A DNA stretch of 64,000 nt from Peptococcaceae bacterium (lineage in GTDB: Bacteria; Bacillota; Dehalobacteriia; UBA4068; UBA4997), in contig JAAWKH010000002.1 in the NCBI GenBank assembly GCA_022797295.1, forward strand, positions 62,001-126,000. The letters are read 5' to 3'. Under the pieces are notes generated by a model. The model saw only the letters and a program-made list of their open reading frames with translations. It was not told the DNA's origin and did not search any database. The position numbers and the translations under genes are program-made. Within the stretch, counting starts at the first letter, position 1. Every line of letters begins with the position of its first letter. This document shows positions 1-64,000 of this stretch, one piece after another.

Positions 1-2
1 CT

Positions 3-56
3 CCCGTGGCACAGGTTTACTTTGATATTTGCGAATGCTGCGGCGGTTTTGGATAG
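3..56 (+). CDS. C-terminal tail of a truncated gene, possible zinc-ribbon protein
   Basis: One reading frame is open from the window edge to a TAG at 54-56 and encodes about 17 residues ending in Cys-Glu-Cys-Cys-Gly-Gly-Phe-Gly. An Asp followed by a Cys pair and Gly-Gly resembles the end of small zf-TFIIB-type zinc ribbons. The gene would run toward the minus-strand gene that ends at 74. With so little sequence this is tentative and could be chance. Confidence 0.25.
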   Translation, partial: PVAQVYFDICECCGGFG

Positions 57-73
57 CGTTTAGCATTTTTTGG

Positions 74-628
74 TCAGCTCGCTTTCTTGTGATTATCGTT
101 TGGCTCGGTTGGGCAGGGAAAGGCGCAGATTGCTGCTAAATGCAGCCTGTCGTATATGTTCAGCTCACGCGAGCGGGCATAGATAATCGTAATTTTGTCG
201 CCGGGCTTAAAATTGCCGCTGCACCGGCTGGGCGGAATATGAAAACCGGCGGGTTTGCTGTATTTAGGTCTTTTGCTGCTGGTTAAAGGCAGTGTATCGG
301 CGATGCTGTAGTTATTTTTTTGTATTTTGGTAATGTAGCCGGTTTTTTCTGCGGTTTTGCCTTTGGCCAGTTCAGCCGTTGCTCGCCAGCAACGTATATA
401 ATATAGACTGGCAAATATAAATAAGGCGGCCCAAAGGGCGGGAAAAATTAGGGCAAACAGGCTTTTTAGGCCAAATCTGCTCACTCCGTTTATAATTAAA
501 TAGGTTGGGGCGGCGATTACCAGGCCAAAATAGATTAAAAGAAGCAGGAATTGCAGAATTGAAATAAACTGCTTTTGGCGGACGTAGGACTTGAAGCATC
601 TGACATAAAAATCGTTAATATCATTCAT
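74..628 (-). CDS. Hypothetical membrane protein with two TM helices
   Basis: The 184-residue product has two hydrophobic segments (about residues 22-47 and 55-77). A soluble C-terminal part of about 100 residues contains a short Lys-Pro-Gly-Asp-Lys-Ile stretch. That arrangement (two helices, then a small beta-rich domain) recalls DUF3592-like proteins, but I do not recognise the family with certainty. The ATG at 628 overlaps the TGA of the upstream minus-strand gene by 8 bp, so the two are translationally coupled. Its function is unknown. Confidence 0.7.
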   Translation of the reverse strand: MNDINDFYVRCFKSYVRQKQFISILQFLLLLIYFGLVIAAPTYLIINGVSRFGLKSLFALIFPALWAALFIFASLYYIRCWRATAELAKGKTAEKTGYITKIQKNNYSIADTLPLTSSKRPKYSKPAGFHIPPSRCSGNFKPGDKITIIYARSRELNIYDRLHLAAICAFPCPTEPNDNHKKAS

Positions 629-932
629 TAGGTTTGGCTCCGTTTGAGGCTTGTTTTTGCTGGGCAGCCGGCTTTTTTTGTTGGGGCAAGAACATTAACA
701 CAAGCAAGCCAAGCAGCCAAACGGCAACATCTAGCATTTCATTTTGGCCGCGGGTGAACAGGCAAACGGCAATGCAAAGGCCGCCGGAGATGATGAAGCC
801 AAACGCCATTGGGTAATGGGCGGTGATTTTGGGCGGGTGCTGGCAGCGGCAAAAAAGCTGTTGATAGCGATGAAATTGCCAAAGTATGTAAAGGCCTAGC
901 AAAATGTTTACAACACCCAAAATAACTCCCAA
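621..932 (-). CDS. Small hypothetical membrane protein
   Basis: The product of about 103 residues has three hydrophobic stretches and a polar, Gln/Lys-rich C-terminus. It is the first gene of a two-gene minus-strand operon. A GTG at 941 is possible but sits directly against the AAGGAA ribosome site. The TTG at 932 lies about 9 nt from that site and is preferred. A TTGCAA-17-TACAAT promoter lies just upstream. No family is recognised. Confidence 0.6.
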   Translation of the reverse strand: MGVILGVVNILLGLYILWQFHRYQQLFCRCQHPPKITAHYPMAFGFIISGGLCIAVCLFTRGQNEMLDVAVWLLGLLVLMFLPQQKKPAAQQKQASNGAKPNE

Positions 933-959
933 CCAGACCACTTCCTTTCTATTTATTTT

Positions 960-1011
960 ATTGTAGCATAAAGCGATTTGTATTGCAATATTTGGCGAGG
1001 CGGATTATAAT
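960..1011. promoter_or_regulatory. Divergent sigma-A promoters sharing one -35 box
   Basis: The palindromic hexamer TTGCAA at 983-988 can act as -35 in both directions. Rightward it is 17 bp from TATAAT (1006-1011), serving the gene at 1047. Leftward it is 17 bp from TACAAT (complement of 960-965), serving the gene at 932. The two RNA polymerase footprints would overlap fully. Confidence 0.6.
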
Positions 1012-1046
1012 ATTAATGAAAGATTTTGGCATAGGATGGTGATATT

Positions 1047-2060
1047 GTGAGGAAGTTAATTGGAATGACGTTGATATTGGCCTGGCTTTTACTTCCAGCT
1101 TTGGCTTGGGCGGCTGATTTGGCTGGTGCAGAGGAGCAGAAAATGCCAGATTTTTTGGTGCGGATACCATTGCAGCCATATGATGAGCACTATGCCAATG
1201 ACGCTCCGTTTAATCAGCCCTTGGAGAAGCGGCTTACATATTACGTTAATGGAGAGGCCCGGCAGACGGAGCAGCCGCCGCTTTTGGAAAATGGTCAAAT
1301 TTTGCTGCCATTGCGTTTGGTTGCGGAGGCCTGCGGTGCGGCGGTTAGTTGGGATGAGGGCCAACAGCAGGCCAGCCTGAGTTTAAGCAGCCAAACGGCA
1401 AGCGTGCAGCTAGGGCAGTTGATAATGTTGGTGAATGGTGTGGACAAGCCTTTGCAAACTGCTCCAGTTTTGCAGGACGGCGTTTTATATCTGCCCTTGC
1501 GGGCGGTTGGCGAGGCTTTGGGTAAGCAGGTTAGCTGGCAAAAGCGTTTGGGGCAGGGCTTTGTTATTGTAGCAGATTCGGCTGCTGATTTTGCAGAGCG
1601 GTCGCAGTTTAATGCACTTTTGGCTCAAACTTATTTGGCTGAAAGCCTGACGGCCAGACAGGGCCGGCTTTTGGATGTTGGTCAGGCGATGATTTTGTGG
1701 CGGGACATCGAGGGTGTTTATTATCGTAACTGGGTAGCACTGAATGAAGCGGTGGCATGTCACGATTTTACCGGAGCGCAGCCGGAGGAGACGACGGCTT
1801 TGGCGGCTAAGTTGGGCTGTCGTTTTCAGTTTTACGATCCGCCGGCTCCGTATCCTGAGGCTTTGGTGGCAGTTTATGATGACGGCGATGCTAAAATTGT
1901 TTTCGACGTGCCTGTTTGGCACAGCTTTGATGCTTACATTTTGGGCGACTGTGTTTATATTACGGAACAAAGTAGTGTTGGTGAGCGTTTTTGGCGGGTA
2001 AACTTAAATGTGCCGCGTGAACAGTCATTTGTAGCAGAGGAAATTGCTGAACTACCTTAA
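1047..2060 (+). CDS. Secreted protein with copper-amine-oxidase-N (stalk) domain
   Basis: The 337-residue product begins at a GTG about 7 nt after an AGGATGG site. Residues 1-22 form a signal peptide ending Ala-Trp-Ala-Ala. Residues of about 65-175 carry two repeats of the Cu_amine_oxidN1 'stalk' pattern: a variable strand, Leu-Pro-Leu-Arg, then an alpha-beta pair ending in Gly-x-x-Val-Ser-Trp. This domain is common in secreted clostridial proteins, is not itself an oxidase, and is thought to bind or tether the wall. The C-terminal half (about 180-337) is not recognised. A paralogous stalk protein lies at 61794-62921. Confidence 0.75.
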   Translation: MRKLIGMTLILAWLLLPALAWAADLAGAEEQKMPDFLVRIPLQPYDEHYANDAPFNQPLEKRLTYYVNGEARQTEQPPLLENGQILLPLRLVAEACGAAVSWDEGQQQASLSLSSQTASVQLGQLIMLVNGVDKPLQTAPVLQDGVLYLPLRAVGEALGKQVSWQKRLGQGFVIVADSAADFAERSQFNALLAQTYLAESLTARQGRLLDVGQAMILWRDIEGVYYRNWVALNEAVACHDFTGAQPEETTALAAKLGCRFQFYDPPAPYPEALVAVYDDGDAKIVFDVPVWHSFDAYILGDCVYITEQSSVGERFWRVNLNVPREQSFVAEEIAELP

Positions 2061-2136
2061 TTATAAATAATTGTTTTTACAAGAAAATCTTATGTTATTG
2101 GTGTTGTGTTAAGGCCAGATATAATTATCATTTAAT

Positions 2137-2220
2137 TTGTAAACTTTAATATAAAAAAATATTGACAATCTCGTTCGACCGTGCTAAAATGTAAACAATA
2201 TAATAAAGGTTGGTTGACTA
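2137..2220 (+). promoter_or_regulatory. bioBD promoter with two BirA-like operators
   Basis: A sigma-A promoter, TTGACA (2162-2167)-17 bp-TAAAAT (2185-2190), precedes bioB. Two dyads resemble the published BirA box TTGTAAACC-N14/15-GGTTTACAA. Site 1 (2137-2145 and 2160-2168, N14) overlaps the -35. Site 2 (2189-2197 and 2212-2220, N14) covers the -10 edge and start site. Each half matches 6 to 8 of 9 positions. Biotin-loaded BirA would block the promoter. No birA gene is in the window. Confidence 0.55.
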
Positions 2221-2252
2221 ATTTTGTTGATATAGCTGAGGGGGAATGAAAA

Positions 2253-3218
2253 TTGTTGAAGAGCTTGCAGGAAAAGGTTTTAAGCGGGCAGGAGATTGAC
2301 AAAGGGGAAGCTTTGCAGTTGGTGAATGCGCCGCTGGAGGAGCTTTGCGAGGCCGCTGATGAAATCCGCCGTTATTTTTGCCAGGACGCCTTTGATATTT
2401 GTACGATAATCAATGCTAAAAGCGGTCGTTGTAGCGAAAACTGCCAGTACTGTGCGCAGTCTGCTTGCTACAAAACGGAGGTGGAGGAATATCCGCTGTT
2501 GCCGGCTGAAAAGGTGGTGGAGGCTGCCAAATATAATGCTGAGCATGGGGTGTTGCGTTTCTCCTTGGTCACTTCTGGCAAGCGTCTTTCCGATAAAGAG
2601 CTTGACGCGGCTTGTGAGATAATCCGGCAGATTGCGGCGGAATGTGATATTTCTATTTGCGCGTCCTTTGGTTTACTGACCGAGGCTCAGTTTAGCCGAC
2701 TGAAAGCGGCTGGGCTTAGTCGGGTGCATAACAATTTGGAAACCTCGCGCAATTTTTTCCCGCAAATTTGCACAAGCCATAGTTTTGATGAAAAGATTGC
2801 TGCTATTCAGGCAGCGCAAAAGGCCGGGCTTTCGGTTTGCAGCGGCGGTTTGATGGGGCTGGGGGAAAGTATGGAAGACCGAATTGATATGGCTTTTCAG
2901 TTGCGCGAACTGGGTGTTACTTCGGTGCCGGTGAATATGCTGAACCCAATACCAGGCACTCCTTTGGAGCATAACAAGCTGTTGACTAACGATGAAATGC
3001 GGCGGATATGTGCAATCTTTAGGTTTATTTTGCCCAAAGCGGCTATCAGATTGGCTGGCGGGCGCAAGTTGTTAGGGGATAGCGGACGGGCTTGTTTTCA
3101 ATCAGGCGCAAATGCGGCAATATCTGGCGATATGCTGACCACCACTGGTGAAACGATTGCCTCCGATAAGCAAATTTTGTCTGAGTTGGGTTACAGGAGG
3201 GCGTTGCTGGATGAGTAA
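2253..3218 (+). CDS. bioB: Biotin synthase
   Basis: The radical-SAM enzyme inserts sulfur into dethiobiotin to make biotin, using a 4Fe-4S and a 2Fe-2S cluster. The CxxxCxxC signature is at Cys60, Cys64 and Cys67, followed by Ala-Gln-Ser, and the family motif Val-Pro-Val-Asn-x-Leu-Asn-Pro-Ile-x-Gly-Thr-Pro is present. The 321-residue length is normal. The start is a TTG preceded by GAGGGGG; no better ATG is in frame. bioD follows with an 8-bp overlap. bioA, bioF and pimelate genes are absent here, so earlier steps are encoded elsewhere or the substrate is imported. Confidence 0.95.
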   Translation: MLKSLQEKVLSGQEIDKGEALQLVNAPLEELCEAADEIRRYFCQDAFDICTIINAKSGRCSENCQYCAQSACYKTEVEEYPLLPAEKVVEAAKYNAEHGVLRFSLVTSGKRLSDKELDAACEIIRQIAAECDISICASFGLLTEAQFSRLKAAGLSRVHNNLETSRNFFPQICTSHSFDEKIAAIQAAQKAGLSVCSGGLMGLGESMEDRIDMAFQLRELGVTSVPVNMLNPIPGTPLEHNKLLTNDEMRRICAIFRFILPKAAIRLAGGRKLLGDSGRACFQSGANAAISGDMLTTTGETIASDKQILSELGYRRALLDE

Positions 3219-3900
3219 GGGGCTGTTTATCACTGCCACTGGCACTGACGTGGGCAAAACCTATGCAACGGCCTTGCTGGTGAAGAAGCTGGTGCAGGCC
3301 GGCCTGAAGGCTGGCTATTACAAAGCGGCTTTAAGCGGAGCTGAATATCGGGATGGCGTTTTGGTGCCTGGCGATGCGGATTATGTGCAGCAAGTGGCGC
3401 AAACCGGTCAAAGCTATGCCGAGATGGTTTCTTATATATATGAAAATGCGGTTTCGCCGCATTTGGCGGCTCAGTTGGAGGGCAACCCAGTGGAGCTGGC
3501 GCGTGTGCAAAGTGATTTTGCAGCGGTTTGCCAAAAGTTTGATTATGTAACAATGGAGGGCAGCGGTGGGATTGCCTGCCCAATCCGTTATGATCCAGAG
3601 CAGCAGTTGATGTTGACGGATATTATTCAAGCCTTGCATTTACCGGCTTTGGTGGTGGCTGACGCTGGTTTGGGAACCATCAATGCCGTGGTTACAACCT
3701 GCGCTTATATGCAGTCTTTAGCCATCCCAATAGCTGGCGTGTTGCTAAACAATTTTGTGGCAGGCGACCGCTTGCACGAGGACAACCGGCTAATGGTGGA
3801 GCGTTTGGCCAAAGTGCCGGTGGTGGCTGTTTTGCCGCCAAAGGCTGATAATATTGCTATTTCTGTTGAACGTTTGTGTAGTTTATATCAGGAAATATAG
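3211..3900 (+). CDS. bioD: Dethiobiotin synthetase
   Basis: This ATP-dependent enzyme closes the ureido ring of dethiobiotin, the step before BioB. The P-loop Gly11-Thr-Asp-Val-Gly-Lys16-Thr is at the N-terminus and a Glu-Gly-Ser-Gly-Gly motif sits near residue 113. The 229-residue length fits the family. The ATG at 3211 overlaps the end of bioB and has GGAGGG 9 nt upstream. A longer in-frame extension from 3148 would lie inside bioB and disrupt the canonical N-terminus, so it was not used. Confidence 0.95.
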   Translation: MSKGLFITATGTDVGKTYATALLVKKLVQAGLKAGYYKAALSGAEYRDGVLVPGDADYVQQVAQTGQSYAEMVSYIYENAVSPHLAAQLEGNPVELARVQSDFAAVCQKFDYVTMEGSGGIACPIRYDPEQQLMLTDIIQALHLPALVVADAGLGTINAVVTTCAYMQSLAIPIAGVLLNNFVAGDRLHEDNRLMVERLAKVPVVAVLPPKADNIAISVERLCSLYQEI

Positions 3901-3903
3901 TAA

Positions 3904-3932
3904 ATCCCCACAGCTTAATTGGCTGTGGGGAT
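3904..3932. terminator. Hairpin between convergent bioD and sortase genes
   Basis: Perfect 11-bp arms (ATCCCCACAGC and its complement) enclose a 7-nt loop. The hairpin covers the last codons of the minus-strand sortase gene and starts 3 bp after the bioD stop. Neither side has a long T run, so termination strength is uncertain. Confidence 0.55.
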
Positions 3933-4928
3933 AATGTCTGTTAGGCCGGTTTCTTGATTAGTTTCGTCTGTTTGTTCTGGTTTTGGTTCATCTGCCGCCG
4001 GGTTTTGCTCCGGCTCATTTAGCTGTTCTGGAGCTTCATTTTGGCTTAACTCATCTTTTAATTCATCATTTGGCTCTGTTGCTTCAGTTTGATTTTCTTC
4101 AGGCTGAGCAGCCGTTGGTTCCTCTCCTTTGCGCACGGCCTGCACCACCCAGCGGGTGGCGTGCCCACGCCCGGTGCAGGTGGAAAGGGTTAAGATATAA
4201 TCATTAACGGTTGGTTGCAAACCAGTGTCAATCAGCGATTGTTCCAGGCAGTAATTGATGAATTTTTGTTTGCCGGCGTCGGTGGAAAAACTCAGCGCGT
4301 AGGTCATTCCGCTGGTGCTGACCTCGTATGCCGCAAAAATATCGTAGCGATGAGTGCCGTTGTCGTCGGTTATGTAAACGGTGGGATGGTTCTGCCAGTA
4401 GCTTTGGTCTTTATATTTTGCCAGTGGCGTAAACATAGAGCCGTTGTTCATCCGGTGCCCATAGATTATCGTATTGAAGTTGCCAAGGCCTTTGCTGCAT
4501 TGGCTGTCCATAAAAATGGCGCCCACCGGGCTGCGGGACTTGTTCCAACTGTGGCCCAGATAATATTCATTGTTAGCGTGTTGCAGTAGGGGATAGGATA
4601 TGCCTGTGTTGGGCACCAACAGCCAACCCAGCACCTCTGAATTAACCTCGCGCAGGGCGCTAAAATCCATAGCCTGCAACGCGTCCGCATAAGGGTCGAT
4701 ATAAGGCTGCTCCGGCTTTGAAACATCCGGTAGCTCAGGGGTGTTTGGGATAGGAGCAGGGGTAATATCGCTGAGGTCTGGCAGTTTAACTAAACTGGCC
4801 GCCTCCTGATAAATCTGCTCGCCTTGTCGATAGGCAAACAAATTGGTGAGCAGACCGGTGAGGCTGATTACAAAAATCAGGCCGAACAAGATAATCAGGC
4901 CGCGGCGCAAACGTTGATTTTGTATCAT
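3915..4928 (-). CDS. srtB: Class B sortase with long acidic C-terminal tail
   Basis: This membrane-anchored transpeptidase would cleave sorting signals and attach proteins to peptidoglycan or polymerise pilins. One N-terminal TM helix (about 10-32) precedes the catalytic domain. His158 (Tyr-Gly-His), Cys251 (Thr-Leu-Ser-Thr-Cys) and Arg259 form the expected triad, with class B features such as Tyr-Tyr-Leu-Gly-His before the His. After about residue 265 comes a tail of roughly 70 residues rich in Glu, Pro, Asn and Gln, not part of the usual fold. It lies directly downstream of the pilus-like cluster on the same strand. No LPxTG-type substrate is obvious in the window. Confidence 0.9.
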   Translation of the reverse strand: MIQNQRLRRGLIILFGLIFVISLTGLLTNLFAYRQGEQIYQEAASLVKLPDLSDITPAPIPNTPELPDVSKPEQPYIDPYADALQAMDFSALREVNSEVLGWLLVPNTGISYPLLQHANNEYYLGHSWNKSRSPVGAIFMDSQCSKGLGNFNTIIYGHRMNNGSMFTPLAKYKDQSYWQNHPTVYITDDNGTHRYDIFAAYEVSTSGMTYALSFSTDAGKQKFINYCLEQSLIDTGLQPTVNDYILTLSTCTGRGHATRWVVQAVRKGEEPTAAQPEENQTEATEPNDELKDELSQNEAPEQLNEPEQNPAADEPKPEQTDETNQETGLTDIIPTAN

Positions 4929-4953
4929 AAATCACCTCATATAATTGTTGCAA

Positions 4954-6012
4954 TTAGCCAAGGCGGCGTTGGATATACTCCCGGTTGCTGGCGTAATCCA
5001 GTGCAGTTTGCTTGCTAATTTTGCCGGCCTGGTAAAGATTGTAAATAGATTGATCCATACTAATCATACCATCACGGCTGCCGGTGGTGATAGCGTTATC
5101 AATTTGGTGGCTTTTATTTTCCCGAATTAGGGTGCGGATGTTATTATTCATATGCATTATTTCATAAGCAGGCACCAGTGTGCCGTCCAATGCCGGTAGT
5201 AGCTGCTGGGAAACAACAGTGCTGAGCACCATACTCAACTGCACGCGAATTTGTTCCTGTTGCCCTTCCGGGAAAGAATCCACAATGCGGTCCACCGTGT
5301 TGACAGCGCCGCTGGTGTGTAGGGTGGCAATCAGCAGGTGGCCTGTTTCCGCCGCCGTCATAGCAGTGCGGATTGTTTCGTGGTCGCGCATTTCACCCAA
5401 CAGAATAACATCTGGCGCCTGTCGCAGGCAGGCTCTAAGAGCAGCCAGATAATCGTTTGTGTCGATGGCAATTTCCCGTTGACTGATAATGCTGAGCTGA
5501 TTGCGGTGCAAATACTCAATAGGATCCTCTAGGGTGACGATATGGCAGGCCCGTGTTTTATTGATTTGGTCAATTATGCAGGCCTGCGTGGTTGATTTGC
5601 CACTACCAGCCGTGCCGGTTACTAATATCATACCGCTAGTTTGGTTGGCTAAATTGATAACCTGCTCTGGAATATTCAATTCTTGCCAGTTGGGGATGTT
5701 GAAAGCCACCACGCGCACCACAGCGGCCAGTGAACCTCTCTGTCGATAGGTGTTGACGCGGAAGCGGGCCAGTCCTGGCACCGCAAAGGAAAAATCATCA
5801 TCGCCTTGTTCCATTAGCTTGTCAGTGGAACGTCCTGCTTGTATGTAAAGCTGTTTCACCAGTTCCTCAGTGTGAGGGGAAAACAGGCGTTCATCATTAA
5901 CGTGCTGCACAACTTTTTCCAGCTTTTCACAAACCGGGCTGCCTGCGATAAAAAATAAATCAGAAGCGCGGTCATTAACAGCACGCTGTAAGTAATAGGT
6001 TAAATCCTCCAT
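4954..6012 (-). CDS. pilT: Type IV pilus retraction ATPase PilT
   Basis: The hexameric cytoplasmic ATPase of the secretion/pilus superfamily powers pilus disassembly. Seen in sequence: Walker A Gly133-Thr-Ala-Gly-Ser-Gly-Lys139-Ser, an Asp box near 162-164, Walker B Ile-Leu-Leu-Gly-Glu-Met-Arg-Asp at 203-210, a His box near 227-234, and a C-terminal Ile-Arg-x-Leu-Ile-Arg-Glu motif close to the AIRNLIRE element typical of PilT. The 352-residue length is that of PilT rather than the longer PilB. The start has AGGAGG just upstream. It is followed by sortase and preceded by pilin-like genes; no pilB assembly ATPase is in the window. Confidence 0.9.
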   Translation of the reverse strand: MEDLTYYLQRAVNDRASDLFFIAGSPVCEKLEKVVQHVNDERLFSPHTEELVKQLYIQAGRSTDKLMEQGDDDFSFAVPGLARFRVNTYRQRGSLAAVVRVVAFNIPNWQELNIPEQVINLANQTSGMILVTGTAGSGKSTTQACIIDQINKTRACHIVTLEDPIEYLHRNQLSIISQREIAIDTNDYLAALRACLRQAPDVILLGEMRDHETIRTAMTAAETGHLLIATLHTSGAVNTVDRIVDSFPEGQQEQIRVQLSMVLSTVVSQQLLPALDGTLVPAYEIMHMNNNIRTLIRENKSHQIDNAITTGSRDGMISMDQSIYNLYQAGKISKQTALDYASNREYIQRRLG

Positions 6013-6024
6013 TTTTAAACCTCC

Positions 6025-6513
6025 TTAAAATGTGGTGCCGTCCCAAAGCTCCAAAGTGTTTTCCGCTTGCCAAGTGCCGCTAGGTACGGCTTGCCAGCGC
6101 AAAATAGAGTAGGAGCCGGTTTGTGGGTTCAGTTGCACCTGCACCTGCAAATTTTGGGTTTCTGAAATTTGGCATGTATAACTACAAAGCATATTTACAC
6201 TTGTAGAATTATCTTCAGTGTTTGCAGCTTCCTCATTCGGCGCGGCAGTTTCAATCGTTACGTCGGCTGGCAGCTCGCCTTGGCGTAGTTTGGCTAAAAT
6301 CATCTGAGCCTCCCAATCAGCTGCGTAGAAATCGCTGACAGATTGGGCGGTGGCGTCGGCCAGGCGGCAATCAGCCTGCACTGTGGAAAGGCTGAGCAAA
6401 GCAAAAACCGTCAGGCAGAGCACGGCAAAAATTACCAGCAGGGAAACGCCTCCCAAAGCTGGCGGCCGGAAATTGGTTTTGTTATTTGCGTTAGTATAAT
6501 TACCCTCAGGCAT
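6025..6513 (-). CDS. Pilin-like / PilX-type membrane protein
   Basis: The 162-residue product has one hydrophobic helix (about 20-44) after a polar N-terminus. A soluble domain follows, with two Cys residues and a Trp-Glu-Ala-Gln helix, as in minor pilins. Position 5 after the helix start lacks a clear prepilin Glu, so processing by a prepilin peptidase is uncertain. It overlaps the upstream gene by 8 bp and has a GGAGGTG ribosome site. The role (minor pilin or initiator-complex subunit) is inferred from context. Confidence 0.6.
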   Translation of the reverse strand: MPEGNYTNANNKTNFRPPALGGVSLLVIFAVLCLTVFALLSLSTVQADCRLADATAQSVSDFYAADWEAQMILAKLRQGELPADVTIETAAPNEEAANTEDNSTSVNMLCSYTCQISETQNLQVQVQLNPQTGSYSILRWQAVPSGTWQAENTLELWDGTTF

Positions 6514-6931
6514 TGGTTGTCACCTCCTGCCAGGCTATATCCAGTTCAAAAATGGTTTGCTGCTGCTCATCCAGCACCAACACCTTTGCGCTGCCCACAC
6601 CAGGAGCCGTGTTTGGCATAATATGAGCTTGTAAGGTGAAAGCGGGATTGGCGGCGGCGCTAGGCTGCCAGTTTTTGTCATAAGTTTGCTGTAGCAAGCC
6701 CTGTTCACAGGTGGCTGCCAGTTGTTCAGCCGCCTTGGCTAAATCGCCCTCATTGCTGCGGATAAGCTCCGCTGTGGATTGAGCCAAAATAACCGCCTTG
6801 TCCCGATTTGCGCTGGCGGAGGAAAGGGCGTCGGCTTTAATGAAAGCTTGCAGACAAATGGCGGCTGCCAGGGCAAACACCAGCAGCATAATAATTTGTT
6901 CCATTAAAACCAAAGGTGCTTTACTTTTCAT
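6506..6931 (-). CDS. Prepilin-like protein
   Basis: This 141-residue protein has an N-terminal hydrophobic helix starting after Leu-Met-Glu (Glu11), with Met-Glu-Gln-Ile-Ile-Met resembling the region around the prepilin Glu5. The helix is followed by a basic/acidic amphipathic segment typical of pilin N-terminal helices. There is no Gly immediately before a Phe/Met cleavage point, so it is a degenerate type IV pilin-like protein. It overlaps both flanking genes (8 bp and 4 bp), so it is co-translated with the cluster. Confidence 0.6.
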   Translation of the reverse strand: MKSKAPLVLMEQIIMLLVFALAAAICLQAFIKADALSSASANRDKAVILAQSTAELIRSNEGDLAKAAEQLAATCEQGLLQQTYDKNWQPSAAANPAFTLQAHIMPNTAPGVGSAKVLVLDEQQQTIFELDIAWQEVTTNA

Positions 6932-7404
6932 TGCTCTGCCTCCTTTTGGCTGCGCAAATTTAGCAACAAAGTATCTGCGCTGCCCTGGCTGTCTGTGAAG
7001 CTGATGTTGAGCAAGTCGTCCGATAGCGTGAAAGAAAGGTCGCTAGCCGGTAGAATTTTTTCGCCGTCTTGCGGTTCCAATTCAGCTGAAGCATCGGCAT
7101 AAAGCTCCATAATGTAGCCGTCGTAATAGTAAACGCGGGTGAGATATTCCTGGCCCAGCACCAAGGCGCTGGTTTCACCAAACGGTTCAACCCGGATTTC
7201 ACCAGCTGCGTCAGCTTGGCGCACTCTGGCCGCCACATATTGCAGGCCGGTACGATGCTCATAGGCGGCTTGGTCTCTTTGGGTCAGGCGGTTGTAAGCG
7301 TCGGCGCCGCACAGCAGCACCACCAGAATACTCACCGCAAACACGCCAAAGAGAATAAGCGCCAGCAAACCGTCCAAATGATGTTTTATGGTCGTTTGTT
7401 TCAT
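6928..7404 (-). CDS. DUF4860-like pilus-associated protein
   Basis: The 158-residue product starts with a short basic stretch, His-His-Leu-Asp-Gly, then one TM helix (about 13-35). A soluble domain then follows with Gln-Tyr-Val-Ala-Ala-Arg-Val-Arg-Gln and Tyr-Tyr-Tyr-Asp-Gly-Tyr patterns. It resembles the DUF4860 proteins found in clostridial pilus-like loci. The start overlaps nothing upstream; the stop overlaps the next gene by 4 bp. It is probably a minor pseudopilin; assignment rests on hydrophobic pattern and position. Confidence 0.6.
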   Translation of the reverse strand: MKQTTIKHHLDGLLALILFGVFAVSILVVLLCGADAYNRLTQRDQAAYEHRTGLQYVAARVRQADAAGEIRVEPFGETSALVLGQEYLTRVYYYDGYIMELYADASAELEPQDGEKILPASDLSFTLSDDLLNISFTDSQGSADTLLLNLRSQKEAEQ

Positions 7405-7434
7405 TATTTTATTCTCCGAAAGCTGTTCAGAAGT

Positions 7435-7755
7435 TTAATAATTAGTCAATACAGTAATATCAGGCATTAAATTTTCGGCAAATATGTCATAATGCACAAC
7501 ATAATTATCATCATCAATTTGAATGCCGTAGTGCTCCTTTAGATAAGCCAGGTTTGGCGGGTAAATTCCTTCAGTGGCGTAACAGGCCACGCAAGCCCGG
7601 CGCAAAGCTGCTTCCAGCTGTTGCAGGCTTTCCTCCTGCCGACCGTTACTTAGGCTGTTTACCGCTGTGGCAAAACAGAACAGAAATACTGCCGCCAAAA
7701 TTGGCAGAAACAGTCCTTTCAGCAAAGCTGAAAGGGAAAAATTGTTCTTTTTCAT
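7435..7755 (-). CDS. Small pseudopilin-like protein
   Basis: The 106-residue product has one TM helix (about 14-32), then a short domain with two Cys residues and a Tyr-Pro-Pro-Asn-Leu-Ala-Tyr-Leu-Lys motif. That motif is typical of small type II secretion/pilin-like proteins (compare 'YP..L..L' in the GspG/ComGC group). It lies between pilC and the DUF4860-like gene in the same direction. A structural role in the pseudopilus is inferred. Confidence 0.6.
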   Translation of the reverse strand: MKKNNFSLSALLKGLFLPILAAVFLFCFATAVNSLSNGRQEESLQQLEAALRRACVACYATEGIYPPNLAYLKEHYGIQIDDDNYVVHYDIFAENLMPDITVLTNY

Positions 7756-7797
7756 AATCTTCCTCTTTTATTTGTTAGCAGCTGATAAGCCAATAAA

Positions 7798-8841
7798 TCA
7801 GCCGATAGCTGACATTATATTCATCAAAGGCAGCATAACCGAAAGCAAAATCAGGCCAACCAACAATGAACAGACGAAAACCAGGGCCGGCTCCACCCGG
7901 CTAACGGTGTCCTCCAAGGCTGCTTCACTGGTTTCAGCGGTGCTTTCTGCAATTTTGTTCATCGTACTGTCGGCCAGGCCGCTGCGCTGGCCCAGCTCCA
8001 GCAGCCGGCATTGGCTGGCTGGCAGCATTTTGCTTTCTCGCAGGGCTTCGCTGAGACTGTGGCCGTTATCTAAAAGCTCGCGACAGTTTTGGCAGCGTTT
8101 TTGAGCCGATGGAATATCCGCCACCAGACCGCTGGCCAGATCCAGAGCTTCCTCCAGCGGCAGGCCGCTGGATATACCCATTGCCAATGCCTGTGCCAAA
8201 CGGGCAGTGTTGATTTGGTTGGCCAGGCCTTTGTCGCCGCTGCTTTTCTGCCAGGCTGCGGTTAAGCTGCTGCGGAAAGAAGATGAAACGGCAAACACAG
8301 TGACAAACACCACCAACAAAGCCAGCAACAGCCAAAGCACCGGCATAGCGGCGTCTAAACCTTGGCCAACGCTTAGCAGCATGCCAGCCACGCCGGTTAA
8401 GCTACCGCCCAATGAGGTGTAAACATCGTTAAAAATAGGCAAAACTTTAATCAGCAGCACGGCAATCACCAGCAGCATTAAGAGCAGCATCACTGCTGGA
8501 TAAAGCAGAGCGCTACGGATACGTTTATCTAGGCGCACACGGCCCTCATAGTACTGAGCCAGGGCGGAGAGAGCTTCCTCGGTGCGGCCGGATTGCTCGC
8601 CAACCTCTAACAGGCCGCAGACGTAGGCCGGGAAGCGGCCGCTATCTTTCAGAGCCTGCGGCAGGGTGCTGCCATCATCAATTTGCAGAGCCAGGCTGTT
8701 CAACAGCTGCTTGTGTTCCGCGGAGCTTTCCTCAGCCAGCAGGGCAAGGCCGTCGCTGGCGCTGACGCCAGCGTGTAGCAGCAGAGAAAGTTCCAGACAA
8801 AATGAAGCAATTTCTTCATTAGATAAAATTTGTGTTTTCAT
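7798..8841 (-). CDS. pilC: Type IV pilus / type II secretion inner-membrane platform protein PilC/GspF
   Basis: The 347-residue protein has the duplicated GspF domain: Phe-Cys-x-Glu-Leu-Ser-Leu-Leu-Leu-x-Ala-Gly-Val at the N-terminus and a second copy near residue 213 (Leu-Ala-Gln-Ala-Leu-Ala-Met-Gly-Ile). Three TM regions are visible, around 113-135, 163-190 and the C-terminus. It couples the cytoplasmic ATPase to pilin insertion or extraction. It is the first gene of the pilus cluster and probably starts the transcript running through pilT. Confidence 0.85.
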   Translation of the reverse strand: MKTQILSNEEIASFCLELSLLLHAGVSASDGLALLAEESSAEHKQLLNSLALQIDDGSTLPQALKDSGRFPAYVCGLLEVGEQSGRTEEALSALAQYYEGRVRLDKRIRSALLYPAVMLLLMLLVIAVLLIKVLPIFNDVYTSLGGSLTGVAGMLLSVGQGLDAAMPVLWLLLALLVVFVTVFAVSSSFRSSLTAAWQKSSGDKGLANQINTARLAQALAMGISSGLPLEEALDLASGLVADIPSAQKRCQNCRELLDNGHSLSEALRESKMLPASQCRLLELGQRSGLADSTMNKIAESTAETSEAALEDTVSRVEPALVFVCSLLVGLILLSVMLPLMNIMSAIG

Positions 8842-8876
8842 AGCTAACTCCTATTCAAAATGGTGTAAAATTATTA

Positions 8877-8905
8877 GGCCGACTTGGCGTTAAGCTAAGC
8901 CGACC
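8877..8905 (-). terminator. Probable terminator after transglutaminase gene
   Basis: A 12-bp stem with three G-U type pairs (arms 8877-8888 and 8894-8905, 5-nt loop) lies between the transglutaminase stop and pilC. On the minus strand it is followed by TAATAATTTT, so termination may be partial. Confidence 0.45.
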
Positions 8906-8913
8906 AAAATGTT

Positions 8914-9813
8914 TTAGTATAAATATTTGGTGGTATAGTTTTTGCCGTCACCAATGTATTTCATAATTGCTTCGCTCTTATTACTAGATGAAGCAAATGT
9001 GGGGTCCATTCTCTGCCAGTTGGTGCCATTGAACTGAATGGCGTTGTCAATCCAGCCGGTTTCCTTGGTCCAAACGCTAATCCAGGCGTGGTAGGAGGTT
9101 CCGGCGTAGCCAACCACCAGCTTGCATGGGATGCCCTGGCTGCGCAGCATGCCGGTCATCACCGAGGCATAATCAAAACAAATGCCTTTTTTGGCCGCCA
9201 ACACAGTATCCAGCACCGGCAGATAACCGCTGGCTACATTTTTGGCTTTTTCCGTGTCGTAAGTAAAGTTATCTACTACAAAATTGTAAATTTTTTCAAT
9301 CTTTTTCAAGTCGTTGGTTTCACCCTGCAACAATTCCGCAGCCTTTTTGGTGGTGTTGGGGGCGCTGGCATAATCAACATATTGATTTGGGCGCAAAAAA
9401 GGTGCAAATTCGTTGGTCAAGGTAACTTTGAAGCTGGTTGAAACCACCGTGGCATATTTATTCTCGGTGGTGTTTTCAAAAATGGTTACCTTGTAATCAC
9501 CATTGCCGTCGGAAAGGGGAAAAGTAATCCATTTTTGCGGTGGCAGTTCATATGTATAGGTGGTTTTGGGGCCGACAACCTGGGCCCGGATGCGTTTGCC
9601 GGTGTTGGCGGTAAACTGGGCCATTACATAGCCGTCGGAGGTGTTGGAATAATCGATGGTGGCTTTATCGCAGGATTTTGTAGCCGTGCCGGAGGCCGTC
9701 GGCATATCCACCGCCAGCAAAGCGTGCGGTGTAATTAGCACCAGCAGCAGGGCTGTTAATATGAAAATTAGTGTTTTAAATGTTGATAATGTTGATATAG
9801 AGCTTCTTTGCAT
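8914..9813 (-). CDS. Secreted transglutaminase-like cysteine protein
   Basis: The 299-residue product has a signal peptide or N-terminal anchor (about 10-34). A beta-rich region of about 110 residues follows, then a transglutaminase-core domain. The catalytic Cys is in Gly-Ile-Cys-Phe-Asp-Tyr-Ala (about residue 212), His in Tyr-His-Ala-Trp (about 243), and Asp in the following Trp-Ile-Asp / Met-Asp-Pro-Thr region. Such extracellular domains can be proteases or crosslinkers. It lies beside the pilus/sortase cluster, so a cell-surface role is plausible. Two tandem promoters lie upstream. Confidence 0.85.
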   Translation of the reverse strand: MQRSSISTLSTFKTLIFILTALLLVLITPHALLAVDMPTASGTATKSCDKATIDYSNTSDGYVMAQFTANTGKRIRAQVVGPKTTYTYELPPQKWITFPLSDGNGDYKVTIFENTTENKYATVVSTSFKVTLTNEFAPFLRPNQYVDYASAPNTTKKAAELLQGETNDLKKIEKIYNFVVDNFTYDTEKAKNVASGYLPVLDTVLAAKKGICFDYASVMTGMLRSQGIPCKLVVGYAGTSYHAWISVWTKETGWIDNAIQFNGTNWQRMDPTFASSSNKSEAIMKYIGDGKNYTTKYLY

Positions 9814-9877
9814 AGTAACACTTCCTTATCTCAAATTGTTTTGGTCAGAGGATTTTACTCACATCATATACGCCATC

Positions 9878-9906
9878 ATTATACCATATAAGAAATGAAA
9901 ATGCAA
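9878..9906 (-). promoter_or_regulatory. Proximal promoter of transglutaminase gene
   Basis: On the minus strand TTGCAT and TATAAT are separated by exactly 17 bp (complement of 9901-9906 and 9878-9883). The predicted start site is about 60 bp before the ATG. The sequence lies inside the first copy of a direct repeat. Confidence 0.65.
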
Positions 9907-10046
9907 CCATTTTTACAAACTACACTATGGTATTGGTTCGCAATGGGCTCTGCCATCGCCTTTTGGGCTTGGCAATCGCCCTTGCTCACGTTATACCATA
10001 TAAGAAATGAAAATGCAACCATTTTTACAAACTGCACTATGCTATT
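9879..10046. repeat. Direct repeat of about 56 bp, copies 112 bp apart
   Basis: Copy 1 (9879-9934) and copy 2 (9991-10046) differ at two positions. Each copy contains the same minus-strand promoter. The 308-bp space between the transglutaminase gene and the flavoprotein gene holds only this repeat, a unique 56-bp spacer and a plus-strand promoter. Confidence 0.9.
9990..10018 (-). promoter_or_regulatory. Distal, duplicated promoter of transglutaminase gene
   Basis: The second repeat copy carries the same TTGCAT with a 17-bp spacer but TATAAC as -10, so it is predicted to be weaker than the proximal copy. Confidence 0.5.
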
Positions 10047-10055
10047 ACTGTTTGC

Positions 10056-10084
10056 TTTACAATCTTACGGTGTTGTAGTATAAT
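10056..10084 (+). promoter_or_regulatory. Promoter of flavodiiron fusion gene
   Basis: TTTACA (10056-10061), a 17-bp spacer and TATAAT (10079-10084) precede the ATG at 10122, which has a GGAGAGGTG ribosome site. Confidence 0.6.
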
Positions 10085-10121
10085 TATTATTGTTATATTA
10101 TTAAACGGAGAGGTGAACTAA

Positions 10122-11915
10122 ATGGAAATTAGCAAGGATATTCGCTATGTTGGCGTGAACGATCATCAGGTGGATTTGTTCGAGGGGCAATATGTGGTGC
10201 CTAATGGGATGGCCTACAATTCCTACGTGATTTTGGATGAAAAAGTTGCGGTTATGGATACGGTTGACCGTAATTTTACCCACGAATGGATGGATAACCT
10301 GGCCGCCGTGCTGGACGGCCGCCAGCCTGATTACTTGATTGTGCAACATATGGAGCCGGACCATTCGGCTAACATTGCCAATTTTATGAAAAACTATCCG
10401 GCGGCTACCGTGGTGTCTTCAGCCAAGGCCTTTGTGATGATGCAGAATTTTTTTGGCACCGATTTTGCTGAACGCCGCATTGTGGTGGGCGAGAATGACA
10501 GCCTGAACCTGGGCCGTCACCAGCTTACCTTTGTTACCGCGCCGATGGTGCATTGGCCGGAGGTTATTGTAACCTATGATAGTACGGACAAAGTGTTGTT
10601 TTCTGCGGATGGCTTTGGCAAATTTGGCGCTTTGGATGTGGACGAACCCTGGGCTGACGAGGCTAGAAGATATTACATTGGCATTGTTGGCAAATATGGC
10701 AAACAGGTGCAGGCTTTGCTAAAAAAAGCCGCTGGGTTGGATATTGCCACAATTTGTCCGCTGCATGGGCCGGTTTTGCGGGAAAATCTGGGTTATTACC
10801 TGAGCCTTTACAATTTGTGGTCCTCTTACACCACAGAGAGCGAGGGCATTATGCTGGCCTACACCTCAGTTTATGGCCACACCAAAAAGGCTGTTGAACA
10901 GCTGGCGGATAAGTTGCGCAGCCGCGGCTGCCCGGAAGTCGTCGTTTACGATTTGGCCCGTTGCGATATGGCTCAAGCTGTGGCCGACGCTTTTCGCTTT
11001 GGTCGTCTGGTGTTGGCAACCACCACTTATAACGCCGGGATTTTTCCGTTTATGCGGGAGTTTATTGAGCACCTGACGGAGCGTGGTTTTTGTAACAAAA
11101 CGGTAGCTTTGATTGAAAACGGTTCCTGGGCGCCATTGGCCGCCAAAACAATGCGGGGAATGCTGGCAGATTGCCCCAATCTAGCCTTTGCGGAAAACAC
11201 AGTGAAAATTATGTCCGCCTTAAATGAAGAAAGCAAAAAACAGCTGGACGCTTTGGCTGATGAGCTTTGTCGGGATTATTTGGCGCAGCATGATGAAACT
11301 GCTAACAAAAATGACCTTTCCGCTCTCTTTAAGATTGGCTATGGACTTTACGTCGTCACCTGCAATGACGGCAAACGGGACAACGGTTTGATTGTCAACA
11401 CCGTGACTCAGCTGACCAGCACGCCCAATCGGGTTGCTGTTGCGATTAATAAGGATAATTATTCTCATCATGTTATCAAACAAACCGGGGTTATGAATGT
11501 CAACTGCCTGACGGTGGAGGCTCCGTTTAGCGTCTTTGAAAACTTTGGTTTCCAAAGCGGCCGCAGCGTGGATAAGTTTGCCGGTTGGTCGCCCTTGCAT
11601 TCCGATAATGGATTGGTTTTTCTGCCTAAATATATCAACTCCTTTATGTCGCTCAAGGTGGAGCAGTATCTGGATATGGGCACTCACGGCTTGTTCATTT
11701 GCGCCGTGACGGAAGCGCGCGTGCTTTCCGACAAGGAAACGATGACGTATAGCTACTATCAAAGCAATGTGAAACCTAAGCCGCAAATCGCTGGTAAAAA
11801 AGGTTATGTTTGTAAAATTTGCGGTTATGTTTATGAGGGCGACGAGCTGCCTGAGGATTTTGTTTGCCCACTTTGCAAGCATGGCGCAGCTGATTTTGAG
11901 CCGATAACGGAATAA
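10122..11915 (+). CDS. Flavodiiron O2/NO reductase fused to flavin reductase and rubredoxin
   Basis: The cytoplasmic 597-residue enzyme would reduce O2 to water or NO to N2O, protecting an anaerobe. Domains in order: metallo-beta-lactamase-type diiron domain (1-about 240) with His76-x-Glu78-x-Asp80-His81, His144, Asp163 and His215 as ligands; flavodoxin (about 243-395, FMN-binding Thr-Ser-Val-Tyr-Gly-His-Thr); flavin-reductase-like domain (about 403-540); rubredoxin (about 550-597) with CxxC pairs in Cys-Lys-Ile-Cys-Gly and Cys-Pro-Leu-Cys. In related anaerobes the flavodiiron protein and the flavin reductase-rubredoxin are separate genes; here both are one chain, carrying its own electron supply. 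Confidence 0.9.
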   Translation: MEISKDIRYVGVNDHQVDLFEGQYVVPNGMAYNSYVILDEKVAVMDTVDRNFTHEWMDNLAAVLDGRQPDYLIVQHMEPDHSANIANFMKNYPAATVVSSAKAFVMMQNFFGTDFAERRIVVGENDSLNLGRHQLTFVTAPMVHWPEVIVTYDSTDKVLFSADGFGKFGALDVDEPWADEARRYYIGIVGKYGKQVQALLKKAAGLDIATICPLHGPVLRENLGYYLSLYNLWSSYTTESEGIMLAYTSVYGHTKKAVEQLADKLRSRGCPEVVVYDLARCDMAQAVADAFRFGRLVLATTTYNAGIFPFMREFIEHLTERGFCNKTVALIENGSWAPLAAKTMRGMLADCPNLAFAENTVKIMSALNEESKKQLDALADELCRDYLAQHDETANKNDLSALFKIGYGLYVVTCNDGKRDNGLIVNTVTQLTSTPNRVAVAINKDNYSHHVIKQTGVMNVNCLTVEAPFSVFENFGFQSGRSVDKFAGWSPLHSDNGLVFLPKYINSFMSLKVEQYLDMGTHGLFICAVTEARVLSDKETMTYSYYQSNVKPKPQIAGKKGYVCKICGYVYEGDELPEDFVCPLCKHGAADFEPITE

Positions 11916-11930
11916 TGGCGGGCTGGTTTA

Positions 11931-12863
11931 ATGGAAAGGGAGCTTAAAGAGACGGCCGCTGCTGAAAAATATTACAGGTTGGACGCTAACGGTCACAAAT
12001 GCTACACAAATGGGCCGGGCAAACCGCCAATTTTTATCCAGGCCATTCTTGATAACCGGGAAATGTCGGATAACGAATTTTTTCGTATCACCAACGCTTA
12101 TTTGGATTGGGACAAGCAGGGTGATGACGCGGCGGTTTTGGAACCCTTGATTGCCTTGCTGGCCAAATGGGGCGACAAGCTGATTTTTGCTTTTGAGGAC
12201 CGAATGGCGCAGCTTTTATATTCGCTGGATACGCGCCGGATTGCCAACAATGTTTATAAGGGCGAGCATTTTTCCAAAGATGATTTTTTGTATACTCGCT
12301 GTGTGGTTTTGGTGAATGGCAAGCAGTATTACAATGATATTATACGTGGCGTTCGTCGGTTGGGTGCGGATTTGCAATTTGAGGCTATTCTCTATGCGCC
12401 GGTTTGCGCTTGGGCTCGCTGTCATTTGCGCGCGCCGGAGGCTTATCCTCACGTGCCGCCGGTCAGCTATGAAACGATGAGCAACCAGGAGGCTTGGCAG
12501 GAGGTTACGCCGGCCACCTTAGCAAGTTTTATCTCTGCCAATGTGGAGGAGCCGCTGGAAGTACGGCAGGTGTTTTGCGAGTGTGGCTGTCGAGATTTTC
12601 GGGTGCGTTTGGATGCAGGGTGCGGCGCAATGCAGCTGACCTGTTTGAAATGCGGAACGGAAAAATTGCAGTTTACCAGCGCGGAGCTTTGGCAAACTTG
12701 TCGGCCACGGCGGCGCAAATGCGGCAACTGCCGCAGCGAGGTTTTGAACGTTAGCGTTGGTTTAGCCAAGCAGCCAGACGGCCGATTGCAGCGGGTGTAT
12801 TTGGGAGCGCGCTGCGTTAAGTGCGACGAGCTGTTTATGCTGGCGAATTGGCCGCTTGATTAA
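11931..12863 (+). CDS. DUF4240-like protein with C-terminal zinc ribbons
   Basis: Residues of about 42-170 match the pattern I know for DUF4240 (Phe-x-x-Ile, Leu-x-Pro-Leu-x-x-Leu-Leu, Ile-Phe-Ala-Phe-Glu-Asp-x-x-Ala-x-Leu-Leu-Tyr-x-Leu-Asp-Thr-Arg). The last 100 residues hold four Cys pairs (Cys-Glu-Cys-Gly-Cys, Cys-Leu-Lys-Cys, Cys-Gly-Asn-Cys, Cys-Val-Lys-Cys), consistent with two zinc ribbons. The gene starts 15 bp after the flavodiiron gene and probably shares its transcript. Its function is unknown; zinc or nucleic-acid binding is inference. Confidence 0.7.
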   Translation: MERELKETAAAEKYYRLDANGHKCYTNGPGKPPIFIQAILDNREMSDNEFFRITNAYLDWDKQGDDAAVLEPLIALLAKWGDKLIFAFEDRMAQLLYSLDTRRIANNVYKGEHFSKDDFLYTRCVVLVNGKQYYNDIIRGVRRLGADLQFEAILYAPVCAWARCHLRAPEAYPHVPPVSYETMSNQEAWQEVTPATLASFISANVEEPLEVRQVFCECGCRDFRVRLDAGCGAMQLTCLKCGTEKLQFTSAELWQTCRPRRRKCGNCRSEVLNVSVGLAKQPDGRLQRVYLGARCVKCDELFMLANWPLD

Positions 12864-12876
12864 TTAAAGATTAATT

Positions 12877-12915
12877 AAAAAAATCCATTTGGTTTTAATC
12901 AGATGGATTTTTTTT
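12877..12915 (+). terminator. Rho-independent terminator
   Basis: A hairpin with A-rich left arm (ending ATCCAT) and complementary right arm is followed by a run of eight T residues. It closes the flavodiiron/DUF4240 transcript before the sporulation operon. Confidence 0.85.
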
Positions 12916-12995
12916 GTTAATTTGTCGGCGCTGGCTTGTTCTTGCTTGTCTTAGCGGTTAATAAAATATAGCAGAAGAGAAAAGGGGTGAGCTGA

Positions 12996-13946
12996 ATGCC
13001 AACTTCAAAAACGACAACTTCATCGGAGCCGTTTGCAGAGCTGAAAGCATTGTTGCTGCCCTCTTTGGCGGCGGCCTTGCAGGAATTGCCGGCGGCTGAG
13101 TGGGAGCGTTTGCAGGAAATTCGCCTGCGTATTGGTCAGCCGGTACGCCTGAGGCTGGCTGCTGGGGAGCGCACCTTGCCTTTGCTTTGGCAGCAGGATT
13201 GGCAGGAGCGACAGCTGATGCTTTTTTTACATAATTCAGTTTACGCTTATGAGGAGCAGCTGCGTCAGGGTTTTGTGACGTTGCCGGGAGGTCATCGGGT
13301 TGGCCTGGTGGGCGAGGCCTGGTTTACAGAGGGAGAGCTGCGCGGCTTTAAGCATATCGCCAGCCTGAATATCCGTTTGGCGCGGGCAGTGCCTGGCGTG
13401 GCCAAGCCATTTTTGCCATATATTGTGGGCGGTGGTCGGGTTTTGCGCACTTTGCTGGCCGCGCCGCCGGGCGTGGGCAAAACCACTTTGTTGCGTGATT
13501 TGGTGCGCATATTGGCTGAGGGAGAAGCTGGTCTGCCCCCTTTGAATATTGGTTTGGCGGATGAGCGAATGGAGATTGCAGCAGCAGTGGACGGTTGTCC
13601 GCAGTTGCCAGTCGGTAGCCGTTGTGATGTTATATCAGCCTGTTCCAAGGCGCAGGCGGTAATGATATTGTTGCGTTCTATGGGGCCGCAACTGGTGGTG
13701 ACGGATGAGGTGGGCAGTCAGGCAGATTGCGAGGCTTTAGCGGCGGCTTTGAACGCCGGGGTTTCCGTGCTGGCCAGCGCGCATGGCGGCAGCCGGGAGG
13801 AATTGCTGGCCCGGCCCTGGTTGGGCGATTTGTTGAGAGAGGGTTTTTTTGAGCGTTTACTGTTGCTGAAGCGCGAGCCTGCCGGTTTGCTGACGGCATT
13901 AGCGCCGGCAGCGGTGTATGATGGCCAAGGGAGGCAACTATGTTGA
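12996..13946 (+). CDS. spoIIIAA: Stage III sporulation protein AA (ATPase)
   Basis: This secretion-type ATPase of the mother-cell channel (feeding tube) connects to the forespore during engulfment. Walker A is at about 156-163 (Ala-Pro-Pro-Gly-Val-Gly-Lys-Thr), with a Walker B-like Asp-Glu-Val-Gly downstream. The 316-residue length is normal. The ATG has AAAGGGGTGA about 10 nt upstream. The operon continues with seven tightly packed genes. Sigma-E control is known for the family; I could not place a convincing sigma-E promoter by eye. Confidence 0.95.
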   Translation: MPTSKTTTSSEPFAELKALLLPSLAAALQELPAAEWERLQEIRLRIGQPVRLRLAAGERTLPLLWQQDWQERQLMLFLHNSVYAYEEQLRQGFVTLPGGHRVGLVGEAWFTEGELRGFKHIASLNIRLARAVPGVAKPFLPYIVGGGRVLRTLLAAPPGVGKTTLLRDLVRILAEGEAGLPPLNIGLADERMEIAAAVDGCPQLPVGSRCDVISACSKAQAVMILLRSMGPQLVVTDEVGSQADCEALAAALNAGVSVLASAHGGSREELLARPWLGDLLREGFFERLLLLKREPAGLLTALAPAAVYDGQGRQLC

Positions 13947-14458
13947 AAGTGTTGGGGGCAGTTTGCGTTTTGCTGGCAACGGTTAGCGGCTTTGCTCAGT
14001 TGCGCAACGCCTTGCAGCAGCGAGTGGCTGAGCTGCGGGATTGCCTGGCGGCGGTGCGTCTGTTGCAGAGTGAGATGAATTATGGTTTGTTGCCTTTGCC
14101 GCGCTTGTGCGAGCTGGCGGCCGGACAAATCGACGGAGCTGTTGGGCAATTTTGGCAGTCTTTGGCTGCGGTTTTGCAGCAGGGCGAGCCGTTGGCTCTG
14201 CCGGAAATCTGGCAGCAGCTTTTAACAGCTCAAAGCCAAAACTGGCATTTGTTGCCTGAGGATTTGCAAGCTTTAACAGAGCTGGGGCAGGGGTTGGGCA
14301 GCTCTGGCCTTAGCAATCAACAGCGGCTTTTGGCTCTGACGGAGCAGCGTTTACAGCGTTTGGCGGCAGAGGCTGAGGAACGCCGCGGACGGCTGGCGCG
14401 TTTGCTGGGCGGTTTGGGCTGGTGCAGCGGCTTGCTGCTGGTGTGTCTGTGGCTTTGA
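13940..14458 (+). CDS. spoIIIAB: Stage III sporulation protein AB
   Basis: The 172-residue membrane protein resembles GspF/PilC-type platform components. An N-terminal hydrophobic helix (about 1-20), a helical cytoplasmic body (Leu-Leu-Gln-Ser-Glu-Met-Asn-Tyr, a family hallmark) and a C-terminal TM helix are visible. The start overlaps spoIIIAA by 7 bp. Confidence 0.9.
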   Translation: MLKVLGAVCVLLATVSGFAQLRNALQQRVAELRDCLAAVRLLQSEMNYGLLPLPRLCELAAGQIDGAVGQFWQSLAAVLQQGEPLALPEIWQQLLTAQSQNWHLLPEDLQALTELGQGLGSSGLSNQQRLLALTEQRLQRLAAEAEERRGRLARLLGGLGWCSGLLLVCLWL

Positions 14459-14492
14459 GGGTTGACAGATTTTGCTTTAGGAGGGCTGGCTG

Positions 14493-14693
14493 ATGGTGGA
14501 AGTAAGCGTAATATTTTTTCTGGCAGGTTTGGCAATCGCGGTTACGGTAATCAACGCGCTGCTGAAGCAGGCCGGGCGGGAGGAATACAGCTATCTGGTG
14601 CTGTTGGTGGGGCTGGTGGTGGCTTTGCTGCGGGTTCTGCCGCTGGTGCTCTCGCTTTTTACTGAAGTGCAGAGCGTGTTTAGTCTTTATTAG
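14493..14693 (+). CDS. spoIIIAC: Stage III sporulation protein AC
   Basis: This tiny 66-residue protein has two TM helices and the conserved Lys-Gln-Ala-Gly-Arg-Glu-Glu-Tyr segment between them. It is a membrane component of the SpoIIIA-SpoIIQ channel. GGAGGGCTGGCTG precedes the ATG. Confidence 0.92.
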   Translation: MVEVSVIFFLAGLAIAVTVINALLKQAGREEYSYLVLLVGLVVALLRVLPLVLSLFTEVQSVFSLY

Positions 14694-14702
14694 GTGTGGG
14701 CT

Positions 14703-15095
14703 ATGGCAACCTTTTTTGCGCTGGTTGGCTTGGCGTTGGCGGGCTTGTTTTGCAGCCTGTTGCTGAAGCAAAGCGGTTTGCCGTTGTTGGCTTTGGTTTT
14801 GCAGCTGGCCCTGAGCGCTTTGATAATTTGGCGGCTATTGCCACTGCTGGCTGAGGTTTTGCAGGTTTTTCGGCGGGTGGCGGATAGTTCGGGTTTAAGC
14901 CAGCTTTATTTAGGCGTATTGCTGAAAATTATTGCCGTAAGCTATGTGGCGGAATTTGCCGCCAGCTTGTGCAAGGACGCTGGAGAAAACGCCTTGGCGG
15001 CTAAGCTGGAGCTGGCGGCTAAAGTGGTGGTTTTGCTGCTGGCGGTGCCCATCGTGGTAAATATATTGGATAGCGTGGTGAGCATATTGCCATGA
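14703..15095 (+). CDS. spoIIIAD: Stage III sporulation protein AD
   Basis: The membrane protein of about 130 residues has four hydrophobic helices and a Leu-Lys-Gln-Ser-Gly segment like the one in SpoIIIAC, its relative. The ATG at 14703 is chosen because AGGTG (14692-14696) is well spaced for it. A GTG at 14694 would lack a ribosome site. The stop overlaps spoIIIAE by 4 bp. Confidence 0.9.
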   Translation: MATFFALVGLALAGLFCSLLLKQSGLPLLALVLQLALSALIIWRLLPLLAEVLQVFRRVADSSGLSQLYLGVLLKIIAVSYVAEFAASLCKDAGENALAAKLELAAKVVVLLLAVPIVVNILDSVVSILP

Positions 15096-16267
15096 AAACT
15101 GATTGGAAGCGACTGTGCGCGCTGCTTCTATTTGGGCTGTTGCTGTGTTGTCCGGCTCCGGCCTGGGCTGACGAATTGAATGTTGGCCAAGATAATCAGA
15201 ACGGCCTAAGTGTGGCTGATTTGGATACGCTGGGTTTGGAACAGGCGATTGACGAGGTGGCGCAGTATTTGGGCCAGACGACGAACAGTCAGGCTTTGCG
15301 GGAGCTTTGGCAGGGCGTGCAACGAGGAGAGCTAAAGCTTGATGTGGGGTTGCTGGGACAGGCCGTGGTGGCGGTTTTTTTGCGGGAGATTGACCAAGCC
15401 CTGCGGATTTTGGGGCAGCTGTTGGTACTCTCGGTGTTTGGCTTGCTGCTGGTGCATTTGCCAAGGCAAAGTGTGGCTGAACTGGCCCGCCGCATTGTTT
15501 ATCTGGCGTTGTTTGGGGTGGTTTTGCAGGTTTTGGTGTTGGCTGGTGGGGCGGCGGCCGAGGCGGTGGAGTTGATGAGCAGCTTTCTTTATGCTTTGTT
15601 GCCGGTGCTGCTGACATTGTTGGTTTCCCTAGGGGCGCCAACAGCCGTTGGCCTTTATCATCCCTTGCTTTTAGGAGCGGTGGGCAGCGCCTTGCACCTT
15701 TTGCGGATATTTGTTTTGCCATTGCTTTATATTAGCGGCGCGCTAACGGTGGGCGGGCAAATATCGCCGCAGATTAAGCTGAACGGGCTAGCCAAACTTT
15801 GCCGGGACGTGGCGATGGGCATCTTTGGCATTATGCTGACGGTTTTTGGGGCCTTGCTGGGTCTGTTGGGTTTGGGCGGTTCGGTAATCGACGGCTTGGG
15901 TTTGAAAGCGGTTAAAAGTGCTGCGGGCGCTTTTATTCCATTGGTGGGGCGCACCTTGGCGGACACGCTGGACACTGTCATCAGCACGGCTTTGGTGCTG
16001 AAAAGCCTGATTGGCGTGCTTGGTTTGGTGGTTTTGCTGCTGATTTGCATTGTGCCGGCAGTGAAAATTCTGCTGCTCTCCCTGCTATTGCGTTTGACGG
16101 CGGCCTTGGTGGAACCGTTGGGTGATAGCACTTTGGCGGCGGCTATGAACAGCATGGGTCAGGTGGTGCTGCTATTTTTTGCGGTGACGGCAATTAGTGG
16201 GCTATTCTTTTTTTTCATTGTCAGCATAACCATAGGTATGGGCAATTTGGTGGTGGCCCTTAGATGA
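15092..16267 (+). CDS. spoIIIAE: Stage III sporulation protein AE
   Basis: The 391-residue polytopic membrane protein has an N-terminal signal-like helix ending Ala-Trp-Ala, an extracytoplasmic segment of about 80 residues, and seven or eight TM helices. It is the large membrane subunit of the SpoIIIA channel, with a permease-like fold. Length and operon position match the family. Confidence 0.93.
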   Translation: MKTDWKRLCALLLFGLLLCCPAPAWADELNVGQDNQNGLSVADLDTLGLEQAIDEVAQYLGQTTNSQALRELWQGVQRGELKLDVGLLGQAVVAVFLREIDQALRILGQLLVLSVFGLLLVHLPRQSVAELARRIVYLALFGVVLQVLVLAGGAAAEAVELMSSFLYALLPVLLTLLVSLGAPTAVGLYHPLLLGAVGSALHLLRIFVLPLLYISGALTVGGQISPQIKLNGLAKLCRDVAMGIFGIMLTVFGALLGLLGLGGSVIDGLGLKAVKSAAGAFIPLVGRTLADTLDTVISTALVLKSLIGVLGLVVLLLICIVPAVKILLLSLLLRLTAALVEPLGDSTLAAAMNSMGQVVLLFFAVTAISGLFFFFIVSITIGMGNLVVALR

Positions 16268-16292
16268 GAGCGTAAAAGATTGAAGGCAGGTG

Positions 16293-16916
16293 ATGATGTT
16301 GGCTATGTTGGATGGCTTGCGTGAGGTTTGCCGGCAGCTGTTGGTGCTGGCTGGGCTTAGCCTGTTTTTGGAGGTTTTGTTGCCCAGTGGAAGCTTGAAA
16401 AAATATACCCAGTTTGTGATGGGGCTGTTGCTGGTGGCAGCTATGCTAAATCCGCTTTTGGGTTTAACGCGCGGCTTGGCGCCGGAGATTAAAGCCAGTG
16501 TTTTTACTGATATGCAGCGTTTGCTGGCTGATGACGGCCAAACGGAACAGATTGTGGCTGCGGGCAGTAATTTAGCGTCTGGGGCCAGGGCGCAGGCGGC
16601 GCAGGAGTTGGCGGCTGGGCTGGAAAAGCAAATTGCCTCTCTGGTGGGGCTGGCAGACGGCGTGGAGGCCTGCACGGTGGAGGTAAATTTAGATGCGGAT
16701 TTGTTATATGAGGCAGCGGAAGCAGATAGTTGGCATAATTGGGGACAGGTTATCATAGTATTAACTGTTGAGGAAGCCAGACAAGCCCAAGCCGAGGGCA
16801 TTAGCCGAACAGTGCGGCAAACGGTGGCAGATTTTTATGATATTGAGGCGGCGGCGGTGCAGGTTTCAGTGGCAAGCTTTAGCAGTCAGTTACCAGCGAC
16901 CGAACCGGCAGAGTGA
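16293..16916 (+). CDS. spoIIIAF: Stage III sporulation protein AF
   Basis: The membrane protein of about 207 residues has two N-terminal TM helices (about 14-32 and 38-56). The soluble domain ends in the Asp-Phe-Tyr-x-Ile-x-x-x-x-Val-x-Val pattern typical of SpoIIIAF. The start region reads GTG-ATG-ATG behind AAGGCAGG; the first ATG is given but the exact codon is uncertain. Confidence 0.88.
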   Translation: MMLAMLDGLREVCRQLLVLAGLSLFLEVLLPSGSLKKYTQFVMGLLLVAAMLNPLLGLTRGLAPEIKASVFTDMQRLLADDGQTEQIVAAGSNLASGARAQAAQELAAGLEKQIASLVGLADGVEACTVEVNLDADLLYEAAEADSWHNWGQVIIVLTVEEARQAQAEGISRTVRQTVADFYDIEAAAVQVSVASFSSQLPATEPAE

Positions 16917-16927
16917 GGTGATGCTTT

Positions 16928-17497
16928 GTGATGGAGATTTGGCAGAAATTAGGCCTGCGGGATAAGGAGAAGCGGCGGCTTTGGCAGTTGGGCGCTTTGC
17001 TGCTGGCGGGCCTGCTGTTGATGGCATTTTCCGGTGGTTTAGCCACGTCGGATAAGCCTGCGGCAAAAGCGCAGGAAGCGGCGGTTACTAACGCTGCGCC
17101 TCCGGCCTCGGCCGAGGAGGCTTTGGAGCAGCGTTTGGCGGCTGTTTTAAGCCGCATTGAGGGTGCGGGCGAGGTCAGCGTTTCCTTAACCTTTGCTCGT
17201 AGCGCTCAAACGGAATATGCCAGCAATGCCAGTACCACGGTGCGCACCACGGAGGAAAGCGGCGCGGATGGGCAAATTCGTAGCACCAATGAGCAGACTG
17301 CCAGCGATTCTTTGGTGTTGGCCGACGGCAATGGCGGGCCGGTTATCTTGCAGCAAACTATGGCGGAGGTGCAAGGCGTTTTGGTGGTAGCCGAGGGCGG
17401 TGGCAGCCCGGCGGTGCGGGCGCAGATTGCCGAGGCTCTGCAAAATCTTTTGGCCGTGCCGGCACATAAAATTGTCATTTGTCAGGCTGGGGTCTAA
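16928..17497 (+). CDS. spoIIIAG: Stage III sporulation protein AG
   Basis: This single-pass protein (TM about 21-39) has an extracytoplasmic ring-building motif domain. SpoIIIAG forms a large ring in the intermembrane space between mother cell and forespore. The Gly-Ala-Gly-Glu-Val-Ser-Val and Val-Gln-Gly-Val-Leu-Val-Val-Ala-Glu-Gly motifs are characteristic. The start is GTG at 16928 or ATG at 16931 after GAGGTG. Confidence 0.92.
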   Translation: MMEIWQKLGLRDKEKRRLWQLGALLLAGLLLMAFSGGLATSDKPAAKAQEAAVTNAAPPASAEEALEQRLAAVLSRIEGAGEVSVSLTFARSAQTEYASNASTTVRTTEESGADGQIRSTNEQTASDSLVLADGNGGPVILQQTMAEVQGVLVVAEGGGSPAVRAQIAEALQNLLAVPAHKIVICQAGV

Positions 17498-17548
17498 TAT
17501 AAATTTAATTAGATATGAAGAAAAAAATTAACTTTGGGAGGCAGAACA

Positions 17549-18331
17549 ATGAAGTTTGATAAAAATTTTAACCGCGACATAGCTAACGGGCGCGAGGCAG
17601 AGGAAAACATAAATTGGCTGAAAAAGCTGACCCTGAACAAATGGAGCCTGACTTTTGCGGTGATTTTGGTAATGCTTTCGGCTTATCTGGGCCTGGAGGA
17701 GGTGGATAAGCAACAGCAGCTTCAACAGCAGCAAGCTGACGAGGTGCTTTATGTTTTGGATACCTTGCCTTATGATATTCAAAAGGTGAATGCAGACGGT
17801 GATTTAGCTGTTTTGGGCGAGGATGGCCAGCCGCCGGCTGGGCAGCAGAGCCAGCCGGGCACAGATGATAAAAAAGAGACTAATGCCTCGGCTGAGCCGG
17901 AGCAAAAGCCGGAGGGCGAGCCGGGGCAACAGCCTGGCGTGCAGGCAGGAAGCGATAATTTTTCCATTAATAGCGACAGTGATTTTTTCATCAATTACCG
18001 TTTGGAGCGGGAAAAGGCGCGTTCCCGTCAGCTGGAGCTTTTGCAGGCTTTGATTGATGACGAAAAAACCACGGCAGAAATGCGGGCGGAGGCCCAAAGC
18101 AAGGTGATTGCTCAGGCAGAGGCGATTGAGCAGGAGTTGATGTTGGAAAGCATTTTGGTGGCAAAATATAGCGGTGAAGCCGTGGTGTTTATTCAGCCGG
18201 AAAAAGTGAACGTGGTGCTGGGCGCAGAACAAAAAGAGCTTGCTGATAATGAAGCGGAAAAAATTGCTCGTTTGGTGGATAATTATACTGGTATTGGCTA
18301 TGAAAATGTAATAATTGTGCTTAAAGACTAA
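17549..18331 (+). CDS. spoIIIAH: Stage III sporulation protein AH
   Basis: The 260-residue single-pass protein has its TM at about 34-50. A Pro/Gln/Glu-rich linker (about 85-140) leads to a C-terminal YscJ/FliF-like ring domain (about 155-260). In sporulating cells its outer domain binds SpoIIQ from the forespore. The ATG at 17549 follows GGGAGG by 7 nt; an in-frame TTG 15 bp earlier is inside the ribosome site. It is the last gene of the spoIIIA operon. Confidence 0.93.
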   Translation: MKFDKNFNRDIANGREAEENINWLKKLTLNKWSLTFAVILVMLSAYLGLEEVDKQQQLQQQQADEVLYVLDTLPYDIQKVNADGDLAVLGEDGQPPAGQQSQPGTDDKKETNASAEPEQKPEGEPGQQPGVQAGSDNFSINSDSDFFINYRLEREKARSRQLELLQALIDDEKTTAEMRAEAQSKVIAQAEAIEQELMLESILVAKYSGEAVVFIQPEKVNVVLGAEQKELADNEAEKIARLVDNYTGIGYENVIIVLKD

Positions 18332-18358
18332 AAAAATTGTTATGATGAAAAAAAACAG

Positions 18359-18387
18359 TTGTTTTTCAGATTGTTTTCTGTTATAAT
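18359..18387 (+). promoter_or_regulatory. Promoter of Asp23-amaP-nusB operon
   Basis: TTGTTT (18359-18364), 17 bp, TATAAT (18382-18387), 29 bp before the ATG at 18417. It separates this vegetative operon from spoIIIA. Confidence 0.6.
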
Positions 18388-18416
18388 GGATGTATCAAAA
18401 TTAGGAGGTGTGTCCA

Positions 18417-18833
18417 ATGGACGAACAGATTTTGGAGGTTGAGGTTCAAAATCAGGAGAATACAAATACTGTAAAGATTGCTAATGATGTTGTGGCAACG
18501 ATTGCTGGCATTGCGGCTTCAGAAATTGAAGGCGTGGCTGGGATGAGCGGCAATATGGTGAGCGGTCTTTCCCAAATGCTGGGCAAAAAACAGCTGACCA
18601 AGGGTGTTAAGGTGGAAATCACCGATAATGACGTGGCGCTGGATATTAGCATTATTATTGAATACGGCCGCAAAATTCCTGAGGTGGCCGGCAACATTCA
18701 GTTGGCAGTTTCCACGGCGGTGGGCGATATGACCGGCCTGAATGTAACTACCGTTAACGTACATGTTACAGGCGTGCAGTTTGTTGAAGAAGCTCCTGCG
18801 GAAGCTGAAACAACAATCAACACAGAGGAATAG
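18417..18833 (+). CDS. Asp23/Gls24 family envelope stress protein
   Basis: The 138-residue cytoplasmic protein shows the DUF322 pattern: Ile-Ala-Asn-Asp-Val-Val-Ala-Thr-Ile-Ala at the start, Gly-Val-Lys-Val-Glu in the middle, and a final Val-Asn-Val-x-Val-x-Gly-Val-x-Phe. Members coat the membrane through AmaP and are linked to envelope stress. AGGAGGTG precedes the ATG at 18417; a GTG at 18408 overlaps that site and is rejected. amaP and DUF2273 follow. Confidence 0.9.
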   Translation: MDEQILEVEVQNQENTNTVKIANDVVATIAGIAASEIEGVAGMSGNMVSGLSQMLGKKQLTKGVKVEITDNDVALDISIIIEYGRKIPEVAGNIQLAVSTAVGDMTGLNVTTVNVHVTGVQFVEEAPAEAETTINTEE

Positions 18834-19019
18834 GCGATTGTCTGATTGTCTTGGACAAAATTATGCCGGTGTTGGCGTAAATGCTGCTGGGGCTATTGGT
18901 CTGTGGGCCATAGCCCTTTGCTGGTTTGGCGTAGCCAAAAAAAACTAGGATTTTTGATAGAGGAGCAATGAACGCAGGCCTTAGCTTAACGAAATGCCTG
19001 CGCTATTGAGGGTGATAGG

Positions 19020-19619
19020 ATGCGATTTTTAGAGAAATTTTTTCTGTTTATATTCACTTTGTGCTTGGCAGCGCTGGGCGTAGGGGGGATTTGGGCCTGC
19101 TATGACGCCAATTTGCTGCATTATGTTAACTGGGCGGCCACGCTGATGACGCAAAACCGTTGGCTGACTTTGATTGGCTCGGCTTGTTTGCTGCTTTTTG
19201 CTATTTTGCTGCTGTTTGGCGTGGTGTTCAGTTCCTCTGGCCGTCGCAAGGAATCTCCGGCTCAGAATGTAATTATGGTGGGCGAGGCGGCAGACAATGT
19301 GCAGATTAGTACTGTGGCGGTTGATTGCATTATTCAGCAGTTGAAGAACAATTTTCCTGCTGTGCAGGATTTGGAAACAAGAATCAGCCAGGCTTCAGAT
19401 GGCGTGCAGGTTATGTTGAAAGTGGTGGCTGTGGCGGAGGCTAACATTCCGCAGTTGGCTGCCGATATGCGCCAGGCTGTTAAGGCTCAGTTGGAAGATA
19501 TGGTTGGCTTAAAGGTTGGCGCGGTTAAGGTTGTGGTGTCTGATGTGGTGTCAGTTGCACCGCCTAAATCGGCTACCTCAAATATCAACTTGGATGAAAA
19601 CAAGGACACGGCAATTTGA
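19020..19619 (+). CDS. amaP: Alkaline shock response membrane anchor protein AmaP
   Basis: The 199-residue protein has two N-terminal TM helices (about 6-30 and 43-66) and a C-terminal Asp23-like domain. It anchors Asp23 proteins to the membrane. In the 186 bp before it, a hairpin (GCAGGC...GCCTGC) lies close to the start. A ribosome-site-like GAGGGTGATAGG precedes the ATG. Confidence 0.85.
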   Translation: MRFLEKFFLFIFTLCLAALGVGGIWACYDANLLHYVNWAATLMTQNRWLTLIGSACLLLFAILLLFGVVFSSSGRRKESPAQNVIMVGEAADNVQISTVAVDCIIQQLKNNFPAVQDLETRISQASDGVQVMLKVVAVAEANIPQLAADMRQAVKAQLEDMVGLKVGAVKVVVSDVVSVAPPKSATSNINLDENKDTAI

Positions 19620-19655
19620 GCCCTGTTCAGAAGCAAAATAGGGAGGCAATTAGCA

Positions 19656-19889
19656 ATGAATTGTATTGAATGGTGCAAGGAGTTTTTTTACAAACATCCG
19701 GCAACTGCATTAGGCTTGCTGTTTGGTGTTTTGTTGGGTTTATCCTTTGCCGCCTTTGGCTTCTGGCGGACTTTTGTGGTGGCTCTGTGCGTTGCTGCCG
19801 GGGTTTATATTGGCGTTAAGGTGGATGCCGGCGAGGGGCCTGATTTTCAGGCTATTAAGGACCGTTGGCATAATCGACAGAAAAAATAA
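19656..19889 (+). CDS. DUF2273 small membrane protein
   Basis: The 77-residue protein has two hydrophobic helices with Gly-Leu-Leu-Phe-Gly-Val-Leu-Leu-Gly, then Gly-Val-Tyr-Ile-Gly before an acidic C-terminus. This is the usual DUF2273 partner of Asp23/AmaP loci. The function is not defined. Confidence 0.85.
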   Translation: MNCIEWCKEFFYKHPATALGLLFGVLLGLSFAAFGFWRTFVVALCVAAGVYIGVKVDAGEGPDFQAIKDRWHNRQKK

Positions 19890-19903
19890 GGAGGACAGGT
19901 TTT

Positions 19904-20602
19904 TTGATCAGGCATAAGGCACGGGAAACTGCTTTTCAAATGCTGTTTCAGCTGGTGGAGGGCGCAAATGATTGGCAGCTTGCGGAAAATACTCTGGCTG
20001 AGGCAGATTTGCCAACAAAGGCTTCGGCCTTTGCGGCCCAGCTGGCCAAGGGCGCTTGGCAGAAGCATTTTGAAACTGAGCAGTATATCCGCAGGTTGGC
20101 CAAAGGTTGGCAATATGAGCGTTTGTGCTCAGTGGACAGGCTGGTTCTGCATTTGGCAATGTATGAGCTAAAATATCTGCCAGAAAATCCGCCGCCCATT
20201 GTGATTGATGAGGCCGTTGAATTGGCGCGCTCATTTGGCACAGATGATTCCTCTAGCTTTGTTAATGCGGTGCTGGACAAGTTTGTGCATGTGGTGCTTT
20301 CTCCTGAGGAGGGTGCTGAATATCAGTTGAATGAGGCGCAAATACGTCAGGCAGAGGAACGTTTGCAGCAGACCGAGGCCGCTAAAGCGGCAGAGGCGGC
20401 GGACGTGGCCCGTGCAGCAGAGCAAGCTTGGGCGGAAAAAGCCCTGGCTGAGGAGCGGGAGGCTTCTCGTAAAAAGGCTGAAAAGAAAATTGCCAAATAT
20501 CCTACACGGCCAGTGTCGGAAGCACCGGTGGGCTTTCGCAAAATCCGCAAGGCGGATATTACGGAAGCAGACCGTATTTTGCCGGAGCCTGATGAGGAAT
20601 AA
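19904..20602 (+). CDS. nusB: Transcription antitermination factor NusB with C-terminal extension
   Basis: NusB binds boxA RNA with NusE in rRNA antitermination. Residues 1-about 135 carry the helical NusB domain (Arg-x-x-Ala-x-x-x-Leu-Phe-Gln near the start; Val-x-Asp-Glu-Ala-Val-Glu-Leu-Ala-Lys/Arg and Phe-Val-Asn-Ala-Val-Leu-Asp-Lys near the end). About 95 more residues follow: an Ala/Glu-rich, probably helical stretch and a Lys/Arg-rich tail. NusB is usually about 130-160 residues, so this is long. The start is TTG after AAGGAGGACAGG; no suitable ATG exists before the domain. Confidence 0.88.
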   Translation: MIRHKARETAFQMLFQLVEGANDWQLAENTLAEADLPTKASAFAAQLAKGAWQKHFETEQYIRRLAKGWQYERLCSVDRLVLHLAMYELKYLPENPPPIVIDEAVELARSFGTDDSSSFVNAVLDKFVHVVLSPEEGAEYQLNEAQIRQAEERLQQTEAAKAAEAADVARAAEQAWAEKALAEEREASRKKAEKKIAKYPTRPVSEAPVGFRKIRKADITEADRILPEPDEE

Positions 20603-20608
20603 AAGGCT

Positions 20609-21487
20609 ATGTATGAATTAGTGCAGGTTAACGAACGTACATATTATATCAACTGCCCGGCTAAAATAGGGGTTTACCTGGCCGGGGATGCTGATGTTTA
20701 TCTAATTGACAGCGGCAACGATAAGGAGGCCGGCCGCAAGGTGCGGCAGCTTTTGGAAAAAAACGGCTGGCATTTGCAGGGCATTTTGAACACTCATTCC
20801 AATGCGGACCATATTGGCGGCAATCAATATTTGCAGGCCCACACCGGCTGCCGGGTTTTTGCTGGTGGCATTGAGGCGGCTTTTACGGCACAGCCGATTT
20901 TAGAGCCGTCTTTTTTGTATGGCGGCTATCCTTTTAAGGATTTGCGCCACAAGTTTTTGCTGGCCAAAACCAGCGAGGTAACTCCATTTACTGCGCCGGA
21001 ATTTCCGGCTGAGGTGCAGCTGGTTCCGCTGCCCGGCCATTTTTTTGATATGGTTGGTTTTCGTACGCCGGACGACACTGTGTTTTTGGCGGATTGCCTG
21101 AGCAGTCGGGAAACGCTGGATAAATACGCGGTTTCCTTTATTTACGATGTGGCGGCCTATTTGCAGACATTGAAAAAGGTTGAGAAAATGCAGGCCAGGG
21201 TTTTTGTGCCATCTCACGCGGAGGCCGGCCCGGATATGGGCGAGCTGACGCGCTATAATCGCGCTAAGGTGTTGGAGGTGGCCGATTGTATTTTGAATTG
21301 CTGCCGGGAGCCGGCAACCTCTGAGCAGATTTTGCAGCGGCTTTTTGCGGTTTATAATCTCACAATGAATATGGAGCAATATGTGCTGGTGGGCAGCACC
21401 GTCCGCTCCTATTTGGCCTGGCTGCGGGACGAGGGCCGGACGGAACCGGAATTTCAGGATAATTTACTGTTTTGGCGGGCGATATAA
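20609..21487 (+). CDS. Metallo-beta-lactamase-fold hydrolase
   Basis: The 292-residue soluble protein has the HxxxDH metal site (His-Ser-Asn-Ala-Asp-His), a second-site His in Pro-Gly-His-Phe-Phe, Asp in Leu-Ala-Asp-Cys and a final His in Pro-Ser-His-Ala. A helical C-terminal domain of about 80 residues follows, as in several glyoxalase-II-like families. The substrate cannot be read from sequence. It starts 6 bp after nusB. Confidence 0.85.
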   Translation: MYELVQVNERTYYINCPAKIGVYLAGDADVYLIDSGNDKEAGRKVRQLLEKNGWHLQGILNTHSNADHIGGNQYLQAHTGCRVFAGGIEAAFTAQPILEPSFLYGGYPFKDLRHKFLLAKTSEVTPFTAPEFPAEVQLVPLPGHFFDMVGFRTPDDTVFLADCLSSRETLDKYAVSFIYDVAAYLQTLKKVEKMQARVFVPSHAEAGPDMGELTRYNRAKVLEVADCILNCCREPATSEQILQRLFAVYNLTMNMEQYVLVGSTVRSYLAWLRDEGRTEPEFQDNLLFWRAI

Positions 21488-21507
21488 ATAAATGTTTGGG
21501 TGGAAAT

Positions 21508-22485
21508 ATGGACTTGCAAGATTATCCTCAGTTTATACGGGAAAAATATCAAAAGGCGATGGATAGGTTCACGTATACAGGCAAGGAGCCGCAGGCTAAG
21601 GAGAGGCTGCGGCATTTGTATAGCAACCAATTTATAAATGTCTATTCAATGGCGCCGGAGCCGCAGGATTGGACGGCCTGGATGGAGGAGTGTATCCAAA
21701 ATGCTGATTGGCCGGGCCTGTGCCGGATAATCAACCAGCGGAGCAAGCTGGATATGCTGCCCTGTATTTATGGCAGCTATACTTACGAAAAGAATTTCTA
21801 TTGCATGCTGGAGTGTTTTGTCTGCGGGAATGTGCAGTTTATGGAGCAGCTTTTGCCTTTGGAGCTGCTCAATGTGAAGAACTTTTATCAACCGATTTTT
21901 CCTGTTGCCGCCCACCTGCTGATTGGTTTGTGGCATAAGGACGAGGCCGTGCTGGAATGGGCGGCGACAGAGGCAGAGCAGTTTGTGGGGCGTAAAAAAA
22001 CCACTATCCTGGAAAGGGCTGTGGTGAATTTTCTGCTGGATTTGGCGCACGACGATATAGAAAAGGCCAGTGAGGATTTGCTTGCCGTTTGCAAGGGCTA
22101 CCCCAAGGATAAAAAATATGTGCTTGGGGTGCGGCCTTTTTGCACTTACGCCCACGGTCTGTACTGTCTGGCCCAGATTTTGCTGCCGGCGGCTGATTTT
22201 CAGGCTTTGGCAATGCCCAAGTATAAGAATTTTCTTGTCGATTTTGCTATGTGGCGGCGTGAGCATACCAACCCGGACTGTTCTCTTTGGTTTAAGTATC
22301 CTGAGGATTTGGACGTTCTTAATAAAATTTTTGAGGCTCCACCAGCTCAGCTTGTCATGTCTCAGCCTTTTCTGGACAATCCCAATACAAAACCTAAGGA
22401 ACGGCAGGATTGGCTGGCCGACGGTATGAAATGGGTAAACAATCATATTGACGAGCTTTGGGAAATGGGCGTTGGCCAAGAATAA
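21508..22485 (+). CDS. Hypothetical protein, 325 residues
   Basis: This is a soluble, mostly helical, acidic protein with many Trp, Cys and Tyr residues and no signal peptide or TM helix. It contains a motif Asp-Leu-Ala-His-Asp-Asp-Ile-Glu-Lys-Ala near residue 180 and repeated hydrophobic helices recalling TPR-like or Imm-type folds. The family was not recognised. ATG 21508 follows GGGTGG; the reading frame is open further upstream into the previous gene. It is followed closely by another unknown gene. Confidence 0.65.
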   Translation: MDLQDYPQFIREKYQKAMDRFTYTGKEPQAKERLRHLYSNQFINVYSMAPEPQDWTAWMEECIQNADWPGLCRIINQRSKLDMLPCIYGSYTYEKNFYCMLECFVCGNVQFMEQLLPLELLNVKNFYQPIFPVAAHLLIGLWHKDEAVLEWAATEAEQFVGRKKTTILERAVVNFLLDLAHDDIEKASEDLLAVCKGYPKDKKYVLGVRPFCTYAHGLYCLAQILLPAADFQALAMPKYKNFLVDFAMWRREHTNPDCSLWFKYPEDLDVLNKIFEAPPAQLVMSQPFLDNPNTKPKERQDWLADGMKWVNNHIDELWEMGVGQE

Positions 22486-22509
22486 AATTGTGTTTGAGGA
22501 GGAATTGCA

Positions 22510-22932
22510 ATGGCAGAAAATGTTCATGACGGCGTTTCGCCAATCATTGTTCCGGATGGAGATGAGGACAAGGCCTTTCAGGCGCTTTGGGATTATCTTG
22601 TGCCGCCAAGAGGCAAAGCGCAAACAGCGCAGGGAGAAATTATCCGCATTGCGGGCAGGGTGCAGTATGAGTTTTTAGACAATGGCTGTATCAACTGGGA
22701 TGAGGATTTTAAGAAGATGCTGGACGCTTTTTTGCAATATCTTCAATTAGGCAAGGGGTTTGATGAGGAAGATTTGAAAACAGCTGGGGTTTTGGTGAAC
22801 CTTATAAAGGAAAATGGCGACCAGGGTTTTATTGACGACAAATTGATTTTGGTGCTGTGCAGTTGCGCTATGACTTGGGTTAAACAAAATCCTGAGGTTA
22901 TGGCTCCTCTGCCAGCGGAATACAGCAGATAA
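22510..22932 (+). CDS. Hypothetical protein, 140 residues
   Basis: This is a small soluble acidic protein with no recognised domain, probably helical. GAGGAGG precedes the ATG. It lies 24 bp after the preceding unknown gene in the same direction and is the last gene before a bidirectional terminator. The pair may work together. Confidence 0.65.
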   Translation: MAENVHDGVSPIIVPDGDEDKAFQALWDYLVPPRGKAQTAQGEIIRIAGRVQYEFLDNGCINWDEDFKKMLDAFLQYLQLGKGFDEEDLKTAGVLVNLIKENGDQGFIDDKLILVLCSCAMTWVKQNPEVMAPLPAEYSR

Positions 22933-22977
22933 ATAAAGGGCAAGGCAAACCTCTGCGGTCTGTCTTGCCCTTTATTT
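22931..22977. terminator. Bidirectional terminator
   Basis: Arms of 17 nt (22931-22947 and 22961-22977, AAATAAAGGGCAAGRCA type) pair with one mismatch at most. They separate two convergent operons, with A/T tails on both sides. Confidence 0.85.
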
Positions 22978-22989
22978 ATGTTGTTGCTT

Positions 22990-23283
22990 TTATTCGTCCT
23001 CATCAAAGAGCATATCGTTGTAGGTATCCACAACCATTTCCCATTCGGCGTTGTCCTCAATGTAGGCGAAAATTTCCTCGCCGTCCTCGCCGGGATCAAT
23101 GCGGAAAATCACCGCCTCGTCCTCATCGGCCTCGGTGTCGGCGTTTTCATCATTCAGCGGCAGCAAAAAGGCGTAACGCTTGCCGCCAATTTCCAGCATT
23201 TCAATTATTTCAAAATCAATCGGGTTGTCATCATCATCCAGTAGGGTGATGATGTTTTCATTATTTAGCTCATTTTGGGTCAT
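22990..23283 (-). CDS. DUF1292 protein (YrzB-like)
   Basis: This 97-residue, strongly acidic protein has the DUF1292 pattern: Ile-Thr-Leu-Leu-Asp-Asp-Asp near the start, Glu-x-Gly-Gly-Lys-Arg-Tyr-Ala-Phe-Leu-Leu-Pro, and an Asp/Glu-rich C-terminus. The ATG at 23283 follows GTGAGGT; an upstream GTG is part of that site. It is the usual last gene of the alaS-ireB-ruvX-DUF1292 cluster. The function is unknown. Confidence 0.85.
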   Translation of the reverse strand: MTQNELNNENIITLLDDDDNPIDFEIIEMLEIGGKRYAFLLPLNDENADTEADEDEAVIFRIDPGEDGEEIFAYIEDNAEWEMVVDTYNDMLFDEDE

Positions 23284-23294
23284 TTTTATTAACC

Positions 23295-23714
23295 TCACTT
23301 AATATTATTGGGATTTTCCAGATAAGTTGAAAGAATTAGAGTAGCTGCCAGTTTGTCCACCACCTGACGGCGTTTTTGGCGGCTTGTGTCGTTGTTCAGC
23401 AGGGTTTTCTGGGCGGCCACGGTGGTTAGGCGTTCATCCTGATAGTATACAGGCAGGTTAAATTGCTGTTTTAGCAAGCTGCCAAAGGATTGCACGCGGT
23501 CCACTGCCGGGCCGCGGCTGCCATCCATATTCAAAGGCAAGCCCAACACAAAAGCCCGGGGTTGATATTCCTCCACCAACGCTTTAAGCTCAGCCATATC
23601 CTGCGCGTGGCTGCGGCGACGAATTGTGCCAACTCCTTGAGCTGTTAGGCCCAAAGGGTCGCTAACGGCTACGCCAATATTGACGCTGCCAAAATCCAAA
23701 GCCAGTAACCTCAT
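23295..23714 (-). CDS. ruvX: Putative pre-16S rRNA nuclease / Holliday junction resolvase-like YqgF
   Basis: The 139-residue RNase H-fold protein has Leu-Asp-Phe-Gly-x-x-x-Ile-Gly-Val-Ala at the start (catalytic Asp7). Gly-Leu-Pro-Leu-Asn-Met-Asp-Gly and Tyr-Gln-Asp-Glu-Arg-Leu-Thr-Thr follow. Bacterial YqgF proteins take part in 16S rRNA 5' maturation. It overlaps ireB by 4 bp. Confidence 0.92.
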
Positions 23715-23983
23715 CGTTTTGGCTCCTGATTTTGCAGATAATTAACCAGCAGTTCCTCAATTAGGTCATCGCGCTCAATCCGCCGGATTAGGCTGCGGGC
23801 CTGCTTGTGGCTGGTGATGTAGGCTGGGTCGCCGGAGATGAAATAGCCAACCAACTGGTTGATGGGGTTGTAACCTTTTTCCATCAGCGCTTCATAAACG
23901 GTGAGTAAAACGTCGCGTGGGTTCAAATTGTCTTCGTCGCTTTTTTTGAAATACATAGTTTCTTCCAGCTTGTTGTCAGACAT
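23711..23983 (-). CDS. ireB: IreB family regulatory phosphoprotein (DUF965)
   Basis: The 90-residue protein shows the conserved DUF965 blocks: Glu-Thr-Met-Tyr-Phe, Val-Tyr-Glu-Ala-Leu-x-Glu-Lys-Gly-Tyr-Asn-Pro-Ile-Asn-Gln-Leu-Val-Gly-Tyr, and [10 protein letters not shown]. In enterococci IreB is phosphorylated by the PASTA kinase IreK; such a kinase is encoded here at 35241-37160. The ATG at 23983 follows AAAGGAGGGGG. Confidence 0.92.
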
Positions 23984-24017
23984 TGTGGCCCCCTCCTTTA
24001 GCTTCAAAATTTTATAA

Positions 24018-26729
24018 TCAGTTCAGTTGCTCTTGAATAGCCTTGCAGGCCGCTTGCAGAGCTTCCTGAATTTTAGCCGGGTCTTTGCCGCCAGCCTGGG
24101 CCATATCTGGCCGGCCGCCGCCGCCGCCGCCGCAAACCGCGGCTGCTACTTTAACAATGTTGCCGGCGTGCAGTTTTTTAGCCAGCAAATCCTTGCTGAC
24201 AGCCGCCACCAGCAGCACTTTGCCATCTGCTTCTGCCGCCAGCACAATGACGCTGTTTTCGCCCAGCTTGTCCCTGGTGCTGTCCAGAGTGCGGCGCAGA
24301 GAATCCATATCCTCAGCCGGCATTTTGGCGGCAAGCACATTAACGCCGGAAATTTTTTTTACCATACCGGCAATATCATCCACAGCTTTTTTGTTAAGCT
24401 GCTGGCGTAGGGCTTTGATTTCCCGGTCTTTTTCTTTGTTTTCTTCTATTAAAGCGTTGATTTTGTTATCCAAGCCCTGCCAGGAAGTTTTCAACATAGC
24501 GGCCGCTCTAAAGAGCTGTTCCAGATGTTCCTGCATAAACTTTTGCACAGCGTTGCCTGTGATTGCTTCAATGCGGCGAATGCCAGCGCCGATGCCGCCC
24601 TCGCTGATGATTTTAAAGGAGCCAATATCGCCGGTTGCTTTAACGTGGGTGCCGCCGCATAGCTCCATTGAGGGGCCCATAGTGACGGTGCGCACATCAT
24701 CGCCGTATTTATCGCCAAAGAAAGCCAGGAAGCCGCGGGCTTCAGCTTCGCTTTTGGTCATTGTAACCGTGTTGGTGGGTTCGTTCTGCAAAACCAGTCC
24801 GTTGACAATACCCTCAATAACTTCCATTTCAGTGTGAGAAAGCGGGGCGATGTGCGCAAAGTCAAAGCGCAAACGGTCTGGCGTCACCAAGGAGCCAGCC
24901 TGATGTACATGGTTGCCAAGCACCTGACGCAGGGCAAATTGCAGCAGGTGAGTGGCAGAGTGGTTGCGGGCGGTGGCCAGCCGTTGTTCCAGGTTGATTT
25001 TAGTTTGCACGGTGTCGCCCAGTTTTAGTTCGCCGCGGGCGATGAAATGGTGCAGGAAAATGCCGTTGGGCAGTTTGGTGGTGTTTTTAATCAGCAGTTC
25101 AGCCTCTCCGTCGTTGCCTTGCAGACTGATGGCGCCAGTGTCGCCGGTTTGGCCGCCACTTTCAGCGTAAAAAGGTGTTTCATCCAGCACAATAAAACCG
25201 TCCTGACCGCTTGTCAGCTGTTGCTCTGGTTGTTTTGGGTCGCCCACCAATATGGCCAACACTTTGGCTTGGCCCTCGGTTTGTTCATAGCCGGTGAATT
25301 TGGTGGCCGGAATATCTTTAAGCAAGGCGGTTAAGGCTTGCAAATCCTCAAAGTTTGTTTTAACGTTGCGGGCTGCGCGGGCGCGGCTGCGCTGTTCCTC
25401 CAAAGCGGCTTCAAACTGAGCCTCGTCGAATTGCAGATTATTTTCTTCCAGAATATCCTTGGTTAAATCCAGCGGGAAGCCGTAAGTGTCGTAAAGACGA
25501 AAAGCGTCCTGGCCAGAGAAAATTTTGGAACCGTTCTCTTTCATTTTGGCGATGATATTGCCAACCATACTCAAGCCGTCCAAAATAGTTTCCCGGAATT
25601 TTTCCTCTTCAGCCAGCATTACCTTGGCAATGAAATCTTGCTGTTCACGAATTTCCGGGTAAGCGTCGCCCATTAGCTCGCAAACCAGCGGCACCATTTT
25701 GTGCATAAAAGGCTCGGTTATATTAAGCGCGGTGCCGTAGCGCACGGCCCGGCGGAAAATGCGGCGCAGCACATAGTTGCGGCCGTCGTTGCCGGGGATT
25801 ACGCCGTCGGCAATCAGGAAAGTGCAGGCGCGGATGTGGTCGGCAATTACGCGATAGGGGAAGCCGGCCTTACCTGGGTCATAGGTGGTGTCGGTCAGCT
25901 TTTCAATATAAGCAATTAATTGGCGCATAACCGGAATTTCATAGTTGCTGTCCACATCCTGCATAATAGAAGTGATCCGCTCCAGGCCCATGCCGGTGTC
26001 GATGCTGGGCTTGGGTAGAGGAGTCAGCTTGCCGCTTTCATCTCGTTCATATTGCATAAATACCAGGTTCCAGATTTCCATCCAGCGGTCGCAGTCGCAC
26101 ACGCCCATAGCGCATTCCGGTGCATCACAGGTATATTTTTCACCCCGGTCAAAGAAGATTTCCGAGCAAGGACCGCAGGGGCCGGTTTCGCCCATTGCCC
26201 AAAAGTTGTCCTTTTCGCCCATGCCGTAAATGCGCGAATCATCAAAACCGGTGACGCGTTTCCAAATTTGGCGGGCCTCGTCGTCGTCCTTGTAAACAGT
26301 AACATAAAGACGTTCCTTAGGCAGCTGCAAAACCTCGGTGATAAATTCCCAAGCGTTTTTGATGGCGTCCTCTTTGAAATAATCGCCAAAGGAAAAATTG
26401 CCGAGCATTTCAAAAAAGGTATGGTGCCGGGCGGTGCGGCCCACGGTGTCCAAATCATTGTGCTTGCCGCCGGCCCGCACGCATTTTTGCGCGGTGGTGG
26501 CGCGGGTGTAGGGGCGTTTTTCCAGCCCTAAAAAAGTGTCCTTAAATTGCACCATGCCGGCGTTCACAAACAGCAGGGTGGGGTCGTTGTGCGGCACCAG
26601 CGGCGAGCTGGCAACGCGAGTGTGGCCTTTGGACTCAAAAAACCGCAGAAAAGCCTCTCGAATTTCGGCTTCCGTGGTGTAGTTGCCGTATTTAGGTTGT
26701 GTCATTTTATCCAAAACTTCCTTCCTCAT
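24018..26729 (-). CDS. alaS: Alanyl-tRNA synthetase
   Basis: Class II synthetase charging tRNA-Ala, 903 residues. Motifs seen: the N-terminal catalytic core with Phe-x-x-x-Gly-His-Thr; the editing domain His-Ser-Ala-Thr-His zinc site with partner Cys-Gly-Gly-Thr-His; and the C-terminal DHHA1 domain with a Gly-rich loop and [10 protein letters not shown]. The start at 26729 has AGGAAG upstream. A second ATG at 26705 would remove eight residues and is also possible. Confidence 0.97.
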
Positions 26730-26780
26730 ATTTTCTTCCTGACAGCCAGGCGACTGTCATAAATTTTGATGTATTAATTT

Positions 26781-26847
26781 ATTATAGCACAGCGTTTGCC
26801 CGAATACAAGTTTTAGTCTTGTATTTTTTGGTTTTAGAGCTTATAAT
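26781..26847. promoter_or_regulatory. Back-to-back alaS and rlmB promoters
   Basis: Leftward: TTGTAT (complement of 26804-26809), 17 bp, TATAAT (complement of 26781-26786) for alaS. Rightward: TTGTAT (26819-26824), 17 bp, TATAAT (26842-26847) for rlmB. The two -35 boxes are 9 bp apart and form an inverted repeat, ATACAAG-N7-CTTGTAT. Confidence 0.65.
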
Positions 26848-26888
26848 ATATATAAAATTTTTAATTTTGGGGGGAGCGGATAGATTTA

Positions 26889-27740
26889 ATGGGCATAAAA
26901 AGAGATAAGAATAATTTTAATAAGAAAAATAGTGCTGCAAGAAACACTGGCCGTGGGCGATCCGAAAAGCCGGAAACTGCGCGGCGGTTGCCTCGCTTTA
27001 GTGAGAAAAGTGACGCGGGGGTTATTTGCGGCAAAAATCCGGTGCTGGAAGCGCTACGTTCCGGCCGCACATTGAACAAGGTGCTGGTTGCAGCCGGGCA
27101 GGAGCCGGGATTTTTGCGTCAAATTCGGGAGCTTTGCCGGGAAAAACACGTGCCTTTTTTGCAGGTGGAACGCTCCTCCTTGGCGGCTTATCCAGATAAC
27201 CGCGGAGTTGTGGCGTTGGCCGCGCCTTTTGCTTATGCAGAGGTGGAGGATATTCTGGCCGCCGCCGCAGCTAAAGGAGAGCCGCCGCTGTTGGTGGTGC
27301 TGGCTGGTGTGGAGGATCCCCACAATCTGGGGGCGGTGTTGCGCACGGTTGAGGGCGTTGGAGCGCACGGAGTAATCATTGCTAAGCATGGAGCAGCGCC
27401 GCTGAATGAAACTGCGGCGCGTGTGGCGGCTGGGGCGGCGGAATATGTGCCGGTGGCCAGAGTTTCCAGTGTCGCCGCTGTTTTAGATGAGCTGAAACAA
27501 AAAGGGGTTTGGGTTTGCGGCACGCACCAGGAGGGCGCTCAAACTTTGTGGCAGGCGGATTTAACCGGGCCGCTGGCTGTGGTAATGGGCAGCGAGGGGC
27601 GCGGCTTGCCGCCGCTGGTGGCTAAAAAATGTGATTTCATGGTGCAGATACCAATGCGCGGCCAGATCAATTCCTTTAACGTCAGCGTCAGCTGCGCCAT
27701 GGTGCTGGGCGAGGCATTGCGCCAAAGGCAGGGCTGCTGA
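26889..27740 (+). CDS. rlmB: 23S rRNA (guanosine-2'-O)-methyltransferase RlmB/TrmH family
   Basis: SPOUT-class methyltransferase. After a basic N-terminal tail of about 40 residues comes the substrate-binding domain (Val-Ile-Cys-Gly-Lys-Asn-Pro-Val-Leu-Glu-Ala-Leu) and the SpoU domain. The latter has Asp-Pro-His-Asn-Leu-Gly-Ala-Val-Leu-Arg-Thr, Gly-Ser-Glu-Gly-Arg-Gly-Leu and Ile-Pro-Met-x-Gly-x-x-x-Ser-Phe-Asn-Val-Ser. The start at ATG 26889 follows GGGGGGAGCGG. The next gene overlaps by one base. Confidence 0.92.
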   Translation: MGIKRDKNNFNKKNSAARNTGRGRSEKPETARRLPRFSEKSDAGVICGKNPVLEALRSGRTLNKVLVAAGQEPGFLRQIRELCREKHVPFLQVERSSLAAYPDNRGVVALAAPFAYAEVEDILAAAAAKGEPPLLVVLAGVEDPHNLGAVLRTVEGVGAHGVIIAKHGAAPLNETAARVAAGAAEYVPVARVSSVAAVLDELKQKGVWVCGTHQEGAQTLWQADLTGPLAVVMGSEGRGLPPLVAKKCDFMVQIPMRGQINSFNVSVSCAMVLGEALRQRQGC

Positions 27741-28543
27741 TGAACCTGGAGAGCAAGGAGGATAAGCTGCTGTTGGCTCAGCTGGCGGACAAGCAACGGC
27801 AATGCGAGCAGCGGCAGTATCCTGTGTGCAGTGATTTTTTGGATCCCAGGCAGCAGGCTTTGGCGCAGGTCGCTTTTGCCAAACGGGTTGCCTGTTGCTT
27901 TTGGGGCGGCTATGCGGAGGCGGAGCGGCGTTTGCTGGTGTTTTTGCCGGATTATATCAGCCAGGAGGAAGCGGCGCAGGATAGCTCTCTGATTTGGCCG
28001 ACGGCTGAGGACGAGCCTTTGCTGGTGTTGCGGGCCCGGCCTACGGCTCGGCAAAGTAAGCTTTCGCACCGTGATTATTTGGGGGCATTGCTTTCCTTGG
28101 GTATTAGCCGTAACAAGTTGGGCGATCTTTTGGTGCGGGATGAGCCGGAGGAAAGCGCGGATATTATAATTTTGCGTGAGCTGGCGGATTATCTGTTGCT
28201 TAATTTTGAGCGGGCCGGTCGGTGCAGTCTGACAACGGAACTTTTGCCTGCAAGTGTTTTACAACATAACAAACCCAAAGTGGAATTGTTGAAGCTGAAC
28301 GTTAGCTCTCTGCGTCTGGACGCGGTGGCCGCCGCGGCGTTTGGGGTTTCGCGCAGTAAAGCAGCGGCCGCCATTGCTGCGCGTTTGGTGGCTGTGGATG
28401 GTTTGCCGCAGGAAAAACCAGATTGCACGTTGACGGAGGGGCGGCATATCAGCTGGCAGGGCAAAGGCAAGGTTCGTTTGGCCGAGGTCGGCGGCAAAAC
28501 TCGTAAGGAACGCCTTTGGTTGGCTATAGAAAAATATATATAA
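27740..28543 (+). CDS. YlmH-like RNA-binding protein with S4 domain
   Basis: The 267-residue protein has an N-terminal region with Phe-Leu-Asp-Pro-Arg-Gln-Gln and Gly-Gly-Tyr-x-x-Ala-Glu-Arg-Arg. The central block is Ser-His-Arg-Asp-Tyr-Leu-Gly-Ala-Leu-Leu-Ser-Leu-Gly-Ile-x-Arg-x-Lys-Leu-Gly-Asp, a hallmark of YlmH. An S4 domain follows (about 185-245). YlmH-type proteins bind ribosomal or tRNA species; a ribosome-rescue role has been reported for relatives. It is coupled to rlmB by overlapping stop/start. Confidence 0.82.
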   Translation: MNLESKEDKLLLAQLADKQRQCEQRQYPVCSDFLDPRQQALAQVAFAKRVACCFWGGYAEAERRLLVFLPDYISQEEAAQDSSLIWPTAEDEPLLVLRARPTARQSKLSHRDYLGALLSLGISRNKLGDLLVRDEPEESADIIILRELADYLLLNFERAGRCSLTTELLPASVLQHNKPKVELLKLNVSSLRLDAVAAAAFGVSRSKAAAAIAARLVAVDGLPQEKPDCTLTEGRHISWQGKGKVRLAEVGGKTRKERLWLAIEKYI

Positions 28544-28570
28544 AAATATTTAAGAAAACGCAAAAAATGG

Positions 28571-28599
28571 TTGTCGTTTTAATCAGGTGATGTTATAAT
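28571..28599 (+). promoter_or_regulatory. Promoter of LCP gene
   Basis: TTGTCG (28571-28576), 17 bp, TATAAT (28594-28599), about 70 bp before the start codon. Confidence 0.55.
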
Positions 28600-28668
28600 A
28601 ATAAAATATAATAATTTAAAATTTAAAAATCACTTTGAGGCAGAAAGATTGAGCAAGGGGAGAAGCTT

Positions 28669-29691
28669 TTGAACGGAGGCTTGAATATTATAAACAGCGA
28701 GGATAAAAAAGTGAAGCCAGGACGCTATCTTTCACCGGAGGCAAAAGGCTGGTTTGGCGTTTGCCTGCTGATGATGGTTTTTGGCGGCTTTTACCTTGGT
28801 TTTTGGTATAGTTGTCAAAATCCCAGGCCGATTGACGTGCCTTATGTAACGGCGGACAGCTACTTTGAAAATCAGCAGGCCGCGCAGGAGGTTTTTAAGG
28901 ATTATCTTGGTGCAGACGGCGTGCTGACGGTGTTGCTTTTGGGTTGTGATATGCGCGAGGGCGAGGCCTCCGGTCGGTCAGACACGATTATGTTGGCTTT
29001 TGTTGATTTGGAATCAGGCGCTATCAATTTGCTTTCTATTCCGCGTGACACAAGGGTGGAATTGGCAGAGGGGCGGGGTACTACCAAAATCAATCACGCC
29101 TTTGCTTATGGTCGGGTGCCGCTGACTCGTAAAACCATTGAAAGCTTTTTGCAGGTGGAAATTGACCGTTATGTGACGGTTGATTTTGAAGGTTTTGCCA
29201 ATATTATTGACGCTTTGGGCGGCATTGACTATGATGTGGAGCAGCGAATGCTGAATGAATGGGAAAATATTGATTTGCAGCCGGGTCAGCAACATCTGAA
29301 CGGCAGCCAGGCTTTGGCCTATGTGCGTTGGCGCGAGCCTTTGCAGGCGGATATTGGCCGGGTGGAGCGTCAGCAGAAATTTTTAGGCGCCGTGCTGGAT
29401 CAGGTGATGAGCGTGCAGACAATTTTCCGCTTGCCACAGCTGCTTAACAGCATTAACAATAGTATTCAGACTGATTTTAGCATAAAGGAGCTTTCCTCGT
29501 TGATTGATATTTACAAACAGTTTGGCAGCGTCAGCTTTAACTCAGCGATGGTGCCGGGCGATGGTGTTTATATCAAAGGTATTAGCTACTGGCAATTTGA
29601 TCCGCAGCAAACCAGGGAATTGGTGCAGCAAATGCAGAGCTTTGCCAAACCGGCAGATTCCGGCGATGTTCAGACGACGGCAGGGCAATAA
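28669..29691 (+). CDS. LytR-CpsA-Psr (LCP) family glycopolymer transferase
   Basis: This membrane-anchored enzyme attaches teichoic acid-like or capsular polymers from lipid carriers to peptidoglycan. One TM helix (about 28-48) precedes the extracellular LCP domain. That domain contains Leu-Leu-Leu-Gly-Cys-Asp, Arg-Ser-Asp-Thr-Ile-Met, Ser-Ile-Pro-Arg-Asp-Thr-Arg-Val, Lys-Ile-Asn-His-Ala-Phe-Ala-Tyr-Gly, and Ala-Leu-Ala-Tyr-Val-Arg-x-Arg-like residues. The start is a TTG behind AAGGGGAG; nearby alternatives have no ribosome site. It appears monocistronic. Confidence 0.9.
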   Translation: MNGGLNIINSEDKKVKPGRYLSPEAKGWFGVCLLMMVFGGFYLGFWYSCQNPRPIDVPYVTADSYFENQQAAQEVFKDYLGADGVLTVLLLGCDMREGEASGRSDTIMLAFVDLESGAINLLSIPRDTRVELAEGRGTTKINHAFAYGRVPLTRKTIESFLQVEIDRYVTVDFEGFANIIDALGGIDYDVEQRMLNEWENIDLQPGQQHLNGSQALAYVRWREPLQADIGRVERQQKFLGAVLDQVMSVQTIFRLPQLLNSINNSIQTDFSIKELSSLIDIYKQFGSVSFNSAMVPGDGVYIKGISYWQFDPQQTRELVQQMQSFAKPADSGDVQTTAGQ

Positions 29692-29777
29692 AAGGGTTCT
29701 TTAATTTTAATCAAGTTTAAATTGAATTAAAGATAGTTTAGGATAATAAGATAGAAAGCAGGTTTAAGGGAGAAGAA

Positions 29778-30254
29778 ATGGCAGCTTATAATGTAATAAC
29801 CATTGGGGATGATTTGTTGCGGGCCAAGGCAATGGCGGTGCGGCGTTTTGACGCGCGTTTGCACCGGATGTTGGATGATATGGCCGAAACAATGTATGAA
29901 TTTGATGGCGTGGGCCTGGCGGCTCCGCAGATTGGCATTAGCAAGCAAATTGTGGTGATTGATGTTGGCGACGGTCTGGTGGAGCTGGTTAATCCGCATA
30001 TTGTGGAAAAAAGCGGCAACGTGTTGGGGCTTGAGGGCTGCCTGAGCGTGCCGGAACGCCAGGGCTATGTCTATCGAGCCCAAAGGGTTCTGGTGCAGGC
30101 CCAGGATCGTTTTGGCGAACCACTGGAAATTGAGGCAGAAAATTATTTTGCCCGCGCTTGCCAACATGAGATTGACCATTTAAATGGTATTTTATATGTA
30201 GATAAGCTGGCCAATCCTAGTGAGGAAGAGTTGGCGGAACTGGAGGAGGAATAA
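29778..30254 (+). CDS. def: Peptide deformylase
   Basis: Removes the formyl group from nascent protein N-termini. All three motifs are present: Gly-Val-Gly-Leu-Ala-Ala-Pro-Gln-Ile-Gly, Glu-Gly-Cys-Leu-Ser-Val-Pro and His-Glu-Ile-Asp-His-Leu-Asn-Gly (metal ligands Cys, His, His; catalytic Glu). The 158-residue length is normal. fmt follows within 4 bp, pairing formylation and deformylation. Confidence 0.96.
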   Translation: MAAYNVITIGDDLLRAKAMAVRRFDARLHRMLDDMAETMYEFDGVGLAAPQIGISKQIVVIDVGDGLVELVNPHIVEKSGNVLGLEGCLSVPERQGYVYRAQRVLVQAQDRFGEPLEIEAENYFARACQHEIDHLNGILYVDKLANPSEEELAELEEE

Positions 30255-30257
30255 GTG

Positions 30258-31250
30258 ATGACTGCTACAAAACAACGGATTATTTATTTAGGTACGCCGC
30301 AGTTTGCGGTTAAGCCAGTTTTTGCGCTGCTGCGAGCAGGTTATCAAATTCCCTTGGTTATTACTCAACCGCCTCGGCCGCAGGGACGTAAAGGGCAGGT
30401 GACGGCCACGCCGGTGCAGCGGTTTGCGGAGGATGCTCGTTTGCCGTTTTTGGCGGTGCCGAATGTTAATCAGCCGGAGGTTTTGGCCCAGATTGCAGCT
30501 GCCAAACCTGATTTGCTGGTGGTTGCTGCTTTTGGTCAGCTTTTGAGTGAGGAATTGTTGCAGTTAGCGCCGTTTGGCGCGGTGAATATTCACACCTCAT
30601 TGTTGCCGGAATATAGAGGCGCGGCTCCAGTGCAGCGGGCCTTGATGGACGGGCGCAACAAAACCGGCGTTACGTTGATGCGCATTGTAAAGGCTCTTGA
30701 TGCGGGGGATATTATTGACCAGGCAGAGTGTGTAATATCTTCTACTGACAATACTGGTAGTCTGCGCGAGGATTTGATGGCCGTGGGCACGGATTTGCTG
30801 TTGCATAATTTGCCGCAGCTGTTTGCCGGACGTTTGAAACCAACGCCGCAGGACGAGGCTCTGGCAACCTATGCGGCCAAAATTACGCCTGCTGATGAAT
30901 TGTTGGATTGGCGCAGAACTGCCGGGGAGCTTTACAATCAGTTGCGCGGTTTGTTGCCGGAAACTTCAGCCTACACTTGGTATAAGGATGGCGAAAACTG
31001 GCAACGCTTGAAGATTTGGCAAATGCGGGTGGCGGAGGCTTGCGGCAACGCGGCTGCACCAGGCACGGTTTTTGGTGTGGATGCGGATGGTTTGCTGGTG
31101 GCCGCCGGCGAGGGCACTTTGCATTTGCAGTTGCTACAGCCGGCCGGTAAGGGCCGTATGGAGGCGGCTGCTTGGTGGCGTGGCCGCCGGGATCTGCAAA
31201 AGAGCGGCCTGCGTTTTGCTGAGCCTGAACAGGAAGCGGGCAATGAGTAA
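30258..31250 (+). CDS. fmt: Methionyl-tRNA formyltransferase
   Basis: Formylates initiator Met-tRNA using 10-formyl-THF. Gly-Thr-Pro-Gln-Phe-Ala-Val is at the N-terminus, Asn-Ile-His-x-Ser-Leu-Leu-Pro-x-Tyr-Arg-Gly-Ala-Ala-Pro-Val-Gln in the middle, and a C-terminal OB domain of about 100 residues follows. A GTG sits directly before the ATG at 30258; the ATG is better spaced from GGAGGA at the end of def. Confidence 0.95.
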   Translation: MTATKQRIIYLGTPQFAVKPVFALLRAGYQIPLVITQPPRPQGRKGQVTATPVQRFAEDARLPFLAVPNVNQPEVLAQIAAAKPDLLVVAAFGQLLSEELLQLAPFGAVNIHTSLLPEYRGAAPVQRALMDGRNKTGVTLMRIVKALDAGDIIDQAECVISSTDNTGSLREDLMAVGTDLLLHNLPQLFAGRLKPTPQDEALATYAAKITPADELLDWRRTAGELYNQLRGLLPETSAYTWYKDGENWQRLKIWQMRVAEACGNAAAPGTVFGVDADGLLVAAGEGTLHLQLLQPAGKGRMEAAAWWRGRRDLQKSGLRFAEPEQEAGNE

Positions 31251-31300
31251 AAACGGCCAGCTTAGTTAAGGCATAGACAAAAGACAAAGGGGGATTTGAG

Positions 31301-32002
31301 ATGCCTTTTTATACCTATGATTTGGTTTCATTGCTGTTTATGTTGCCGGGCATTTTGTTGGCAGCCTGGGCGCAGGCCAAAGTGCATGGTAATTTTAATA
31401 AATATTCGCGGGTGCAATCGGCTAAATGTATCACTGGGGCGGAGGCGGCGCGTCGGATATTGGATAGTAATGGACTTTCCTATGTTTCAATTCAACACGT
31501 GCGGGAAACGTTGGCTGACCATTATGACCCATCCAGCAAGGTAATTCGTTTATCAGATGAGGTTTTTAACAGCACCTCGTTGGCTGCGGTGGCGGTGGCG
31601 GCGCACGAATGCGGGCACGCCATTCAGGATGCGCAAGACTATCAGCCGATGCGTTGGCGTTCGACTATTGCGCCGGCGGCTAGCGTGGCCACACAGGTAT
31701 CTTGGTTTTTTCTGTTTGCCGGTTTAATTTTGAGCATGACCAATGTGGCGACGCTTGGCGTGGTGGTGTTTGGCGTGGTGGTGCTGTTTCAGCTGGTGAC
31801 TTTGCCGGTGGAATATAATGCTTCCTCGCGCGCTTTGGGCTTGCTGGAAACTGAGGGAATTTTGGAAAGCAGTGAGATAGGCGGCGCAAAAAAGGTGCTG
31901 GGAGCGGCGGCTTTAACCTATGTTGCTTCATTGGTGGCGGCCATTGTTTCAATGCTGAATATTTTGCGGATGATAATAATGTATCGCCGTAATCGTTGGT
32001 AG
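31301..32002 (+). CDS. YugP-like membrane zinc metallopeptidase
   Basis: The 233-residue membrane protein has an N-terminal helix, then the zinc site His-Glu-Cys-Gly-His (about residues 105-109) in Val-Ala-Ala-His-Glu-Cys-Gly-His-Ala-Ile-Gln-Asp. Two or three further TM helices follow. This matches the PF04298 neutral zinc metallopeptidase family often found beside fmt and rsmB in Clostridia. The substrate is unknown. Confidence 0.88.
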   Translation: MPFYTYDLVSLLFMLPGILLAAWAQAKVHGNFNKYSRVQSAKCITGAEAARRILDSNGLSYVSIQHVRETLADHYDPSSKVIRLSDEVFNSTSLAAVAVAAHECGHAIQDAQDYQPMRWRSTIAPAASVATQVSWFFLFAGLILSMTNVATLGVVVFGVVVLFQLVTLPVEYNASSRALGLLETEGILESSEIGGAKKVLGAAALTYVASLVAAIVSMLNILRMIIMYRRNRW

Positions 32003-32013
32003 GGTAAAATATA

Positions 32014-33372
32014 ATGCCGAACAATCAAAAACTTAAAAATGCTCGTCAGCTGGCTTTGGAGGTTTTGCTGGCTGTGGCGGCTGAGGGAGCCTACAGCAAT
32101 CTGGCCTTGAGCCGGGTTTTGAACAGCAATGCTTCCCTGCCGGCGGCGGAGCGGGCTTTGTTGACGGAATTGGTTTATGGTACTTTGCGCATGCAGGGTA
32201 CCATAGATTATATACTGGGCTGTTTTGTAAAACAGGGTTTAGCCAAGCTGCCGTTGAAAATTTTGTTGATACTAAGGCTTGGCGTTTATCAGTTGCTGTT
32301 TATGGAGCGGATACCGCCATCCGCCGCGGTGAATGAAAGCGTTAAGCTGGCTAAACGCTACGGACATCAGGGCACGGCTTCGCTTACTAATGCGGTTTTG
32401 CGCAATGTGGAGCGGCAACGACAAAACCTGCCCTGGCCGGAGGCGGCAAGTCAGCCGGCGGAGTATCTGGCGGCGGCGGCATCTCATCCGCTTTGGTTGG
32501 TGCAGCAATGGCTGGCTCGTTTTGGTTTTGCAGAAACGCAAGCTTTGTGTGAATTTAATAATCAACCTGCGCCTTACACTTTGCGCGTTAACACGTTGAA
32601 AGGTAATCGGGATGACGTTTTGGTTCAACTACAAGCTCAGGGGGTTGAGGCTCGGCCGGTGGATTTGGCCCCGGAAGGAATTGTGCTGGAGGCGGCCAAG
32701 GGTGCGGAGGTAAGCTTGCGGGAGCTGTTGGCCCAGGGTTTGCTTTATCCCCAACAGGTTAGCTCAATGCTGGCGGCGCATGTGTTGCAACCAGAACCGG
32801 GTAGCCGGGTTTTGGATGTTTGCGCGGCTCCTGGCGGTAAAACCACGCATTTGGCGGCTTTGATGCAGAATCAGGGCGATATTTTGGCCCTGGATTTGCA
32901 TGAGCATAAGCTGCGTTTGTTGCAGGAAAACGCTTCTCGTCTGGGGATTAGTTGTATCCGCACGCAGGCGGCAGATAGCCGGGATTTGTCTATGCTGCCG
33001 GAGGGCTGGGCCGATTATGTGTTGGCCGACGTGCCGTGCTCCGGCTTGGGTGTGTTGCGTTCGCGGCCGGACGCTCGTTGGCGCAAGCAGCCGGAAATTA
33101 GCGCGGAAATTGCGCCGCTGGCTTATGCCATTTTGCAGGCGGCGGCTAGTCGTTTGCGCCCTGGCGGTGTGATGTTGTTTTCCACCTGTACTATTAGTGA
33201 GCAAGAAAATGAGGATAATTTGGCGCGTTTTTTGGCGGAAAACTCAAATTTTGTTCCAGAAAGCATTGAATTTGCACCACAGCTTTTTGATGGAGCCGCC
33301 TCTTTGCAGGTGTTGCCGCAGCGACATGCTATGGAAGGATTTTTTTATGCCAGACTGCGTCGTCTGAGCTAA
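32014..33372 (+). CDS. rsmB: 16S rRNA (cytosine-967-C5)-methyltransferase
   Basis: The N-terminal NusB-like RNA-binding domain (about 1-140) is joined to a class I methyltransferase domain. SAM-binding Asp-Val-Cys-Ala-Ala-Pro-Gly-Gly-Lys-Thr, Asp-Val-Pro-Cys-Ser-Gly and Ser-Thr-Cys-Thr are seen; Cys residues in the last two are the catalytic pair of the NOL1/NOP2/Sun family. 452 residues, normal length. Confidence 0.95.
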   Translation: MPNNQKLKNARQLALEVLLAVAAEGAYSNLALSRVLNSNASLPAAERALLTELVYGTLRMQGTIDYILGCFVKQGLAKLPLKILLILRLGVYQLLFMERIPPSAAVNESVKLAKRYGHQGTASLTNAVLRNVERQRQNLPWPEAASQPAEYLAAAASHPLWLVQQWLARFGFAETQALCEFNNQPAPYTLRVNTLKGNRDDVLVQLQAQGVEARPVDLAPEGIVLEAAKGAEVSLRELLAQGLLYPQQVSSMLAAHVLQPEPGSRVLDVCAAPGGKTTHLAALMQNQGDILALDLHEHKLRLLQENASRLGISCIRTQAADSRDLSMLPEGWADYVLADVPCSGLGVLRSRPDARWRKQPEISAEIAPLAYAILQAAASRLRPGGVMLFSTCTISEQENEDNLARFLAENSNFVPESIEFAPQLFDGAASLQVLPQRHAMEGFFYARLRRLS

Positions 33373-33413
33373 AAAAGTTGAATAATTATTGATTTAAGAG
33401 GTGAGTTGAGAAA

Positions 33414-34490
33414 TTGCCACAGGAAAGCATTGTTGATAAATGCCGGCTTTTTGGCGCGTCTGAAGAGGAGCTACGACAGATTTGCCAAAAACAAGGTCTG
33501 CCAGCTTACAAGGGCGGCATATTATTTAAATGGTTGCAGTCCGGCGAGGCGGATTACAATCAGATGACTAATTTGAGTAAGGCGGAGCGAGAGCTGTTGC
33601 TGGCGCATTATCCGCTGGCCTTGCCGGAGGTGCGGCAAGAACAGCAAAGCGCCGACGGCGCCACGGCTAAGCTGCTGCTGGATTTTGGCGGCGGCGTTAT
33701 GGTGGAGCTGGTGCTGATGCTTTATCAACGCAGTAACACTCGCAGCCGCCACACCCTTTGTATCAGCACTCAAGCCGGCTGTGCAATGGGTTGCGCTTTT
33801 TGCGCCACTGGTCTATCCGGTTGGTTGCGCAACCTTTCCGCTGGTGAGATTGTGGCGCAGGTTTTGTGTGGTCAGCTTTGGCTGCGTCGGCATAATTTGG
33901 GACCGGTTACAAATCTGGTGCTGATGGGAATGGGCGAGCCATTTGCGAATTATGAGCAGGTTTGTCAGGCTTTGCGAGTGCTGAACGCTGAGGCGGGGCT
34001 GAATATTGGCCAACGGCGGATTACGGTTTCCACCTGTGGTTTGGCGCCGCAAATTAGGCGTTTTGCGGATGAGGGTTGGGAGATTAACCTGGCTATTTCC
34101 TTACATGCGCCTCAGGATGAGCTGCGCTCTCGTTTGTTGCCGATCAATCAGCGTTATCCTTTGGCGGAGTTGTTGGCGGCCTGCGATTATTATACGGAAA
34201 AAACACACCGGCGTATTAGTTACGAATATGCTTTGCTGCGCGGCGTTAATGATGGCCCGGAGCAGGCGGCGGCGTTGGCTCAACTTTTGGCTGGACGGCT
34301 TGCTCATGTTAATCTGATACCGGTAAATTTTGTGGCTGAAACAGGATTTTGGCCTAGCAATGACGAAACTTTAAACCAGTTTGCTGCTGCGCTGCAACGT
34401 CAGGGCATTGAAACCACAGTGCGGGAAAAGCGCGGTTTGGATATTGACGGCGCTTGTGGACAGTTGCGCCGTCGGCAGGGCGAAAGCTAA
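33414..34490 (+). CDS. rlmN: Dual-specificity 23S rRNA/tRNA adenine-C2 methyltransferase
   Basis: This radical SAM methyltransferase makes m2A2503 in 23S rRNA and m2A37 in some tRNAs. CxxxCxxC appears as Cys-Ala-Met-Gly-Cys-Ala-Phe-Cys. Conserved Gly-Met-Gly-Glu-Pro and Ser-Leu-His-Ala-Pro follow, plus the C-terminal resolving Cys in Asp-Gly-Ala-Cys-Gly-Gln-Leu. The start is TTG behind AGAGGTGAG. 358 residues. Confidence 0.95.
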   Translation: MPQESIVDKCRLFGASEEELRQICQKQGLPAYKGGILFKWLQSGEADYNQMTNLSKAERELLLAHYPLALPEVRQEQQSADGATAKLLLDFGGGVMVELVLMLYQRSNTRSRHTLCISTQAGCAMGCAFCATGLSGWLRNLSAGEIVAQVLCGQLWLRRHNLGPVTNLVLMGMGEPFANYEQVCQALRVLNAEAGLNIGQRRITVSTCGLAPQIRRFADEGWEINLAISLHAPQDELRSRLLPINQRYPLAELLAACDYYTEKTHRRISYEYALLRGVNDGPEQAAALAQLLAGRLAHVNLIPVNFVAETGFWPSNDETLNQFAAALQRQGIETTVREKRGLDIDGACGQLRRRQGES

Positions 34491-34513
34491 GAACCCAGGA
34501 GGTAAGGGAAAAA

Positions 34514-35248
34514 ATGAGATATGCGACTTTTACGGTTCGGGGTCAAGGCCGAACTAATAATGAGGACTGCTTGCGGGTTTTGCCGGAGGCTGGCCTTTTT
34601 ATGGTCGCGGATGGTATGGGCGGGCATTTGGCCGGCGAGGTGGCCAGCCAGATTGCGGTGGAAGCAACGGCGGATTATCTGCTGAAAATTGCGCCGCAGG
34701 AGCCGCCGGAAATACGTTTACATAAGGCGGTGAATTACGCTAACAAATTAATTTATGCAGATAGCAGTCAGCGAGAGGAACATTGCAATATGGGTTCCAC
34801 CCTGGCTTTGGTTTGGCAACAGCAACAGCTGGTTTATCTGGCTCATATTGGCGACAGCCGTATTTATCATTTTAATCAGGAGCACGTGCGTCAGCTGACC
34901 AGCGATCATTCCGTGGTGGAACAAATGTTGCGGGAAGACACTATCACGCCGGAGGAGGCGCTTAATCACCCAAAAAAAAATATGCTGACCCGTGCCCTAG
35001 GCGTGGAGGAAAAGGTGCAGGCGGATGTGCGCATTTTTCAGTTGCCTCTGCCTGGCTTTTTGTTGCTCTGCACCGATGGTTTAAGTTCTTATCTGCCAAT
35101 GCCAACGGTTTTGCCGCAGGTGGCGGCCCGTGTCAGCCCGGAGCAAATGCTGCCGGTGCTGGCTGAGCTGGCCAAGGAGGCCGGCAGCAAGGATGATATA
35201 ACTTGTATTTTGCTATGGCAGCCGGAAGGAGGGCAGGCCGATGAGTAA
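34514..35248 (+). CDS. prpC: PP2C-family serine/threonine phosphatase
   Basis: The manganese-dependent phosphatase opposes the adjacent PASTA kinase. Motifs: Arg-Thr-Asn-Asn-Glu-Asp, Asp-Gly-Met-Gly-Gly-His, Gly-Asp-Ser-Arg-Ile-Tyr, Thr-Asp-Gly-Leu and Asp-Asp-Ile-Thr-Cys-Ile. 244 residues from the ATG at 34514, behind AGGAGGTAAGGG. The stop overlaps the kinase start by 8 bp, so the pair is translationally coupled. Confidence 0.93.
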
Positions 35249-37160
35249 TTTGGTTGGCACTCTGTTCCATGACCGCTATGAGGTGTTGGAGGTTTTGGGC
35301 TCCGGCGGCACCTCGGTGGTTTACAAAGCCAAGGATATTTTGTTGAATCGTTTGGTTACGATAAAAATTTTGCGGGAGCAATTTGCTCGTGATAGCAAAT
35401 TTGTCAATCGTTTCCGTAATGAGGCGCAGGCTGTGGCTCGTCTTTCTCATCCAAACATTGTCAGCATTTATGATGTAGCCTTTGCTGAGGGCGTGCATTA
35501 TCTGATTATGGAATATGTTGAAGGCGGTAGCTTGAAAGAATATATGGACCAACATGGTCCGTTGCCGATTGAGGAATCGTTGGATATTTTTCAGCAGCTT
35601 TTGAACGCTTTGCAGCATGCCCATGAAAATAAGGTTATTCACCGAGACATCAAACCGCACAATATTTTGTTGGATGTTAAACACAACGTTCGGGTGACGG
35701 ATTTTGGCTTGGCTGTAACCACCACGGAGCTGGGCAGCCAGCACAGTAATGATGTGATGGGTTCGGTTTACTATATGTCGCCGGAGCAGATTAAGGGCGA
35801 GCAGGCAACGGAGGCCACGGATATTTACTCGGCCGGTTTGCTGCTTTATGAAATGCTCTGCTCTAAGCGTCCTTTCAGCGGTGATAGTGCAGAGGAGATT
35901 GCTCGTCAGCATATTAAGGGGGCGATTACGCCGCCGCATAAGGTGAACCCAAATGTGCCGACGGAGCTTTCCTCCTTTGTGATGAAAGCGGTGCGTCGTG
36001 ACAAACAGCTGCGCTTTGCAGACGCCGGGCAAATGTTGGCGGAGCTGCGGGCAATACAAAACCGTAGCAGACGGGTTCGGGTGAAGCCGATAATTTTGCC
36101 GATGGCGCCAACTGTGGGCAATGGCCCGGCGCCGGAGGTGCAGGAGGAGGAACCGCGCACGGTGGTGGTTAAGCGGCATATGACTTTGCCGGAAAACAAT
36201 CACCAAAAGTTTGCTTTGTTTAGGGATAAAAAGCCAACTTCCGCTTTTTATATTATTTTGTTTGTAGTTTTGTTGCTGTTGGTGATGTTCGGCTCAGCTT
36301 TTAGCATCTTCAAGAGCATTCTCAATGAGAACAGCGAGGTGGAAGTGAAAAAATATGTCGGCTTGCCTTTGAGCGAGGCGGTGGAGCTGATTAAGGCCGA
36401 CGGCTTACAACATAGTATTAGCCAGGAATACAGTGCGGAATATGAAAAAGATGTGGTGATGGCGCAAAATATTCCAGAGGGTCAAAAGGTGAAGCAGGGC
36501 CGTTTTATTGAGTTGACTGTGAGCCAGGGCAAACAGACTTTCCCAATGCCTAAGCTGGAGGGGATGACTATCTCTGAGGCAAACGTGGTGTTGAGCAACA
36601 ATCGGGTGACTTTGCAGGCCACGGAGACTGTTAGCGATGAAGTTCCGGCTGGACGAATTATCAGCCAAACGCCGCAGCAGGGCGAGGAAGTGGCCGCCGG
36701 CAGTACGGTTGAGGTGTTGGTTAGCAAGGGCAAGGAAATTGTGGTGCCGGATTTGCGTGGCCGCACCGAGGATGACGCTATGGTTTACCTGGTTTTGCAA
36801 GGTTTGAATCTTGGGTCTACCAGTCGGGAACAAAGCTACGAATATGAAGAAGGCTATGTTATAAATCAAAGCCTGACCCCAGGTGATTCTGCTTTGGAGG
36901 GCAGCAGCATTGATTTGGTTGTTTCCTCCGGCCCTGGCCCGCAGAGCAAAATTGCCCGTGTTTCCTACACCCTGCCTTATGGCGAGGATGTAATTTACAA
37001 TCTGGTGATTGAGGTGACGGATAATAAGGGCACGCGTGAGGAGTATAAAAACCAGCATCGCGGTGGTGAAGCTATCACGCATGATGTAACTGTTTGGGGC
37101 AGTGGAACGGTTAAGGTATATTTGGACGGCGATGTGGTTTATAATCAAGAAGTTTTGTAA
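35241..37160 (+). CDS. pknB: PASTA-domain serine/threonine protein kinase
   Basis: This membrane kinase senses peptidoglycan fragments. The N-terminal kinase domain (about 11-275) has Gly-Ser-Gly-Gly-Thr-Ser-Val-Val, the VTIK-type Lys40, His-Arg-Asp-Ile-Lys-Pro-His-Asn, Asp-Phe-Gly-Leu-Ala and Ser-Pro-Glu-Gln. One TM helix (about 333-355) leads to three PASTA repeats (about 370-435, 437-500, 503-570). A final beta-rich segment of about 70 residues closes the protein. It probably phosphorylates IreB (23711-23983), as known for IreK/IreB in relatives. Confidence 0.95.
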   Translation: MSNLVGTLFHDRYEVLEVLGSGGTSVVYKAKDILLNRLVTIKILREQFARDSKFVNRFRNEAQAVARLSHPNIVSIYDVAFAEGVHYLIMEYVEGGSLKEYMDQHGPLPIEESLDIFQQLLNALQHAHENKVIHRDIKPHNILLDVKHNVRVTDFGLAVTTTELGSQHSNDVMGSVYYMSPEQIKGEQATEATDIYSAGLLLYEMLCSKRPFSGDSAEEIARQHIKGAITPPHKVNPNVPTELSSFVMKAVRRDKQLRFADAGQMLAELRAIQNRSRRVRVKPIILPMAPTVGNGPAPEVQEEEPRTVVVKRHMTLPENNHQKFALFRDKKPTSAFYIILFVVLLLLVMFGSAFSIFKSILNENSEVEVKKYVGLPLSEAVELIKADGLQHSISQEYSAEYEKDVVMAQNIPEGQKVKQGRFIELTVSQGKQTFPMPKLEGMTISEANVVLSNNRVTLQATETVSDEVPAGRIISQTPQQGEEVAAGSTVEVLVSKGKEIVVPDLRGRTEDDAMVYLVLQGLNLGSTSREQSYEYEEGYVINQSLTPGDSALEGSSIDLVVSSGPGPQSKIARVSYTLPYGEDVIYNLVIEVTDNKGTREEYKNQHRGGEAITHDVTVWGSGTVKVYLDGDVVYNQEVL

Positions 37161-37190
37161 ACTGAACAGGATTAGGGCAGGAGTGTTGGG

Positions 37191-38120
37191 ATGGCGGATA
37201 ATTTTTTGCAGGGCGTTTTGCTGAAAGCTCACGGCGGTTTTTACTTTGTGCAGGCTGAAGGCCGAGTTTGGACGTGCAGCCTGCGCGGCCGCCTGAAGCA
37301 AAGCTTGCGTGATGAACCGCTGGGACTGTTGGTTGGCGACAAGGTCCTGTTGGAGCCTTTGGCGGAGCCGGAGGCGGTGATTGCTGAGGTTATGCCGCGC
37401 CAGAATTTTTTGGTGCGCCCGCGAATTGCCAATTTGGAGCAGTGTCTGATAGTGCTGGCGGCGGAACATCCCAAGCCGGATTATCTATTACTGGATAGAT
37501 TGCTGGTTTGTCTGTTGGCAGCGGGAATCCGTCCCATCATCTGTTTTAATAAGCTGGACAAGCCGGGCGCAGAGCAGATTTTTGCCGAACAGTTTAAGGT
37601 TTATCAGCAGGCCGGCTTTACAGTGCTGGCCGTCAGCGCTTTGCAGCAGCGGGGCGTGGCGGAGTTGCAACAGCTGCTGCAAGGTAAAATCACGGCGGTG
37701 GCCGGGCAAAGCGGCGTGGGTAAATCCACCTTATTAAATCAAGTGCAGCAGGGTCAGCAGTTGCAAACCGGCGGTATTAGCCGTAAATTGCAGCGGGGAC
37801 GGCACACAACCCGTCTGGTGGAGCTTTTGCCGCTGCTGCCGCAGGCAGCCGGCGAGAATGGTCTGGCCGAGGGTTGGATTGCAGACACGCCAGGCTTTTC
37901 TCGCTTGGCTATGCCGGAGCAGGTTGGGCCGGACAATTTGGCCCAGTTTTGGCCTGATTTGCAGGCCTTAGCTCAGGATTGCCGGTTTGACGGTTGCCGG
38001 CATGACCAGGAACCTGATTGTCGCGTTAAAGCGGCGGTGGCGGAGGGCTTGTTGGACGTGCGGCGTTATCAGCGTTATCTGGTTTTGCTGGCCGCCTTGT
38101 CTGAACAGACTCGATATTAA
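37191..38120 (+). CDS. rsgA: Small ribosomal subunit biogenesis GTPase RsgA
   Basis: Circularly permuted GTPase for 30S maturation. An N-terminal OB domain is followed by G4 (Asn-Lys-Leu-Asp), G1 (Gly-Gln-Ser-Gly-Val-Gly-Lys-Ser-Thr), G3 (Asp-Thr-Pro-Gly-Phe) and a C-terminal zinc site (Cys-x5-Cys-x-His-x5-Cys pattern). 309 residues. Confidence 0.95.
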   Translation: MADNFLQGVLLKAHGGFYFVQAEGRVWTCSLRGRLKQSLRDEPLGLLVGDKVLLEPLAEPEAVIAEVMPRQNFLVRPRIANLEQCLIVLAAEHPKPDYLLLDRLLVCLLAAGIRPIICFNKLDKPGAEQIFAEQFKVYQQAGFTVLAVSALQQRGVAELQQLLQGKITAVAGQSGVGKSTLLNQVQQGQQLQTGGISRKLQRGRHTTRLVELLPLLPQAAGENGLAEGWIADTPGFSRLAMPEQVGPDNLAQFWPDLQALAQDCRFDGCRHDQEPDCRVKAAVAEGLLDVRRYQRYLVLLAALSEQTRY

Positions 38121-38150
38121 TATTATCTAAAAGAAAACGAGGCGGATGAG

Positions 38151-38807
38151 ATGATTAAAATTGCACCCTCTTTGTTGGCTGCCGATATGGGAGATTTGCG
38201 CCGGGCAGTGGCGCAAGTTGAAGCAGCCGGCGCTGATTATTTGCATTTGGATGTGATGGACGGCGCTTTTGTACCAAATATTTCCTATGGCCCGGCGGTG
38301 ATTAAAGCGTTGCGGCCAAATTCTCAGCTTTTTTTTGATGTGCATTTGATGGTGGAGGAGCCTGGTCGCTTCTTGTCGGACTATGCTGCGGCAGGGGCTG
38401 ATTTGCTGACGGTGCATTTTGAGGCCTGCCGTCATTTGCACCGAGTGGTACAGCAGATTAAAGCTTTGGGCTTAAAAGCGGGCGTTGCTTTAAATCCGGC
38501 CACACCGCCGGAGGTTTTGCAGGATATTCTGCCGGAGCTTGATTTGGTGCTGATTATGAGCGTCAACCCTGGTTTTGGCGGGCAGTCCTTTATTCCGGCT
38601 GCTCTTGGCAAAATTGCTCGCACGGCGGCAATGCTACGACAGATTGGTTCTCAAGCAGATTTGGAAGTGGACGGCGGCATTTATGCGGCCAATGCCGGCC
38701 CGGTTATGCAGGCTGGCGCTAACGTGCTGGTTTCCGGCACTGGTGTTTTTGGTCAGCCGGATTGGGCGGCTGCTATTGCCGGTTTGCGTTCAGCTACTGA
38801 AAAATAA
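38151..38807 (+). CDS. rpe: Ribulose-phosphate 3-epimerase
   Basis: Pentose phosphate TIM-barrel enzyme. Motifs: Ala-Pro-Ser-Leu-Leu-Ala-Ala-Asp, His-Leu-Asp-Val-Met-Asp-Gly-x-Phe-Val-Pro, Val-His-Leu-Met-Val-Glu, Met-Ser-Val-Asn-Pro-Gly-Phe-Gly-Gly-Gln and Glu-Val-Asp-Gly-Gly-Ile. 218 residues. It is the last gene of the def-to-rpe run. Confidence 0.95.
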   Translation: MIKIAPSLLAADMGDLRRAVAQVEAAGADYLHLDVMDGAFVPNISYGPAVIKALRPNSQLFFDVHLMVEEPGRFLSDYAAAGADLLTVHFEACRHLHRVVQQIKALGLKAGVALNPATPPEVLQDILPELDLVLIMSVNPGFGGQSFIPAALGKIARTAAMLRQIGSQADLEVDGGIYAANAGPVMQAGANVLVSGTGVFGQPDWAAAIAGLRSATEK

Positions 38808-38821
38808 TTCCCAGATTGAGG

Positions 38822-38850
38822 TTGAAATTAATATATTAATATAGTATAAT
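38822..38850 (+). promoter_or_regulatory. Promoter of the 38949 gene
   Basis: TTGAAA (38822-38827), 17 bp, TATAAT (38845-38850). The untranslated leader would be about 90 nt. Confidence 0.55.
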
Positions 38851-38948
38851 TAAAATATAATCAAGATTTTTTAGAGATAAATTATAGTGGTGCTTGGTTT
38901 TGAAAACGCTGCTATAAACCGTCAATATTTTAGATAGGGGTGAATTTT

Positions 38949-39803
38949 ATGGTAGACGCTATTTCTGGTGTAAATCCTAATACAAATATTAACCCTTTAA
39001 CTCGCGCTGGGCAGGCCGGCGGTGTTTGGCGTGCGCAAAAGGCGGCGATGCCGGAGATTCCGGTGCAGCCGGTGCGCCCGATTACGCCTGTGCTAAATGC
39101 TGGCGCTAAAGCGGAGCCGGTTGGTTTGGGATTGCCAATGGGAGATGTTGCTGATGCGGCGGAGATGGCTGTGCGGCAAAATTTGCGGCCTTATCAGGGA
39201 GAACAGATTTTGGCAACCTCAGTTGGCGGCGCTTGGTTGGGTGAGCGGGCTGGTTCAACAGCTATTCCAGGCGAGCTTTTGCAGTTGGCAAATTCTCTGC
39301 CAGGGGCGGATAAGGCGGCCGGACAGTTGCCAAATGCTGCGGATGAGGCAGCGCGTTTGCGGATTGGGCCTTTTAAGCAAGACGAGGATGAACAGTCTAA
39401 GGCTGCAAAGCTGCCAGGGGATTCTGACGATGAGGACGATTCCTTGAATGGCGCGCAGGATGAAGCAGAGGATGGCCGTTGCAAAACCTGTGAGGAACGT
39501 AAATATCAGGATGGTTCCAATGACGCCGGCGTTTCTTTTAAAACACCTACCAAAATTGACCCAAGCCAGGTAGCTTCAGCCGTGCGTGGTCACGAGATGG
39601 AACATGTTTATCGTGAGCAGGCAAAAGCTCAGCGTGAGGGCCGCAAAGTGGTTAGCCAAACGGTGACTTTGCACAATGCTATTTGTCCGGAATGCGGCAA
39701 GGTTTACATATCCGGCGGCACTACGAGAACATCCACTATGGCCAACAATCGGCAGGCGGAGCCTGCGGAAGCTAGCTCTGGCAAGGATAATAATGCAGCC
39801 TGA
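38949..39803 (+). CDS. SprA-like putative metalloprotease
   Basis: The 284-residue protein has a long low-complexity N-terminal half. Its conserved C-terminal domain holds Cys-Lys-Thr-Cys, Asp-Gly-Ser-Asn-Asp-x-Gly-Val-Ser-Phe, a zinc-type His-Glu-Met-Glu-His, then Cys-Pro-Glu-Cys-Gly-Lys-Val-Tyr. This combination matches a family sometimes labelled SprA-related or 'putative metalloprotease CJM1_0395'. Proteolysis is not proven. There is no signal peptide. The ATG at 38949 is well spaced from AGGGG; an upstream GTG is not. Confidence 0.65.
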   Translation: MVDAISGVNPNTNINPLTRAGQAGGVWRAQKAAMPEIPVQPVRPITPVLNAGAKAEPVGLGLPMGDVADAAEMAVRQNLRPYQGEQILATSVGGAWLGERAGSTAIPGELLQLANSLPGADKAAGQLPNAADEAARLRIGPFKQDEDEQSKAAKLPGDSDDEDDSLNGAQDEAEDGRCKTCEERKYQDGSNDAGVSFKTPTKIDPSQVASAVRGHEMEHVYREQAKAQREGRKVVSQTVTLHNAICPECGKVYISGGTTRTSTMANNRQAEPAEASSGKDNNAA

Positions 39804-39810
39804 ATAATTT

Positions 39811-39851
39811 AACCACCGTCTTGGCACAATAAGGCCAAAGGCGGTGGTTTT
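39811..39851 (+). promoter_or_regulatory. Stem-loop covering the ribosome site of the next gene
   Basis: Left arm AACCACCGTCTTGGC (39811-39825) pairs with 39834-39849 through 15 base pairs with one bulge. TTTT follows and then the ATG at 39853. The right arm contains the GGCGGTGG ribosome-site-like sequence. It may be an intrinsic terminator with read-through, a translation-masking hairpin, or both. Confidence 0.6.
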
Positions 39852-39852
39852 G

Positions 39853-40338
39853 ATGACGGAAGAGCGTACTAAGCAAACGGCGCTTGCGGCTTATTTGCGG
39901 CATTGGCATTTTTTTGAAAAAATTTTGGGATGTTTGGTGCTGCTTGGCGTGGTTGCTTTGTTGGCTTGTCAATTTTGGTTAGGGCAAAGTAATGGCCGCT
40001 CTGATGTTTGGTATGGTCTGGATTATGCCGAGGCCTTGCCGGCTGTGCAGCAGACGGATGGCCTTTGGGGCAGTGTCACCCTGGATTTACAAACTTATAC
40101 TGAGCTGGAGCGGGCCCTGGTGCTGGTGAATGGTGTGGAAGCGGGACGTTTTACTGCGGATAGCTTAACCTTGCGCGTTTATGATGGTGATTTGCTGGAG
40201 CTTGACTGCACGGCTTATTCCCGCCCGGTGAGTTTCCATCTGAGCAAAGCGTCGGTTGGCATAGACCGCGCTGCTTTGCAGACGGAGTTGGAGCTTTGCG
40301 GTGAACGCGCCATAATAGGACGCATAAAATTCAGATAA
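39853..40338 (+). CDS. NusG domain II-like membrane-anchored protein
   Basis: The 161-residue protein has one N-terminal TM helix (about 22-44). A small beta domain follows with Leu-Val-Leu-Val-Asn-Gly-Val-Glu and Leu-Thr-Leu-Arg-Val-Tyr-Asp-Gly-Asp-Leu-Leu-Glu-Leu-Asp, as in secreted NusG-II/DUF5711-like proteins. The function is unknown. Its start is embedded next to a strong hairpin. Confidence 0.6.
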   Translation: MTEERTKQTALAAYLRHWHFFEKILGCLVLLGVVALLACQFWLGQSNGRSDVWYGLDYAEALPAVQQTDGLWGSVTLDLQTYTELERALVLVNGVEAGRFTADSLTLRVYDGDLLELDCTAYSRPVSFHLSKASVGIDRAALQTELELCGERAIIGRIKFR

Positions 40339-40343
40339 AGCGG

Positions 40344-40363
40344 AACAAGGCGGCGGCTTTGTT
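40344..40363 (+). terminator. Probable terminator
   Basis: An 8-bp stem (AACAAGGC / GCTTTGTT, 4-nt loop) is followed by TAGTTTTATCTGTTTTTTT. It ends the short transcript before hutP. Confidence 0.5.
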
Positions 40364-40401
40364 TAGTTTTATCTGTTTTTTTATAAATGTGCAAAAAAAT
40401 G

Positions 40402-40430
40402 TTGTAAAAAAGCGTTGGGACAAGTATAAT
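40402..40430 (+). promoter_or_regulatory. Promoter of hutP-cmk-plsC-ispH/rpsA operon
   Basis: TTGTAA (40402-40407), 17 bp, TATAAT (40425-40430), 24 bp before the start codon at 40454. Confidence 0.65.
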
Positions 40431-40453
40431 ATAAAGATAAAGGGGGATTGGCT

Positions 40454-40885
40454 GTGGCTGAAACAGGAACAAAAACGGAGCCAAACAGCAAACAAGTGGC
40501 TGCTGCCGCGCTTTATATGGCGCTTTCGGAAAGCCGGGAAGATGAACTTCATCTAAAGCAGGCTTATCAACGGCAGGGTTTGCAAGTGGTGGCTGTAAAC
40601 TATGGCGGGCCGGCGGCTGCGGCGGTGCCAAAAGTGATTGAGCGGGCTGTGGTGGCGGCTAAGCGCGAAGGCGTGATTGCTGATGTGCATAGTGAGGAGG
40701 GCGCTGTGGCAGGGGCGGCGCATGAAGCGTTTGCTCAGATTGTTAACAAGGCGCTTGGCCTGAACATTGGCGGTAAAATTGGCATTGCCCGCTATCAGGA
40801 ACATATCACGGTGGCAATGGTGGTGGAGATAGGTCTGCTGCATCTGAATGAAGTGGCGGTTGGTATGGCGCACCGGGTGGTTTAG
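40454..40885 (+). CDS. HutP family protein
   Basis: The 143-residue protein has the HutP-like pattern Glu-Arg-Ala-Val-Val-Ala-Ala-Lys-Arg-Glu, His-Ser-Glu-Glu-Gly-Ala-Val-Ala-Gly-Ala, Gly-Gly-Lys-Ile-Gly-Ile-Ala-Arg and His-Leu-Asn-Glu-Val-Ala-Val-Gly. In Bacillus HutP is an RNA-binding antiterminator of histidine use. Here no hut genes are near and it is the first gene before cmk, so a different RNA target is likely. The GTG at 40454 is preferred over TTG 40448 because of spacing from AAGGGGG. Confidence 0.8.
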   Translation: MAETGTKTEPNSKQVAAAALYMALSESREDELHLKQAYQRQGLQVVAVNYGGPAAAAVPKVIERAVVAAKREGVIADVHSEEGAVAGAAHEAFAQIVNKALGLNIGGKIGIARYQEHITVAMVVEIGLLHLNEVAVGMAHRVV

Positions 40886-40941
40886 GCTGGCCAAACATAA
40901 AATTGCTTTTTTAGACATTATTGGGAGGGTAAGATTATATA

Positions 40942-41607
40942 ATGAAGAGTATTATTGCGATTGATGGCCCGGCAGGTGCGGGCAAAAGCACGATTGCTAA
41001 AAGCTTGGCGGAAGCCTTGAATTATCTTTATATTGATACTGGCGCGATGTATCGGGCAGTGGCTTATCAGGCCTTGCAGCAGGAAGCGCCGTTGGACAAC
41101 GCTGAACAGTTGGGGCAGATTGCCGCTCAGGCGCAGCTGGATATGCGGGTGGAAAATGGTGAAAACCGTATTTTTTTGAACGGCAATGATATAACTAAGG
41201 AAATTCGGTTGCCGCATATTAGTGCAATAGCTTCAACGGTTTCAGCTGTGCCGCAGGTGCGGGAGCAGCTGGTTCCTAAACAGCGGGAGCTGGCGGAAAG
41301 AGGCCGCGCTGTTCTGGATGGACGGGATATAGGCACGGTGGTGTTGCCACAGGCGGATTGCAAAATTTATCTGACGGCTAGCCTGGACGAGCGAGCGGAG
41401 CGGCGTTACAAGGAGCTTTTGGGGCGTGGCTTGCCAGCTGATTTGGCTGAGGTGCGCCAGGATATTGAACAGCGGGATTATCAGGATACGCATCGGGAAA
41501 CCTCGCCTTTGCGTCAGGCTGAGGACGCCAAATATTTGGATACGACGGGGCTTTCAATCGAGCAGGTTTTACAACAGGTTTTGCAGCTGGCTGAGGCTGC
41601 TGAGTAA
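40942..41607 (+). CDS. cmk: Cytidylate kinase
   Basis: Phosphorylates CMP and dCMP. P-loop Asp-Gly-Pro-Ala-Gly-Ala-Gly-Lys-Ser-Thr at the N-terminus, Asp-Thr-Gly-Ala-Met-Tyr-Arg, Asp-Gly-Arg-Asp-Ile-Gly-Thr-Val-Val and a lid region with several Arg. 221 residues, normal. Confidence 0.95.
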   Translation: MKSIIAIDGPAGAGKSTIAKSLAEALNYLYIDTGAMYRAVAYQALQQEAPLDNAEQLGQIAAQAQLDMRVENGENRIFLNGNDITKEIRLPHISAIASTVSAVPQVREQLVPKQRELAERGRAVLDGRDIGTVVLPQADCKIYLTASLDERAERRYKELLGRGLPADLAEVRQDIEQRDYQDTHRETSPLRQAEDAKYLDTTGLSIEQVLQQVLQLAEAAE

Positions 41608-41655
41608 TTGATAAAAACAATCGGCTTTACGGCTTTAATATTTTAGGAGGCTTTG

Positions 41656-42246
41656 ATGCGTCTTTATAGGATTATTGCGTTTTTTTTCCGTTTTTTTTCT
41701 AAGCTGGTGGGAGTGCGTTTTTCCGGCAAGGACAAGGTGCCGGCCAACGGCCCGGTGGTGGTGATTGCCAATCATCGGCATTGGAGTGATATTGTGCTGA
41801 TGGCTTTGGCGGTTTATCCGCGACAGGTGCATTTTATGGCCAAAAGTGAATATGGTCAAAATCATTTCTTTAATTTTTTGATTAAACATTTAGGCAGCTT
41901 TTTGGTAGAGCGCGGCGAGGCCGATATGCGAGCCATTAAAACGGCTTTAGGTTACTTGAAGCAGGGAGAGGTTGTCGGCATTTTCCCGGAGGGCACGCGT
42001 AACAAAACGGAGCAGGAGCTGCTGCCTTTTAAGCCGGGCGCTTTTGTTTTGGCCCAGCGCGGCAAGGCTCAGGTGTTGCCATTGGCAATCAGCAATGCGG
42101 TGAATTATGCCGGCTTTCGCAAACCGCGCACAACGGTGCAAGTTGGCGAGCCTTTTGACCTGGACGGCTTTTTGGATGAGCGTAAAAAAATTAATGCGCC
42201 GGCTGCGGCGGATTTTGCGCAGCAAAGAATCGAAAAAATGTTGTAA
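41656..42246 (+). CDS. plsC: 1-acyl-sn-glycerol-3-phosphate acyltransferase
   Basis: Second acylation step of phosphatidic acid synthesis at the membrane. An N-terminal hydrophobic helix is followed by Asn-His-Arg-His-Trp-Ser-Asp (HX4D-type catalytic motif) and Phe-Pro-Glu-Gly-Thr-Arg. The ATG at 41656 is 6 nt after AGGAGG. 196 residues. It works downstream of PlsY (48104-48703). Confidence 0.92.
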   Translation: MRLYRIIAFFFRFFSKLVGVRFSGKDKVPANGPVVVIANHRHWSDIVLMALAVYPRQVHFMAKSEYGQNHFFNFLIKHLGSFLVERGEADMRAIKTALGYLKQGEVVGIFPEGTRNKTEQELLPFKPGAFVLAQRGKAQVLPLAISNAVNYAGFRKPRTTVQVGEPFDLDGFLDERKKINAPAAADFAQQRIEKML

Positions 42247-42360
42247 AACTAGCAGGATTTTCAGGAATGGCCTAGAACATTATAAAATTGGCATTTGTTG
42301 TATGCTTGAAGAATTGTTTAGCGGCTGATTGAATACATTGATGATAAGGTGGCATAATTG

Positions 42361-44484
42361 ATGAGGGTTAAGGTTGCCCAAGGCGCAGGTTTCTGTTTTG
42401 GTGTGAAACGTGCTGTACAGATGGCCGTGGAGGCGGCCGGCCAGGGCATGGTGTGTTCCTTGGGGCCGCTGATTCATAATCCGCGTGAGATTGCTAGGCT
42501 TTCCTCTTTGGTTAGGGTGATTGATAGTTTGGAGGAGGTTGCTTGCACAAACACTGCTGAGGCTCAGCCTTTGCCCAAAGTTGTGATACGTTCGCACGGA
42601 GTTGGGCCGCAGGTTTATGCTCAGGCTGAAAAGCTGGGATTGCAGCTGGTGGACGCAACTTGTCCATTTGTGCAAAAAGCGCAGCGGGCTGCACAGCAGC
42701 TTTATAAGGATGGCTGGCAGGTGGTGATTGTGGGCGATCAGAATCATCCAGAGGTGGCCGGCATTAAAGCCTGGACTGCTGATACTGCTTGGGTGGCTGC
42801 AAATGCAGTGGAGGCTGCGGCATTGCCAGATTTGCCTAAAGCAGCTTTGGGGCTTGGCTTGGTGGCCCAAACCACTCAAACAGAGGCCAATTTGGTTGAG
42901 GTTTTGGCTGCTTTGCGGGGCTTGCAAGCTAAATATCCCAAAATTTGCTTTCGTGATACTATCTGCCGGGCTACGCGCCAAAGGCAGGAAGCGGCTCGTA
43001 ATTTGGCGGCGGAATCTGATTTGATGGTGGTTATTGGCGGCAAAAACAGTGCCAACACAAAAAAACTGGTGCAGATATGTCAGGAGTGCGGTGTGCCGGC
43101 CCTGTTGGTTGAAGGGGCTGCGGAACTGCCAGCTGATTTATTTGACGGACCGAAAGGGTTCGTGGGCGTTTGTGCAGGTGCATCAACGCCAGATTGGATA
43201 ATTGAGGAGGTAGTAGTAAAAATGTCAGAACAGATGGAACAGAAGGACGTAATGGAGCAGGCAACAGAAGTGAAAGAACCGGAAGTTAAACGTAATTTTG
43301 CAGCGGAGATGTCATTTGTATCTTCAGGCTCGGCCAGTAAATCGGCTGCCGAACCCAAGGTTGCTGAGGAGGAACAGGGCCCAACCTTAGACCAAATGGG
43401 TGATGATGTTTCCTTTGAGGAATTTTACAATCACGGCATCAAGGATATTCACCGTGGTTTGTGCGTGCAGGGCACTGTGGTGCAGGTGCGTGATACAGAA
43501 ATGCTGGTGGATATTGGCGGCAAATCAGAGGGCATTTTGCCTAGCAACCAGCTTTTGGCTGAGGAAGCTGAAAATCTGCGGGAGAAATTCCACGTTGGCG
43601 ATAAATTTGACGTAATTGTAATTCGTAAGGAAAACAAAGAGGGTTATCCTGTGGTTTCCAAACGGATGGTCGATATGGTTAAAATTTGGGATAAGCTGTT
43701 GCAGCTTAAAGAGGAAGACGGCGTGGTTACCGGCAAAGTGGTTGAGGCTGTTAAAGGCGGCGTGCTGATGGATGTTGGCGTGCGCGGTTTTGTGCCGTAT
43801 TCTCAGCTGGACACTCATTTTGTTGATGATGTTAAGGTTTATATCGGCAAAGAGCTTTCCGCTAAAGTTATTGAATGTGACAAAGATAAAAACCGCTTGT
43901 TGCTTTCTCCGAAACAGTTGAAACTGGAAGAACAGAAGAAAAAGCAGGAAACTATCTGGGCTGAGATTGCCGAGGGCCAGGTACGCAAGGGCGTAGTTTC
44001 TCGTTTGACCAGCTTTGGCGCTTTTGTGGATTTGGGCGGTGTTGATGGCTTGCTGCACGTTTCCCAGATGGCTTGGTACAGAATTAATCAGCCTTCCGAC
44101 GTTTTGAAAGAGGGCGATGAGATTGAGGTTTATGTTCTGAGCGTAGATCCGGAGAAGAAAAAGATTTCTCTCAGCCTGAAACAGCTGATTCCTAATCCGT
44201 GGAGCTTGGCATCCGAAAAATATCCGGTTGGCGCAGTGGTTAGTGCAACCATTATGCGTTTGGCTCCCTTTGGCGCTTTTGCGCAGCTGGAGCCTGGCGT
44301 TGAGGGCTTGATTCACATTTCCCAGTTGGATAAGGGCCGTGTGGAGAAAACCGAAGACGTGGTTGCTCCTGGTCAGGTGGTTGAGGTTAAGGTGCTGAGT
44401 GTTGACACTGAAAACAAACGCTTGAGCCTTTCTATTAAGGAATTGCTGAACGACAGCTCCGATAGCGAAGAAGCTGCTGAGTAA
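42361..44484 (+). CDS. ispH: HMBPP reductase fused to ribosomal protein S1-like domains
   Basis: The N-terminal 280 residues are IspH, the last enzyme of the MEP isoprenoid pathway, with the three 4Fe-4S cysteines (Cys12 in Gly-Phe-Cys-Phe-Gly-Val, Cys near 101, Cys near 203). An acidic linker (about 288-350) leads to four S1 RNA-binding repeats (about 365-690). The fused IspH-S1 layout is known from Clostridia and Negativicutes. At 43204-43224 a GAGGAGG site and an in-frame ATG (Met288) sit exactly at the domain junction, so a separate S1 protein could also be made. Confidence 0.93.
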   Translation: MRVKVAQGAGFCFGVKRAVQMAVEAAGQGMVCSLGPLIHNPREIARLSSLVRVIDSLEEVACTNTAEAQPLPKVVIRSHGVGPQVYAQAEKLGLQLVDATCPFVQKAQRAAQQLYKDGWQVVIVGDQNHPEVAGIKAWTADTAWVAANAVEAAALPDLPKAALGLGLVAQTTQTEANLVEVLAALRGLQAKYPKICFRDTICRATRQRQEAARNLAAESDLMVVIGGKNSANTKKLVQICQECGVPALLVEGAAELPADLFDGPKGFVGVCAGASTPDWIIEEVVVKMSEQMEQKDVMEQATEVKEPEVKRNFAAEMSFVSSGSASKSAAEPKVAEEEQGPTLDQMGDDVSFEEFYNHGIKDIHRGLCVQGTVVQVRDTEMLVDIGGKSEGILPSNQLLAEEAENLREKFHVGDKFDVIVIRKENKEGYPVVSKRMVDMVKIWDKLLQLKEEDGVVTGKVVEAVKGGVLMDVGVRGFVPYSQLDTHFVDDVKVYIGKELSAKVIECDKDKNRLLLSPKQLKLEEQKKKQETIWAEIAEGQVRKGVVSRLTSFGAFVDLGGVDGLLHVSQMAWYRINQPSDVLKEGDEIEVYVLSVDPEKKKISLSLKQLIPNPWSLASEKYPVGAVVSATIMRLAPFGAFAQLEPGVEGLIHISQLDKGRVEKTEDVVAPGQVVEVKVLSVDTENKRLSLSIKELLNDSSDSEEAAE

Positions 44485-44510
44485 TCTTTGCTTTTGAGTG
44501 CTTAAATTAA

Positions 44511-44544
44511 ACACCCTCCTACAGTTAAGTGGGAGGGTGTTTTA
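44511..44544. terminator. Bidirectional terminator
   Basis: A 12-bp stem (ACACCCTCCTAC with GTGGGAGGGTGT, one G-U pair, 6-nt loop) is followed by TTTT on the plus side. It separates ispH/rpsA from the convergent gene ending at 44552. Confidence 0.8.
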
Positions 44545-44551
44545 AGTGTTG

Positions 44552-45226
44552 TTATTTCTTTTTAGCTAATTTGTAGCTTAAATCTAACCTTTGGTAAAGC
44601 TCCACAGGTTCAACTGAACCATCCAAACAGATGGTATACCAATGCTTTTTGTTCATATGATAACCCGGAAAATATTTGTGATTATCCACAGTTTGGGCCA
44701 TTTCTTCCGGCGGCAGGCGTAAATCAACAATTTCAATCTTCTCATCACCAGATAGGCCAATTTTGTTTTTAGACACCGTTAACAGTGCCGCATACCATTT
44801 TTGGTTATCTTGCCGGCGTAGCACAGCGTTATCCGGGAAGCGCGTCCAAAGAAATTCCGGTTGGCTTTGGTAAGTTTTGGCGGCATAAGCAAGCAGATCC
44901 TGGGCTGTCGGGGTTTGGAAATAGTCCGGTTGAAAGCAGCTTTGGGCAATGCTTGTTAGCTCCTTTTCATAGGCGGCCTTTATGCTGCCGATAAATTCGC
45001 CCTGACTGTTGTTCACTTTGTGTAAGACGTATTCGGAGCCGCTGGCGACGTCGTATAATTCTGTTTGCAGGTTGCCATTGTTATCAATTAGCACTTGCAG
45101 CTGAAAGGATTCAAGCGATAATTTGGTTGAATATAGATAACCGTTTTCTGTTTTGGTAAAACCATAGGGCTCAAGCCGTTCCCAAACAATTCTTTTGTGT
45201 GTGAAGAAATTTTTTTCATTAAACAT
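44552..45226 (-). CDS. MmcQ/YjbR family protein
   Basis: The 224-residue soluble protein has an N-terminal half carrying the start of a YjbR-like domain. The C-terminal half contains Pro-Glu-Phe-Leu-Trp-x-Arg-Phe-Pro, Lys-Trp-Tyr-Ala-Ala-Leu and Lys-x-His-Trp-Tyr-Thr-Ile-x-Leu-Asp-Gly, typical of MmcQ/YjbR. The fold binds DNA-like ligands in a CyaY-like way but its role is undefined. Confidence 0.75.
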   Translation of the reverse strand: MFNEKNFFTHKRIVWERLEPYGFTKTENGYLYSTKLSLESFQLQVLIDNNGNLQTELYDVASGSEYVLHKVNNSQGEFIGSIKAAYEKELTSIAQSCFQPDYFQTPTAQDLLAYAAKTYQSQPEFLWTRFPDNAVLRRQDNQKWYAALLTVSKNKIGLSGDEKIEIVDLRLPPEEMAQTVDNHKYFPGYHMNKKHWYTICLDGSVEPVELYQRLDLSYKLAKKK

Positions 45227-45247
45227 TTTTATATCCTTAATTGAAGC

Positions 45248-45751
45248 TTAGGCAAATGCCTTTTTGTAGGCGGGATAAACAATTCGCCACAACAGTAAAA
45301 TATTAAACAGAGCGATTGCGCCGTAAATTATTTGCAGCCAAATCTCCGGCAAGCCCAGCAGGAGAATGCCATTCATATCGCCGCCACCTACAAATTTGTA
45401 CAGAAATGCCAGATATAATGGGTCAATCAGTAGCAGGGCAAAGGTTGTGTAATAGCCGATAGCTTTAAACAGCTTGCTGCTGGCTTTAACGATATGTTTA
45501 GTTAAGGCAACCAGCAGATAGGCTGACAGCAGAGTGCCGAGGCTGCCAACCAGACAAAATATGGCTACTTGAAAGTCAGTTAAAAGCTCGGTTTTGGCAA
45601 CTACCTGTACGCCTAAACCAAGCAGATGGATTTTTTCAAAAGCGCCATATGCCATAGCCGCCAGGGCGTGGCTGCCCTCGTGGATAATAAAATAGGCGAT
45701 AATTGCAATCAGCAAGGCGCTCCATTTTCTTAAATTTGCGTTATCTTTCAT
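45248..45751 (-). CDS. Membrane protein with HExxH-like site (M50-like)
   Basis: The 167-residue protein has four hydrophobic helices. The first contains Ile-Ile-His-Glu-Gly-Ser-His-Ala, an HExxH zinc motif inside the membrane as in site-2 proteases. The length is at the short end for M50 and no second Asp motif is clear, though Ile-Asp-Pro is present near residue 118. The start is the ATG at 45751 after a GAGGT site. It overlaps the upstream VanZ-like gene by 4 bp. Confidence 0.65.
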   Translation of the reverse strand: MKDNANLRKWSALLIAIIAYFIIHEGSHALAAMAYGAFEKIHLLGLGVQVVAKTELLTDFQVAIFCLVGSLGTLLSAYLLVALTKHIVKASSKLFKAIGYYTTFALLLIDPLYLAFLYKFVGGGDMNGILLLGLPEIWLQIIYGAIALFNILLLWRIVYPAYKKAFA

Positions 45752-46323
45752 TTTTTTACCTCGTTTTTTGTGTTGATTAAAGTGTTGCCCAGCAGCTTTT
45801 GCCAAAAAACGGTTTGCTGCAACAGTTTTTCAGCAATTTTATATATGCCGTAACCAATGACGGATCCGATAAAGTTAGTTATAACATCGTCAATATCAGC
45901 GGAGCGGCCAATGAAATATTGACTAAATTCTATGCAGCAGGTTAAGCCAAGCGCGCTGAGCGTGGTTTGCTTAAAGGTGCGGAATTTGCCTAAAGTCAGC
46001 GGCAAGAAAAAACCTAGCGGGATAAACAGCAAAATATTGGGTATTTTTTCTGTTATAAACAAACGCAGGCTATCTTCTTCAAGCAAAAAATGTAGCGGAA
46101 TTAAATTGCAGGAAAAATGCCTGTTCAGGCTGAAATCAATGGGCATAAACAAAAAAGCGGCGAAAAAAATTAAAAACAAAGAGCAACCTAGTCCCAAGCC
46201 GGCTAGCTGCCGGACGGGGCTTACACCGCGCTTTTTTAGGATGAACAAAAAAGGTAGATAGATAATACTGATAATAATGACCAAAATCAGGCCAAACTCA
46301 ATGTAAGCAGTTATTCTATGCAA
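45748..46323 (-). CDS. VanZ family membrane protein
   Basis: This protein of about 191 residues has five hydrophobic helices, with Asn-Ile-Leu-Leu-Phe-Ile-Pro-Leu-Gly-Phe-Phe-Leu-Pro and Gly-Arg-x-x-Asp-Ile-Asp-Asp-Val-Ile-Thr-Asn-Phe-Ile-Gly, the VanZ signature. Some VanZ proteins lower teicoplanin sensitivity; here no other glycopeptide genes are seen. The start is probably TTG 46323 (9 nt from AAGGAA); a GTG at 46332 lies against that site. Confidence 0.8.
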   Translation of the reverse strand: MHRITAYIEFGLILVIIISIIYLPFLFILKKRGVSPVRQLAGLGLGCSLFLIFFAAFLFMPIDFSLNRHFSCNLIPLHFLLEEDSLRLFITEKIPNILLFIPLGFFLPLTLGKFRTFKQTTLSALGLTCCIEFSQYFIGRSADIDDVITNFIGSVIGYGIYKIAEKLLQQTVFWQKLLGNTLINTKNEVKK

Positions 46324-46468
46324 TGTAAACACTTCCTTAATTAATATGGTCTATATTAATTATAATGTTTTAAGCCTGCTTATTTATTAAGATATAATTA
46401 AGGTAGTTTAAATAAAATTAAGCCGGTTCTTTTGCCTTTTTCCTATTACATAATAATGCCCCCTCAAC

Positions 46469-46498
46469 TGTTTATACTGTATATTAACAGTATAAACA
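46469..46498. promoter_or_regulatory. Perfect inverted repeat, candidate operator
   Basis: Arms TGTTTATACTGT and ACAGTATAAACA (12 bp, no mismatch) with a 6-bp AT centre. It is not followed by a T run and lies about 120 bp upstream of the der promoter and about 145 bp upstream of the VanZ-like gene. Its shape suits a dimeric repressor; the binding protein is unknown. Confidence 0.5.
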
Positions 46499-46591
46499 AT
46501 ACAGCGATATTTGTCAACCCTTTTCCCCAAATCCTTAAATCTTTTAGGCTATTTTTAGATTTTGCCGCTTTGTGGTTTTGTTTCCAAACTA

Positions 46592-46620
46592 TTGAAATAT
46601 TAACCAGAATATGTTATAAT
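46592..46620 (+). promoter_or_regulatory. Promoter of der operon
   Basis: TTGAAA (46592-46597), 17 bp, TATAAT (46615-46620), 45 bp before the der ATG, which has a GGGGAAAGGG ribosome site. Confidence 0.65.
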
Positions 46621-46665
46621 AATTTAATATACAAAGTAAGCTGATTTGGGGAAAGGGTTGATTTA

Positions 46666-48018
46666 ATGAAGCCTGTTGTTGCCATTGTGGGGCGGCCCAA
46701 CGTGGGCAAAAGCACGTTGTTTAACCGCCTGATTGGCGCCAGACACGCTATTGTGGAGGATGTGCCTGGCGTAACGCGGGACCGGCTTTATCGTGACGCC
46801 ACTTGGCTGGACCGTGATTTTACGGTGATTGACACCGGCGGCATTGATTTTACTGATAAGAACGACCAGATTTTGACGCGGATTTTGGAGCAGGCAGCCA
46901 TTGCTATTGAGGAAGCGCACGTGATTATTTTCGTGACGGATAGTCGCACTGGGCTGACGCTGGAGGACCAGGAAGCGGCAGATTTTTTGCGGCGTAGTGG
47001 CAAGCCGGTGATATTGTGCGTAAATAAGATGGATAATTTTGCCAAAGTTGATGAAATTATTGATTTTTACGAGCTGGGCTTGGGCGAGCCAATTCCGATT
47101 TCTGCTATTCACGGCATGAACACCGGCGATTTGCTGGACGCTGTGGTGGAGCATTTTCCGCCAAAGCATGAGCTACAACAGGAGGAAGCCTGCGTCAGCA
47201 TTGCTGTGGTGGGCCGGCCGAATGTGGGCAAGTCCTCATTGACTAATCGCTTGCTGGGCCAGGAGCGCAGCATTGTGGCTGATATGGCTGGCACCACGCG
47301 CGATGCTATTGACAGTGATTTTCGGCGCAATGGCGAACTTTATCGGATTATCGACACGGCTGGAATGCGGCGGCGCGGCAAAATTGCTGAAACCACAGAG
47401 CGCTATAGTGTGGCTCGTGCTTTGCACGCGGTTGACCGTAGCGACGTGGTGCTGATGGTGCTGGACGCACGCGATGGCGTAACGGAGCAGGACCAGCGCA
47501 TTGCCGGTTATGCGCATGAGGCTGGCAAGGGTTTGGTAGTGGTGGTTAATAAATGGGATTTGCTGAAAAAAAATGACCGCACCATGACGGAATTTGCTGA
47601 AAAGCTGAAAGAAAATCTGGCTTTTATGACTTATGCGCCAACGGTTTATGTTTCTGCTCTGACCGGCCAGCGGGTTAGTCGGATTATGGATTATGTGGAT
47701 GTGGCGGCGGCTGAGCAAGTTAAGCGTGTTTCTTCCAGCCGCTTAAACGAGGTTTTAAATGAGGCGATATTGCTTAATCCTCTGCCAGGTGATAAGGGGC
47801 GACGTTTGAAAATCTTTTACGCCAGTCAAGCTGGGGTGAAGCCTCCCACTTTTCTGTTTTTTGTTAATGACCCAGAGTTGATGCACTTTTCCTATTTGCG
47901 TTATCTGGAAAATCAGTTGCGTCAGAACTTTGGCTTTGAGGGCACGCCGCTGGTTTTGAAGGTGATTGGACGGCAGGAAAAGGAAGAGGCCAAAGAGGCT
48001 GAAAAGCGCGGCCGCTAA
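46666..48018 (+). CDS. der: Ribosome-associated GTPase Der
   Basis: Double-GTPase for 50S assembly. The first domain has Gly-Arg-Pro-Asn-Val-Gly-Lys-Ser-Thr, Asp-Thr-Gly-Gly and Asn-Lys-Met-Asp. The second has Gly-Arg-Pro-Asn-Val-Gly-Lys-Ser-Ser, Asp-Thr-Ala-Gly and Asn-Lys-Trp-Asp. A KH-like C-terminal domain follows with Tyr-Ala-Ser-Gln-x-Gly-Val-Lys-Pro-Pro-Thr-Phe. 450 residues. Confidence 0.97.
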   Translation: MKPVVAIVGRPNVGKSTLFNRLIGARHAIVEDVPGVTRDRLYRDATWLDRDFTVIDTGGIDFTDKNDQILTRILEQAAIAIEEAHVIIFVTDSRTGLTLEDQEAADFLRRSGKPVILCVNKMDNFAKVDEIIDFYELGLGEPIPISAIHGMNTGDLLDAVVEHFPPKHELQQEEACVSIAVVGRPNVGKSSLTNRLLGQERSIVADMAGTTRDAIDSDFRRNGELYRIIDTAGMRRRGKIAETTERYSVARALHAVDRSDVVLMVLDARDGVTEQDQRIAGYAHEAGKGLVVVVNKWDLLKKNDRTMTEFAEKLKENLAFMTYAPTVYVSALTGQRVSRIMDYVDVAAAEQVKRVSSSRLNEVLNEAILLNPLPGDKGRRLKIFYASQAGVKPPTFLFFVNDPELMHFSYLRYLENQLRQNFGFEGTPLVLKVIGRQEKEEAKEAEKRGR

Positions 48019-48103
48019 GATGGCAAATGGAATTAAACTAAATTCTAATTAAACGAAAATTTGCTTGAGATATTTTTCGCAAATTTGGGGGAGATTTTGG
48101 CAA

Positions 48104-48703
48104 ATGGATGTGTTACTTTGTGTTTTGGCGGCAGCGATAGCTTATCTGCTTGGCTCAGTTTCTTTTGCATATATTATTACCAAGCTGGTAACCGGCCAAG
48201 ACATTCGCAATATTGGCAGCGGCAGCGCTGGCACCACCAACACGGCGCGGGCTGTAGGCAAGCCGTTGGCGGCTTTGGTGATGGCTTTGGATATTCTCAA
48301 GGGGTTTGTCAGTACGGAAATTGGTCTTATGTTAGCTGGTGAAACCGGCGGTCTGCTGGCTTTTGTGTTTGTTATCATCGGCCACACCTTTCCGTTTTGG
48401 CTTAAATTCCACGGCGGTAAGGGCGTGGCTTGTGGAGCTGGCTCTTTGCTGGCGCTTTCGCCAACGGTATTTTTGATTGCCCTGACTGGATTTGTGCTGT
48501 TGGTTGCGTTGACTGGTTATGTTTCAGCCGGTTCTATTTGCGCCTGCTTGTTGCTGATTGTTTCGTCGCTGGTAATGCCGGAGCCGTTGCTCTTTCGCGT
48601 GCTTTATATTGCGATGGCCTGCACGGTGCTGTTTTTGCACCGGGCCAATATAAAACGCTTGTTGAATGGTACGGAAAGCAAAACTTTCCATAAAAAAAAG
48701 TAG
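48104..48703 (+). CDS. plsY: Glycerol-3-phosphate acyltransferase PlsY
   Basis: Integral membrane enzyme using acyl-phosphate for the first acylation of glycerol-3-phosphate. Five or six TM helices; Gly-Ser-Gly-Ser-Ala-Gly-Thr-Thr-Asn-Thr-Ala-Arg stands in the usual SGNxGxTN position and His-Gly-Gly-Lys-Gly-Val-Ala is conserved. The ATG at 48104 follows GGGGGAGA. An upstream TTG start would add a non-conserved stretch. 199 residues. Confidence 0.93.
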   Translation: MDVLLCVLAAAIAYLLGSVSFAYIITKLVTGQDIRNIGSGSAGTTNTARAVGKPLAALVMALDILKGFVSTEIGLMLAGETGGLLAFVFVIIGHTFPFWLKFHGGKGVACGAGSLLALSPTVFLIALTGFVLLVALTGYVSAGSICACLLLIVSSLVMPEPLLFRVLYIAMACTVLFLHRANIKRLLNGTESKTFHKKK

Positions 48704-48729
48704 ATTATTTATAAGCGAGGTAAATGACA

Positions 48730-49725
48730 ATGTCTAATGTTGGCATTATTGGTGCGGGTAGTTGGGGAACCGCTTTGGCTTTGGTGTTGCACGAAAATAA
48801 GCATCAGGTGATTTTGTGGTCTAATGAGCCGGAGCATGTGGCGGAGCTTCGCCAGGACAGGCTTAATCCGCGTTTTTTGCCAGGGGTGGAGTTGCCGCTC
48901 GAGTTGGCTTTTACGGCAGATTTAGCTGAAGCGGCCGTTGGAGCTGAATTTTTGGTGATGGCAGTTCCCAGCCACGCGGTGCGTTCTGTGGCCGAGCAGT
49001 TGCGGCAGACCGGCGCTGTTAGCTCAAATACGGTGCTGATTTCAGTGGCCAAAGGGTTTGATACACAATCCTACCAGCGGATGAGCGAGGTTTTGCAGGC
49101 GGCTTTTCCCGGCAATCCGGTGGCGGTGTTTTCCGGCCCCAGTCACGCCGAAGAGGTTAGCCGGCGTATTCCCACAGCGATTGTGGCGGCGTCGGCTGAC
49201 GAGGCGGTAATGCGGTCGGTGCAACAGCTTTTTGGCACGCCTAATCTGCGGGTTTATACTAACAGCGATGTGCTTGGCGTGGAGCTGGGCGGCTCTTTGA
49301 AGAATGTTTTGGCGTTGGCCAGCGGCATTTGCTATGGTATGGGCTGTGGTGATAACACAGAAGCGGCTTTGATTACTCGCGGTTTAAAGGAGATTGTGCG
49401 CCTGGGCGAGGCTATGGGCGCTCAGGCGGCCACCTTTTATGGCTTATCTGGTCTTGGTGATTTGGTGGTTACTTGTGGCAGTCGGCACAGCCGTAATCGT
49501 CAGGCCGGCGTATTGCTGGGTCAAGGGCGGAAGCTGGAAGAGGTTTTGCCTCAGGTTGGTATGGTGGTGGAAGGTGTGAACGCCACTAAAATTGCGCGTG
49601 AGTTGGCCTGTCGCTATAATATAGATATGCCGCTGACCGAGTGCATTTATCAGGTGTTGTTTGGCGATTTGCCGATTGAGGAGGTTCGCGATAGGTTGAT
49701 GCAGCGCGGGCCCAAGCCGGAGTAA
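48730..49725 (+). CDS. gpsA: Glycerol-3-phosphate dehydrogenase (NAD(P)+)
   Basis: Makes sn-glycerol-3-phosphate for PlsY and PlsC. N-terminal Gly-Ala-Gly-Ser-Trp-Gly-Thr-Ala-Leu-Ala nucleotide site, Phe-Ser-Gly-Pro-Ser-His-Ala-Glu-Glu, catalytic Lys in Gly-Ser-Leu-Lys-Asn-Val, and Gly-Leu-Ser-Gly-Leu-Gly-Asp-Leu. ATG 48730 is better spaced from GAGG than ATG 48724. 331 residues. Confidence 0.95.
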   Translation: MSNVGIIGAGSWGTALALVLHENKHQVILWSNEPEHVAELRQDRLNPRFLPGVELPLELAFTADLAEAAVGAEFLVMAVPSHAVRSVAEQLRQTGAVSSNTVLISVAKGFDTQSYQRMSEVLQAAFPGNPVAVFSGPSHAEEVSRRIPTAIVAASADEAVMRSVQQLFGTPNLRVYTNSDVLGVELGGSLKNVLALASGICYGMGCGDNTEAALITRGLKEIVRLGEAMGAQAATFYGLSGLGDLVVTCGSRHSRNRQAGVLLGQGRKLEEVLPQVGMVVEGVNATKIARELACRYNIDMPLTECIYQVLFGDLPIEEVRDRLMQRGPKPE

Positions 49726-49758
49726 GCTTAATCTGGTGATTTTTAGGAATTTTTTGAG

Positions 49759-49787
49759 GCGGCATTTTGTAGATAAAATGCCGCTTT
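49759..49787 (+). terminator. Terminator after gpsA
   Basis: A perfect 10-bp stem (GCGGCATTTT / AAAATGCCGC, 6-nt loop) is followed by TTTAAT. The T run is short, but placement after gpsA and before spoIVA fits. Confidence 0.65.
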
Positions 49788-49904
49788 AATAATTTAGCTT
49801 AAAGTTGTTCTATTCCCTTTGGTATAAGCATAAAAAAGTATGGAGAGAAACAGCCATAATTTTATTTATATAAAGCTGAAAGGCGCAAGGGGAGGGAATA
49901 CGTG

Positions 49905-51383
49905 GTGGAAAAGTTTGATATACTTGAAGACATTGCCACAAGAACCAATGGAGATATTTATTTAGGGGTTGTGGGGCCGGTACGCACTGGCAAGTCTACA
50001 TTTATAAAGAAGTTTATGGAGCTTTTAGTGCTGCCAGGCATTACGGATCAGGAGGCACGGGCGCGGGCTGTGGATGAGCTGCCGCAAAGCGGCGCTGGCA
50101 AAACAGTGATGACCACCGAGCCAAAGTTTATTCCTGCGGAGGCTGTACCCATTCAGGTTAAGGATGGTCTGGCTGCACAGGTGCGGCTGGTGGACTGTGT
50201 GGGCTATGGCGTGCCCGGAGCATTGGGTTTTCAGGAGGAGGATGTGCCGCGCATGGTGAACACGCCATGGTTTGAGGAGGCTATTCCTTTCCAGGAAGCG
50301 GCGGAAATTGGCACGCAGAAGGTTATCAATGACCACAGCACCATTGGCGTGGTGGTGACGGCAGATGCCAGCATTACTGGTATTGGCCGGGAGGATTATG
50401 CCGAAGCTGAGGGTCGAGTGGTTGCGGAGCTGCAAGGGCTTGGCAAACCGTTTTTGATTATCTACAACACGGCAAATCCTGACAGTGAGGCTGCCCAACA
50501 GGAGTGCGAACGCTTAAAGGAGCTTTACAACACCTGTGTGTTGCCTTTGGACGTGGCCGCTTTGCAGCAGGAGGATGTGCTGCATATTTTGCAGGAACTG
50601 TTGTTTGAATTTCCTGTTAGTGAAATTAATATTAATTTGCCGCGCTGGTTTGAGGAGCTGCCGGCCACCCATTGGCTGCAACGTTCAGTGGAGGATACTC
50701 TGGGCCAGTCGATGAGCCAGGTACGCCGGGTGCGGGATATTGATGAGCTGGCAGAAAGCATTTCAGCGGCCGAAAATATTGCTAGCGCGGAGCTGGAGGA
50801 AATGAATTTGGGCAGTGGCGTGGCTCAGCTGCAAGTAACCACGGAGCCGGATTTGTTTTACAAGATTTTGGGCGAGTTTGCTGGCGAGGATATTGAGGGC
50901 GAGCATACTTTGCTGCGAGTTATCCGCGATTTCAGCTATGGCAATCGGGAGTGGAACAAGGTTTCCGAGGCTATGGAGGAGGCCAAAGCGCAAGGCTACG
51001 GCGTGGTTACGCCTAGTCTTAGCGAGATGTATTTGGAGGAGCCGGAGCTTATTAAGCAAGGCGGCCGTTTTGGAGTTCGTTTGAAAGCCTCGGCCCCAAG
51101 CTTCCACGTTTTGCGGGCCAATATCTCCACTGAAATCACGCCGCTTATTGGTACAGAAAAGCAGTGTGAAGAGTTGGTGCGTTATATCCTGAGCGAGTTT
51201 GAGGAGGATCCGCAGAAGATTTGGCAAACCAATATCTTTGGTAAATCCTTGAACGAGCTGGTGCAGGAGGGAATCCAGGGCAAGCTTTATAAGATGCCGG
51301 AGGACGCTCAGGTTAAGCTTCAGGAAACCTTGCAGCGCATTGTCAACGAGGGCGGCGGCGGATTAATCTGTATTATTCTATGA
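49905..51383 (+). CDS. spoIVA: Stage IV sporulation protein A
   Basis: This spore-coat basement ATPase, made in the mother cell, polymerises around the forespore. Starting at the second GTG (49905) gives Met-Glu-Lys-Phe-Asp-Ile, the family N-terminus. Walker A is Gly-Pro-Val-Arg-Thr-Gly-Lys-Ser-Thr near residues 23-31. The C-terminus ends in the conserved Gly-Gly-Gly-Leu-Ile-Cys-Ile-Ile-Leu, needed for membrane targeting with SpoVM in Bacillus. 492 residues. No SpoVM-like or HU gene follows. Confidence 0.97.
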   Translation: MEKFDILEDIATRTNGDIYLGVVGPVRTGKSTFIKKFMELLVLPGITDQEARARAVDELPQSGAGKTVMTTEPKFIPAEAVPIQVKDGLAAQVRLVDCVGYGVPGALGFQEEDVPRMVNTPWFEEAIPFQEAAEIGTQKVINDHSTIGVVVTADASITGIGREDYAEAEGRVVAELQGLGKPFLIIYNTANPDSEAAQQECERLKELYNTCVLPLDVAALQQEDVLHILQELLFEFPVSEININLPRWFEELPATHWLQRSVEDTLGQSMSQVRRVRDIDELAESISAAENIASAELEEMNLGSGVAQLQVTTEPDLFYKILGEFAGEDIEGEHTLLRVIRDFSYGNREWNKVSEAMEEAKAQGYGVVTPSLSEMYLEEPELIKQGGRFGVRLKASAPSFHVLRANISTEITPLIGTEKQCEELVRYILSEFEEDPQKIWQTNIFGKSLNELVQEGIQGKLYKMPEDAQVKLQETLQRIVNEGGGGLICIIL

Positions 51384-51386
51384 TAA

Positions 51387-51473
51387 TCAGTTGACAAAAT
51401 TTGCTATATGTGCTATACTATCTGTGTCATTATCATGACGGAAAACGAGATTAATCATTTGTTTTTTTGGCAT
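51387..51473 (-). CDS. Possible small ORF with strong ribosome site
   Basis: On the minus strand AAAGGAGATC lies 5-6 nt before an ATG and opens a 28-codon frame (Met-Pro-Lys-Lys-Gln-Met-Ile-Asn...Phe-Val-Asn) ending in TGA, 4 bp from the spoIVA stop. The predicted peptide is polar and not membrane-like. The plus-strand promoter at 51391-51419 lies inside it. No clear minus-strand promoter is seen, so expression is uncertain. Confidence 0.35.
   Translation of the reverse strand: MPKKQMINLVFRHDNDTDSIAHIANFVN
51391..51419 (+). promoter_or_regulatory. Strong promoter upstream of the 51570 gene
   Basis: TTGACA (51391-51396), 17 bp, TATACT (51414-51419). The start site near 51426 gives an untranslated leader of about 145 nt containing the 51491-51526 stem. 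Confidence 0.7.
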
Positions 51474-51490
51474 GGTAAGATCTCCTTTCA

Positions 51491-51526
51491 AGGAAAAGGC
51501 GGAGCCGCGCAGCCCCGTCTTTTCCT
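51491..51526. other. Stem-loop in leader of the 51570 gene
   Basis: AGGAAAAGGCGG pairs with CCGTCTTTTCCT (12 bp with one G-U) around a 12-nt GC-rich loop. No T run follows on either side, so it is more likely a structured leader than a terminator. On the minus strand it would lie just upstream of the small ORF's ribosome site. Confidence 0.5.
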
Positions 51527-51569
51527 ATATAAATGAAAAACTAAATAAACGGTTTAGGAGGATGGATTG

Positions 51570-52193
51570 ATGGCTACACAAGAGGAACTTAAAAAAGCGC
51601 TTTCTCTTATTTCCTTGGAATGGGGGAGGCAAAATAATCGTTTTGATAAAAGAAGCAATTTTATTTATCGTGTGGAAACAGTGGACGAATGTTTGCAGAA
51701 AGCGCGGGAAATGGCAATAGATGAAAATTATGTTTTGCATAGATGGTATAATTATCAAACCTCGATTTACTGTGAAGGCTTGTTTGTTAAATACGGTGCG
51801 CAAAAGGAAAAACAGCTTTATAATCACGATATTGATATTTACATTAATGAGATACCTTACGATGTTAAATTAACGGTGTATCCTGCCAAATTGAAAAGAA
51901 GCGGTGAAATTTTAAATTTACATAATCGAGATGATAAAAATACGCTCATCAGATGGATGTATGCAAATCAATCCCAGGAGGGGCGTAAGCACTTGAAAAA
52001 TCGAATGTTTATTGTGTGTAATGGGGAAAATACCTACCAAAATTTGGCCTTGAAAAGCGATTTTGATATAATTGAAACAAGAATTAGTGGTTATTTCCAC
52101 TTTTTAGAGAATAATGAGCCGAATAAGCTGGTTATCCAAGATGCAGGACAAGAATATGAGGTATATTCAGATATAATCAGTATAGAAAAATAA
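51570..52193 (+). CDS. Hypothetical protein with possible PD-(D/E)XK nuclease core
   Basis: The 207-residue soluble protein is AT-rich compared with neighbouring core genes. A central stretch (about residues 90-107) reads Asp-Ile-Asp-Ile-Tyr-Ile-Asn-Glu-Ile-Pro-Tyr-Asp-Val-Lys-Leu-Thr. An acidic residue in one strand, then Asp-x-Lys in the next, is the layout of the PD-(D/E)XK nuclease core, but this is a pattern guess. AGGAGG precedes the ATG at 51570. No methylase or defence partner is adjacent. The family was not recognised. Confidence 0.6.
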   Translation: MATQEELKKALSLISLEWGRQNNRFDKRSNFIYRVETVDECLQKAREMAIDENYVLHRWYNYQTSIYCEGLFVKYGAQKEKQLYNHDIDIYINEIPYDVKLTVYPAKLKRSGEILNLHNRDDKNTLIRWMYANQSQEGRKHLKNRMFIVCNGENTYQNLALKSDFDIIETRISGYFHFLENNEPNKLVIQDAGQEYEVYSDIISIEK

Positions 52194-52207
52194 ATGTAAA
52201 TTGTGCT

Positions 52208-52245
52208 AAAAAACCTTAGAAATTCTGACAATTCTAAGGTTTTTT
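52208..52245 (+). terminator. Rho-independent terminator
   Basis: Arms AAAAAACCTTAGAA and TTCTAAGGTTTTTT (14 bp) end in a T run. It closes the 51570 transcript and may also serve the convergent XRE gene. Confidence 0.85.
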
Positions 52246-52284
52246 GTTATTTATAAAATGGTGCAAAGCTTTATAGTAATGTTC

Positions 52285-52614
52285 CTATTTTTCTGTCAAA
52301 TCTTTAATTAAAAGTGAAATATGCTCAAATTGTTTTGGTGAAAGTTTTTCAAGTTCTGCAAGTAAGTGTTTGTTTTTTTGTGTTTTTTTATCTGCTGTAT
52401 TAAAAAAATCCTGTGGAGTTATATCAAAATACTCGCAAATATATAGAAAACCGGTTAATGAAGGCAAGGTTCTGCGGTTTTCAATTTTATTTATATAACT
52501 CGCACTCTGCCCTAAAGAAAGACTCATATCCCTGGAGGATACGCCTTTTTGCAAGCGCAATTCTGTTATTCTTTCCCTGATGAAGTTGGGATAATCCAAA
52601 TAGTCATAAGCCAT
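52285..52614 (-). CDS. XRE family transcriptional regulator
   Basis: The 109-residue protein has a helix-turn-helix of the Cro/C1 type (about 9-65: Ile-Arg-Glu-Arg-Ile-Thr-Glu-Leu-Arg, Ser-Gln/Ala-Ser-Tyr-Ile-Asn-Lys-Ile-Glu-Asn, Pro-Ser-Leu). A short Lys/Asp-rich C-terminal helix follows. The start is probably ATG 52614; an ATG at 52626 overlaps the AGAAAGGA site. It is divergent from the zinc-ribbon gene, with a 17-bp inverted repeat between them. Confidence 0.8.
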   Translation of the reverse strand: MAYDYLDYPNFIRERITELRLQKGVSSRDMSLSLGQSASYINKIENRRTLPSLTGFLYICEYFDITPQDFFNTADKKTQKNKHLLAELEKLSPKQFEHISLLIKDLTEK

Positions 52615-52691
52615 TTTACTAAACATCCTTTCTAAAATATATTGTAAGGCTATTTGAATCATTTTATGAAGAAAATAAAGATATGTTTGTG

Positions 52692-52720
52692 TTGACTTAG
52701 AGGATTAAAGGATATATAAT
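52692..52720 (+). promoter_or_regulatory. Promoter of zinc-ribbon membrane protein gene
   Basis: TTGACT (52692-52697), 17 bp, TATAAT (52715-52720). The transcript would begin inside the adjoining inverted repeat. Confidence 0.65.
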
Positions 52721-52761
52721 AATATCATAAATAGCGATTTAAATTCGCTATTTATGATATT
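52721..52761. promoter_or_regulatory. Perfect 17-bp inverted repeat at the start site
   Basis: AATATCATAAATAGCGA (52721-52737) and its exact complement (52745-52761) flank a 7-bp centre. It directly follows the -10 box, so a bound protein would block transcription. The divergent XRE regulator is the natural candidate. As RNA it could also form a 5' hairpin. Confidence 0.65.
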
Positions 52762-52810
52762 AATTTGGGGAATGTAAGGATAGAAAACACTTGAAAAGGA
52801 GCGATTGGCA

Positions 52811-53107
52811 TTGAAATTGTGCAGTAATTGCAATAAATCTGTTAGAGAAGAGGCTATGATTTGCTCTTATTGTAAAAAAAATTTATTAACTGATAATAAC
52901 AATAATAATGATATATCGGATATGCGCTTAAACATTCTTGTTTTATTGCTTCCTGCTATTGGTTTAATATTATATTTGATATTTCGTGATGACCAACCTG
53001 AAAAAGCTGCTGAAGTTGGCTGTTTTGCATTGATTGGTTTTATTATAGAAGTTGTTATTGGTTTATTTGTATTATTGTTTTCAAATGATTCTCTTGTTTT
53101 TAATTAA
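52811..53107 (+). CDS. Small zinc-ribbon membrane protein
   Basis: The 98-residue protein begins with Cys-Ser-Asn-Cys and Cys-Ser-Tyr-Cys (a zinc ribbon, residues 4-24). An Asn/Asp-rich linker is followed by two TM helices (about 42-60 and 71-92). Zinc-ribbon plus TM proteins of this kind are common and uncharacterised. The start is TTG 52811, 9 nt after AAGGAG; a TTG at 52805 is too close. Confidence 0.65.
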   Translation: MKLCSNCNKSVREEAMICSYCKKNLLTDNNNNNDISDMRLNILVLLLPAIGLILYLIFRDDQPEKAAEVGCFALIGFIIEVVIGLFVLLFSNDSLVFN

Positions 53108-53143
53108 CAGTTGCAATAATTTAGTTAATAGTTTTTTTGGAAT

Positions 53144-53185
53144 AAATAAATATCCCCCGTTTAAGAATATGGGGGATATTTATTT
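53144..53185. terminator. Bidirectional terminator
   Basis: Arms AAATAAATATCCCCC and GGGGGATATTTATTT (15 bp, perfect) around a 12-nt loop. It lies between the zinc-ribbon gene and the convergent kinase gene. Confidence 0.85.
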
Positions 53186-53279
53186 AGGAACAATTAGCAA
53201 AGCCGTTCTATCTTTTATAAGAATCTAAAAAAGTTAAAAACTTATGAAGGTTTTTTATTAAAAAGCATCTTTGTAAATA

Positions 53280-54116
53280 TCAAAATATGGTATTAGCAAT
53301 TTCTGTATACAAATCTTCTGACGTAAAAAGTTTGTTGCATTGTAATGGTAGTTCAATACAAATACAACAGCCAAGGCCAGGTTTACCATCTACAGAGATA
53401 AAACCGCCGTGCATTTTTATAATCGCTTGACAAATGCAAGTGCCAAGACCGTTGCCGGAGGGTTTTGTTGTGTAAAATGGTGAAAAGAATTTGGCTTGTT
53501 GTTCTGGTTTCAGGCCAATGCCATTGTCCTCAATCAGTAGACGCAGCAGCTTTGGGTTCTCCAGGTTTTGGTTTTCAGCTAACATAGTGCTAATCGTAAT
53601 TTGTCCATCCGGCTGTTTTTTAGCTAAAATTGCTTCTCTGCTGTTATCCAAACAATTTGTTAATACTTGTCGAATACGTTGCTTGTCCATCAGGATTGGC
53701 GGCAGATTTTCAGCTAAACTGCTTTTTAGTTCAATTTGATTAGCAGAAAGTTTGGGTTGTTGATTTTTAAGAACTTCCAAGATCAACTGATTTAAGGAAT
53801 AGAGGCTCAGGATTGAGCAGCCCTGATTTTTTTGTAAGTATTGATTTAACGAAATAATTGTTTCGTTTACCTCTTGGCAAATAGGTTTTATAGAGTCGAT
53901 TTTAATATGATTGAGCTTACATTTTAAGGTAAGGGTTTGTAACATACCACTAATGCATTGTAAATTGTTTTTAACCGAATGGATAATATCCACATTTTGT
54001 GCAGTTTGCTGAACAAATTGTAGATATGTTGTTTGAACGGAATCTATCTTTGAGGTTCTTTTGTTTTCGTTTGTTGTTGTTATGGTTGAAATTTGTTCAG
54101 ATTTGCTTTTGAGCAT
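53280..54116 (-). CDS. Soluble orphan histidine kinase (copy 1)
   Basis: The 278-residue protein lacks any TM helix or sensor domain. Its phosphoacceptor region has His46 in Ile-Ile-His-Ser-Val-Lys-Asn-Asn-Leu-Gln, close to the HisKA_2 pattern. The ATPase has an N box (Asn-Cys-Leu-Asp-Asn-Ser-Arg-Glu-Ala-Ile), G1 (Glu-Asp-Asn-Gly-Ile-Gly-Leu) and G2 (Lys-Pro-Ser-Gly-Asn-Gly-Leu-Gly-Thr). No response regulator is adjacent. A paralogue lies at 54735-55559. ACAGGAGGAG precedes the ATG. Confidence 0.82.
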   Translation of the reverse strand: MLKSKSEQISTITTTNENKRTSKIDSVQTTYLQFVQQTAQNVDIIHSVKNNLQCISGMLQTLTLKCKLNHIKIDSIKPICQEVNETIISLNQYLQKNQGCSILSLYSLNQLILEVLKNQQPKLSANQIELKSSLAENLPPILMDKQRIRQVLTNCLDNSREAILAKKQPDGQITISTMLAENQNLENPKLLRLLIEDNGIGLKPEQQAKFFSPFYTTKPSGNGLGTCICQAIIKMHGGFISVDGKPGLGCCICIELPLQCNKLFTSEDLYTEIANTIF

Positions 54117-54229
54117 AATAGTCTCCTCCTGTTTTCACTTGTGAAAAATATTGGAGGGGCTCGATAAAAATACATATATAGATTATTTGGCACTTAACAC
54201 TCAATAAAACATGGAGAGTTGATAATGAT

Positions 54230-54484
54230 TTATTTCTTTTTGTTTAGTGTTTTCAGAACGGTTTGGTCAAGCTTGGGAGTGCTATTTGCTTCCCGGACTA
54301 TTAAGTCGCTTAATTGGCAATTAAGAGCTTCACAAATCAGGTCAAGCTCTTCTAAACTTACACGTTCTGTCATTTCGTGATACAGATCGTTAATTGTATT
54401 TGGACGTATGCCCGTAACACGAGATAAATCTCTTTGTGTCCACCTGCGCGCTCCAAGTAAGGTGGATAATAAAATTCTTATCAT
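54230..54484 (-). CDS. Small XRE family regulator
   Basis: The 84-residue protein is almost wholly a Cro/C1-type helix-turn-helix: Trp-Thr-Gln-Arg-Asp-Leu-Ser-Arg-Val-Thr-Gly-Ile-Arg-Pro-Asn-Thr-Ile-Asn-Asp, then Leu-Asp-Leu-Ile-Cys-Glu-Ala-Leu. It lies between the two kinase genes on the same strand. Upstream are four TTGATA/TATCAA-type motifs that could be its own operators. Confidence 0.8.
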   Translation of the reverse strand: MIRILLSTLLGARRWTQRDLSRVTGIRPNTINDLYHEMTERVSLEELDLICEALNCQLSDLIVREANSTPKLDQTVLKTLNKKK

Positions 54485-54500
54485 AACCCAAACTCCTTTG

Positions 54501-54567
54501 GATAAATTTTATCAAATTTTACCATTTTTTTCCTGCTTTTGATAATTAATATCAATATTTGATAAAA
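54501..54567 (-). promoter_or_regulatory. Cluster of TTGATA/TATCAA motifs, candidate XRE operators
   Basis: Within 67 bp upstream of the small XRE gene: the palindrome GATAAATTTTATC (54501-54513), the inverted pair TTGATA-N5-TATCAA (54539-54555), and a further TTTGATAAAA (54558-54567). The density suggests autoregulation, although the AT-rich setting raises the chance of coincidence. Confidence 0.4.
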
Positions 54568-54671
54568 ATGTATTAAAGGCTCACAAAGGGAGATTTGTAT
54601 TTTATTTTGCACTAAATCATCAATGAAAACAAAGTGACATTAAAGATAGAGCGGCTTTGTTAAATGTTTCT

Positions 54672-54714
54672 AAAAAAGGCGGCAACAACTCTTGGTGAGC
54701 TGCTGCCGCCTTTC
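54672..54714 (-). terminator. Terminator after kinase copy 2
   Basis: Read on the minus strand, a GC-rich stem of 10 bp (AAAGGCGGCA / TGCCGCCTTT) is followed by a T run. It ends the copy-2 kinase transcript about 20 bp after its stop. Confidence 0.8.
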
Positions 54715-54734
54715 TGTATCCTGCCATTGTTTAA

Positions 54735-55559
54735 TTAGAATATTGTATCTGCTACTTCATTATAATAATCATTTGAAGTAAAGTGATTGCGGTTTATTAA
54801 AGGAAGGTCAATACGAACACAGCAGCCAATATTAGGCTGACCGTTTACTGATACATAACCACCGTGCATTTTCACAATAGTCTGACAAAAGCAAGTGCCC
54901 AGGCCACTGCCAGATGGTTTGGTGGTGTAATGCGGGAGGAAAAAGTTAGCCTGCTGTTCTGCACCAAGACCGATACCATTATCCTCAATTAAAAGATGAA
55001 CTATTTTTTGTTTTTTATCAAACATCGTGCTGATAAGAATTTGGCCATCAGCTTTATTTTTAGCTAAAATCGCATCGCGACTGTTATCTAAACAGTTGAT
55101 TAAAACTTTTCGCATATATTGCTTATTCAACATAAGCTTAGGAATATTCTCAGCCAGTTTGCTTTTTAATTTGATTTGGTGGAAAGCAAATTGTGTTTGC
55201 TGACTTTGGATCACTTCTGTTACCAGTTGGTTTAGTGAACACAAACATGGAATAGAGGTTTCTTGACTATTTTGTAAATAATTGTTTAGTGATTTTATTG
55301 TTCTGTTTATTTCCTGACAAACTGATTGCATAAATTCAGTTTCAATGTGTTTGAGCTCACATTGTCTGGTTAGAACTTGCAGCATACCGCTGATGTTTTG
55401 TAGACAGTTTTTTACTGTATGAAATTGATCGGTTGTATGTGCAGCTTGCCGTTTATGGCACAAAAGCATTTCCTGAACAAGTTCTTCATATTCCAGCTGT
55501 GTAATTTTGTTTGCTGTGGTTGCTGGCTTAGAATTTTGTTCAGATCTTGTTTCCAACAT
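54735..55559 (-). CDS. Soluble orphan histidine kinase (copy 2)
   Basis: This 274-residue paralogue of the 53280-54116 kinase shares roughly half its residues by eye across the full length. His47 sits in Gln-Phe-His-Thr-Val-Lys-Asn-Cys-Leu-Gln. The ATPase has Asn-Cys-Leu-Asp-Asn-Ser-Arg-Asp-Ala-Ile, Glu-Asp-Asn-Gly-Ile-Gly-Leu and Lys-Pro-Ser-Gly-Ser-Gly-Leu-Gly-Thr. There is no TM helix, sensor domain or adjacent response regulator. Clostridial orphan kinases often act on Spo0A, but nothing here shows the target. The second of two ATGs is chosen for spacing from GGAGG. Confidence 0.82.
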   Translation of the reverse strand: MLETRSEQNSKPATTANKITQLEYEELVQEMLLCHKRQAAHTTDQFHTVKNCLQNISGMLQVLTRQCELKHIETEFMQSVCQEINRTIKSLNNYLQNSQETSIPCLCSLNQLVTEVIQSQQTQFAFHQIKLKSKLAENIPKLMLNKQYMRKVLINCLDNSRDAILAKNKADGQILISTMFDKKQKIVHLLIEDNGIGLGAEQQANFFLPHYTTKPSGSGLGTCFCQTIVKMHGGYVSVNGQPNIGCCVRIDLPLINRNHFTSNDYYNEVADTIF

Positions 55560-56079
55560 CATTTTCCTCCTTTTGTTTTATAACCAAAAGAGGGATGGTG
55601 GTGAGCGATAGATGTATGATTTTTGCAAGATAGTTTAATTTAAGATTCTTTCAATATTATTTTTCTGCTTATAAAATACGCCAAGGAAAGATAAAAATCC
55701 TTGTTTTAATTTTAAAATCATGTAAATATTTATCTATAATATTTTTTTAAGTAACAATTTTTTTAAGCCAAATTTTTTTAGATGTTTGATAAATTTTGTG
55801 TAAATTCTTTAAGATGTTGTTTTTTCTTTGTTCATTGCGCTCCAATCTTTTTTTGCTTTAATCATAAAAGAAATAGCGTGATTTTTACAGGAATTATAAG
55901 TCCGATTGAAAAAAAGAAAGAATAAATTTGGGGAATAAAAATATCTGATTATCATTATAATCTCTTAACATAACGATGTGGTTGTGCAACTGCCAAATGG
56001 CAGATTGTCCTTGCATTTGCGCTTTGAATGTGCTATGCTTTTAATATAAAAAGATTTAATAATAAGGAGGTAAGGCAAA
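55560..56079. other. AT-rich intergenic region, 520 bp
   Basis: This lies between the divergent copy-2 kinase and larA-like genes. It is strongly AT-rich with many T tracts and no supportable ORF. Near the larA side are a 6-bp-arm palindrome (CTGCCA-AA-TGGCAG, about 55990-56003) and a clear promoter. No convincing RNA gene was seen. Confidence 0.6.
56011..56039 (+). promoter_or_regulatory. Promoter of larA-like gene
   Basis: TTGCAT (56011-56016), 17 bp, TATGCT (56034-56039), 40 bp before the ATG, which follows AAGGAGGTAAGG. Confidence 0.65.
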
Positions 56080-57327
56080 ATGAAACTGGAATTTGGCTTT
56101 GGCAAAGGCATACAGACAGTGGAGCTGCCAGAGGATAATTTGCTGGGAGTGCTGACGGCTAACACAGTGGAATATGACCTCACCGGTGAGGATGAGGTGG
56201 AGCGGGCTTTGGCGGAGCCTATTGGCGCGCCTAAACTGGAGGAGGTTGTGAAGCCAGGGGAAAAAATTGCTATTGTAACCTCTGATATTACACGTCCTTG
56301 CCCAACCTGGCAAATCATGCCAGCCCTGTTGCGTCATCTTTACGCTGCCGGCGTTAAACGTGAGGATATAACCTTGGTGTTTGCTTTGGGCTCGCACCGC
56401 CACCACACGCCGGAGGAAATGCAGCATTTGGCTGGCGACTTGGCTTATAATGAGATAACCTGTGTGGATTCCAATCCAGATGATTGTATCAATTTGGGCG
56501 TTACCAAAAGCGGCACACCAGTGGATATAACCCGTGTGGTGGCAGAGGCCGACCGGCGCATTTGTCTGGCGAATATTGAGTATCATTATTTTGCCGGTTA
56601 TTCTGGTGGCGCTAAGTCAATTATGCCAGGTGTTTCCAACCGGGCGGCAATTCAATCCAACCATTCTATGATGGTGCGGCCGGAGGCTCACGCCGGGCGG
56701 TTGGCTGGCAATCCCATTCGGGAGGATATTGAGGAGGCGGCAGCCATTTGCGGCATTGATTATATTGTCAATGTTGTGTTGGACGAGCATAAGCAGATTA
56801 TCAAGGCTGTTGCAGGCGATGTTACAGCGGCCCACCGGGCAGGTTGCGCCTTTTTGGATACGCTTTACCGTAAAGAGATTGCCAAAAAGGCGGATATTGT
56901 GCTGGTTAGTCAGGGCGGCGCACCGAAAGACCTCAATTTGTATCAGACGCAAAAGGCTCTGGATAACGCCAAGCATGCAGTGCGTGATGGCGGTGTGATT
57001 GTGTTGATTGGCTCCTGCAAGGAGGGGCTGGGGGAGAAAACTTTCCAGCAATGGATTGAGGAGGCCACTTGTCCTAAGGATTTGATTGACCGCGTGCAGG
57101 CGGATTTTAAGCTGGGCGGTCACAAGGCGGCGGCTATTGCTATGGTGCTGGAGAATGCCGACGTTTATCTGGTATCGGAAATGCCGGAGGAGTTGACCAA
57201 AAAATGCTTCCTAACGCCGTTTAGCAGCGCACAACAGGCATTAGACGCGGCTTTTTCCAAGCTGGGCCAGGACGCAAGCGTTTTGGCAATGCCTTATGGC
57301 GGTTCCACGCTGCCGCAGCTGGTTTAG
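56080..57327 (+). CDS. LarA family nickel-dependent lactate racemase-like protein
   Basis: The 415-residue protein matches the LarA/DUF2088 family: Val-Thr-Ser-Asp-Ile-Thr-Arg-Pro-Cys, Gly-Ser-His-Arg-His-His-Thr-Pro, and Glu-Tyr-His-Tyr-Phe-Ala-Gly-Tyr-Ser-Gly-Gly-Ala-Lys-Ser-Ile-Met-Pro-Gly. These carry the His residues and the Lys that covalently holds the nickel-pincer cofactor in LarA. The cofactor genes larB, larC and larE are not in the window, so maturation depends on genes elsewhere. LarA homologues racemise various 2-hydroxy acids, so the substrate is open. Confidence 0.85.
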   Translation: MKLEFGFGKGIQTVELPEDNLLGVLTANTVEYDLTGEDEVERALAEPIGAPKLEEVVKPGEKIAIVTSDITRPCPTWQIMPALLRHLYAAGVKREDITLVFALGSHRHHTPEEMQHLAGDLAYNEITCVDSNPDDCINLGVTKSGTPVDITRVVAEADRRICLANIEYHYFAGYSGGAKSIMPGVSNRAAIQSNHSMMVRPEAHAGRLAGNPIREDIEEAAAICGIDYIVNVVLDEHKQIIKAVAGDVTAAHRAGCAFLDTLYRKEIAKKADIVLVSQGGAPKDLNLYQTQKALDNAKHAVRDGGVIVLIGSCKEGLGEKTFQQWIEEATCPKDLIDRVQADFKLGGHKAAAIAMVLENADVYLVSEMPEELTKKCFLTPFSSAQQALDAAFSKLGQDASVLAMPYGGSTLPQLV

Positions 57328-57350
57328 GAAAAATTACTTTAACAACAAAG

Positions 57351-57380
57351 TCCCCAACGCTTAATGCGTTGGGGATTTTT
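57351..57380 (+). terminator. Rho-independent terminator
   Basis: Perfect 10-bp stem (TCCCCAACGC / GCGTTGGGGA, 5-nt loop) plus five T residues, after the larA-like gene. Confidence 0.9.
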
Positions 57381-57392
57381 GTGTATTTTGTT

Positions 57393-58508
57393 TTATTCCA
57401 GGTCAATTCCCTCGGTGCAAGGCTTTCCTTGCCAGGTGTTTCCATCGGCGCGGTAGTAGCGTTTAATAATCTCGCCGCTGGCAGTTTTATATTCCACCAG
57501 ATAAACGCTGCCAACCTCAATCAGCATAGGGTAATTGTTGTAAGGCAGCATATCGCCGTTAGTGGGGCAGTCCGCAAAATCCGAGTAGGCTTCTTCTAAA
57601 CGCCAAAAGCGGCGGCAGCGGTATTCCGGCAAAGCATCGGACAAATCCTGTTCGCCAAAGTAGGCGGCCTGATATTCCCGGCCAGCCACGGTCAGCGTGT
57701 CAATACGTTCCGGTTCAACATTCGCTGATGCTAAATAGGTCAAATCCTGGCTGTGCAGAGTCTCGCCATAGCGTGCTTGCAGCTGAGTTGCCATATTTTT
57801 GGAGCCTTCATTTTTGTAATCTATCCAGGTGTGCGCGCCGCCGTAAATGCCCATCACATCAGCGTTGGCCAGCTTATCAAACTCACGGATAAAGTTGCTG
57901 ACCATCATTTTCTCGCGATAGGCCATATCGCCTGAATCAACGCTGTAAAATTTTTGGCCCTGTTCAATGCAATCCTGCGTCAACTGCCAGGCTTCGGAAT
58001 TTTCCAGGCCGTTAGCCTGCAAATATTCTAAAAAGCGCTGCCCTGTGGTTTGGTGTTGGTGGCCCACATCGGTGCCGTGGAAAACGGTTTCCGGGCAGTT
58101 TGCTTTAATCTGGCGATAAAAATCCCGCACAGAGCTGTTATAAATAGCCGTACCCTGCCAATCCTCATAAAGCGCATCCAAAATAGTATCGTCTTCAGCC
58201 GGGGCCTGCATCCACAGGTTCAAAAATTCCGCTGTGTAGTAGGGCAGCTCCACAAAAAGGTGGCGCAGGCCCTGTTCATCGTAAAGGGTTTGCCATTGCC
58301 GCAATTCCTCGGCAAAAATGGCGTCTGAGCCGTGCTGCTCGCCCAAAAGGTAAATCTGGCCGGTTGAGGGCTGGGCTTCCGCCTCCGGTTTGGCGGAGCA
58401 GGTGTAAAAGGCAAACAATGCAGCAAGCAGCAGCAAAACAGAAAAAACGGAAAATTTGCCGCCGTTAAACAGCTTGCAGGAAAACAGCTTAAATCTAAAT
58501 AAGTTCAA
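57393..58508 (-). CDS. Secreted TraB/EreA-superfamily-like protein
   Basis: The 371-residue protein has an N-terminal hydrophobic anchor (about 18-36) ending Phe-Tyr-Thr-Cys-Ser, only loosely like a lipobox. The outer domain has Leu-Leu-Gly-Glu-Gln-His-Gly-Ser, a later Phe-Val-Glu-Leu-Pro and His-Gly-Thr-Asp, and Ile-Tyr-Gly-Gly-Ala-His-Thr. This Glu/His layout is seen in TraB/ChaN/erythromycin-esterase-like hydrolase folds. The substrate is unknown. It lies 13 bp after the CBS gene and is probably co-transcribed. Confidence 0.6.
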   Translation of the reverse strand: MNLFRFKLFSCKLFNGGKFSVFSVLLLLAALFAFYTCSAKPEAEAQPSTGQIYLLGEQHGSDAIFAEELRQWQTLYDEQGLRHLFVELPYYTAEFLNLWMQAPAEDDTILDALYEDWQGTAIYNSSVRDFYRQIKANCPETVFHGTDVGHQHQTTGQRFLEYLQANGLENSEAWQLTQDCIEQGQKFYSVDSGDMAYREKMMVSNFIREFDKLANADVMGIYGGAHTWIDYKNEGSKNMATQLQARYGETLHSQDLTYLASANVEPERIDTLTVAGREYQAAYFGEQDLSDALPEYRCRRFWRLEEAYSDFADCPTNGDMLPYNNYPMLIEVGSVYLVEYKTASGEIIKRYYRADGNTWQGKPCTEGIDLE

Positions 58509-58521
58509 TGTTTTTACCCAA

Positions 58522-58986
58522 TTAAGCCATATTTGGCATTCCTTTCAATAAAAATTTAAGTAAATTTTCCCGGTCGCCCTGGGCTTGCAGCAGCAAAGGC
58601 TTGCAGTATTCCACAATCGCCCGGCGGCGAACCAAACCAATATAAACGCCCAAATCATCTACCACCGGGATAAAATTCTGCTCAACAATTTTTGGCAGCA
58701 GCTCGTCCAGCTGAGCGGATATATTCACGGCCTCCACCTTGCGGTTGGAGGGTATCTCGCTAATCATTACTTTTTCCGTGTCGTCAAAGCACATTTGGGG
58801 GTTGTGCTTAAACGTCCACAAGCAATCATCTAAAAACAGAGTGTATAGATAATAGCCCTCATTGTTTAAAACCGGCATTGCTGCAAAATGGTGATATTCC
58901 ATTTTTTCCAGCGCCTGCCGCAGGGTTGCAGTTTCCATTAGATAGGAGCTTTCAGCTTTTGTTGTCAGAAAAAAAGCAATTTGCAT
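58522..58986 (-). CDS. CBS-domain pair protein
   Basis: The 154-residue soluble protein consists of two CBS motifs (about 1-65 and 75-135: Leu-Arg-Gln-Ala-Leu-Glu-Lys-Met, Ala-Met-Pro-Val-Leu-Asn, and Phe-Ile-Pro-Val-Val-Asp-Asp, Gly-Leu-Val-Arg-Arg). CBS pairs bind adenine nucleotides and act as regulatory modules. The partner is not known. AGAAAGGACTG precedes the ATG. Confidence 0.85.
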   Translation of the reverse strand: MQIAFFLTTKAESSYLMETATLRQALEKMEYHHFAAMPVLNNEGYYLYTLFLDDCLWTFKHNPQMCFDDTEKVMISEIPSNRKVEAVNISAQLDELLPKIVEQNFIPVVDDLGVYIGLVRRRAIVEYCKPLLLQAQGDRENLLKFLLKGMPNMA

Positions 58987-59099
58987 AGTTATCAGTCCTT
59001 TCTGAATGCTATCTCAGCACAAACCAACCTCCATTAAAAAATGTAGCTTCAAAATTTTTGTTAAAAATTTTCCCATTTAAAAATATAACTTACGTTATT

Positions 59100-59129
59100 A
59101 TTATAACTCATTTTACCAGCAAATGGCAA
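59100..59129 (-). promoter_or_regulatory. Promoter of CBS gene
   Basis: On the minus strand TTGCCA, 18 bp, TATAAT (complement of 59124-59129 and 59100-59105). The leader is about 110 nt. Confidence 0.55.
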
Positions 59130-59179
59130 GCTTGATTTTGTCGAATAATAAAATCTGGCTGACTGTTTTTGGCGGCGGT

Positions 59180-60532
59180 TCAGCGGGCCAGCCGCCAAAT
59201 GGCCTGGGTGTAGATACGCTGTAAAAATTGAAAATCCTGCCTGGTGATAAATTCATCCGCCTGGTGCATAACGTCAGCCATGCCAGGGCGCAAGGGGCCA
59301 AATGCCACAAAGTTGGCAAAGGCTCGGCAGTAGGTGCCGCCGCCGGTGGCTATTGGTTGCGCGGTGGAGTCATATTCTTGATAAAGCTGCAACAGAGTGG
59401 TCACCGGCTTTTCATCAGTTGGCACGTAAAGGGGGGCTTTATGCTCAGTTTCCTGAATCTGCCAGCCGTTTTCCTGGCAGACTGCCGTCAGCCGTTGATA
59501 AATTGTGGTATAATCAGCCGTAACGGGATAGCGCAAATCCAAATCAACTGTTAGCTGCTCTTTTTCTGGTTGTAGCTTCAAAATGCCTAAATTGAGGGTC
59601 AGCTGGCCAGACACTTCGTCTGTTTGAGCCAAGCCGGCCGCCTCTCCTAGGTAATCCCGGCCAAAAAGTTGATAAAGCCGACGACAAACCTCCAGCTCCG
59701 CCGGGGCTAAGGGTAGGCTAAGCAGGTTTTGCAGCATTGCCGCCGCTGCATTTTGCCCTTTTTCGGGCTGCGAACCGTGGGCGGCTTTGCCGATACAGGA
59801 TAGCTCGCATTGGCCGCCTGGCAGTAGCACGGTGGCCTCCGCTTTGCCTGGCACTGCATTAACCACTGTGCCGGCCTGCAAAGCCAGCAGCCGGGCGGCC
59901 TCACCGTTCATAGGAATGGGCAGCGTCAGGTGAAACATAGCAATGCCTTTTTCCGCAAAGATAACCGGAAAATTGGCGTCTGGTGAAAAACCCAAGGCTG
60001 GCGGTTGATGTTCTGCGGCGTATTTTTTAATGCACTGACAACCGCTTTCTTCATTGCCGCCAATAATTAGGCGCACCGGTCGGCTGAGCGGTGCTTGCAG
60101 ACGTTTTAATGCACTCAAAGCAAACAACGCCGCCACAGCAGGGCCTTTATCGTCCAGAGAACCGCGGCCGTAGATTTTACAGCCATCGACATCATCCACC
60201 AGCTGCCCTGTGGGAGCAAAATGCCAACCCTCGCCAAAGGGTACCACATCAGCGTGGGCCAAAATGCCCACCGCTTCCAGGCTTTCGCCATCGCCCAAAT
60301 CAATGGTGATGTAATGCTCAGTTTGGCTAACCTGCAAACCAAGTCCTGCCGCCAACTGGGCAAACTGGCTCAGCGCTTGGTGTACCGGTTCGCCAAAGGG
60401 AGCGCCAGGCACGGCCGCTTCTTCCACTGAGGGAATGCTCAAAAGTTGCAGCAGGGCTTTTTCAGCCTGCGGATAATAGCTGGCGGTTTCCTGTAACAGG
60501 GCGTTTTCCCAATCTTGCTGTTTGCTGTTCAT
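59180..60532 (-). CDS. pepV: M20 family dipeptidase (PepV-like)
   Basis: The cytoplasmic dizinc 450-residue peptidase hydrolyses dipeptides, likely in peptide nutrition. Metal-site motifs: Ala-His-Ala-Asp-Val-Val-Pro, Gly-Arg-Gly-Ser-Leu-Asp-Asp-Lys-Gly-Pro, Asn-Glu-Glu-Ser-Gly-Cys, and a final Gly-Gly-Gly-Thr-Tyr-Cys-Arg near the C-terminus. Length and motif spacing fit PepV. AAGGAG lies upstream of the ATG at 60532. Confidence 0.88.
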   Translation of the reverse strand: MNSKQQDWENALLQETASYYPQAEKALLQLLSIPSVEEAAVPGAPFGEPVHQALSQFAQLAAGLGLQVSQTEHYITIDLGDGESLEAVGILAHADVVPFGEGWHFAPTGQLVDDVDGCKIYGRGSLDDKGPAVAALFALSALKRLQAPLSRPVRLIIGGNEESGCQCIKKYAAEHQPPALGFSPDANFPVIFAEKGIAMFHLTLPIPMNGEAARLLALQAGTVVNAVPGKAEATVLLPGGQCELSCIGKAAHGSQPEKGQNAAAAMLQNLLSLPLAPAELEVCRRLYQLFGRDYLGEAAGLAQTDEVSGQLTLNLGILKLQPEKEQLTVDLDLRYPVTADYTTIYQRLTAVCQENGWQIQETEHKAPLYVPTDEKPVTTLLQLYQEYDSTAQPIATGGGTYCRAFANFVAFGPLRPGMADVMHQADEFITRQDFQFLQRIYTQAIWRLAR

Positions 60533-60585
60533 TGTATTTTTCTCCTTAATTTTAATTTTGGCTATTTATAATGGTTGTTTTCTAT

Positions 60586-60599
60586 GTTATAATTATAAC
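60586..60599. promoter_or_regulatory. Palindrome containing two opposed TATAAT boxes
   Basis: GTTATAATTATAAC is a perfect 14-bp palindrome between the divergent pepV-like and exoA-like genes. It contains a -10-like TATAAT on each strand, but no good -35 is 16-18 bp away on either side, so it is a weak call. Confidence 0.3.
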
Positions 60600-60648
60600 A
60601 CAGTTTTAATAATTTAACATTAACTATTTATAAAATACGAGGTGAGAT

Positions 60649-61413
60649 ATGCGTTTAATTTCGTGGAATGTCAACGGTTTGCGGGCTTGTATTGGCAAGG
60701 GTTTTTATGATTTTGCCCAAAGCGTGGAAGCTGATATTATATCAGTGCAGGAAACCAAAATGCAGCCAGGCCAGGCGGCGGTGGAGCTGCCCGGCTACCA
60801 GCAGTTTTGGAACAGCGCGGAGCGCAAGGGATACAGTGGCACGCTGGTTTTTAGCCGGCCGGAGCCGCAAAGTGTGACGCTTGGCTTAAATCGGCCGGAA
60901 ACGGTGGAACACGATTCTGAGGGCCGGGCTATTACGCTTGAATATCCGCAGTTTTATTTGGTCAATCTTTATGTGCCCAATTCCCAGGAGGGATTGGCCC
61001 GGCTGGATTACCGAATGTGCTGGGAGGACGCTTTGCGGGCCTATGTGTGCGAGCTGGATACTAAAAAACCGGTTATCATCTGCGGTGATTTGAATGTGGC
61101 GCATCAGGAGATTGACCTGAAAAACCCCAAAACCAATCGGGGCAGCGCTGGCTTTTCCGACGAGGAGCGAGCTAAATTTAGCGAGTTGCTGTCGGCAGGT
61201 TTTGTGGATAGCTTCCGTTTTCTGCACCCAAATGAGGAGGGCGCTTATTCCTGGTGGTCTTATCGTTTCCGGGCCCGGCAGAACAATGCCGGATGGCGGA
61301 TTGACTATTTTTTGGTTTCCGAGCGGCTGCGGGAGCAAATTAAGGCGGCTTATATTTTGCCGCAGGTTATGGGCAGCGACCATTGCCCGGTTTGTTTAGA
61401 AATCTTTGATTAA
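60649..61413 (+). CDS. xth: Exonuclease III / AP endonuclease
   Basis: DNA-repair AP endonuclease of 254 residues. Motifs: Ile-Ser-Trp-Asn-Val-Asn-Gly-Leu-Arg at the N-terminus, Gln-Glu-Thr-Lys-Met, Gly-Asp-Leu-Asn-Val-Ala-His, Trp-Arg-Ile-Asp-Tyr-Phe, and Gly-Ser-Asp-His-Cys-Pro-Val at the C-terminus. GAGGTGAG precedes the ATG. Confidence 0.95.
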   Translation: MRLISWNVNGLRACIGKGFYDFAQSVEADIISVQETKMQPGQAAVELPGYQQFWNSAERKGYSGTLVFSRPEPQSVTLGLNRPETVEHDSEGRAITLEYPQFYLVNLYVPNSQEGLARLDYRMCWEDALRAYVCELDTKKPVIICGDLNVAHQEIDLKNPKTNRGSAGFSDEERAKFSELLSAGFVDSFRFLHPNEEGAYSWWSYRFRARQNNAGWRIDYFLVSERLREQIKAAYILPQVMGSDHCPVCLEIFD

Positions 61414-61452
61414 ATTTTTTGCCAAAAATTTAAATATTTTTTGCTAAAAGTC

Positions 61453-61481
61453 TTGACAATCCGTTCATTTGATTATATAAT
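61453..61481 (+). promoter_or_regulatory. tRNA-Thr promoter
   Basis: Consensus TTGACA (61453-61458), 17 bp, consensus TATAAT (61476-61481). The short leader (about 61488-61508) is itself an 8-bp hairpin, ACGTGCCG-N6-CGGCACGT, abutting the tRNA. Confidence 0.8.
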
Positions 61482-61508
61482 ATTAAACGTGCCGTGACTG
61501 CGGCACGT

Positions 61509-61584
<76 letters not shown>

Positions 61585-61591
61585 CAAACCA

Positions 61592-61628
61592 AACAAGCTT
61601 CTCGTAATTGAGGAGCTTGTTTTTTTGC
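61592..61628 (+). terminator. Terminator of tRNA-Thr
   Basis: A 12-bp stem (AACAAGCTTCTC with GAGGAGCTTGTT, one G-U) is followed by a run of T residues. Confidence 0.9.
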
Positions 61629-61731
61629 GTGAACACTTAGCAAGTGTCAAGGTCAAAGGCCGCAGACAGAGCTTAGTTTGAACCATCCATTTGGCTTTAG
61701 ACAAATGGAATCCTTATTTTAACAAAAAATT

Positions 61732-61760
61732 TTGACTTTTCTTGTGGTTTGATTTATAAT
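61732..61760 (+). promoter_or_regulatory. Promoter of stalk-domain protein gene
   Basis: TTGACT (61732-61737), 17 bp, TATAAT (61755-61760), 33 bp before the ATG. Confidence 0.65.
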
Positions 61761-61793
61761 AGTGTTCGGGAAAAAAAGTAAAGGAAGTGTGTG

Positions 61794-62921
61794 ATGTTGA
61801 ATGGTTTTGGTTTAATAATGAATAAAAAAATTTTGCCGGTGGTTTTGCTGCTGCTTTGCTGGTTGTTGCCAGCGGAAATGGCGCAGGCGAAGGAAATAAG
61901 AATTTTTGTGGATAATGTTCCGGCTTTTAGTGAGGTTTCGCCATATTACAACCAGGATACTTTGCTGGTGCCAGCCCGCTTGATTTCAGAGGAGCTGGGA
62001 GCTAGCGTTGATTGGGGCGGCAGTCAGGTGCATATCACCGGGCAGGATGTTGATATTGTGCTGAGTTTGGGGCAAAACCAGGCCATAGTGAACGGCGAGG
62101 CGCAAACCCTGGCGGTTGCTCCGCAGATGAAGCAGGGAACGGTGTTTGTGCCGTTGCGCTTTATTGCAGAGGCGCTTTCTGCCGACGTTTTATATCGGGA
62201 TGGAAAGATTTTTCTCTACACGCCGCTTTATGACGATAGCCGGGCTGTCTCTGGTATTTTTGAGCGCGGTAATAAAATTTATAAATTTCAGGAGAATAAA
62301 ATTTACTGTGCTGATGAGGGGTCTGATGACGCTGAGGTTTTGATTGCCAAGCCCACTGTGTTTGGTTTGGCGGCGGTTTCCCGCAGCGGTTTGTTGTTCA
62401 GCAGCAATGACGGCGGCAAATATTATTCATTTAAAGATGGAAGTATCGTGGATTATAATATAGGTTGGAATGATTTGTATTTTTCCACGCCTTTTACCAA
62501 TATTGGAAAATTCTTTTATGTAGAGCTGGCCCAAAGCCTGGAAAGTTTCTCTACAAAAAATGGCGTGACAGTGCCGATTGGAGAAAAAGAAAGCTATTGG
62601 GGGATTTTCAGTTCAGATATTGACGATACAAATTTAAAAACGGTTTTTATTGAGGAAAAAAATTACGGTATAGCCAGGCCTACTTATTTTGATGGCTGGA
62701 TTTATTATCAGCGCCGGGTGCCGGTGGCGCAGGAGTGGGGATATGACACCTATTCCGGGCCGGTTTGCCGGGTTCCGGCGGAGGGCGGCCAGTGGCAGGA
62801 GCTAACGCCGGAGCGGGTTGGCGGTTGGTTTGTGGATGCGGATGGGCTGCATTATCGCACTCAAAATGATGAAGTGGTGCTGCTGCCCTTTGCTAATATG
62901 CAGGATATTAATATTAATTAA
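61794..62921 (+). CDS. Secreted stalk-domain protein with DUF5050-like repeat region
   Basis: A signal peptide (about 1-32, ending Ala-Gln-Ala) precedes a Cu_amine_oxidN1 stalk domain (about 35-140: Leu-Val-Pro-Ala-Arg-Leu-Ile-Ser-Glu-Glu-Leu-Gly-Ala, Val-Phe-Val-Pro-Leu-Arg-Phe-Ile-Ala-Glu-Ala-Leu). A C-terminal half of about 220 residues, rich in Tyr-Tyr and Gly-Trp-Ile-Tyr-Tyr strands, suggests a DUF5050-type beta-propeller. The ATG at 61794 follows AAGGAAGTG. It shares the stalk domain with the 1047-2060 protein. luxS follows 17 bp later. Confidence 0.75.
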   Translation: MLNGFGLIMNKKILPVVLLLLCWLLPAEMAQAKEIRIFVDNVPAFSEVSPYYNQDTLLVPARLISEELGASVDWGGSQVHITGQDVDIVLSLGQNQAIVNGEAQTLAVAPQMKQGTVFVPLRFIAEALSADVLYRDGKIFLYTPLYDDSRAVSGIFERGNKIYKFQENKIYCADEGSDDAEVLIAKPTVFGLAAVSRSGLLFSSNDGGKYYSFKDGSIVDYNIGWNDLYFSTPFTNIGKFFYVELAQSLESFSTKNGVTVPIGEKESYWGIFSSDIDDTNLKTVFIEEKNYGIARPTYFDGWIYYQRRVPVAQEWGYDTYSGPVCRVPAEGGQWQELTPERVGGWFVDADGLHYRTQNDEVVLLPFANMQDININ

Positions 62922-62938
62922 AATAGAGGTGTTTGATA

Positions 62939-63400
62939 ATGAAAACGATTGCCAGTTTCACGGTTAATCATGATTTGTTGGAAAAGGGAATGTATGTGTC
63001 CCGGATTGACGGCGACGTGGTGACTTACGATGTGCGGATGAAAAAGCCCAATCAGGGCGATTATCTGGAGCCGCCGGCTCTACATACCTTTGAGCATTTG
63101 TTTGCCACCTATGCCAGAAATTCCGAGTTTGCGGACAGCGTAATTTATGTTGGCCCGATGGGCTGCCGCACCGGTTTTTATCTTTTGCTGCGGGATGACG
63201 TGAGCCAGGAGCAGGCGATTGGTTTAATGCAGGGCGCGCTGGACTATGTGGCTGATTTTGAGGGTGAAATTCCTGGCAACAAGCGCCAGGAGTGCGGTAA
63301 TTATCTGGAGCACGATTTGCCCGGCGCTAAGCTGGTGGCTAAGGATATGCAGCAGGTTTTGGCTGGTTGGACGCCGGCGCAGATGAAGTATGCTGAGTAA
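62939..63400 (+). CDS. luxS: S-ribosylhomocysteine lyase LuxS
   Basis: Cleaves S-ribosylhomocysteine to homocysteine and the autoinducer-2 precursor in the activated methyl cycle. The metal site His49-x-x-Glu52-His53 (Leu-His-Thr-Phe-Glu-His-Leu) and Cys near 121 are present, with the catalytic Cys in Gly-Cys-Arg-Thr-Gly-Phe-Tyr. 153 residues. The ATG at 62939 follows GAGGTG. pfs/mtnN is not in the window. Confidence 0.96.
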   Translation: MKTIASFTVNHDLLEKGMYVSRIDGDVVTYDVRMKKPNQGDYLEPPALHTFEHLFATYARNSEFADSVIYVGPMGCRTGFYLLLRDDVSQEQAIGLMQGALDYVADFEGEIPGNKRQECGNYLEHDLPGAKLVAKDMQQVLAGWTPAQMKYAE

Positions 63401-63403
63401 GTT

Positions 63404-64000
63404 ATGACGCTGCAACAATTATATTACGCTTTGGTGATTGCCAGGGAGGGCTCGATGAATAAGGCGGCGGAGGCGCTTTATATCTCCCAGCCGGCCTTAA
63501 CCAGCGCTATCAAGGAGCTGGAGCGGGAAAGCGGCCTCAGCATTTTTCTGCGGATTGGCAAGGGCGTGGTGCCCACCGCCGAGGGCGCGGAGTTTTTAAC
63601 CTCTGCCCGGCAGGTTTATCAGCAGTATGAGCTTTTGCAAGAAAAATTCTGCGGTTTTGAGCGGGGCAATTTCAAAAAGAAATTTGGCGTTTCCACTCAG
63701 CATTATTCTTTTGCGGTTAAGGCTTTTGTGGAGATGGTGAAAAAGTTTGACATTTTGCAATATGAATTTGCTATTCGGGAAACCAAAACCTATGAGGTGA
63801 TAACCGATGTGGGCACGCTGAAAAGCGAGATCGGCATTTTGTATCTCAGTGATTTTAACCGCAAAATTATCACCAAGCTGCTGCATGAGCAGGATTTGGC
63901 CTTTCATCCCTTGATTGATTGCAACGCCTATGTTTATATGTGGCGTAGTCATCCTCTGGCGGGGCAGGCCAGCGTCAGCCTGGCTCAGCTGGCGGATTAT
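63404..64000 (+). CDS. LysR family transcriptional regulator (cut by window end)
   Basis: Translated from ATG 63404, 199 residues are visible and the frame is still open at the edge. The N-terminal winged helix-turn-helix is clear (Leu-Gln-Gln-Leu-Tyr-Tyr-Ala-Leu, Ser-Met-Asn-Lys-Ala-Ala-Glu-Ala-Leu-Tyr-Ile-Ser-Gln-Pro-Ala-Leu-Thr). The start of the ligand-binding domain follows. It begins 3 bp after luxS, so the two are probably co-transcribed. Confidence 0.9.
   Translation, partial: MTLQQLYYALVIAREGSMNKAAEALYISQPALTSAIKELERESGLSIFLRIGKGVVPTAEGAEFLTSARQVYQQYELLQEKFCGFERGNFKKKFGVSTQHYSFAVKAFVEMVKKFDILQYEFAIRETKTYEVITDVGTLKSEIGILYLSDFNRKIITKLLHEQDLAFHPLIDCNAYVYMWRSHPLAGQASVSLAQLADY

Follow-up and report, generated by a model that had tools for sequence, protein, structure and literature searches.

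Two sensorless histidine kinases in an AT-rich island of a Peptococcaceae genome, related to a host orphan kinase and to the kinase of an XRE cassette

The stretch of DNA analysed here (the window, 64,000 nucleotides of contig JAAWKH010000002.1, from a Peptococcaceae assembly that is 92.8% complete) includes an AT-rich island with a GC content of 0.320, compared with 0.497 in the remainder of the window. This island carries two histidine kinase genes, HKa and HKb, with the gene of a small regulator between them (Table 1). A first-pass annotation had described two paralogous sensorless kinases around a small DNA-binding gene, which the three intact reading frames on the minus strand bear out; the end that it gave, position 55559, falls on HKb's second ATG, the frame itself reaching to 55562. 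Ribosome-binding sites are visible by eye for both kinases. The likely HKb terminator is not among the three terminator-like sites of a separate terminator scan, and the repeats upstream of the HTH gene are possible autoregulatory sites of that gene, chance in AT-rich DNA being also conceivable.

Table 1. Features of the kinase locus, in window positions.
Feature	Position	Strand	Description
HKa	53280..54116	minus	278 aa, intact ORF; soluble sensorless histidine kinase; H-box HSVKNNLQ, HATPase_c
HTH_26 (Cro/CI-type) regulator gene	54230..54484	minus	84 aa, intact ORF between HKa and HKb; Pfam 69 bits
TTTGATAA/TTATCAAA repeats	54507..54567	minus	upstream of HTH gene; overlapped by a promoter-like match
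Likely HKb terminator	54675..54713	minus	GC-rich hairpin followed by T6; splits HKb from the HTH-HKa unit
HKb	54735..55562	minus	275 aa, intact ORF; soluble sensorless histidine kinase; H-box HTVKNCLQ, HATPase_c
XRE gene remnant, decayed	55666..55835	minus	start codon kept, frame broken; colinear with the XRE gene preceding the G006 kinase
Conserved promoter region of XRE-kinase unit	55837..55907	minus	TATAAT within a palindrome; resembles G006
Candidate operator	55887..55903	minus	degenerate copy of AACAGGAA-N6-TTCCTGTT over the -10 box; exact match to GGANNTATANTTCCTGT
AT-rich island	52178..55979		contains the entire kinase/HTH set

Both kinases hold a HATPase_c domain (77 bits in HKa and 58.7 bits in HKb, Pfam cut-off 26.4) with the N, G1, F, and G2 boxes of HisKA-type histidine kinases. 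They are 55% identical across 279 columns, and the His, the N-box, the DNGIGL motif, the F-box, and the GxGLG motif are kept in the two proteins. Their His domain scores under the cut-off for both the HisKA and the HisKA_2 profiles, with weak matches to the latter (16.5 bits in HKa and 18.6 bits in HKb, cut-off 22.3). The HisKA signature consists of a His followed by Glu or Asp, plus an Asn or Thr at H+4; here, the His and the Asn are kept, but the acid has been replaced by Ser or Thr. The earlier statement that both kinases keep the His and the ATP-binding motifs is therefore accurate, although it does not extend to this lost acid. One study reports that, in four HisKA kinases, the H+1 acid is required for kinase activity and the Asn/Thr for phosphatase activity, and that substitution of the acid abolished autophosphorylation (PMC3510030); by analogy, its loss points to impaired autophosphorylation of HKa and HKb. 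The acid is also gone in sensor-bearing family members of genomes G001 and G007 (HMVKN), so this loss is not tied to that of the sensor, and no acid-keeping copy of the kinase was seen in either assembly. The list of H-boxes provides no unbiased count of the H+1 acid, as its pattern demanded E, D, or N after the His outside the family. The first specificity letter (H+7) of HKa and HKb is Q, whereas each of the other 13 listed kinase boxes of the genome has a different letter there. This Spo0B-like Q may represent convergence, because both H-boxes drift toward HisKA_2, whose consensus also has Q at this position.

Neither kinase has an N-terminal sensor, which is often a PAS domain in Spo0A-directed orphan kinases, and no membrane helix is expected in them because the maximal 19-residue hydropathy is only 1.27 in HKa and 0.81 in HKb. 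None of the 25 response-regulator matches of the genome lies on the window contig (C35). The first-pass claim that sensor, membrane anchor, and linked response regulator are all missing is supported.

Their sequences make HKa and HKb stripped-down kin of an orphan kinase that is restricted to the genus and consists of a PAS-like N-terminal domain, a HisKA-type His domain, and HATPase_c. In the long relatives, the PAS-like character of the N-terminal domain comes from a weak match to a PDB profile (3ewk, E 0.0042), and Pfam PAS gives no match. In the comparison genomes, mostly drafts of 61-100% completeness, no family member was found in G003 (81% complete), and only a frame-broken one in G005. 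A public genome scan with HKa retrieved four distant and partial relatives (27-33% identity). Viral contigs yielded zero pattern matches for HKb, the G006 kinase, or the XRE-kinase fusion of G007, and annotated phages gave matches in 26 of 50,697 records, with 24-29% identity in the best 15 of these 26, several of them being bacterial records.

The sister of HKb is an element-borne kinase of G006 (64% identity), with HKa outside (tree support 99/98 and 99/96); the split between HKa and HKb consequently predates that between HKb and the G006 kinase. A recent tandem duplication is ruled out by this tree and by saturated dS. The idea of a duplicated local module, put forward in the first-pass annotation, is not supported in view of this kinship and of an HTH gene that is not homologous to the XRE of the family. 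Pairwise dN/dS values of 0.15-0.3 indicate that the kinases look like maintained genes rather than chance ORFs.

The kinase core of HKa and HKb is also 35-44% identical to that of a PAS-like kinase encoded on contig C40 of the same genome, with which HKb shares its specificity letters (QNGMQV). Both proteins could accordingly be imagined to heterodimerise with the C40 kinase through the His domain and alter its activity, not meeting Spo0A themselves, and for PtpA and PtpB of Clostridioides difficile an active hetero-oligomeric form has been proposed (PMC11210211). We regard this as improbable; the structure model built from both window sequences (mean pLDDT 48.3) is too poor to judge a dimer interface.

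Within this branch of the family, an XRE regulator came to lie beside the kinase core: its gene adjoins that of the kinase in G006, and both form one protein in G007. An open-licence literature search listed neither an XRE-kinase fusion nor sensorless kinases with Spo0A. The HTH_26 regulator of the window was excluded as the ancestral partner of the kinase: it has no meaningful BLASTP match to the XRE of G006 or G007, and on this comparison it belongs to a different family. A decayed XRE gene, colinear with that of G006, does appear to precede HKb. Under a first, harsh gap/mismatch scheme its score was not significant (27, with 37 as the best of 500 shuffles; 27 vs 35 without the first bases), whereas none of 1000 dinucleotide shuffles was as good under each of two milder schemes, which were chosen to suit AT-rich, indel-rich DNA after that non-significant result. 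Independent of the remnant's scoring scheme is the match of the promoter region to G006, which scores 38, the best of 1000 shuffles scoring 17; a separate BLAST match there reaches 80% over 89 bp (55822-55907). The alignments to G006 end at the edges of the island.

The probable binding site of the XRE is a palindrome that covers the -10 box of its own promoter. The operator pattern was written from the window locus and the corresponding loci of G006 and G007, which are three of the four loci found, so its new information is the match in G001 plus the lack of further exact matches; when up to one mismatch was allowed, it gave eight matches in four genomes, and a backward control pattern gave three. 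On viral contigs, 41 pattern matches for the XRE were obtained, and none was confirmed.

In G006, the spore-coat gene cotJC is split by a 3.3-kb element composed of the XRE-kinase pair and a serine recombinase, with the recombinase lying between halves that correspond to parts 1-67 and 67-150 of the Mn_catalase profile. The junction sequences reveal the core GAGTTGG at both ends, and reading across it gives ...GTEELAHLEM..., the same order as in the 3' part of cotJC in G000. With a serine recombinase, a core repeat, and a frame that is whole across this core, the element is predicted to be skin-like. Moreover, 13 of the 80 kept IMG/VR relatives of the integrase abut a 3' part of cotJC at the same codon. 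Of these 80 loci, L237 has a distant kinase domain beside its integrase (26-29% identity), and L249 includes an XRE-like stretch (28%). The open-licence search listed no work on cotJC rearrangement or on a cotJC-intervening element. The window holds no match to the G006 recombinase (P0001), and no split gene was recognised at the edges of its island, 52178-55979, which in this respect is not skin-like. The window's copies, which lie in no recognised element, appear to be AT-rich relatives of these cassettes or their relics.

The G006 kinase has lost the C-terminal tail of the family and has a C-terminal nonsense codon. Together with the AT-rich island and the decayed XRE ahead of HKb, this nonsense codon would fit the idea that HKa and HKb are functionless leftovers of a mobile cassette. 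To this we give little probability, since both frames and all kinase boxes are intact at 55% identity, and the dN/dS values and ribosome-binding sites also speak against it.

As in Spo0A-directed orphan kinases, no two-component partner is linked to HKa or HKb. Spo0A is present in all ten genomes searched, and no Spo0B gene was found at the obg locus in the five genomes read there (G000, G001, G004, G008, and G009); the contig of G006 ends at obg. In G004 and G009, the L21-obg interval spans only about 0.55 and 0.43 kb, and L27 is masked in the ORF listing by a longer antisense ORF. The SPOB_a profile, which matches no window protein, exceeded its cut-off once, in one of the ten genomes: a 476-aa frame on G000 contig C20 (28.5 bits) that lies beside a receiver and was rejected as Spo0B, being by location a paired kinase. 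HKa and HKb were likewise rejected as Spo0B, as their ATP boxes are intact and their genes lie away from the rplU/rpmA-obg locus. Neither Spo0B nor Spo0F was recognised in this genome, and all three orphan non-hybrid kinases among the 18 in the HATPase_c list, which is not a full census as it omits the C20 frame, belong to this family. Given these two results, and since the genome does encode Spo0A, this regulator would be the most likely partner of HKa and HKb. The first-pass suggestion that they possibly feed sporulation is thus plausible.

Another response regulator might be served instead: a single-domain receiver (C23, C28, or C19), another kinase-less receiver, or the receiver of a paired system. 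No listed kinase adjoins those of C23 and C28, and further receivers exist on C17 (27988) and C19 (1560). By eye, however, the C23 and C28 receivers are each accompanied by their own large gene, and that of C19 at 10321 lies within a flagellar run, which makes this option very unlikely.

HKa and HKb may also be active sporulation kinases that autophosphorylate despite the Ser/Thr at H+1 and donate directly to Spo0A, with expression level as their input. Their H-box resembles that of HisKA_2, whose members work without the acid, their ATP-binding domain is complete and under purifying selection, and direct phosphorylation would be expected since Spo0B and Spo0F were not recognised. Orphan status is, in addition, a hallmark of verified sporulation kinases (PMC6136694). 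Nonetheless, the loss of autophosphorylation in the four HisKA kinases mentioned above renders this rather unlikely.

Since the acid for autophosphorylation is missing and the phosphatase Asn is kept, the reading that we prefer, at somewhat less than even confidence, is that HKa and HKb, as stripped host-kinase relatives, would dock on Spo0A and drain Spo0A~P or serve as decoys, delaying sporulation. Without a sensor, their input would be expression level, probably under XRE repression; in the window, that XRE has decayed ahead of HKb, and HKa lies downstream of an unrelated HTH gene. The sequences themselves show the kinship, the sequence of changes, the linkage and fusion to the XRE, the make-up of the element, and the conserved promoter, whereas Spo0A as partner, the phosphatase or decoy role, and repression by the XRE are inferences. 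A wider proposal, unlikely though worth stating, is that cotJC elements took a stripped host orphan kinase under a phage-type XRE repressor and use it to keep Spo0A~P low, so that they time both sporulation and their excision, with HKa and HKb as settled copies. The G007 fusion would then be a single DNA-binding histidine kinase that represses its own gene. Several observations count against the preferred reading: the position of HKa and HKb outside any element today, the lack of kinase matches on viral contigs, the other family of the window HTH, the lost tail of the G006 kinase, the loss of the H+1 acid in sensor-bearing members as well, the activity of HisKA_2 kinases without that acid, the possible convergence of Q at H+7, and a possibly incomplete kinase census.

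These data suggest that such mobile elements may interfere when the host commits to sporulation. Mobile-element control of sporulation is known from the Rap proteins of Bacillus, which include phosphatases of Spo0F, and many clostridia lack both Spo0F and Spo0B. If our proposal is true, a mobile, XRE-linked core derived from a host kinase would be the equivalent of Rap for genomes without a phosphorelay, and the coupling between coat-gene excision and the host's sporulation decision could be tested directly. An XRE-kinase fusion would also be unusual, since a single polypeptide would combine a DNA-binding repressor with a phosphotransfer core. Judged by title and the start of the abstract, none of the open-licence papers listed on phage-encoded histidine kinases and Spo0A dealt with a phage kinase.

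Among known systems, the orphan sporulation kinases (KinA-E of B. subtilis and the clostridial CAC0903, CAC3319, and PtpC, the last being cytosolic (PMC11210211)) resemble HKa and HKb in their orphan status, their core of His domain and HATPase_c, and their candidate partnership with the Spo0A pathway. Contrary to them, HKa and HKb lack any sensor, have lost the H+1 acid, are related to XRE cassettes, and show Q as first specificity letter, where the others have T, N, or S (PMC6136694, Table 1). A precedent for the preferred reading is given by PtpA and PtpB, which seem to act chiefly as phosphatases that inhibit Spo0A (PMC11210211).

In Spo0B, the ATP-binding boxes are degenerate and kinase motifs are missing. 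HKa and HKb share with it the Q at H+7 (the specificity letters are QLGNSL in B. subtilis and QVGLQL in D. acetoxidans; PMC6136694) and the absence of a sensor, as well as, for the proposal only, the role of donor to Spo0A; they differ in their intact ATP-binding boxes, their location away from obg, and the lack of a SPOB_a match.

The G006 element resembles skin, SPbeta-spsM, gin-gerE, and yin-yabG in its serine recombinase, its short core repeat, and a spore gene split in frame. However, it is only 3.3 kb long, targets cotJC, and carries an XRE and a histidine kinase as cargo, and the window copies sit outside such an element. The only gene-intervening element found with a reported shift in sporulation timing, yin, gives earlier entry (PMC10747680), which counts against a delay.

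Rap proteins are TPR proteins controlled by peptides, and RapE and RapI are borne on the skin prophage and ICEBs1. They are likewise mobile-element-borne regulators that delay sporulation, and they act on Spo0F (PMC7784978), whereas here a histidine-kinase core under XRE control would act, probably on Spo0A.

As the first-pass annotation had described, two paralogous sensorless histidine kinases, HKa and HKb, flank a small HTH gene (HTH_26) in the window. They share 55% identity, both hold a complete HATPase_c domain, and a membrane segment is not expected in either of them. None of the 25 response regulator matches of the genome (G000) lies on the contig of the window. Both edges of the AT-rich island that holds the three genes are the limits of alignment to G006, a sister species and the nearest relative among the compared genomes by SpoIVA (97%). 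The hairpin and T run between HKb and the HTH gene suggest that HKb is probably transcribed separately, and the HTH gene is perhaps co-transcribed with HKa.

Features of the window and of the related loci in other contigs
Feature	Location	Strand	Remark
HKb	54735-55562	minus	sensorless histidine kinase ORF
Hairpin and T run	54675-54713		between HKb and HTH gene
HTH_26 gene	54230-54484	minus	small; between HKb and HKa
HKa	53280-54116	minus	sensorless histidine kinase ORF
Small protein	52805-53107	plus	weak zinc-ribbon match; in island
Second XRE-type gene (HTH_19)	52285-52662	minus	in island
AT-rich island	52178-55979		GC 0.320 vs 0.497 in remainder of window
G006 3.3-kb element (XRE, kinase, serine recombinase)	contig C16, L028:5842-9597	minus	splits cotJC at TEEL/AHLEM codon
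G000 phage-like stretch in cotJC	contig C1, about 138.6-179.3 kb (L204, L195, L194)
IMG/VR integrase loci	L209, L212, L214-L216, L220, L223, L229, L234, L241, L254, L273, L284		abut cotJC 3' part

In the sister species, an XRE-kinase pair and a serine recombinase (with Resolvase, Recombinase and Zn-ribbon domains) are located between two parts of cotJC, a manganese-catalase-type coat gene found downstream of genes taken as cotJA and cotJB. The core GAGTTGG appears at both ends of this element, 3.33 kb apart, and reading through it gives ...GTEELAHLEM..., the same order as ...GTEELAHMEM... in the cotJC 3' part of G000. The G006 3' part itself ends early next to a second serine recombinase (L028:4213-5766, plus, and 5842-6069, minus), which may mark another place of insertion in cotJC. 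The G006 recombinase has no match within the window, and no present-day element surrounds HKa and HKb.

A search of IMG/VR for relatives of this integrase found 115, of which 80 were kept. In 13 of these the cotJC 3' part, starting at the same codon, directly follows the integrase (some of the loci being near-identical contigs, L212/L214 and L220/L273), which indicates that the family, with its attachment site inside a gene for the spore coat, includes members targeting that codon. Among open-licence papers, none was found that mentions cotJC together with gene rearrangement. In G000, cotJC is split at a different codon (about residue 31) by a ~40-kb stretch that is phage-like by eye; next to the 3' part of cotJC it has its own, different serine recombinase, and at its opposite end a member of the same XRE family (49% identity to that of G006). 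At the end of another contig, a distant kinase ATP-binding domain (L237:4467-4781, minus; 26-29% identity) adjoins a related phage integrase and is perhaps another attachment gene.

Relatives of HKb at E <= 1e-30 were found in seven of 61 genomes searched, all from the genus of the window, and a frame-broken copy in G005 was added by querying 36 genomes with the C40 kinase, the long G000 member of the family. No member was found in G003 (81% complete). The long version carries an additional domain of ~150 residues at its N-terminus and is encoded immediately 3' of fthC in six of nine genus genomes, namely G000 (contig C40), G002, G004, G008, G005 (as a broken copy) and G006 (divided between two contig ends), with tsaD preceding wherever visible (gene names by eye), while in G001 and G007 it appears at other places, away from fthC. 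This domain has no Pfam match; its profile gave one weak PDB match, the sensor protein 3ewk (E 0.0042), a PAS protein, and the domain may loosely be termed PAS-like. A conserved Tyr (hYxE/D-h type) marks the C-terminal tail of 10 of 11 aligned family members; only the G006 element copy lacks this tail.

In a phylogeny of 11 proteins, built from 321 of 470 columns and with each of its eight inner branches starred, the sensorless forms constitute a single clade, in which the G007 fusion branches first, then HKa, and then HKb together with the G006 kinase. The two kinases and the gene between them had been read as a duplicated local module, possibly linked to sporulation. A recent local duplication is ruled out by this order; dS between HKa and HKb is saturated, and the HTH_26 protein is unrelated to the XRE linked to the G006 and G007 kinases. 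What stands of that reading is a pair of orphans, without a linked response regulator, and perhaps the sporulation link, but not the duplicated trio. HKb and the G006 kinase differ by a dS of 0.88-1.36; between the same two genomes, the C40-type kinase shows 0.53-0.60, and the genes larA, der, gpsA and spoIVA show 0.48-0.79. Vertical descent of HKb may hold despite this high dS, since that of the AT-rich neighbour ORF 51567 is equally high (0.87-1.29). The pairwise dN/dS of 0.15-0.3 indicates that selection has maintained both HKa and HKb.

In G006, the kinase lies downstream of the XRE gene, across a 133-bp gap. In G007, a homologous XRE (67% identity over 73 residues) is the N-terminal part of the kinase polypeptide, 327 aa up to the contig edge; this open frame (contig C109, L031:1-983, minus) joins XRE and kinase core. 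No XRE of this type precedes HKa, but a decayed copy, start codon included and preceded by a well-conserved promoter, is recognisable 5' of HKb. A first test of this remnant with harsh scoring gave no significance; with milder scoring, run afterwards, none of 1000 shuffles was as good under two schemes. A palindrome overlies the -10 box: a perfect one, AACAGGAA-CTATAC-TTCCTGTT, in G007 and G001, whose contig C37 terminates just beyond it, and an imperfect one at the window and G006 loci. The pattern GGANNTATANTTCCTGT, derived from the G000, G006 and G007 loci themselves, occurs exactly at four places (six matches, two places being palindromic), in G000, G001, G006 and G007, so that the G001 contig end is the sole new one; one mismatch adds two matches, and a backward control pattern gave three at <=1 mismatch. 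The XRE may repress its own gene via this palindrome. XRE matches numbered 17, in six of 61 genomes; among the 14 with surroundings viewed, two are joined to the kinase of this family and five adjoin phage lysis-type genes (by eye; two at one place).

Regarding the partner, each of the 10 genomes searched has one Spo0A_C match. Spo0B, expected at the obg locus (PMC6136694), was not found there in the five readable genomes (G000, G001, G004, G008 and G009) of six viewed; the contig of the sixth, G006, ends at this locus, and G000 has an unrelated antisense gene there. G000 has three single-domain receivers, and Spo0F marker genes were not seen, as far as readable, beside any of them; by the criteria of PMC6136694 this looks like a direct-phosphorylation genome. 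There are 22 HATPase_c matches in G000, four of them GyrB, MutL, SpoIIAB and CheA. The 18 listed kinases comprise five hybrids, 10 with a receiver no further than about 2 kb away (adjacency from coordinates, names by eye) and three orphans, all three from the HKa/HKb/C40 family; the list omits a SPOB_a-type kinase frame adjoining a receiver on contig C20. The specificity letters (H+7, 8, 11, 12, 14 and 15 from the phospho-His), placed by comparison with the sequences of KinA, EnvZ and Spo0B, read QCGMQT in HKa and QNGMQV in HKb. Spo0B also begins with Q, as does no other box among the 13 further kinase boxes listed for G000; the later G and Q are common to many kinases. The orphan family, the lack of a recognised Spo0B or Spo0F and these letters make Spo0A the best single guess for the partner.

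As for the sign of the activity, Ser or Thr follows the phospho-His in the sensorless clade, where the long kinases of G000, G002, G004 and G008 have Glu, and the Asn at H+4 is kept in HKa and HKb. According to PMC3510030, CrdS and three other HisKA kinases cannot autophosphorylate without the H+1 acid, on which their phosphatase activity does not depend, the converse being true for Asn/Thr at H+4, and kinase-dead, phosphatase-competent CrdS is dominant in vivo. By this precedent, phosphatases or decoys that would delay sporulation are favoured. Against this, the sensor-bearing forms of G001 and G007 also lack the H+1 acid (HMVKN), and HisKA_2 kinases are active without it. The yin element in yabG shifts sporulation earlier (PMC10747680), which counts against a delaying role.

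The interest of HKa and HKb, with putative activity and target, resides in the coat-gene element of the sister species and the XRE-kinase fusion. Both proteins vary on known kinds of regulators, namely the orphan sporulation kinase and regulators carried by mobile elements. Precedents are PtpA and PtpB from C. difficile, which appear to be mainly phosphatases, direct Spo0A binding not being demonstrated (PMC11210211), and quorum-sensing systems encoded by phages, for which an influence on the behaviour of the host is predicted (PMC10075063). The gin element illustrates that an element interrupting a gene is not necessarily a prophage (PMC5595907).
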